Of a stretch of DNA of 23,596 bases, positions 1 to 23,596 are shown piece by piece. The DNA is from a virus. The first letter of the stretch is position 1. Every line of letters starts with the position of its first letter. A program made the position numbers and the translations under genes. Under the pieces are notes generated by a model that saw nothing but the letters and a program-made list of their open reading frames with translations, was not told where the DNA came from and ran no database searches. The stretch lies in IMG/VR virus record IMGVR_UViG_3300010885_087765, positions 1 through 23,596 of that record. The stretch is one strand, 5' to 3'.

Positions 1-1
1 A

Positions 2-2329
2 TCTGCGGCAATTATTCTTTCAACTATGGCTGCAATAACACTTGCAATATTACCTACAATATTACTTTCATATTTATTTGATGATGATGATAATAAAGAA
101 ATAAAAAAACCAAGTGATCGTTCCGATAGACTCTTTAGAGTATTAGGATTTAAACGACCTAAAAAACTGGTGAAAGGTTGGGATTATTATACACATGTAT
201 TTGATGGTTTAACATCTTTTTTTAATCCTTTCAATTTATTCTCTAGTTATGGATACTATATAATTTTGTGTAGATCAATTGTAAGAGATGTTTTAGACAT
301 AATTGATCTTTATCCAAAGGGAACAGATAAAATAGAATATTGGGATAATGTCATATCAGCAGATTCATTAAAAATAATATCAACGTCAAAATTAGTTTCT
401 GCTGTTAATTTATTCGTATCTATTGCTGATCTTAATGATACGGAAAAAGCTCCATATTCTTTAAATAGTCGTAAAAAAAGAATGCATTATCCAGGTATTT
501 CTCATATGTTTGATGATTTACCAATTATTTCTTATGCAGACATAGAATTTTCTAATGAAGTTAAAAATAGGATTATACTTGAAGCAGAAATTAATGCTGA
601 GTATAATAACCACGACGGATCAATTCCTTTTTATATTCAAGACTTAAGAAATGGTGAATTTATTAATTTTAGGGCAACTTTATCTGATTTTTCTGAGACA
701 TATAGTCCACAATGGGCTGAAGAACAATATTTTGGTAGAATAGATCCTATTAAAACGTATAAATCAACAACTAGAAAAATTAACCTTTCATTTAAAATTT
801 TTTCTACATCAGAAGCTGATCATCAGGTTATGTGGCAAAAAATAGATGGTTTAACTTCATTAGTTTATCCAACAATCACAGAAAAAAGAAGAACAAAATT
901 TCAGGTAGGTAATAAAGAAATTTTTATTGATTCGCCTTATTCAACACAAATAAAAACACAACCATTAATAAGAATTAAAATTGGCGATTTAATACAAAAT
1001 AATATAGGTGATATATCACCTAATGTAAGTGATATCATTTCTTATCATTCTGGTACTCCTACTTCTACTTCTACTTCTTCTACTTCTTCTGCCTCTTCTA
1101 CCTCTTCTGCCTCTTCTGCTATTACACTACCTGAAAGTGTAATTGGCCCCCCTCCGGCCCATAAAGAACTAAGAAAAGCATATGATAGATTTTCAATGCA
1201 AAATTTTCTTTTAAATAATTCTTCTTTAAAAGATGTAAAAGATGCGTTTGAAAAGGAAATTATTATAATGAACTCTCATTCTGGATTTATTCCACTAAAT
1301 TGGCAGTTTTATGAAAAGTGGAATAAACGTGTACCTCTGAGAAAAGTTGACCAACAACTTACATCTTATGGAGGCTTGATGGCTCAAGAATGTTGGAAGA
1401 TGTCGAGAGATAAAAACGTTAATATTGGCCTTAAAAAAATGATTAATAAAAAGAATTCAGATCAAAGTTTATCGGATTTTTTATTATATTTTAACACTAC
1501 AAAGTCAAAACTTGGTAAATTATTATATATTTCATATGGAAATGAAGTATTAATTGAAGATTCAGATAAATTTAAGGGTAAAACGAAGGGTGAAATTTAT
1601 GGTTATTTTGAACTTGATAGAGGAACAATCACTAATAAATTAAGTTACCATCGTACAAAATTTTTAGAGCTATGGGATTGGCAAAAATTTGGTAATACGG
1701 CTATTTTAAGTACAGAAATAGACGCGTTTTTTGAAGCTGTTACTGAAAGTTACATGGGCCCCACCGGTACTGGCTATTATGCAATAGAATTAAAAGGTTT
1801 ACAAATTGATCAAATAAAAGCAAAAGCAAATCAAAAATTTAACAATTTAGTACAAAATATAACAGTAACAGATGAAATAAAAAAACCTTCCGCCAACCGC
1901 TCCCCCCCCCAACCACAATCACAATCACTTTTAGACAAAGGTACTGCTGCGGCTATGAAACAAACAGAAGAGGCTAAAGAAGAGGCTAGAAAAAAAGAAG
2001 AAGCAAATCAAAAATTTCTCAGCGCCACGGAAAAAACTGTTGTGGACGCGCAAGCCGCAACAACTTTTCTAAAAGATTTTGAATCAATAGAAAAAAATCC
2101 AATTTATAAGGCAATAATGAATAATTATGGTATGGGAGCCCCAGCTTATATTGATAGTTTATCATATAAAATAATTGAAGGGTTCCCTTGGGAAATTAGA
2201 CCGTGGGAAGGGGCCGGTATAAAACCTAAAATTATTGATGTTTCTATGGAATTAACAATAATTCATGATTTTATACCATATTCTGAAATAACACCCACAA
2301 ACACTGCAACTCAATATTATAAAAAATGA
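2..2329 (+). CDS. Tail-tube/baseplate structural protein, 5' partial
   Basis: The frame is open to the window edge and the first ATG (26) lies inside a hydrophobic stretch, so the gene probably starts upstream. At least 775 residues are encoded. From the ATG, residues 1-20 are hydrophobic. About 215-290 hold a block (QYFGRIDPIKTYKSTTRKI, then SFKIFS) that resembles tail-tube-like baseplate proteins of contractile-tailed phages such as the T4 gp48/gp54 group; this is recalled resemblance, not a search. A Ser/Thr/Ala linker (about 345-370) and a Pro/Gln segment with an Ala/Glu/Lys-rich probable coiled coil (about 625-665) separate the domains. The C-terminus ends in a second beta-rich tail-like block (about 710-760). 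It overlaps the next baseplate gene by 4 bp, which fits a co-translated tail operon. The structural role is fairly sure; the exact T4 equivalent is not. Confidence 0.6.
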   Translation, partial: SAAIILSTMAAITLAILPTILLSYLFDDDDNKEIKKPSDRSDRLFRVLGFKRPKKLVKGWDYYTHVFDGLTSFFNPFNLFSSYGYYIILCRSIVRDVLDIIDLYPKGTDKIEYWDNVISADSLKIISTSKLVSAVNLFVSIADLNDTEKAPYSLNSRKKRMHYPGISHMFDDLPIISYADIEFSNEVKNRIILEAEINAEYNNHDGSIPFYIQDLRNGEFINFRATLSDFSETYSPQWAEEQYFGRIDPIKTYKSTTRKINLSFKIFSTSEADHQVMWQKIDGLTSLVYPTITEKRRTKFQVGNKEIFIDSPYSTQIKTQPLIRIKIGDLIQNNIGDISPNVSDIISYHSGTPTSTSTSSTSSASSTSSASSAITLPESVIGPPPAHKELRKAYDRFSMQNFLLNNSSLKDVKDAFEKEIIIMNSHSGFIPLNWQFYEKWNKRVPLRKVDQQLTSYGGLMAQECWKMSRDKNVNIGLKKMINKKNSDQSLSDFLLYFNTTKSKLGKLLYISYGNEVLIEDSDKFKGKTKGEIYGYFELDRGTITNKLSYHRTKFLELWDWQKFGNTAILSTEIDAFFEAVTESYMGPTGTGYYAIELKGLQIDQIKAKANQKFNNLVQNITVTDEIKKPSANRSPPQPQSQSLLDKGTAAAMKQTEEAKEEARKKEEANQKFLSATEKTVVDAQAATTFLKDFESIEKNPIYKAIMNNYGMGAPAYIDSLSYKIIEGFPWEIRPWEGAGIKPKIIDVSMELTIIHDFIPYSEITPTNTATQYYKK
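1055..1119 (+). repeat. Pyrimidine-rich microsatellite coding a Ser/Thr linker
   Basis: Imperfect tandem ACTTCT/TCTTCT/GCCTCT units stay in frame and encode a Ser/Thr/Ala-rich linker. The tract is followed by a GC-rich Pro islet at about 1144-1159, unusual for this AT-rich gene. It probably marks a flexible inter-domain hinge and a slippage-prone site. Confidence 0.7.
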
Positions 2330-2619
2330 CATTTTGGAGATATAAAGGAACAAAAGTTTATAATAGAAATGTTCTTGGAACGTTTTCTGGTCATATTTTA
2401 ATTAGAAATGCCATTGATAATGGCACACTTTCATATAACGAAATATACATTCGAGAAGGTGAAAGATTGGATATTATTTCAGCACAAGAATATGGCGATT
2501 CTAGTTATTGGTGGATTATTGCTGCTGCATCAAAAATAGGTTGGACACTCCAAGTAACTGGGGGAACGATTCTTAAAATACCAGATTTGGAATCAACCTT
2601 AACGTTGGTTTATAAATGA
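2326..2619 (+). CDS. LysM-like baseplate protein (gp53/gpX-like)
   Basis: A 97-aa protein. Residues about 38-90 follow the LysM-like pattern of phage baseplate proteins: an 'IREGERLDIIS' strand, then 'YGDSSYWWIIAAAS', then a Gly/Thr turn and 'LKIPDL'. In T4 gp53 and in P2-type gpX this fold joins baseplate pieces or binds peptidoglycan. It overlaps the upstream tail gene by 4 bp (ATGA), so translation is probably coupled. It is shorter than T4 gp53 (about 196 aa), keeping mainly the LysM-like part. The domain call is confident; the choice between gp53 and gpX is inference. Confidence 0.6.
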   Translation: MTFWRYKGTKVYNRNVLGTFSGHILIRNAIDNGTLSYNEIYIREGERLDIISAQEYGDSSYWWIIAAASKIGWTLQVTGGTILKIPDLESTLTLVYK

Positions 2620-2630
2620 TCTGAAAATTT

Positions 2631-2659
2631 TTGACAAATTTTCTCATAAGTTGTATAAT
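2631..2659 (+). promoter_or_regulatory. Consensus sigma70 promoter
   Basis: TTGACA at 2631-2636 and TATAAT at 2654-2659 are both perfect, with a 17-bp spacer. Transcription would begin near 2666, giving about 60 nt of leader before the baseplate gene at 2725. It is the only perfect bacterial promoter I found in the phage part, so host RNA polymerase probably reads it. Confidence 0.75.
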
Positions 2660-2687
2660 TATTTTGGCGCTTTATTTTAAATGTCCG

Positions 2688-2720
2688 AGAGTATGTTGAC
2701 AACACACTCTGAACTTTTTT
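2688..2720 (+). terminator. Leader hairpin with U-tract (attenuator-like)
   Basis: AGAGTATGTT (2688-2697) pairs with AACACACTCT (2701-2710) with one mismatch and a GAC loop, followed by GAAC and six T. It lies between the promoter at 2631 and the start codon at 2725, so it could stop or modulate early host transcription. The 3-nt loop and single mismatch make it moderate in strength. Confidence 0.45.
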
Positions 2721-2724
2721 CGAA

Positions 2725-5310
2725 ATGTCTAAATTTGTTTCATTGGATTCAAACATAATGTCAAATAATAAACCCGATTTTAAATTATTTAATGAAATTT
2801 TTAATCTTAGAAACCCGGCGAATATTTTACAAGGAATTTTAGCAAATCCTGAAGAAATTGAATTTTATAAAAATATTTTAAACACAGAATCTACTTTTTT
2901 AACCACTAATGAATTATTTAACTCGTTAGATCACCACGAGATTAAAAATATAAGGATTTATAAAAGTGAATTACCTAATACAGAAAAAATATATTCATCA
3001 ATTATTGTTGAACCTTTAAAAGATTCTAAAAATGTGTCATTTTTTGATAGATCTATTAAAGATATAACAAATCTTGACTTGTTTTTTAACGCGATTCCAA
3101 CAATTGAATTAGCACAATTAGTTCCATATCTTAGTATAAAATTTATGTTTAAAGTTAATGAAAATGAAAATGAAAATGAAAGTGAAAATGAATATGATTC
3201 ATATCCTTCACTACAAAATTTTTTAACATTAGATATTAATAATCCTATAACGACTGCTATGAATAGGGCACAAGTATATGATACAAAAGATCCTGCGTTT
3301 GAAGAATATACTGGCATGAAAAAAGTGGCGTTGGCGGGAAAATATTTTATTACAGATGAATCAATCTATACAAGTCCAGCAATATTAAGTGATAATTTTA
3401 AACCTTTAATGTCTATTTCAAAAATTGATATAAAAGTAACACCCACAGTTGATTATGCAGTAGCGTTTGAAGAATTTAATTTATCATTAACTGTTCACGA
3501 TAGAACAAAACTTGGTAAATTTCCTCATTTATTTGGTGTTGAATATAGGGATCAGGTTTTTGCAATAATAGAATATGGATGGTCACATCCCGGAGATTAT
3601 ACAACTGATCATTATGCTTATTTTTTTAACAAAGTTCTTAGAAAAAAAAGTGTTTGTAAATTAACAAATGCTTCATATAATTTTGATGAAATTGGTCAAA
3701 TTAAAGCAGATATTAAATTACATACAATGGGCTCTGAAAGTTTATTTGTAACACAATTTCATAAAGAGTCGGGTGTTATAATGGCAGAACAAAGATTAAA
3801 AACATTAAGTAGCTCAATAAAAAAGTTTTTAAATAAATCAGAATTTCCAGTTGGATTAAGGGGGTCAATGTTATTACAATCATTATCTTCAGGCACTGTT
3901 GAAAAAATAGATGATAAAGATAAAGAAGAATTAAACAAATTTATTTCTTCTTTAGAAAAAGCCACACCAAAAAATGTAGATTCAATTAAAGAATTAAAGA
4001 AAGCTATTGACGATTATAAAAAGCACTTAGGAAATCCTAGTGCATCAAGAAAATTTGCAATAAATCAGATTATATCAAATTCGTTTACCAGCTTTCAAAA
4101 GTGGTTGACTGGGTACAGGATAAAAAATAAATATAAAATTGACTCAAATAGTAGTAAAAAGGGCGACGTTTACTTACATGAAGTATTCACTTATTTTGTT
4201 TCGAAATCTTTGTTAGAAATAGAAACACGGGTAGCAAATGAGGTTCAAATGATTTATTATAATTTTAGTAATGAATCAATTCCTGATGTTATAGATTGTT
4301 CAATTGGAAATTTTATGATTTTTCAAAATGATTTGAAAAAAATTATTTTAAATAACAAAGAAATGCATAATTATTCAATTGAGCAATTTATTAATTTAAT
4401 TTTGCAAAAATTTGTCGGTGATTTAAAAACTCCATTTTACGGACTTTCTGAAAGAAACGAAAGTATATATTCTGATGCAGAAAAAGTAGCGTCTAAAGCA
4501 ATATCAGATTTTAATAAGAATGTAGAAAAAAAACTTAAAACATATAAAGAAAATGGTGTTGAAATTAAAGAACCGAAAGTTGTATTTAGGATAGAAAATT
4601 TAAATAGCATTATAAGAATTCATATATTTGATCAAACAAAAATTTTAAATTTAACACCTTTTGTTGAAGAACAAAAATTATTAAATAATCTTCTTAAAAA
4701 TAAAGATGGGGCACAAAAATTAGCTGAAATTGAAGCAAACAAAGTTTTATTAAATAAAGAACCAAAAACATTTAATGAGTTAAAAAATAGATATAAAAAG
4801 TTATACCCAGGTATAAATTTAAATGGGTCATCAACAAACGTTGTAAAAACATTCCAATTATCAAATTCAATGGATCCGGCAACTACGACTCATTTAATAT
4901 TACAAAATCAAAAGAAGAATGATAACAGGGCCCAATCAGGTGATGAACCTGAACACAACAAAATAGATAAAATAGATAATTTATATAAAAAAATGATACC
5001 TGGAAAAATTACAATGCAAACATTGGGATTTCCAATTGCTGATGTTCATCAAACATTTTTTGTTGATTTAGATACTGGCACAGACGTTGATGATATTTAT
5101 AATATTATATCTGTAAGTCATTCAATAGAGGCAGGTTCATTTAAAACTAATCTTGAACTTGCAAATGCAGATAGTTTTGGATCACATACAAACATTTACA
5201 GTCAAATTAGAAGAATTGAGAGTATTGTTAAAGGTAATATTGTTGTTTATAAACAAGAAGATTTTTCTGCAGCACCTAAAAATGCTGCTGGCGCGAAGAA
5301 GTTAAAATAA
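2725..5310 (+). CDS. Baseplate hub-like structural protein
   Basis: An 861-aa protein without signal peptide or membrane segment. An acidic Asn/Glu run sits at about residues 147-156. Residues about 225-340 form a beta-rich block (LSISKIDIKVTP ... EYGWSHPG) and about 765-835 a C-terminal block (GFPIADVHQTFFVDLDTGTD, then YNIISVSHSIEAGSFKTNL). The latter has the pattern of baseplate hub proteins (gp27/gpD type), where a barrel domain reads '...tgtd.d..Y.I..v.H.i..g.F.t.l'. The middle is Lys/Glu-rich and helical. Placement after two tail genes supports a tail role. No clear ribosome site precedes ATG 2725; ATG 2758 is an alternative. The function class is probable; the exact homologue is inferred. 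Confidence 0.55.
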   Translation: MSKFVSLDSNIMSNNKPDFKLFNEIFNLRNPANILQGILANPEEIEFYKNILNTESTFLTTNELFNSLDHHEIKNIRIYKSELPNTEKIYSSIIVEPLKDSKNVSFFDRSIKDITNLDLFFNAIPTIELAQLVPYLSIKFMFKVNENENENESENEYDSYPSLQNFLTLDINNPITTAMNRAQVYDTKDPAFEEYTGMKKVALAGKYFITDESIYTSPAILSDNFKPLMSISKIDIKVTPTVDYAVAFEEFNLSLTVHDRTKLGKFPHLFGVEYRDQVFAIIEYGWSHPGDYTTDHYAYFFNKVLRKKSVCKLTNASYNFDEIGQIKADIKLHTMGSESLFVTQFHKESGVIMAEQRLKTLSSSIKKFLNKSEFPVGLRGSMLLQSLSSGTVEKIDDKDKEELNKFISSLEKATPKNVDSIKELKKAIDDYKKHLGNPSASRKFAINQIISNSFTSFQKWLTGYRIKNKYKIDSNSSKKGDVYLHEVFTYFVSKSLLEIETRVANEVQMIYYNFSNESIPDVIDCSIGNFMIFQNDLKKIILNNKEMHNYSIEQFINLILQKFVGDLKTPFYGLSERNESIYSDAEKVASKAISDFNKNVEKKLKTYKENGVEIKEPKVVFRIENLNSIIRIHIFDQTKILNLTPFVEEQKLLNNLLKNKDGAQKLAEIEANKVLLNKEPKTFNELKNRYKKLYPGINLNGSSTNVVKTFQLSNSMDPATTTHLILQNQKKNDNRAQSGDEPEHNKIDKIDNLYKKMIPGKITMQTLGFPIADVHQTFFVDLDTGTDVDDIYNIISVSHSIEAGSFKTNLELANADSFGSHTNIYSQIRRIESIVKGNIVVYKQEDFSAAPKNAAGAKKLK

Positions 5311-5354
5311 TTGTTAAATTGAACTTCGTATAAACTCGTAATAGATTATAATAT

Positions 5355-6533
5355 GTGAATCAATTTACTATTGATAAAAAATTTCTTGGCACCGAAAAAA
5401 ATCTTTTAGTGTCAGATAAAATGAAATGGGTTGATGAATCTTTACAGAATCATTATAATGGCGATTCATCAAATCTTGATATGTTATTTAAACTTTCAAA
5501 AATTGACTGTCCAACACAACCTAAAAATATAATTGATAGTATTAATATTGTTTTAAAAAATCATGAGTGTGATTATATTCAATGGAAAAAATTTGTTGGA
5601 AATGATTTTTACAAAATATGGTTAACAGAAAACGTTTCAAAAATTCGTAAAATATTTGAAAATGAAGAAATATTAAAATATTATAATGAATCTTGGGAAA
5701 AACATACAAAATTATTTGATTCATTACAAAAAGCCAAGATTAATTCAGAAAAGTTAAGATTATATCTTAGTTTAGAAAAAACAAATAAACACGTATTAAC
5801 GTCATTTTTCCCTGGGGCTGATGGATATGCACCAATATCTGTCTATAATAGGTTAGATACTCGTACAGGTAGATTAACGGTAAATAAAGGTCCTTCTATA
5901 TTGACATTAAAAAAAGAATGGCGTGATATTATAATACCATCATCAAGTGATCGAAAAATTCTCTCGGTTGATTTCTCGTCCCTAGAAGCAAGGATTGCAT
6001 ATGGTCTTAAGAATAAAGATAAACCTGCTGATGATATCTACGAACATATCAGAGAATTATTAGGAAATAATTTTACTCGTAGTCAAGTAAAAATTGCAAC
6101 AATTTCACTTCTTTATGGAATGAATGAAGGAAATTTAGTTGCCACGTTAGGTGGAAAAGAACAGGCAAAAACTTTATTAAAAGAAATTAAAAAGATCTTT
6201 AAAATAAAAGCTATAGAAGAAGAATTAAGAGGAAAGGTTAGTGGAGGAACAATTAAAAATTATTTTGGAAGGGTAATTGAAATTCCTGAAGACAGATTGA
6301 TAATAAATTCTTATATTCAATCAACGGGTGTTGAAATTGCATTACATGGATTTTCTAACCTAATTGTTGCGCTAAAAGACACAGATGTACGACCTCTTTA
6401 TATTTTACACGATGCATTGATTCTTGATGTTCCTAATTATGTAAACCTAAATGAAACAAGATATAAAGATTCTGTTGAACAAATACCAAACTGGAATATA
6501 AGATTTCCAGTACAGATAACAAATTTTTATTAA
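5355..6533 (+). CDS. Family A DNA polymerase, polymerase domain only
   Basis: A 392-aa DNA polymerase of the PolA family carrying only thumb, palm and fingers. Visible motifs are TGRLTV (about 173), motif A SVDFSSLEARI (about 205, catalytic Asp and steric-gate Glu), motif B RSQVK...LLYG (about 242) and motif C HDALILDV (about 351, second catalytic Asp). There is no 3'-5' exonuclease domain; full PolA-type phage enzymes are usually 600-900 aa. The N-terminal 150 residues are helical and unassigned. The start is GTG (5355), with no in-frame ATG before residue 23 and no clear ribosome site. The HD gene follows after 7 bp, so they are probably one operon. It is likely the replicative polymerase, with any proofreading subunit outside this window. 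The family call is firm. Confidence 0.88.
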   Translation: MNQFTIDKKFLGTEKNLLVSDKMKWVDESLQNHYNGDSSNLDMLFKLSKIDCPTQPKNIIDSINIVLKNHECDYIQWKKFVGNDFYKIWLTENVSKIRKIFENEEILKYYNESWEKHTKLFDSLQKAKINSEKLRLYLSLEKTNKHVLTSFFPGADGYAPISVYNRLDTRTGRLTVNKGPSILTLKKEWRDIIIPSSSDRKILSVDFSSLEARIAYGLKNKDKPADDIYEHIRELLGNNFTRSQVKIATISLLYGMNEGNLVATLGGKEQAKTLLKEIKKIFKIKAIEEELRGKVSGGTIKNYFGRVIEIPEDRLIINSYIQSTGVEIALHGFSNLIVALKDTDVRPLYILHDALILDVPNYVNLNETRYKDSVEQIPNWNIRFPVQITNFY

Positions 6534-6540
6534 GGTAACA

Positions 6541-7143
6541 ATGTTAGAACCAGAAAAAATTAAAGAAAATTGGGATAAATTTGAAAATTTATGTTTTTCA
6601 TTACTTGGTCATCGTACTGGTATGAATGAATTAGTTGATTCTATCAAAGAAGAGTTAGCATTATGTCCTGCATCCGGTAGATTAGACTTTCATAATGCAT
6701 TCCCCGGCGGATTATGTGACCATTCATTAAGAGTTCTTAATAATGCAGCTAAGCTTACTAAAGAACATGGTTGGACAGGGAAGTTTTCAAAAGAAAGTCT
6801 AATATTATCTGCATTATTTCATGATGTTGGAAAAGTTGGAATGCCAACTGATAATGGTTGGATTCCATATTATATTCCACAAGAATCTGATTGGCACCGC
6901 GATAAATTAGGTGAAATATATAAACATAATGATAAATTACCCTATATGTCTGTTCCACAACGCAGTGTTTTTATTATGCAATATTTTCATATAAAACTTT
7001 CATATGATGAATATCTTGCGATATTATTAAATGATGGGTGGGTTCTTCAGGAAAATAAAGGTTATTGTCTTAAAGAACCTCCACTAGCTCACGTTATTAT
7101 GACTGCCGATTATATTTCAACATTTCAAGAAAAAAAATCATGA
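6541..7143 (+). CDS. HD-domain phosphohydrolase
   Basis: A 200-aa protein with the metal-binding HD signature: His in 'CDHSLRVLNNAAKL' (about 60), the paired 'LFHDVGKVG' (about 98) and a later Asp in 'MTADYIS' (about 190). Such proteins hydrolyse phosphoester bonds, often of nucleotides; phages often carry them near replication and nucleotide-metabolism genes. An AAGG ribosome site precedes the ATG. The stop overlaps the next start by 4 bp (ATGA). The domain is clear; the substrate is unknown, and a role in nucleotide-pool control is inference from its neighbours. Confidence 0.8.
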   Translation: MLEPEKIKENWDKFENLCFSLLGHRTGMNELVDSIKEELALCPASGRLDFHNAFPGGLCDHSLRVLNNAAKLTKEHGWTGKFSKESLILSALFHDVGKVGMPTDNGWIPYYIPQESDWHRDKLGEIYKHNDKLPYMSVPQRSVFIMQYFHIKLSYDEYLAILLNDGWVLQENKGYCLKEPPLAHVIMTADYISTFQEKKS

Positions 7144-7673
7144 ATATTAAAAAATTTATAGAAACAACAACTGAAGGACCCGTTTTATTTGTTAATTCAT
7201 TTAGAGAAAAAATAATTGATACTTTAACTAAAATTAATATGCTTGAAAATAGTATTGATTTTTTAAATAAACAACAAAAATCAATCAACATGATGTTAGG
7301 TAAATATGAAGCTTATTTTGCAACTATTCAACAGGTAAATATAAAATATCAATCAGACGTGTTACAAACAATACAAGAAGCAATTAATACAATTCCAAAA
7401 CAAGGGCCTAAAGGTTTAAAAGGTTCACAAGGCGAAATCGGTCCAGAAGGTCCAGAAGGACCTCAAGGTATCCAGGGTCCACAAGGACCACAAGGTGAAA
7501 TAGGATCACGTGGTTTACAAGGTCCGGTTGGTTTAAAAGGTGAAGATTCAAGAATAGAAGTTGAAGAATTATTATTACGAGTTTCTGAATTAAAGGATAC
7601 GATTGGAAATATTGATTTATTTCTTACGTCAGTTGCAACACAATTAAATCTTGATTGGAAAAAAATGCATTGA
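7140..7673 (+). CDS. Collagen-like repeat protein
   Basis: A 177-aa protein in three parts. Residues 1-88 are helical, with heptad-like hydrophobic spacing suggesting a trimeric coiled coil. Residues 89-136 are 16 uninterrupted Gly-X-Y triplets rich in Pro, Gln, Lys and Glu. A short helical tail (137-177) ends in DWKKMH. Collagen-like stretches in phages usually sit in fibre or whisker proteins, so a virion decoration or fibre role is likely. Oddly it is translationally coupled to an HD hydrolase and sits between the DNA polymerase and the ssDNA-binding protein rather than among tail genes. No adhesin head or signal peptide is visible. Confidence 0.75.
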   Translation: MNIKKFIETTTEGPVLFVNSFREKIIDTLTKINMLENSIDFLNKQQKSINMMLGKYEAYFATIQQVNIKYQSDVLQTIQEAINTIPKQGPKGLKGSQGEIGPEGPEGPQGIQGPQGPQGEIGSRGLQGPVGLKGEDSRIEVEELLLRVSELKDTIGNIDLFLTSVATQLNLDWKKMH

Positions 7674-7722
7674 TTTTTTTTGTGAACAAACAAAAGTTTT
7701 AGATTAAATTAAAAATGAAAGG

Positions 7723-7745
7723 ATCTCGTAAGAGATAACGTGGAG
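7723..7745 (+). promoter_or_regulatory. Leader hairpin and ribosome site before gp32-like gene
   Basis: ATCTC (7723-7727) and GAGAT (7732-7736) form a 5-bp stem with a GUAA loop, followed by GGAG (7742-7745) ten bases before the ATG. T4 gp32 represses its own mRNA by binding a leader structure upstream of the start, so an equivalent role is possible here but unproven. Confidence 0.35.
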
Positions 7746-7755
7746 TAAAAATAAA

Positions 7756-8595
7756 ATGTCGATTAATTTAGATGCCATTCGTGCAAAAGTTTCACAACTA
7801 TCAGGGTTTAATAAAGGTCGAAAAGATGTTATCTGGCGATCTGAACCTGGTGAATATGTAGTAAGACTTCTTCCTTGGAAGAATAATGATGGTCAGCCAT
7901 TTAAGGAACGATGGTTTTATTATAATATTGGCCAAGGCAGCATTCTTGCACCAAATCAATTTGGTAAGAGTGATCCAATTCAAGAACTTATTAACAAACT
8001 TCATGCTTCGGGTAAAAAAGATGATAAAGAACTTGCAAAAAAACTTTATCCAAAAATGCGAGCCTTCGCACCCGTTATTGTTCGAGGTCAAGAAGAAAAA
8101 GGCGTAATGCTTTGGTCAATGAGTAAAGGTGTTTATGCTCGACTTCTTGAATTTTTTCTAGATTCTGATATTGGTGATATTACAGATCCTAAAGAAGGAT
8201 TTGATCTTAAGGTTAAAATTCTTAAGCAACCCGGTAAAATGTATGCAGACACTGTTGTAGATCCAGCGCGGAAACAATCAAAACTTATGGAAACTGATGA
8301 TAAAATTCTTGCGTTTTTAAATACAGTACCTGATGTTGATGAGATCTATAAACTTAAAAACTATGATGATATTAAGAGACAACTAGAAGGTTGGCTTACT
8401 GGTGATCCAGAAATTAAGGATGAAACACCAGGTATATCAAAGGGTGGCGCAAATTCTTCTAACGCTCTTGATGATCTTATAAATGAGGTTTCAACAAAAC
8501 CAGTAAAAAGCGAAGTAAAATCTACACCCTTGTCTTCAAAGAAAGTTGCAGACAATCTTGATGCAGCGTTTGACGATCTTCTTAGTGATGATTAA
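7756..8595 (+). CDS. gp32-like single-stranded DNA-binding protein
   Basis: A 279-aa protein resembling T4 gp32. It has a basic N-terminus, an OB-type core with aromatic/basic strands (YVVRLLPWKN, ERWFYYNIG, VMLWSMSKGVY) and 'GFDLKVKILKQPGKMYADT', a linker rich in Ser/Lys, and an acidic tail (NLDAAFDDLLSDD) of the type that recruits replication partners. It coats ssDNA at forks and during RecA-driven recombination. T4 gp32 binds zinc through cysteines; this protein has no cysteine, so it must do without that zinc site. It has its own ribosome site (GGAG) and a terminator downstream, so it is probably strongly and separately expressed. Confidence 0.82.
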   Translation: MSINLDAIRAKVSQLSGFNKGRKDVIWRSEPGEYVVRLLPWKNNDGQPFKERWFYYNIGQGSILAPNQFGKSDPIQELINKLHASGKKDDKELAKKLYPKMRAFAPVIVRGQEEKGVMLWSMSKGVYARLLEFFLDSDIGDITDPKEGFDLKVKILKQPGKMYADTVVDPARKQSKLMETDDKILAFLNTVPDVDEIYKLKNYDDIKRQLEGWLTGDPEIKDETPGISKGGANSSNALDDLINEVSTKPVKSEVKSTPLSSKKVADNLDAAFDDLLSDD

Positions 8596-8614
8596 TTAAA
8601 AAATAAAATCAAAT

Positions 8615-8648
8615 AAAATGTCAGAATACTAATATTCTGACATTTTTT
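8615..8648 (+). terminator. Rho-independent terminator after gp32-like gene
   Basis: A perfect 14-bp stem (8615-8628 with 8633-8646, core TGTCAGAATA/TATTCTGACA, loop CTAA) ends in a T run. It would end the gp32-like transcript and separate it from recA. Confidence 0.8.
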
Positions 8649-8687
8649 ATTAAATTTTTCAAATTTCTTTAGTATAATAATTGTAAC

Positions 8688-9431
8688 ATGGCTAAAAAAG
8701 AAAAACAAACTGAACAGGTTGTTGATACTAATGATGTTGCCGGTTTTACTGACGATCTTATTAAATCATTAAATAAAGAATTTTCACAAAGAGTTGCATA
8801 TAATCTTTCTGTTGATGAAGCACCGACAATTGTAAAACGTTGGGTATCAACAGGATGTGTGCAATTAGATTATATTATTGCAAATAAAAAAGGAGGTGGA
8901 TTACCTGAAGGCAGAATTATTGAAATATTTGGTCCACCTTCAAATGGCAAATCACACATCGCATTACAGGTATGTAAATCAACCCAAAAAATGGGTGGAA
9001 TTGTTGTTTACATAGATACTGAAAATGCAACAAGCATTGAAAATCTTGCTTCAATGGGAATTGATGTTTCAAAACGATTTGTTTATGTAGAATCAAGTTG
9101 TACAGAAGAAGTGTTTTCAATTATTGAATCAACGGTCATTAAGGCAAAACAATTAAAAAAAGATGTTCCAATTACAGTTGTTTGGGATTCAATCGCTGCA
9201 ACTTCACCAAAGGCTGAAATTGAAGGTGATTATGATCAACAAACAATTGGTCTACAGGCAAGAGTTCTTTCTAAAGGATTTAGAAAAATTACTGGTGTTA
9301 TTGGAGATAATAACGTAACACTTCTTTGTCTTAATCAAACAAGATTAAAAATAGGTGTAATGCATGGTGATCCAACTTGTGTAGACCCATATAAAACAAA
9401 AATAAAAATTAGATATGAATTAGAATCATAA
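8688..9431 (+). CDS. RecA/UvsX recombinase N-half fused to 17-aa split-intein N piece
   Basis: Residues 1-230 are the N-terminal part of a RecA-type recombinase: Walker A GPPSNGKS (82-89), catalytic Glu in IDTENA (112), Walker B VVWDS (164-168) and the DNA-loop region NQTRLKIGVMHGDPT, matching bacterial NQIRMKIGVMFGNP. Cys231 starts an intein and the frame stops after only 17 intein residues (CVDPYKTKIKIRYELES). The rest of the intein and of RecA is encoded at 9653. The halves join logically as ...GDPT + TTNGG..., matching RecA GNPETTTGG. Recombinase would therefore need protein trans-splicing, giving about 386 aa. A TATAAT box (8674) lies just upstream and there is no clear ribosome site. 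Confidence 0.9.
   Translation: MAKKEKQTEQVVDTNDVAGFTDDLIKSLNKEFSQRVAYNLSVDEAPTIVKRWVSTGCVQLDYIIANKKGGGLPEGRIIEIFGPPSNGKSHIALQVCKSTQKMGGIVVYIDTENATSIENLASMGIDVSKRFVYVESSCTEEVFSIIESTVIKAKQLKKDVPITVVWDSIAATSPKAEIEGDYDQQTIGLQARVLSKGFRKITGVIGDNNVTLLCLNQTRLKIGVMHGDPTCVDPYKTKIKIRYELES
9378..9428 (+). other. Split intein N-fragment (RecA), 17 aa
   Basis: It begins with the nucleophile Cys1 and carries only the first beta strand of block A (KTKIKIRYE). Standard split inteins have N-pieces near 100 aa; atypically split types such as AceL-TerL have about 25 aa. This one is at the short extreme. The split is real in the sequence: a stop follows and the remaining blocks are on another ORF. Confidence 0.85.
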
Positions 9432-9438
9432 TCAATAG

Positions 9439-9499
9439 AACATACCTGGTATAGTAATGCTTAGATTTTTGGATCTAAAACGACAATACCAGGTATGTT
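9439..9499 (+). promoter_or_regulatory. Large hairpin covering the start of the recA-insert ORF
   Basis: A perfect 14-bp stem pairs 9439-9452 (AACATACCTGGTAT) with 9486-9499. A second 6-bp stem (TTAGAT 9461-9466 / ATCTAA 9473-9478) is nested in the loop. It begins 7 nt after the recA N-half stop, and its 3' arm contains the ATG (9495) of the 53-aa ORF. It has no T-tract, so it is not a terminator. It should block initiation, or protect the 3' end of upstream mRNA. Similar hairpins repress phage T4 homing-endonuclease genes. Confidence 0.7.
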
Positions 9500-9656
9500 T
9501 AAATATGAATTTAAAATAAAAAATTTAAAGCCTATTTTTATAATAAAATTGATAACTGATAAAAAAGTTTTAAATTGTGAAGCTATTGTTCTTTGGGAAA
9601 ATGAGATTTATAATACAGAAGTATTGTATAAAAAAAATAAGGGAAATTGCAAATGA
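9495..9656 (+). CDS. Small unknown protein between recA halves
   Basis: A 53-aa Lys/Ile/Asn-rich ORF starting MFKYEFKIKNLKP and ending YKKNKGNCK. I do not recognise it. It fills the gap between the intein N-piece and C-piece, where fractured genes often carry a homing endonuclease, but no nuclease motif is visible. Its ATG is inside the 3' arm of a strong hairpin and its stop overlaps the downstream ATG by 4 bp (ATGA, 9653-9656), suggesting coupled translation with the C-half. It could be an endonuclease remnant, a small regulator, or non-functional. Confidence 0.5.
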   Translation: MFKYEFKIKNLKPIFIIKLITDKKVLNCEAIVLWENEIYNTEVLYKKNKGNCK

Positions 9657-10018
9657 AAAAAATAATTGAAGAAGAAATAACACTATATGAATTTGCTGAT
9701 AGATTCTTGAATCTTCAAGATATGAAAACATCTGGAAACTATGACATCTCAAATCTTGATATTAAAATTTTAAGTTTTGATGGTGAAAAAGAAGTCTACA
9801 AACCATTAACTAATTTTGTCGTTAAAGAAGGTGTTGATAAAACATATGTTCTTGGTGATTTAAGAGGAACGTCTGAACATAAAATTTTAGTAAATGGTGA
9901 ATATAAACCATTAAAAGATTGTGAAAATGTTCAAATTTTAAATGAAAAAATGGACGTTGTTGACGTATCAGTTGATGAAACTAATTGCTATGTTGCAAAT
10001 GGATTTATCAATCATAAT
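9653..10018 (+). other. Split intein C-fragment (RecA), 122 aa
   Basis: Contains block B (TSEH), block F and the terminal His-Asn, followed by Thr+1. All residues normally needed for splicing are visible across the two pieces: Cys1, Thr-x-x-His, His-Asn and a hydroxyl +1 residue. Confidence 0.85.
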
Positions 10019-10489
10019 ACAACAAATGGGGGTTTAGCATTACCTTTTCATGCTTCAGTTAGAATTCAACTACACGGTGGTTCTAAAGTTGAAGATAAAG
10101 ACGGTAATATAGTTGGTATTAATGTTACTGCTAAAACAGTAAAAAATAAAGTTGCTGCACCCCATCGTAGAGCAGAGTTTAAGATTATGTTTGGTCAAGG
10201 TATTGATGAAACAGAAGAATTATTTGATCTTTTACGATTAGCAGGTCCTAAAGAAATAGGCGATCACAAAATTTGTGTATCAGGTGATGGTGCATGGAAA
10301 TTATTTTCAGTTTCAAATTTAAAAACAGGCGAAGTTTTGGTAGAAGAAAAATTTTATAAAGCTAAATTTGGCGAATTACTTTCAAAAAAAGAATATAAAA
10401 AATATTTTGCTGATCTTATAGATGTAATGCTTGTTAAACAATTATATGTTGCAAGTGAAGAGAACGATGATGAACCAGAATCAAACTAA
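9653..10489 (+). CDS. Split-intein C piece (122 aa) fused to RecA/UvsX C-half
   Basis: Residues 1-122 carry the rest of the intein: EEEITLYEFADRFL (end of block A), GTSEHKILVN (block B, Thr-x-x-His) and NCYVANGFINHN (blocks F and G, ending His-Asn). Splicing resumes at Thr+1 of the RecA C-half (TTNGGLALPFHASVRIQL), like RecA TTTGGNALKFYAS; the C-half is 156 aa and has an acidic end. ATG 9653 is preferred over TTG 9647 because AAGGGA (9639-9644) lies 8 nt upstream. There is no endonuclease domain inside. The 139-aa total is a normal mini-intein size, so nothing appears lost and activity is plausible. Confidence 0.88.
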   Translation: MKKIIEEEITLYEFADRFLNLQDMKTSGNYDISNLDIKILSFDGEKEVYKPLTNFVVKEGVDKTYVLGDLRGTSEHKILVNGEYKPLKDCENVQILNEKMDVVDVSVDETNCYVANGFINHNTTNGGLALPFHASVRIQLHGGSKVEDKDGNIVGINVTAKTVKNKVAAPHRRAEFKIMFGQGIDETEELFDLLRLAGPKEIGDHKICVSGDGAWKLFSVSNLKTGEVLVEEKFYKAKFGELLSKKEYKKYFADLIDVMLVKQLYVASEENDDEPESN

Positions 10490-11438
10490 TTTTTCAGGTA
10501 AAAAAATACTTTTAATTGATGGTCTTAATGCATTTACTAGAAATTTTGCTGCATACCCACAGTTAGATAAAAATGGTTTATCAATTGGGGGTGTTATAGG
10601 AACATTAAAGACATTAAAAAAAGTGTTATTATTATCAGGTTGTAATATGGTTGTATTTTGTTGGGAAGGTGGCGGGTCATCCCGGCGACGAGCACTATAC
10701 CCTGATTATAAAGCAACAAGAAAACCAGAAAAATTAAATAGATTTTATGAAGATGACATTCCTGAAACAGAAGAAAATAGGAATAGACAAGTAAAACTTC
10801 TTATTTCTATTTTACGTCATTTACCTATTTGTCAAATTTATGTTGAAGATGCTGAAGCAGATGATACAATAGGATATTTATGCACTCATAAATTTAAAGA
10901 TAATGAAAAAATAATTGTATCATCAGATAAAGATTTTTATCAATTAGTTGATGAAAAAACAACGATTTATAGTCTTCATAAAAAACAATTTCTTAACGAA
11001 AAATATATTCTTGATGAATTTCGTATAACATCACAAAATTTCGCGCTTGCAAAATCATTATGTGGTGATGTATCTGATAATATTAAAGGTGTTAAAGGGT
11101 TAGGTTTTAAAACTGTTGCTAAAAAATTTCCAATGTTATCACTTAAAGATTCATATCTTATACAAGATTTAATTTCATATTCATGTGTAAGAATTAAAGA
11201 ATCTGTAATTTATAAAAAAGTCACAGAAAGCGAAGATTTAATAAGATTGAATTGGCGTCTAGTATATTTAAATGGTACAATGTTATCAGCGCAACAAATA
11301 GCTAAAATAGATTCAAGATTAGATGCCTGGAAACCTGGATTAAATAAAATTTCATTCGTAAAACAATTATATACATTCTATAATCCAGATTTTGATATAG
11401 ATTCATTTATTTACCCGTTTAATTCTTTACTTTCTTAA
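10470..11438 (+). CDS. 5'-3' exonuclease / flap endonuclease (T4 RNase H-like)
   Basis: FEN/5'-3' exonuclease family, which removes RNA primers and 5' flaps during lagging-strand synthesis. Metal-binding acidic motifs are visible in order: LLIDGLNAF, VVFCWEGGGSSRRR with DYKATR, VEDAEADDTIGY and SSDKDFYQLVD, then the helix-hairpin-helix GDVSDNIKGVKGLGFKTV. The frame is open upstream to 10431, but that start lies inside recA. ATG 10470 (or 10467) follows GAAGAG, overlaps the recA C-half by about 20 bp and puts the protein at about 322 aa, close to T4 RNase H (305 aa). It is probably translated with recA. Confidence 0.85.
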   Translation: MNQNQTNFSGKKILLIDGLNAFTRNFAAYPQLDKNGLSIGGVIGTLKTLKKVLLLSGCNMVVFCWEGGGSSRRRALYPDYKATRKPEKLNRFYEDDIPETEENRNRQVKLLISILRHLPICQIYVEDAEADDTIGYLCTHKFKDNEKIIVSSDKDFYQLVDEKTTIYSLHKKQFLNEKYILDEFRITSQNFALAKSLCGDVSDNIKGVKGLGFKTVAKKFPMLSLKDSYLIQDLISYSCVRIKESVIYKKVTESEDLIRLNWRLVYLNGTMLSAQQIAKIDSRLDAWKPGLNKISFVKQLYTFYNPDFDIDSFIYPFNSLLS

Positions 11439-11488
11439 GTTGTTCTTTTTAAGTTTATAGAATATAATGTTTAATTAGGAATTAATTA

Positions 11489-12883
11489 ATGTCTATACAG
11501 ACTACAGGCTTTGCATCATATGGTAAGTCATTTCAAGAAAAAATCATTCAAGCTTTATTAGTTGATAAACAATTTGCAGAACAAATGCTTGAAGTAATGA
11601 ATGTTGAGTATTTTGAATTAAAACATTTACAATATTTGGCAGGCAAATATTTCACTTATTCAAAAAAATATAAAGATTTTCCAACTTTAAATCTATTAGT
11701 AACAATTATTAAAGATGATTTAAAGAATGGTTCAGATATTATTCTACGTGATCAAATAATAGAATTACTACAAAGAATAAAATCAAATCCTGATTTTGGT
11801 GATCTTCCTTATATTAAAGAAAAGTCACTTGATTTTTGTAGAAAACAGGCGTTAAAATCAGCGCTTGAAAAAGCAGTTGATCTTGTTTCAACTGAAAAAT
11901 ATGAAAGTATTGTAGAAGTTATAAGAAATGCTGTTTCAGTTGGCACAACACCTTCAGTTGGACATGATTTCGTAAATGATTTTGAATCTAGATTTATTAA
12001 AACAAAAAGAGAAGCCGTACCTACCGGTATTGAACAATTAGACAAAAAGGATATATTACAAGGTGGTCTTGGGAGAGGTGAATTAGGTTGTGTAAGTGCA
12101 GCAACAGGTGTTGGAAAATCACATTTTCTTGTTAATCTTGGATGTAATGCCATGCGTGCTGGTAAAAATGTACTTCATTATACATTTGAATTAAGCGAAA
12201 CTGCAGTTGCAATTAGATACGATTCAAATCTTTGTGATGTAAATTCAAATGAAGTTCTAGATAAAAAACAAGAAATTATTAAAAAATACTCTGAAATTAA
12301 ATTAGGTAGACTTTTTATTAAGGAACACCCAACATCTACATGTACAGTTCATATGATAAGAAATCATGTAGAAAAACTTTCATTAAAAGGTTTTATTCCC
12401 GACGTAATCCTTATAGATTATGCTGATATTATGAGATCATCTAGACAATTTGATTCATTACGACATGAATTAAAATTAATTTATGAAGAATTACGTGGTT
12501 TAGCGTCAGAGCTACAACTTCCTATTTGGACAGCGTCACAAACAAATAGGGATGCATCAAATAGTGAAATTGTTGGTTTAGAATCAATGAGTGAAGCTTA
12601 TGGTAAAGCAATGATTGCAGACGTTATTTTAACAATATCAAGAAGATCACATGAAAAAGCAAGTGGACAAGGTAGGTTGTTTGTTGCCAAAAACAGAGCC
12701 GGTCGTGATGGAATCGTATTTCCAATTTTAATTGATACATCAAGATCGTTCTTTAAAATTACTGGTGATAATATTACATTGGATAATGCAATAGAAGAAG
12801 ATCAAAATACAATGAAACAAGCTCTTAGAAATAAATGGCAAGAATTACAAAAAGAAGATGTCATTATAAAGAAATTAGATTAA
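11489..12883 (+). CDS. Replicative DNA helicase (DnaB/T4 gp41-type)
   Basis: A 464-aa hexameric RecA-fold helicase that unwinds the fork and would partner with primase. A helical N-domain spans 1-160. The C-terminal motor has Walker A AATGVGKS (204-211), catalytic Glu in YTFELSE (234), Walker B VILIDYADIM (about 306-315), the glutamine motif QTNR (350-353) and an arginine-finger region KNRAGRDG (about 411). The ATG follows AGGAATT, with a TATAAT-like box at 11464. Phage gp41 genes are often interrupted by split inteins; this one is intact although two neighbours are fractured. Confidence 0.87.
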   Translation: MSIQTTGFASYGKSFQEKIIQALLVDKQFAEQMLEVMNVEYFELKHLQYLAGKYFTYSKKYKDFPTLNLLVTIIKDDLKNGSDIILRDQIIELLQRIKSNPDFGDLPYIKEKSLDFCRKQALKSALEKAVDLVSTEKYESIVEVIRNAVSVGTTPSVGHDFVNDFESRFIKTKREAVPTGIEQLDKKDILQGGLGRGELGCVSAATGVGKSHFLVNLGCNAMRAGKNVLHYTFELSETAVAIRYDSNLCDVNSNEVLDKKQEIIKKYSEIKLGRLFIKEHPTSTCTVHMIRNHVEKLSLKGFIPDVILIDYADIMRSSRQFDSLRHELKLIYEELRGLASELQLPIWTASQTNRDASNSEIVGLESMSEAYGKAMIADVILTISRRSHEKASGQGRLFVAKNRAGRDGIVFPILIDTSRSFFKITGDNITLDNAIEEDQNTMKQALRNKWQELQKEDVIIKKLD

Positions 12884-12902
12884 TTTAAAGGAAAATATAA
12901 TA

Positions 12903-14738
12903 ATGAATAAAATTTATTCCCAAGAAGAAGTGTTAAAAGCATCAGTAGATTATTTCAACGGCGATTCACTTGCTGCCGATGTCTGGGTAAAGAAGTATGC
13001 ATTAAGAAATGAAAATGGTGAACTATTTGAATATACACCATCTGATATGCACAAGAGATTGGCTGGTGAATTTGCGCGTATTGAAGCAAATTACCCTAAT
13101 CCAATGTCAGAAAATGAAATTTATGATCTTTTAAAAAAGACCGATCAGGATGATCTTGGTATGGGTTATATAATCCCACAAGGTTCGCCTATGTCAGCAA
13201 TTGGTAATCCTTATAAGTTGCAATCTCTTTCAAATTGTTTTGTTATACCATCACCTCAAGATAGCTATGGAGGTATTTTATATACTGATCAACAACAAGT
13301 ACAGATTATGAAACGTCGAGGCGGCGTTGGGTTTGATATTTCTACAATTCGCCCAAAAGGTCTTTTAACAGCAAATGCCGCAGGCACAACAGATGGTATT
13401 GGCGTGTTTATGGAACGTTTCTCAAATACATGTAGAGAAGTTGCCCAGGGTGGAAGAAGAGGCGCTTTAATGATTACTATTTCTATAGTACATCCAGAAA
13501 TTGAAACTTTCATTAATATTAAAAGAGATCTTAAAAAAGTTACTGGTGCAAATATTTCTATTAAATTATCAGATGCATTTATGGATGCTGTTAAAAATAA
13601 TGATAATTTTACATTACAATGGCCTGTTGATGTACCTGTAGAAAAAGCAAAAATTACAAAAATTGTAAAAGCAAAAGATATGTGGGATCAAATAATTGAT
13701 GCTGCGTGGACATCAGCAGAACCTGGTTTATTATTTTGGGATAATGTTAAAAAACAAACTCCTGCAGATGCATATGAATCAAAAGGCTATGGTTCTATAA
13801 GTACAAACCCGTGCGCAGAACTCGTTTTAAGTGCATTTGATTCATGTAGATTATTAGTTCTTGATTTATCAAAATTTATTGATAAACCATTTAGTCATAA
13901 TGCAACGTTTAATTTTGATAAATTTAATAATTTTTCAATTAAGGCACAAAGATTAATGGATGACCTTGTCGATTTAGAGATCGAGGTTGTAGATAAAATA
14001 ATAGAAAAAATAAAAACTGATCCAGAACCTGATGATGTTAAATTAATTGAGTTAAATTTATGGAATTCAATTAAATCTGCAGCTTCTGGCGCTCGTAGAA
14101 CCGGATTAGGAATAACTGCACTTGGTGATGCATTAGCAATGCTTAATATTAAATATGGAAGTGATGCTTCAATAGAAATGACAGAAAAGATTTATAAATC
14201 ACTTTCTCTTGCTGCATATAGATCTTCAGTAATAATGGCAAAAGAAAGAGGAACATTTCCAGCATATGAATATGAACTTGAAAAAGATCATCCGTTTATT
14301 AATAAGGTTATGAATCTTGACGATAAATTAAAAAATGATTGGAAGTTATATGGTCGTAGGAATATTGCGTTAACTACGACCGCACCCGCCGGGTGTGTCG
14401 AGAAAAATACATTGCTTAAAACAGATCACGGTGATTTAACGATACAAATGTTATTTGAAAAAAATGGAATTAATATTTCAGATTTAAAAGATATGAATAA
14501 TATTTGGTTTGATGCAATTTCAAATATTAAAATTATGGATATTAATGGCGAATATCAAAAAATATCTAAACTGTATTGGAACGGTAAAGTTTCTTCTAAA
14601 GAATTTACTTTTTCTAATAAAGAAAAAATTAAAACATCATTAACACATAAATTTTTAGTAAAAATATCCAGTACAACAGCTAAATGGGTATCCGCATCTG
14701 AATTAAAAATTGGTGATAAAATTTTATCAATAAAATAA
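12903..14738 (+). CDS. nrdJ: Class II ribonucleotide reductase N-half with split-intein N piece
   Basis: Residues 1-497 are the catalytic barrel of an adenosylcobalamin-dependent (class II) ribonucleotide reductase, which makes dNTPs. Substrate-site Cys112 (LSNCFV), the radical motif NPCAE (Asn302, Cys304, Glu306) and partner Cys315 (DSCRLL) are all present. At the conserved TTAPAG loop Cys498 begins an intein N-piece of 114 aa with a block B TSLTHKFLV near its end, then a stop. The remainder lies at 15989, beyond an endonuclease gene. The joined protein would be about 846 aa and read TTAPAG+SVSTLTQ, the normal family sequence. AAAGGA precedes the ATG. Confidence 0.9.
   Translation: MNKIYSQEEVLKASVDYFNGDSLAADVWVKKYALRNENGELFEYTPSDMHKRLAGEFARIEANYPNPMSENEIYDLLKKTDQDDLGMGYIIPQGSPMSAIGNPYKLQSLSNCFVIPSPQDSYGGILYTDQQQVQIMKRRGGVGFDISTIRPKGLLTANAAGTTDGIGVFMERFSNTCREVAQGGRRGALMITISIVHPEIETFINIKRDLKKVTGANISIKLSDAFMDAVKNNDNFTLQWPVDVPVEKAKITKIVKAKDMWDQIIDAAWTSAEPGLLFWDNVKKQTPADAYESKGYGSISTNPCAELVLSAFDSCRLLVLDLSKFIDKPFSHNATFNFDKFNNFSIKAQRLMDDLVDLEIEVVDKIIEKIKTDPEPDDVKLIELNLWNSIKSAASGARRTGLGITALGDALAMLNIKYGSDASIEMTEKIYKSLSLAAYRSSVIMAKERGTFPAYEYELEKDHPFINKVMNLDDKLKNDWKLYGRRNIALTTTAPAGCVEKNTLLKTDHGDLTIQMLFEKNGINISDLKDMNNIWFDAISNIKIMDINGEYQKISKLYWNGKVSSKEFTFSNKEKIKTSLTHKFLVKISSTTAKWVSASELKIGDKILSIK
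14394..14735 (+). other. Split intein N-fragment (NrdJ), 114 aa
   Basis: Starts with Cys1 (CVEKNTLLKT) and contains block B (Thr-x-x-His in TSLTHKF) and WVSASELKIGDKI near the end, i.e. the usual region up to the endonuclease insertion point. The break is at the canonical split site. Confidence 0.87.
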
Positions 14739-14742
14739 TAAG

Positions 14743-14782
14743 TGACCACTGCTCTAATATATAATTATATGAGCAGTGGTCA
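14743..14782 (+). promoter_or_regulatory. Hairpin covering the start of the nrdJ-insert endonuclease
   Basis: TGACCACTGCTC (14743-14754) is a perfect 12-bp inverted repeat of 14771-14782, with an AT-only loop. It starts 5 nt after the nrdJ N-half stop. The GTG at 14742 sits at its foot and the ATG at 14769 runs into its 3' arm. No T-tract follows. The placement matches the recA hairpin at 9439, although the sequences differ. Confidence 0.7.
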
Positions 14783-15998
14783 TAATATAAATATAAAATT
14801 GTATCCTACAAAATGGGCAGAATATGTTGAAAAATTTGGAGAAGAAATTGCAAAAGAAAAATATTATGCATTTTGTAGATCTTTTTGTCTTGAAAAATAT
14901 CAATTAAAATATGGCGTTGAAAAAGGTGTAAAGCTTTTTAATGAAAAAAAATCATCAATAAAAAGAGGTGTAACCTTAGAAAGGTATACTAAAAAGTATG
15001 GTTTGGAAGAAGGTACCAAGAAATATAACGAATGGAAATCTTCAATAAGTGGCTCATTAGAAACATATATTAAAAGATATGGTGAAGAATTAGGAACAAA
15101 AAAATATAATGATTTTTGTAAAAAATGTTCAGATGCAGTTATAAAAGCAAAAGCAGATGAAAATTCAACATATAATAAAAGAATTATTACAGTATCATAT
15201 GATTATTTTTTAAAAAAAGCAAATGGCGATGAAATATTAGCATATCAGTTTTTAAAAAACAGACAGTCTAACTCAAAATTAGAAGATTTTATTAAAAGAT
15301 ATGGTGATGAAGAGGGTAAAAAAAGATACCAAAACGTTAATATGAAAAAAGCAATTACATTAGAAAATATGATTAGAGTACATGGTGAAAATTTAGGTCA
15401 TGAAAAATATGAAAAATGGTACTTTAACACTGGGAAACATTCTACATTACAATCTTTAATTGATAAACATGGTCATGATGATGGCACTAAAATTTATGCA
15501 GAGATAAATTCTAAAAAAGCAATTACATTAGAAAATATGATTAGAGTACATGGAAAAGAATTAGCATTAGAAAAATATGAACAATGGAAAAAAAAGATAT
15601 TATCTAGTAATAAAAGATATTCTAAAGGTGGGTTTTTATTTTGCAAAGAGTTACATCAATTATTAATTCAAAACCTAAATAATGAAACGCCTTATTATGG
15701 TGATAACGAATATTCTGTAGTGTATAAAAAAGAAGATGTAATAAAACAATACTTTCCAGATTTTTTAATTAAATCACAAAAAATTATAGTTGAATATTAT
15801 GGTGATTATTGGCATCGCAATCCGGAAAAATATTCTGGAGAGCAGGCAGAAAAAATTTGGGAATTAGACAAACAAAGAATTTATAATTTAAATGAATTAG
15901 GGTATAAAGTTTTTTATGTTTATGAGTCTGATATAACAAAAAATTATAAAAATACAATTGAATTATTATTAAAGGAAATAAATGAATCATGGAAATAA
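14769..15998 (+). CDS. Free-standing homing endonuclease, Vsr-like with YG-repeats
   Basis: A 409-aa protein in two parts. Residues about 10-285 hold about eight degenerate 20-35-residue repeats of the form 'hL..hh.+YG.E.G..KY..W', probably DNA-reading modules. Residues about 295-405 resemble the Vsr/EDxHD nuclease fold: FPDFLIKSQKIIVEYYGDYWHRNP, with an Asp and a Trp-His as in Vsr, followed by 'LDKQRIYNLNELGYKVFYVYESDI'. Vsr-like free-standing endonucleases are known between split-intein halves in 'fractured' phage genes, where they spread the locus. A GTG start at 14742 is possible; ATG 14769 is preferred, and neither has a ribosome site. Its end overlaps the nrdJ C-half start by 10 bp. Confidence 0.82.
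   Translation: MSSGHNINIKLYPTKWAEYVEKFGEEIAKEKYYAFCRSFCLEKYQLKYGVEKGVKLFNEKKSSIKRGVTLERYTKKYGLEEGTKKYNEWKSSISGSLETYIKRYGEELGTKKYNDFCKKCSDAVIKAKADENSTYNKRIITVSYDYFLKKANGDEILAYQFLKNRQSNSKLEDFIKRYGDEEGKKRYQNVNMKKAITLENMIRVHGENLGHEKYEKWYFNTGKHSTLQSLIDKHGHDDGTKIYAEINSKKAITLENMIRVHGKELALEKYEQWKKKILSSNKRYSKGGFLFCKELHQLLIQNLNNETPYYGDNEYSVVYKKEDVIKQYFPDFLIKSQKIIVEYYGDYWHRNPEKYSGEQAEKIWELDKQRIYNLNELGYKVFYVYESDITKNYKNTIELLLKEINESWK
15345..15385 (+). repeat. 41-nt direct repeat, copy 1
   Basis: Identical over 41 nt to 15513-15553, 168 nt downstream. It encodes a repeat-unit start (AITLENMIRVHG). Exact identity at DNA level points to recent duplication or conversion between units of the DNA-binding region. 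Confidence 0.85.
15513..15553 (+). repeat. 41-nt direct repeat, copy 2
   Basis: The second identical copy of the 41-nt block at 15345, in the same reading frame; the 168-nt offset equals 56 residues, about two repeat units. Confidence 0.85.
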
Positions 15999-16129
15999 TT
16001 GATATTACAAATTTAAATTTACAAGAAGTTGAAATTACAAATATTGATGATTGTATAATTGAAACTATGGATATAGAAGTTCCAAATGGGCATCATTATG
16101 TGCTTTCTTCAGGTATTATAAGTCATAAT
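15989..16129 (+). other. Split intein C-fragment (NrdJ), 47 aa
   Basis: Contains block F (DIEVPNGHHYVLSSGI) and block G (SHN), followed by Ser+1. With the 114-aa N-piece it makes a 161-aa canonical split intein; all catalytic residues are present. Confidence 0.87.
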
Positions 16130-17179
16130 TCTGTCTCAACACTTACACAAACAACATCTGGGATTGAACCTGTTTTTATGACATCTTATAAACGCAGAAG
16201 AAAATTAAATCCAAATGATATAGAATCAAAAGTTGATTTTGTTGATCAACTTGGTGATAAATGGCAGGAATATATAGTTTATCACCATTCTTATCGTAAA
16301 TGGTTGGATTCACAAGAAATTTTAAATGATCCAACCCAACAACAAATTGAACGATCTCCTTATTATGGCGCAACTGCAAATGAAATTGATTGGGTAAAGT
16401 CGATTGATTTAATGTCTTCAGCACAAAAATGGATATGTCATTCACTTAGTAAAACTGTGAATTTACCAAATTCAGTTACGCAAGATGAAGTCGCCGCTGT
16501 TTATATGAGAGGTTGGGAATCTGGGTGTAAAGGTGTAACAGTTTATCGAGATGGTTGTAGAACCGGTGTTCTTGTTTCTATTGATGAAAAAAAAGAAAAT
16601 AAGAATGAAATAAAATTTGAACAACGATTTGCTCCAAAACGTCCTGAATCATTGGAATGTCATGTTCATAGGGTTGTTGTAAGATCTGGGGATGTTACAG
16701 AATCATATCTTGTGTTTGTTGGTATGTTAGATGGCAAACCTTATGAAATTTTCTGTGGGCCTTCTGGCAATATAGATGTACCTAAAAAAGCAAAACATGG
16801 ACAGATTATAAAGAAAACTCGTAAAGATGGAAATTCAAAATATGATTTAATCATTCCTATTGGCGATGATGATTCACTTACTTTACGAGATATTGTTTGT
16901 CTTTTTGATAGCCCAAATGATGGTGCTCTTACAAGAACAATTTCATTAGCCCTCAGACATGGTGCACCAGTACAATATATTGTTGAGCAACTTCAAAAAG
17001 ATAAACGAAGTGATATGCAATCATTTAATAGAGTAGTTGCTAGAGTTCTTAAAAATTATATTCCAAATGGAACAACATCTTCAGATAAAAAATGTTATGA
17101 ATGTAGTTCAGAGAATGCGTTAGTTTATAAAGAGGGTTGTGTATCATGTATACAATGTGGAAATTCAAAATGTGGATGA
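15989..17179 (+). CDS. nrdJ: Split-intein C piece fused to class II ribonucleotide reductase C-half
   Basis: Residues 1-47 are the intein C-piece, ending HHYVLSSGIISHN with terminal His-Asn. Ser48 is the +1 residue and starts the NrdJ C-half SVSTLTQTTSGIEPVF, which normally follows TAPAG. The rest completes the barrel, then a TSCPD-like domain (about 215-345) and a C-terminal Cys-rich zinc-type end (CYECSSEN ... CVSCIQCGNSKCG) typical of NrdJ, whose cysteines re-reduce the active site. The ATG lies inside the last codons of the endonuclease, so translation is probably coupled. A strong bidirectional terminator follows. Confidence 0.9.
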   Translation: MEIIDITNLNLQEVEITNIDDCIIETMDIEVPNGHHYVLSSGIISHNSVSTLTQTTSGIEPVFMTSYKRRRKLNPNDIESKVDFVDQLGDKWQEYIVYHHSYRKWLDSQEILNDPTQQQIERSPYYGATANEIDWVKSIDLMSSAQKWICHSLSKTVNLPNSVTQDEVAAVYMRGWESGCKGVTVYRDGCRTGVLVSIDEKKENKNEIKFEQRFAPKRPESLECHVHRVVVRSGDVTESYLVFVGMLDGKPYEIFCGPSGNIDVPKKAKHGQIIKKTRKDGNSKYDLIIPIGDDDSLTLRDIVCLFDSPNDGALTRTISLALRHGAPVQYIVEQLQKDKRSDMQSFNRVVARVLKNYIPNGTTSSDKKCYECSSENALVYKEGCVSCIQCGNSKCG

Positions 17180-17199
17180 TTTAGAAATAAACTGTGAAT

Positions 17200-17227
17200 A
17201 AAAATCAGGGCGATCGCCCTGATTTTT
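17200..17227. terminator. Bidirectional terminator, perfect 28-nt palindrome
   Basis: A perfect palindrome with core TCAGGGCGATCGCCCTGA flanked by A5 and T5. It works in both directions between convergent genes: nrdJ C-half (+) and the kinase-like gene (-), whose stop codon overlaps its last bases. Confidence 0.9.
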
Positions 17228-17939
17228 ATTTGTATAATTTTTTAAAAGTTTCTTTTGTAATCCCATAATCAAGAAGAGCAAGAGAACCATCTTTTTTAAT
17301 TCCCCACGATGAAGTTTTTGCTATATCTCCTTCAAGAAGACCTTTATATCTTTTTAAAAATGATTTAAAATTTTCTATAAAATTATTATTATTTGATTTT
17401 AAATTTGTTTTATTTTGAGTTACGTTATTGTGAGAAACTGTCACATTATTACTATCATTAGAATCAATTCCAAGTGCACTTCTAATTTTTTCCCAAGGAA
17501 TACCGATTATTTCTTCTGCTCGTACTTCTTCGCCATCATTAAGCGGGTTTAATCTTTCTGCTATAACCCAAGAAAAGTTAACATCATCATATTGATAAAC
17601 ACTAGCCAGTATTTTATGTGCAAAAGGATCCTTACCAGCAAATGCTTCTATTTTATTTTGTGCTATTCCCTTTTGATCTATTGCTAATTTAATAACTTTA
17701 TCATTATCAATTACAAAAACTCTTCTTGCACTACCTCTACCAAGAAATGTTAATCCAAACAATTTTGCTGCATCGAACATTGCCCAATATTCATCAGTAG
17801 ATTTTTCACCATCTTCATCGCGCCATGATCTATAATCTTGAAATGCATCATCAATCCAGTCAAGAGGATCTGTAGATTCTATTACATCGTCCATTGATTC
17901 AAGAATAAGAGCTCTTATATATTTTTTTAATAATTTCAT
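17226..17939 (-). CDS. Protein-kinase-like protein with capsid-targeting-like N-terminus
   Basis: A 237-aa protein. Residues 1-15 (MKLLKKYIRALILES) match the start of the divergent neighbour at 18005 and contain I-x-E. Then comes a kinase-like layout: Gly loop LGRGSARRVF (66-75), Lys84 in VIKLA, hinge-like AERLNPL (127-133), a weak catalytic loop GDIAKTSSWG (204-213) and DYG (224-226) in place of DFG. The usual catalytic-loop Asn appears replaced by Ser/Trp, so activity is doubtful. An Asn-rich insert lies at about 163-186. T4 packages proteins with an N-terminal targeting peptide cut after (L/I)-x-E and injects them; this could be such a protein. The kinase-like fold is moderately sure; packaging is inference. 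Confidence 0.6.
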   Translation of the reverse strand: MKLLKKYIRALILESMDDVIESTDPLDWIDDAFQDYRSWRDEDGEKSTDEYWAMFDAAKLFGLTFLGRGSARRVFVIDNDKVIKLAIDQKGIAQNKIEAFAGKDPFAHKILASVYQYDDVNFSWVIAERLNPLNDGEEVRAEEIIGIPWEKIRSALGIDSNDSNNVTVSHNNVTQNKTNLKSNNNNFIENFKSFLKRYKGLLEGDIAKTSSWGIKKDGSLALLDYGITKETFKKLYK

Positions 17940-18004
17940 TTTAAAATTTTATTTATATTATAATTATTATGTTAAAATTAAATATTATAAACATAGGAAG
18001 AAGT
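17940..18004. promoter_or_regulatory. Divergent promoter region
   Basis: A 65-bp AT-rich gap between two divergent starts has an ATTATAAT box (about 17957-17964) readable on both strands. AGGAAG (17995-18000) serves the + gene and favours ATG 18005 over the upstream ATG 17969. No clear -35 boxes are seen. Confidence 0.4.
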
Positions 18005-18523
18005 ATGAAATTAACAATTAAATATCTTAGAAGAATTATTAAAGAAGAATTCGCTGGATCCAGTGAACAAATTAGACAAAAGATATCAAGATTTGATCCA
18101 GATATGTCAGCTGATCAATTATATTTTAATACAGACACCGGAAAACCAGAACTTTTAAGACATCAAATGTTTGGCTCTTCACCTTTACATACTAATCCTA
18201 AAAAACATTCAAGTCATTATGATGAATGGAATTATTCACCTAACGATTATTCACCTGATACTATAAAAGCGCCAAACTCTAACGATGATTTAGAATATAA
18301 TTTTAACAGTAAAATTGAATATCAAAAAGCTATATATAAATTTGTTAATTCTCCCGCCGCCCATGCCGGCGCAGAAAGTTTTTTTTCTAGTTTTCCAAAA
18401 TGGAAGAGTTGGTCTACAGATCTTGGTATAAGTAGAGATCAAATGAAAGCTAAGGTAAAAGATATGTTAAAAGATGATGATCAAATCCCTTCAACAAAGT
18501 CGCCAAACACATTAGCAACATAA
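18005..18523 (+). CDS. Unknown phage protein with capsid-targeting-like N-terminus
   Basis: A 172-aa soluble protein. ATG 18005 is chosen because AGGAAG lies just upstream and the peptide then begins MKLTIKYLRRIIKEEF, which aligns with the divergent gene's first 14 residues at 8 identical positions, including an I-x-E. The rest is polar and Asn/Ser/Asp/Pro-rich with little predicted order (about 20-110), then a short helical region (about 115-165). I recognise no domain. With the shared N-terminus and head-to-head position, it may be a second packaged internal head protein. An earlier in-frame ATG (17969) would hide this motif and is less likely. Confidence 0.6.
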   Translation: MKLTIKYLRRIIKEEFAGSSEQIRQKISRFDPDMSADQLYFNTDTGKPELLRHQMFGSSPLHTNPKKHSSHYDEWNYSPNDYSPDTIKAPNSNDDLEYNFNSKIEYQKAIYKFVNSPAAHAGAESFFSSFPKWKSWSTDLGISRDQMKAKVKDMLKDDDQIPSTKSPNTLAT

Positions 18524-18636
18524 GTTTTAAAATATTTAGCAAATTCATAACTAAATTTAATAAGAGATGTATACACTAACCTATGACTTTTATTAAATTC
18601 AATAATTACACGTTTTGTAGAAGTCTCAGAAGTCAT
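18481..18636 (-). CDS. Possible small unknown protein
   Basis: A 51-aa minus-strand ORF (MTSETSTKRVIIEFNKSHRL..., ending VFGDFVEGI), too short for most ORF callers. It overlaps the end of the + strand gene by 43 bp and has a weak GGA upstream. Its composition is protein-like, amphipathic and Tyr/Phe-rich. I do not recognise it, and it may be chance. Confidence 0.3.
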   Translation of the reverse strand: MTSETSTKRVIIEFNKSHRLVYTSLIKFSYEFAKYFKTYVANVFGDFVEGI

Positions 18637-18677
18637 AAACTGTCCAAAAAAAATAAATTTATTTTTATGTACAGTTT
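18637..18677. repeat. 41-nt inverted repeat
   Basis: AAACTGT (18637-18643) and ACAGTTT (18671-18677) flank a near-perfect A/T palindrome (AAATAAATTTATTT core). It lies in the 211-bp gap before the signal-peptide gene and just upstream of the small minus-strand ORF. It could end transcription or bind a regulator. The rest of the gap (18524-18734) shows only AT-rich DNA and the ribosome site AAGGAG at 18718-18723. Confidence 0.5.
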
Positions 18678-18734
18678 GTAAAGTTTAGATATAGTTAATC
18701 TATAACAACAACCCTTTAAGGAGTTATAAAAAAA

Positions 18735-19495
18735 ATGAATAATTTAGTACTATCAATCCTCGCGGCTCTTTCAATAACATCAACAGCATCTGCAACAAAT
18801 TATGCAATCTTTTTCCATGGCAGAACCCAGCAGAACTGGGGCACCCCGCTCCAGGGCGGCGCGGGCTCAGCCACGACGATCCCAGCCGGTTACACGGCCG
18901 TGGACGACACGTCGTGGAACGGCACGGCGCGCATCGACAGCGTGATTCCTTACGCGGCCTACGCGGCAAAGTGCGCGGCACCAAACACGTGCATCATCTA
19001 CAACTACTCGACGGCGGCCTTGTGACGCAGCGCCTCGAGCTCTTGACGGCGGCGAAGCCAGTCCACGTGAACTCGTTCGCAAGCGCGGGCGGCGGTTCGG
19101 AACTTGCTGACTCGTGCGGCTGGGTTACGCAGTGGGGCTGCTACTACGGCGGCGTCGACGACAACCTGAAGCCAAGCTGGGCCCGCAACGGCGGCAACGC
19201 GCTTCAAAGCGGCGGCAACGGTTCGACGTGGCACGTGGCCGGCAACGGCTGGAGCTGGCTCGGCGTTGCAACGGCAGCGATCATCAACGGCGACGACGAC
19301 GGCGCCACGGGCCCGCACTCGAACACGGGTTGCGACTCGTCGAACAGCTTCAGTCTCCCCACGAGCTGCACCTACTCGTGCGGCTTCATGTGGTTGAGCA
19401 CCTGCGGCGGCCGCAAGGCGAACCACAAGCAGTGGGTTACGGGCGGCTGGACGCACTTCAACATCCAGCCTGCGCAGAAGACCTACTGGAACTGA
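18735..19495 (+). pseudogene. Secreted alpha/beta-hydrolase-like gene, hybrid and frameshifted
   Basis: AAGGAG (18718-18723) serves ATG 18735. Residues 1-20 (MNNLVLSILAALSITSTASA) are a signal peptide in AT-rich codons. The mature part starts TNYAIFFHGR, and from about codon 30 codons become strongly GC-rich. The frame stops at 19025, but a one-base shift at 19011-19013 restores a long frame to 19495. The corrected sequence reads IIYNYSTGGLVTQ, a Ser nucleophile-elbow-like motif, with later Asp (NGDDDG) and His (ANHKQW) as possible triad members. The repaired length is about 253 aa. Lipase/esterase-like is inference. The frameshift may be a sequencing error. The reading frame crosses the AT/GC boundary intact. 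Confidence 0.55.
18815..18835. other. AT-rich phage / GC-rich bacterial DNA boundary
   Basis: Codon choice and base composition change within about 20-30 bp inside the signal-peptide gene. Upstream is phage-like AT-rich DNA, downstream uniformly GC-rich bacterial DNA. I see no direct repeat, att core, tRNA or transposase at the boundary. Confidence 0.8.
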
Positions 19496-19535
19496 GCTGC
19501 GCTGCAGCGAGGCTTTGAGCTTCGCGCAACACGAG

Positions 19536-19569
19536 GAGGCTGCCCTTGCGAGGGTGGCCTCTTTGTGTT
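19536..19569 (+). terminator. Terminator after the hydrolase-like gene
   Basis: GAGGCTGCCCT (19536-19546) pairs with AGGGTGGCCTC (19551-19561) through 11 bp including two G-U pairs, loop TGCG, then a T-rich end. It closes the hydrolase-like transcript 40 bp after its stop. Confidence 0.65.
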
Positions 19570-19591
19570 GGTCGATGCACCTTGCACGTGA

Positions 19592-20254
19592 TTGCACGTG
19601 ATTGTTCCCAGCGCGCGCGGTGAGCGGTGCTACCGATTGCCTGTGCTCACTTCGCTCCCCACGGTGGCCCTGGCGCTTGCGACGGGTGCCCGTCATGCGT
19701 TCGAGCCGGACCACTTGGCGGCCGTGTCGACCCTTGTGGCGGGGGCTCCGAACCGTCGTGCGATGGTGCTTCAAGGGCTTGCATGGGGCGCCGGGCACGG
19801 CCTCGCGGTGGGGCTGGCGTCGGCCGTGTTGCTTCCGCTTCGTCACTTGCTTCCCGCGCGCCTCGACGACGCTCTTGAGCTCGGGGTGGCCTGCGTTCTG
19901 CTCGCGCTTGGAGTGCGCTCATTGATGGACGCCGGGTTGACCCATGCGCCGCATCGGCATCGCGGTACGCCTCTCGCCGTGGGCTTTGCGCACGGACTCG
20001 CGGGCAGTGGCGCTCTCGTTGCCACGCTTGCGGCCCTCGAGTCGTCGGTCGGGGTGCGTGTACTTTACATTGGTGCTTTCGGCCTCGGTGCCACGGGTGC
20101 CATGGCGGCGATCGCCGGCTTTTTTGGCGCAAGCCTCGCGAAGGCCATGACGTTTGCTCATGTTCGTCGCCGCGTGCAGCTCACCGCGGGCGCCATTTCG
20201 TCGGCCGTTGGCATCGGTTGGGGCATGCGCGCCCTCGCGGCCCTCGTCGGCTGA
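19592..20254 (+). CDS. NiCoT/UreH-like membrane transporter
   Basis: A 220-aa integral membrane protein with about six hydrophobic segments. The first carries GARHAFEPDHLAAVSTL, close to the nickel/cobalt transporter signature (His-x4-Asp-His), and a second Gly/His segment (GFAHGLAGSGALVATL) follows a His-rich loop (HAPHRHRG). Transport of nickel, cobalt or a related metal across the inner membrane is likely. The start is uncertain: TTG 19592 gives an unusual N-terminus, while GTG 19643 would begin just before the first membrane segment and may be the true start. No strong ribosome site is visible for either. Codon use is typical of the GC-rich part. Confidence 0.7.
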   Translation: MHVIVPSARGERCYRLPVLTSLPTVALALATGARHAFEPDHLAAVSTLVAGAPNRRAMVLQGLAWGAGHGLAVGLASAVLLPLRHLLPARLDDALELGVACVLLALGVRSLMDAGLTHAPHRHRGTPLAVGFAHGLAGSGALVATLAALESSVGVRVLYIGAFGLGATGAMAAIAGFFGASLAKAMTFAHVRRRVQLTAGAISSAVGIGWGMRALAALVG

Positions 20255-20266
20255 CCCGCAAGTTCG

Positions 20267-21493
20267 TTACGGCAACGCCGCTCGGTCGGCGGCTTCGACG
20301 CGCTTGAGCGACGCGATGAACAGCAGCGCCACCGCCATTCCGACCGCGCCCGACAGGTACGGCGACCGCGGTCCCGAATACGTGTAGAATGCACCACCGA
20401 GCGCCGGGCCAACCATGCGCGCGAGGGCAGCCATCGCCTGGTTCGCGCCGAGAACGGACCCTTGCTCGGACGCGTCGGCACGCTTCGAAACGAAGGCCGA
20501 GATCGACGGCTGCGAGATGCCATTGCCGAACGCGGCGAGAGCTCCGCCGACGTAGAGCGCGGTCCGTCCGAAGTCGGGTGCCGCGGCAAAGACCAAGAAC
20601 GCAACGACTTGCAGCGCCAACCCCACCGCAATAAGCGTGGACTCTGCAACCTTTCCGCTGAGGCGTCGAACGATGCCGCCCTGCACGAGCGCTCCGATGA
20701 CGCCGATGAAGGCGAGCACATTCCCGGTCTCGCGCATCGTCATGCCGAAGGCGTCCGCGTTGAAGAATCGGAACGTCGCTTCGAGATTGGTGAAGCTCAA
20801 GATGATGACGAAGTTCGTCAGGATCACGAGCCGCAGCGGCGGGTCCTGCAGGTAGTGGACGAGCCCCTTGGACCCGGTTTCCTTGCGGCGCTTTGCGGCT
20901 TCATCGCGACGCTCTTTGGGCAGGGATTCCGGAAGGCCGAAGGCGACCCAGACGAGGTTCACAAGGCTTAGGGCAGCGGCAGCGAAGCACGCCATGGGGC
21001 CGCTGCGCCCGTTGACGGTCATCTCGGCGAGCAGGCCGCCGACCGCGGGCCCGAGGATGAATCCGAGTCCGAACGCGACGCCAAAAAGCGCCATGCCCTT
21101 TGCGCGATCTTCGGGCGTGGTCACGTCGGCGATGTACGCGCTGCCGACGCCGAGATTCGCCGTGGCTGCGCCGCCCAAGATGCGTGCGACGAAGAGCGCC
21201 ACGATGGACGTTCCCCACGCGAGCGCGCTTCCGAGGCCGACCATGGAGAGCACGGTCATCGCGACGCTGATGGTGAGCACGGGCTTGCGTCCGATGCGGT
21301 CCGAAAGGCGCCCCCACAGCGGCGCGCAAAGGAACTGCATCAGCGAGTAGACCGATGCGAGGAGCGTCCCGACGAACGCGCTCGTGTGGAAAACCCGGCG
21401 AGCCTCGTCGGAGAGGAACGGAAAGACGAGTCCAAACCCGAGCAAATCGAGGAGGATCGTGAGGAAAATGGGCCCGAGGGAAGCGCGCCGCAT
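20267..21493 (-). CDS. MFS drug/metabolite exporter (DHA1/TetA-like)
   Basis: A 408-aa twelve-helix Major Facilitator protein. After the first two helices comes motif A (GRLSDRIGRKPV, about 61-72), and helix 5 has a motif C-like GFILGPAVGG (about 150-160). A basic loop (PKERRDEAAKRRKETG) separates the two six-helix halves. Size and motifs fit proton-driven exporters of the tetracycline/multidrug type in the inner membrane. It ends 12 bp from the convergent transporter gene. The family is firm; the substrate is unknown. The start ATG is close to the divergent lipoprotein gene (about 115 bp). Confidence 0.85.
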   Translation of the reverse strand: MRRASLGPIFLTILLDLLGFGLVFPFLSDEARRVFHTSAFVGTLLASVYSLMQFLCAPLWGRLSDRIGRKPVLTISVAMTVLSMVGLGSALAWGTSIVALFVARILGGAATANLGVGSAYIADVTTPEDRAKGMALFGVAFGLGFILGPAVGGLLAEMTVNGRSGPMACFAAAALSLVNLVWVAFGLPESLPKERRDEAAKRRKETGSKGLVHYLQDPPLRLVILTNFVIILSFTNLEATFRFFNADAFGMTMRETGNVLAFIGVIGALVQGGIVRRLSGKVAESTLIAVGLALQVVAFLVFAAAPDFGRTALYVGGALAAFGNGISQPSISAFVSKRADASEQGSVLGANQAMAALARMVGPALGGAFYTYSGPRSPYLSGAVGMAVALLFIASLKRVEAADRAALP

Positions 21494-21608
21494 GGCGGGG
21501 CAGCCGATAGCACGTGTGGCGCAGACCCTGAGCGTTGATGCGAATGCGGCGAAGGGATGCCCGCGAGACGATGGTCTCGTGCGTCAAAGCCGCTACGCTG
21601 GCGCGACG

Positions 21609-22877
21609 ATGGTGACGATTCGCGCGCGCCTGCTCTTGACCTTGGGTTTCCTCGTGGCGTGTGGCCTTCCGACGCAGGGCACGCGTGACGACGTCGCGGA
21701 AACCGATGGCGGTCTTGTGGCCGACGCCGAGTTTTTCCCCGATGCCGCCGATCGCGATGCCGCCGATCGCGATGCGCGTGCCGCCGACAGCAACGCGGAC
21801 GACAGCAGTGTTGACGCGGGAAATGCAGGGAATGACGCCGCTCCCGCCGCCGACGCGCAAACGGACTCCTCAAGCGATTCGTCGGCACCTGTCGACGCTG
21901 CGGCAGATGCGCGCGCGGACGGCGCAACGGGCGATGCGTGTACTCCGCAAGGAAGTGAAGACTGCACGAACGGGCGCGACGACGACTGCGATGGTCTTGT
22001 CGACTGCGCGGACCCGGAGTGCGCGCCTCAATACGAATGCGTTCCCGAAGTTCCGTCGGGCTGGACGAAGGCGGCGCTTTCGGTGGGCTCGAGGCCCGCG
22101 TGCCCCGGTGGTTATGCGTCTCCGCGCGACGTGGTGATGGGCCTCACGGGAGCGGCCGCGGCGTGCGTTTGCACCTGCAATTCTTCAGGGTCTGCGTCGT
22201 GCGTGAAGGGCAACGTCACGTTCTACGGGCCGAGCATCATTGGAAGCGACTGCTCGACGTTCGGCTCCTCCTCCACGAGTACGGGCGACGGCGCGTGCCA
22301 GTCGAATTTGCCTTTCGGGCTCTTCGGCTTTGGCATGATCGGCGCGAATGCGAACGTGCGCGTGACGAACGTGGCACTCACGCCCAACACGTGCAGCGGG
22401 AGCGTCCAGAAGACAGTTCCTCCGGCGGTCACGACCGAGGGCGCGCGCTGTCTTGCGTCGTCGTCGTCGACAGGCGGCGGCTGCACCTCGGGGCAAGTTT
22501 GTGCGCGGCGCACGGGCAGCGTTTATCAGTCGTGTGTCGCGAAAACCGGCGTGAGCAGCTGCCCGGCGACGTGGCCGACGAAGCGCGACACGGGCACGGG
22601 GCTCAGCGACACGCGCAACTGCGGCTCGTGCACGTGCGGCACCACGGCGGTGTGTGGACCGGCGACGCTCACCTTCTCGGAAGACAACAGCTGCGGCGGA
22701 GCGTCGGTGTCCGTGGCCGCGGACAACGCCTGCCACGCGATGAGCACTCCAGGCCAAAACGTGAGCTCGTGGCGCTACGCTTCGCAGGTGCACAACGAGG
22801 GCTGCCAAAAGACCGCAGACGCGCAGCCCACAGGGGCCGTGAGCCTCACCTCAAGCGAGCTCGTTTGTTGTCGTTAA
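21609..22877 (+). CDS. Cys-rich lipoprotein with MopE-type metal-binding motif
   Basis: A 422-aa secreted lipoprotein. ATG 21609 gives MVTIRARLLLTLGFLVAC, a lipoprotein signal with lipobox LVAC; the longer frame from 21384 lacks a signal and is rejected. Residues about 25-115 are a low-complexity Ala/Asp/Ser linker. About 118-143 read C-x-NGRDDDCDGLVDCADPEC, the Cys/Asp motif of MopE-type putative metal-binding repeats common in Myxococcota and relatives. The rest (about 155-422) has many regularly spaced cysteines, probably disulfides, in a repeated beta-rich layout. It likely sits in the outer membrane. The function is unknown; metal or surface binding is inferred. Confidence 0.72.
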   Translation: MVTIRARLLLTLGFLVACGLPTQGTRDDVAETDGGLVADAEFFPDAADRDAADRDARAADSNADDSSVDAGNAGNDAAPAADAQTDSSSDSSAPVDAAADARADGATGDACTPQGSEDCTNGRDDDCDGLVDCADPECAPQYECVPEVPSGWTKAALSVGSRPACPGGYASPRDVVMGLTGAAAACVCTCNSSGSASCVKGNVTFYGPSIIGSDCSTFGSSSTSTGDGACQSNLPFGLFGFGMIGANANVRVTNVALTPNTCSGSVQKTVPPAVTTEGARCLASSSSTGGGCTSGQVCARRTGSVYQSCVAKTGVSSCPATWPTKRDTGTGLSDTRNCGSCTCGTTAVCGPATLTFSEDNSCGGASVSVAADNACHAMSTPGQNVSSWRYASQVHNEGCQKTADAQPTGAVSLTSSELVCCR

Positions 22878-22904
22878 GCTGGTAAAACGCAGCCGTTCCC
22901 GTCG

Positions 22905-23596
22905 TTACGCCGTAACGCCGAGTTCTTCGCGCAGCAGCCGCATGGCTTCGGCCGCCGCCACGCGTTCCGCCATGCGCTTCGACTCACCTTCGCCAACCGC
23001 CATGGCGCGCTCGCCGAGGAGCACCTCCACGCGAAAGACGAGCTTCTTCGCATTGCTTGTATCTTCCACGGATCGGTAATTGGGCGTGCCGAGCTTGTGC
23101 GCCTGGGCGAGCTCTTGAAACGCGCTCTTCGGGTCGCGCGCATCAAGGAGCTGATCGTCGTCGATGCTGTCGCCCACGAGCGCCTGCACGAAAGCCTTCG
23201 CGGCGTCGAAGCCGAGCCCCAGGTAAATCGCTCCGAGAACCGCTTCGGTCACGTCGCATAGAACGCTTGTGGACTCGCCTTCACCGGCACCTTCCGCGCC
23301 TTTGCCGAGCCTGAGCACTGCACCGAGATTCACGTTTCGCGCCCAGGCCGCGAGAGCGTTCGCGTTCACGAGAGCTGCGCGCATGCGGGTGAGTTGCCCT
23401 TCGCTCGCTTGCGGAAATCGCGCGAACAGAAGCTCGGACACCGCGAGGCTCAGGATGGCGTCACCGAGAAACTCAAGTCGCTCGTAGTGCGGCCCTGCGT
23501 CCTTCGACTCGTTCGGAAGACTCGGATGCGTGAGCGCTTCTTCGAGGCGGGGTATCGGTCCCGGTCCCAGAATCGATTCAAGATGTGCGGAAAAAG
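22905..23596 (-). CDS. rnc: Ribonuclease III, 5' partial
   Basis: The frame stays open to the window edge, so the GTG at 23441 is internal. Reading upstream on the - strand gives LEEALTHPSLPNES, then ERLEFLGDAILSLAVSELL, the RNase III signature with catalytic Glu/Asp. A second acidic site lies in CDVTEAVLGAIYLG. The C-terminal about 75 residues are a double-stranded RNA-binding domain (DPKSAFQELAQAH ... AERVAAAEAMRLLREEL). The enzyme cuts dsRNA in rRNA processing and mRNA turnover. About 230 residues are present, close to the full E. coli length (226), so little is missing. It lies 27 bp from, and converges with, the lipoprotein gene. Confidence 0.93.
   Translation of the reverse strand, partial: FSAHLESILGPGPIPRLEEALTHPSLPNESKDAGPHYERLEFLGDAILSLAVSELLFARFPQASEGQLTRMRAALVNANALAAWARNVNLGAVLRLGKGAEGAGEGESTSVLCDVTEAVLGAIYLGLGFDAAKAFVQALVGDSIDDDQLLDARDPKSAFQELAQAHKLGTPNYRSVEDTSNAKKLVFRVEVLLGERAMAVGEGESKRMAERVAAAEAMRLLREELGVTA

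What the first reader, a model, noticed from the sequence alone, without database searches (positions are those of the whole stretch)
12903..17179. Fractured nrdJ with an endonuclease between split-intein halves
The N-half (497 aa + 114-aa intein), a Vsr-like free-standing endonuclease and the C-half (47-aa intein + 349 aa) lie in strict order, with the C-half start inside the endonuclease end. The joined protein restores TTAPAG+SVSTLTQ. This matches the described 'fractured gene' layout in environmental phages, placed here in the class II reductase active-site loop region.
Basis: partly seen in the sequence, partly recalled or inferred. Interest (0 to 1): 0.72.

Follow-up and report, generated by a model that had tools for sequence, protein, structure and literature searches.

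The report
Fractured, trans-spliced phage ribonucleotide reductase gene
A phage gene for making DNA building blocks is broken in two by a split protein-splicing element with a homing DNA-cutting enzyme gene between the halves; the same arrangement sits at the same spot in at least seven other phages, where the cutter's start site lies in a hairpin that mimics the cutter's likely target.

Summary
nrdJ (class II, B12-dependent ribonucleotide reductase) is split at ...TTAPAG|SVST... into an N-half (497 aa + 114-aa IntN), a Vsr/EDxHD-type endonuclease ORF and a C-half (47-aa IntC + 349 aa). I found the identical arrangement, at the identical codon boundary and with a full-length homologous endonuclease, in seven other phage lineages, including a 462-kb phage. 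Thirty-five related phage nrdJ genes are uninterrupted there. Fractured alleles are scattered on the extein tree, which fits a mobile element. The endonuclease's C-terminal domain matches the I-Bth0305I homing-endonuclease fold (Z 10.9). Three features are new as far as I could search. (1) A hairpin sequesters the endonuclease start in all eight loci, weakly in one, with compensatory arms. (2) Its arms are copies of the nrdJ site just upstream of the insertion (T-x-A-P codons; TVKP in a class I RNR locus). A fractured helicase gene shows a similar mimic. (3) The codons just before the insertion are G/C-ending only in fractured alleles. I read this as I-TevI-like self-control of a homing endonuclease.

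The parts
12903..14393 (+). N-extein of NrdJ (497 aa, ends TTAPAG)
   Evidence: Pfam Ribonuc_red_lgC 3e-64, NrdJ_Z 9e-105, 1xje alignment to G492
14379..14393 (+). Last five N-extein codons (ACC GCA CCC GCC GGG), four of the five G/C-ending in an AT-rich gene
   Evidence: Fractured loci 23 G/C-ending codons vs 6.4 expected in the last six codons, z 7.3; empty alleles none
14394..14738 (+). IntN, 114 aa, with stop
   Evidence: TIGR01445 4e-4; homologous IntN in seven other loci
14743..14782 (+). Inverted repeat/RNA hairpin over the endonuclease start; 5' arm ACCACTGCTC resembles the T-T-A-P codons of the insertion site
   Evidence: Repeat, fold z -7.55, eight loci and arm-swap test, site mimicry
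14742..15998 (+). Vsr/EDxHD-type homing endonuclease; likely start ATG 14769; N-terminal helical-hairpin repeats, C-terminal nuclease domain
   Evidence: DUF559 2.5e-6, Vsr, I-Bth0305I fold Z 10.9, eight-sequence alignment
15989..16129 (+). IntC, 47 aa, ends SHN; start overlaps the endonuclease end
   Evidence: TIGR01443 8e-6; overlap in most related loci
16130..17179 (+). C-extein of NrdJ (349 aa, starts SVSTLTQ), with stop
   Evidence: NrdJ_Z 459-604, 1xje from S493
17197..17230 (.). 34-nt perfect palindrome (inverted repeat) just after nrdJ, terminator-like
   Evidence: blastn self-complementary match to the second contig of the same phage

Best explanation
A mobile 'fractured gene' element in phage nrdJ. 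The two halves are made separately and their split intein joins them into an intact class II RNR (inferred). The endonuclease cuts intein-less nrdJ of co-infecting phages at or next to the TxAP|S codons, and repair copies the IntN-endonuclease-IntC block into the break (inferred; supported by eight loci at one codon boundary and 35 empty sites). Endonuclease output is held down by a hairpin that hides its start codon and, in most loci, its ribosome-binding site. Because the hairpin arms are inverted copies of the homing half-site, the endonuclease probably also binds there and represses itself, as I-TevI does (sequence features shown, function inferred). The codons flanking the insertion are synonymously recoded, possibly so that the resident allele is a poor target (least certain step). 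Core element about 0.88, hairpin control about 0.65, operator function about 0.5, self-immunity by recoding about 0.35.
For: Intact extein and intein motifs; same layout at the same codon boundary in eight phage lineages and 35 empty sites; fractured alleles scattered on the extein tree, and L079's extein 80-81% identical to empty alleles while its intein and endonuclease are only 34-48% identical to the others; EDxHD/Vsr nuclease fold; hairpin in eight loci with compensatory arms; homing-site mimic in most nrdJ loci and, with the changed residues, in a class I RNR locus; RBS hairpins and an operator like the homing site are documented for T4-type homing endonucleases (PMC2988022).
Against: No splicing, cleavage or binding was measured. 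Patchy distribution could also come from repeated loss. The hairpin is weak in L078, and the mimic is not convincing in L078 and L088. Extein/endonuclease tree conflict is only partly significant. The mimic and recoding were noticed before being tested, and the loci are related.
Confidence: 0.8

Rival explanations
1. Immobile relic: the fracture is ancient and vertically inherited, with several precise losses; the endonuclease persists because its gene carries the start region of the C-half and may no longer home.
For: In most loci the C-half starts inside the endonuclease gene and some lack a Shine-Dalgarno of their own; extein, intein and endonuclease divergences are broadly similar among the fractured loci.
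Against: The extein tree forces at least four changes; L079's extein is 80-81% identical to empty alleles; conserved nuclease residues in all eight; the endonuclease data reject the extein pair L081+L085.
Confidence: 0.12
2. The hairpin is only an RNA translation-control element, and its likeness to the homing site follows from the Shine-Dalgarno: GGAGC is the reverse complement of GCTCC, part of the Ala-Pro codons.
For: In most nrdJ loci the match lies on the strand that includes the Shine-Dalgarno.
Against: The window has no Shine-Dalgarno in its arms yet matches TTAP 11/12 on both strands; the class I RNR locus L004 has none either and matches its own TVKP 12/12 but TxAP only 9-10.
Confidence: 0.3
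3. The G/C-ending codons beside the insertion are a co-conversion tract or serve translation or mRNA structure, not protection from the endonuclease.
For: The tract lies directly at the junction; resident and mimic third bases do not differ more than chance (7 of 24 agree, 9.1 expected).
Against: The elements themselves are AT-rich (GC3 0.08-0.30), the recoded codons differ between loci, and the effect is confined to one side.
Confidence: 0.5

Closest known systems
'Fractured genes' with split inteins (Dassa et al. 2009, doi 10.1093/nar/gkp095; not held here, known through citations and recall)
   Same: Host gene broken into two ORFs with split intein halves and a free-standing endonuclease of a new family between them; the survey included two nrdJ interruptions (reported in PMC3653736).
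   Different: That study's site-level data could not be compared; the start hairpin, homing-site mimic and codon recoding were not found described in the papers searched.
I-Bth0305I (EDxHD homing endonucleases; PDB 3r3p)
   Same: Best fold match of the nuclease domain, Z 10.9 over 97 residues.
   Different: By the review PMC3943268 a group I homing endonuclease family member; here the gene lies in a split intein and has an N-terminal array of helical-hairpin repeats without a known match.
T4-type hairpin-controlled homing endonucleases (I-TevI, I-TevII, I-TevIII, segB, Aeh1 mobE; PMC2988022)
   Same: RBS-sequestering hairpin; for I-TevI an operator resembling the homing site.
   Different: Different nuclease family, split intein instead of intron; here both hairpin arms are themselves copies of the homing half-site.
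NrdJ-1 split intein (from metagenomic sources; insertion site recalled, not tested)
   Same: Split intein in a class II RNR.
   Different: As recalled it interrupts NPC|SE; the window's NPC motif is intact and the insertion is at TTAPAG|S.

Membership tests
Fractured gene with split intein | Host gene split into two ORFs, each fused to one intein half | tested here: met
Fractured gene with split intein | Separate endonuclease gene between the halves | tested here: met
Fractured gene with split intein | Halves trans-splice | not testable with these tools
   Catalytic residues present; activity needs an assay
Fractured gene with split intein | Mobility into empty alleles | tested here: inconclusive
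   Empty alleles and scattered distribution fit homing but do not show it
Class II RNR (NrdJ) | Matches the NrdJ models across both halves | tested here: met
   TIGR02504 9e-105 and 8e-34, contiguous positions; 1xje
EDxHD / Vsr-like homing endonuclease | Vsr-like nuclease fold | tested here: met
   3r3p Z 10.9, 1vsr Z 9.3
EDxHD / Vsr-like homing endonuclease | E, D, H and D catalytic positions | tested here: inconclusive
   E314, D331, H349 invariant and D368 in 7 of 8; the residue mapping to I-Bth0305I was not checked position by position
EDxHD / Vsr-like homing endonuclease | Cuts the intein-less allele | not testable with these tools
   Needs a cleavage assay
T4-type hairpin-controlled homing endonuclease | Stable hairpin covering RBS or start | tested here: met
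   weak in L078
T4-type hairpin-controlled homing endonuclease | Late promoter that frees the RBS | tested here: inconclusive
   TATAAATA at 14786 not above chance; loop motif only suggestive
T4-type hairpin-controlled homing endonuclease | Operator resembling the homing site | tested here: met
   Sequence likeness in 7 of 9 RNR loci; binding not testable here

The most novel reading that the evidence does not exclude
Fractured-gene homing endonucleases share a control module: homing-site mimics built into the hairpin or RBS at their own start, for self-repression, paired in nrdJ with synonymous recoding beside the resident site. It occurs in different genes (nrdJ, class I RNR, uvsW) and would let the target of each endonuclease be read from its own leader.
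Probability: 0.4. Interest if true: 0.78.

Novelty: new variant of a known kind. Interest (0 to 1): 0.62.

Why it matters
It gives eight natural split inteins of one family with defined empty sites, so homing of a fractured gene becomes testable. It suggests how such an endonuclease is kept quiet inside an essential gene. If the mimic is an operator, the target of an uncharacterised homing endonuclease can be predicted from its own leader.

Tried and rejected
Close relatives in bacterial/archaeal genomes: none. DNA-level match in the phage collection: none. T4 late promoter TATAAATA at 14786: not above chance. TAATATATA loop motif as promoter: only suggestive. Direct test of self-immunity (resident codons differing from the mimic): not significant, 7 of 24 vs 9.1. 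Same recoding in fractured uvsW or NPC-site loci: inconsistent; window uvsX: none. Homing-site mimic in the uvsX hairpin: none. The 53-aa ORF in the uvsX gap as a remnant of the nrdJ endonuclease: no support. Whole intein against solved structures: mainly Pho RadA intein, weak; the PCNA rows are taken as spurious. N-terminal repeats: no convincing match to solved structures, model pTM 0.31. Extein/endonuclease tree conflict: only partly significant. Dassa 2009 could not be read.

Full report
OBSERVATION. The N-half 12903-14738 ends ...TTAPAG + CVEKN... (114-aa IntN). The endonuclease ORF is open from GTG 14742 to 15998. The C-half 15989-17179 starts inside the endonuclease's last codons, with a 47-aa IntC ending SHN followed by SVSTLTQ. 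NrdJ_Z runs 2-460 on the N-extein and 459-604 on the C-extein; intein N and C models match at the joints. On T. maritima NrdJ the break is between G492 and S493. A second contig of the same phage has the same layout at 99.84% identity.

OTHER PHAGES. Searches with the endonuclease, the IntN and the nrdJ halves brought in seven further phage lineages with the same arrangement at the same codon boundary: L085/L074 (LR756500, 462 kb), L078, L079, L080, L081-L083, L084, L088. All nine loci returned by the profile search with the endonuclease lie between IntN and IntC of nrdJ. Thirty-five distinct relatives have N- and C-extein directly joined. On an extein tree the fractured alleles are scattered (5 changes, at least 4 forced by well-supported branches). 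L079's extein is 80-81% identical to empty alleles, although its intein and endonuclease are only 34-48% identical to those of the others. The endonuclease data reject the L081+L085 pair of the extein tree (p-AU 9e-6), a pair with moderate support of 82/89; other conflicts are not significant. This fits a mobile element better than vertical descent alone, but repeated loss is not excluded.

RELATED FRACTURES. L004/L005 carry a class I-like RNR fractured at two sites, one equivalent to ours with an endonuclease of this family. L026 has an RNR fractured at what looks like the equivalent site, with an endonuclease of another type. A uvsW-like helicase gene is fractured at ATGAGK|C in L006, L009-L011 and L013-L015 (the names are my reading of the translations).

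ENDONUCLEASE. The C-terminal part is Vsr/DUF559-like. A model built from the eight relatives (mean pLDDT 73.6, pTM 0.42) matches the I-Bth0305I catalytic domain best (Z 10.9, rmsd 2.9, 97 residues), then Vsr. E314, D331 and H349 (counted from ATG 14769) are invariant and D368 is kept in 7 of 8, consistent with an EDxHD site. The N-terminal ~280 residues are tandem helical hairpins with YGxExG-like motifs; they gave no convincing match to solved structures. DNA binding by them is inferred.

HAIRPIN. Between the N-half stop and the endonuclease start lies an inverted repeat (14743-14782; z -7.55). All eight loci have one (z -1.6 to -7.9; 69 other ORF starts in the same contigs average 0.1; p 5e-6). 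Arm sequences differ between phages but stay complementary: own arms average -18.9 kcal/mol against -10.8 when swapped, and 2 of 40,320 permutations (the true pairing included) are as good. The 3' arm or its edge holds the start codon and, in most, the Shine-Dalgarno. This is the layout described for I-TevI, I-TevII, I-TevIII, segB and Aeh1 mobE (PMC2988022 section 12). No late promoter could be shown.

HOMING-SITE MIMIC. The arms resemble nrdJ just upstream of the insertion. Scanning the hairpins along 630 bp of 34 empty alleles gives the best combined match at -20 (forward) and -19 (reverse) among 617 positions, about 5 and 8.7 sd. Allowing synonymous codons, the own T-x-A-P codons are matched 12/12 in L079, L080 and L084 and 11/12 in the window, L085 and L081; L078 and L088 are not convincing. 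In the class I RNR locus L004 the site reads TVKP, and its hairpin matches TVKP 12/12 but TxAP only 9-10; the nrdJ hairpins do the reverse. In fractured uvsW loci the endonuclease's Shine-Dalgarno region reads ACAGGAGCAGGGAAA or close to it, that is T-G-A-G-K, the codons before that insertion (14-15 of 15). I-TevI has an operator resembling its homing site, bound equally well but cut about 100-fold less (PMC2988022 section 10). I therefore propose self-repression. The p-values are optimistic because the loci are related and the pattern was noticed before it was tested.

RECODING. In the last six codons before the insertion, fractured alleles use G/C-ending codons 23 times against 6.4 expected from their own codon usage (z 7.3; 6.0 without the window). 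The largest of 395 other windows is 2.55, and empty alleles show none (55 vs 56.2). The effect lies in codons -5 to -1, on the N side only. Self-immunity is the natural guess, but resident third bases do not differ from the mimic more than expected, so this stays unexplained.

WHAT IS KNOWN. The layout is the 'fractured gene' of Dassa et al. 2009 (not readable here); PMC3653736 reports that it included two nrdJ subunits interrupted by inteins. A search for papers joining split inteins, homing endonucleases, hairpins and ribosome-binding sites found none, though the library lacks most subscription papers. The core is therefore known; the control features make it a new variant.

LIMITS. All evidence is sequence and prediction. 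Trans-splicing, cutting, binding and regulation are inferred. The window beyond about 19.5 kb is probably not phage (see the passing notes), which does not touch the finding.

Noticed in passing
8688-10489: uvsX/RecA-like gene is also split: the N-half ends GDPT|CVDPYKTKIKIRYELES (17-aa IntN) and the C-half carries the rest of the intein ending FINHN|TTNGG. The 215-bp gap holds a strong hairpin and a 53-aa ORF overlapping the C-half start, perhaps what is left of an endonuclease.
   Followed up: partly
18735-23596: GC rises to about 66%. A near-identical contig (L027) agrees to 19498 and then turns AT-rich, while the window goes on into bacterial-like genes (MFS transporter, RNase III): likely an assembly chimaera near 19498. 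L027 has one extra base at 19013 and an intact 253-aa ORF where the window's is frameshifted.
   Followed up: partly
L004:4310-7765: Class I-like RNR gene fractured at two sites, with separate nuclease-like ORFs in both.
   Followed up: partly
L079:2575-8161: nrdJ apparently broken at three places, each with a nuclease-like ORF beside it.
   Followed up: no
L006, L009-L011, L013-L015: uvsW-like helicase fractured at ATGAGK|C with a Vsr-type endonuclease whose Shine-Dalgarno region spells the TGAGK codons.
   Followed up: partly
14769-15630: Endonuclease N-terminus is a tandem array of helical hairpins (51-nt DNA repeats, six copies). Weak fold hits of the whole model include mitoribosomal proteins; whether that reflects a shared repeat-plus-Vsr-like layout was not examined.
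   Followed up: partly
7140-7673: Short phage protein with collagen-like GXY repeats (Pfam Collagen 6e-9).
   Followed up: no
5355-6533: Family A DNA polymerase ORF of only 392 aa, matching the C-terminal part of the phage polymerase profile.
   Followed up: no
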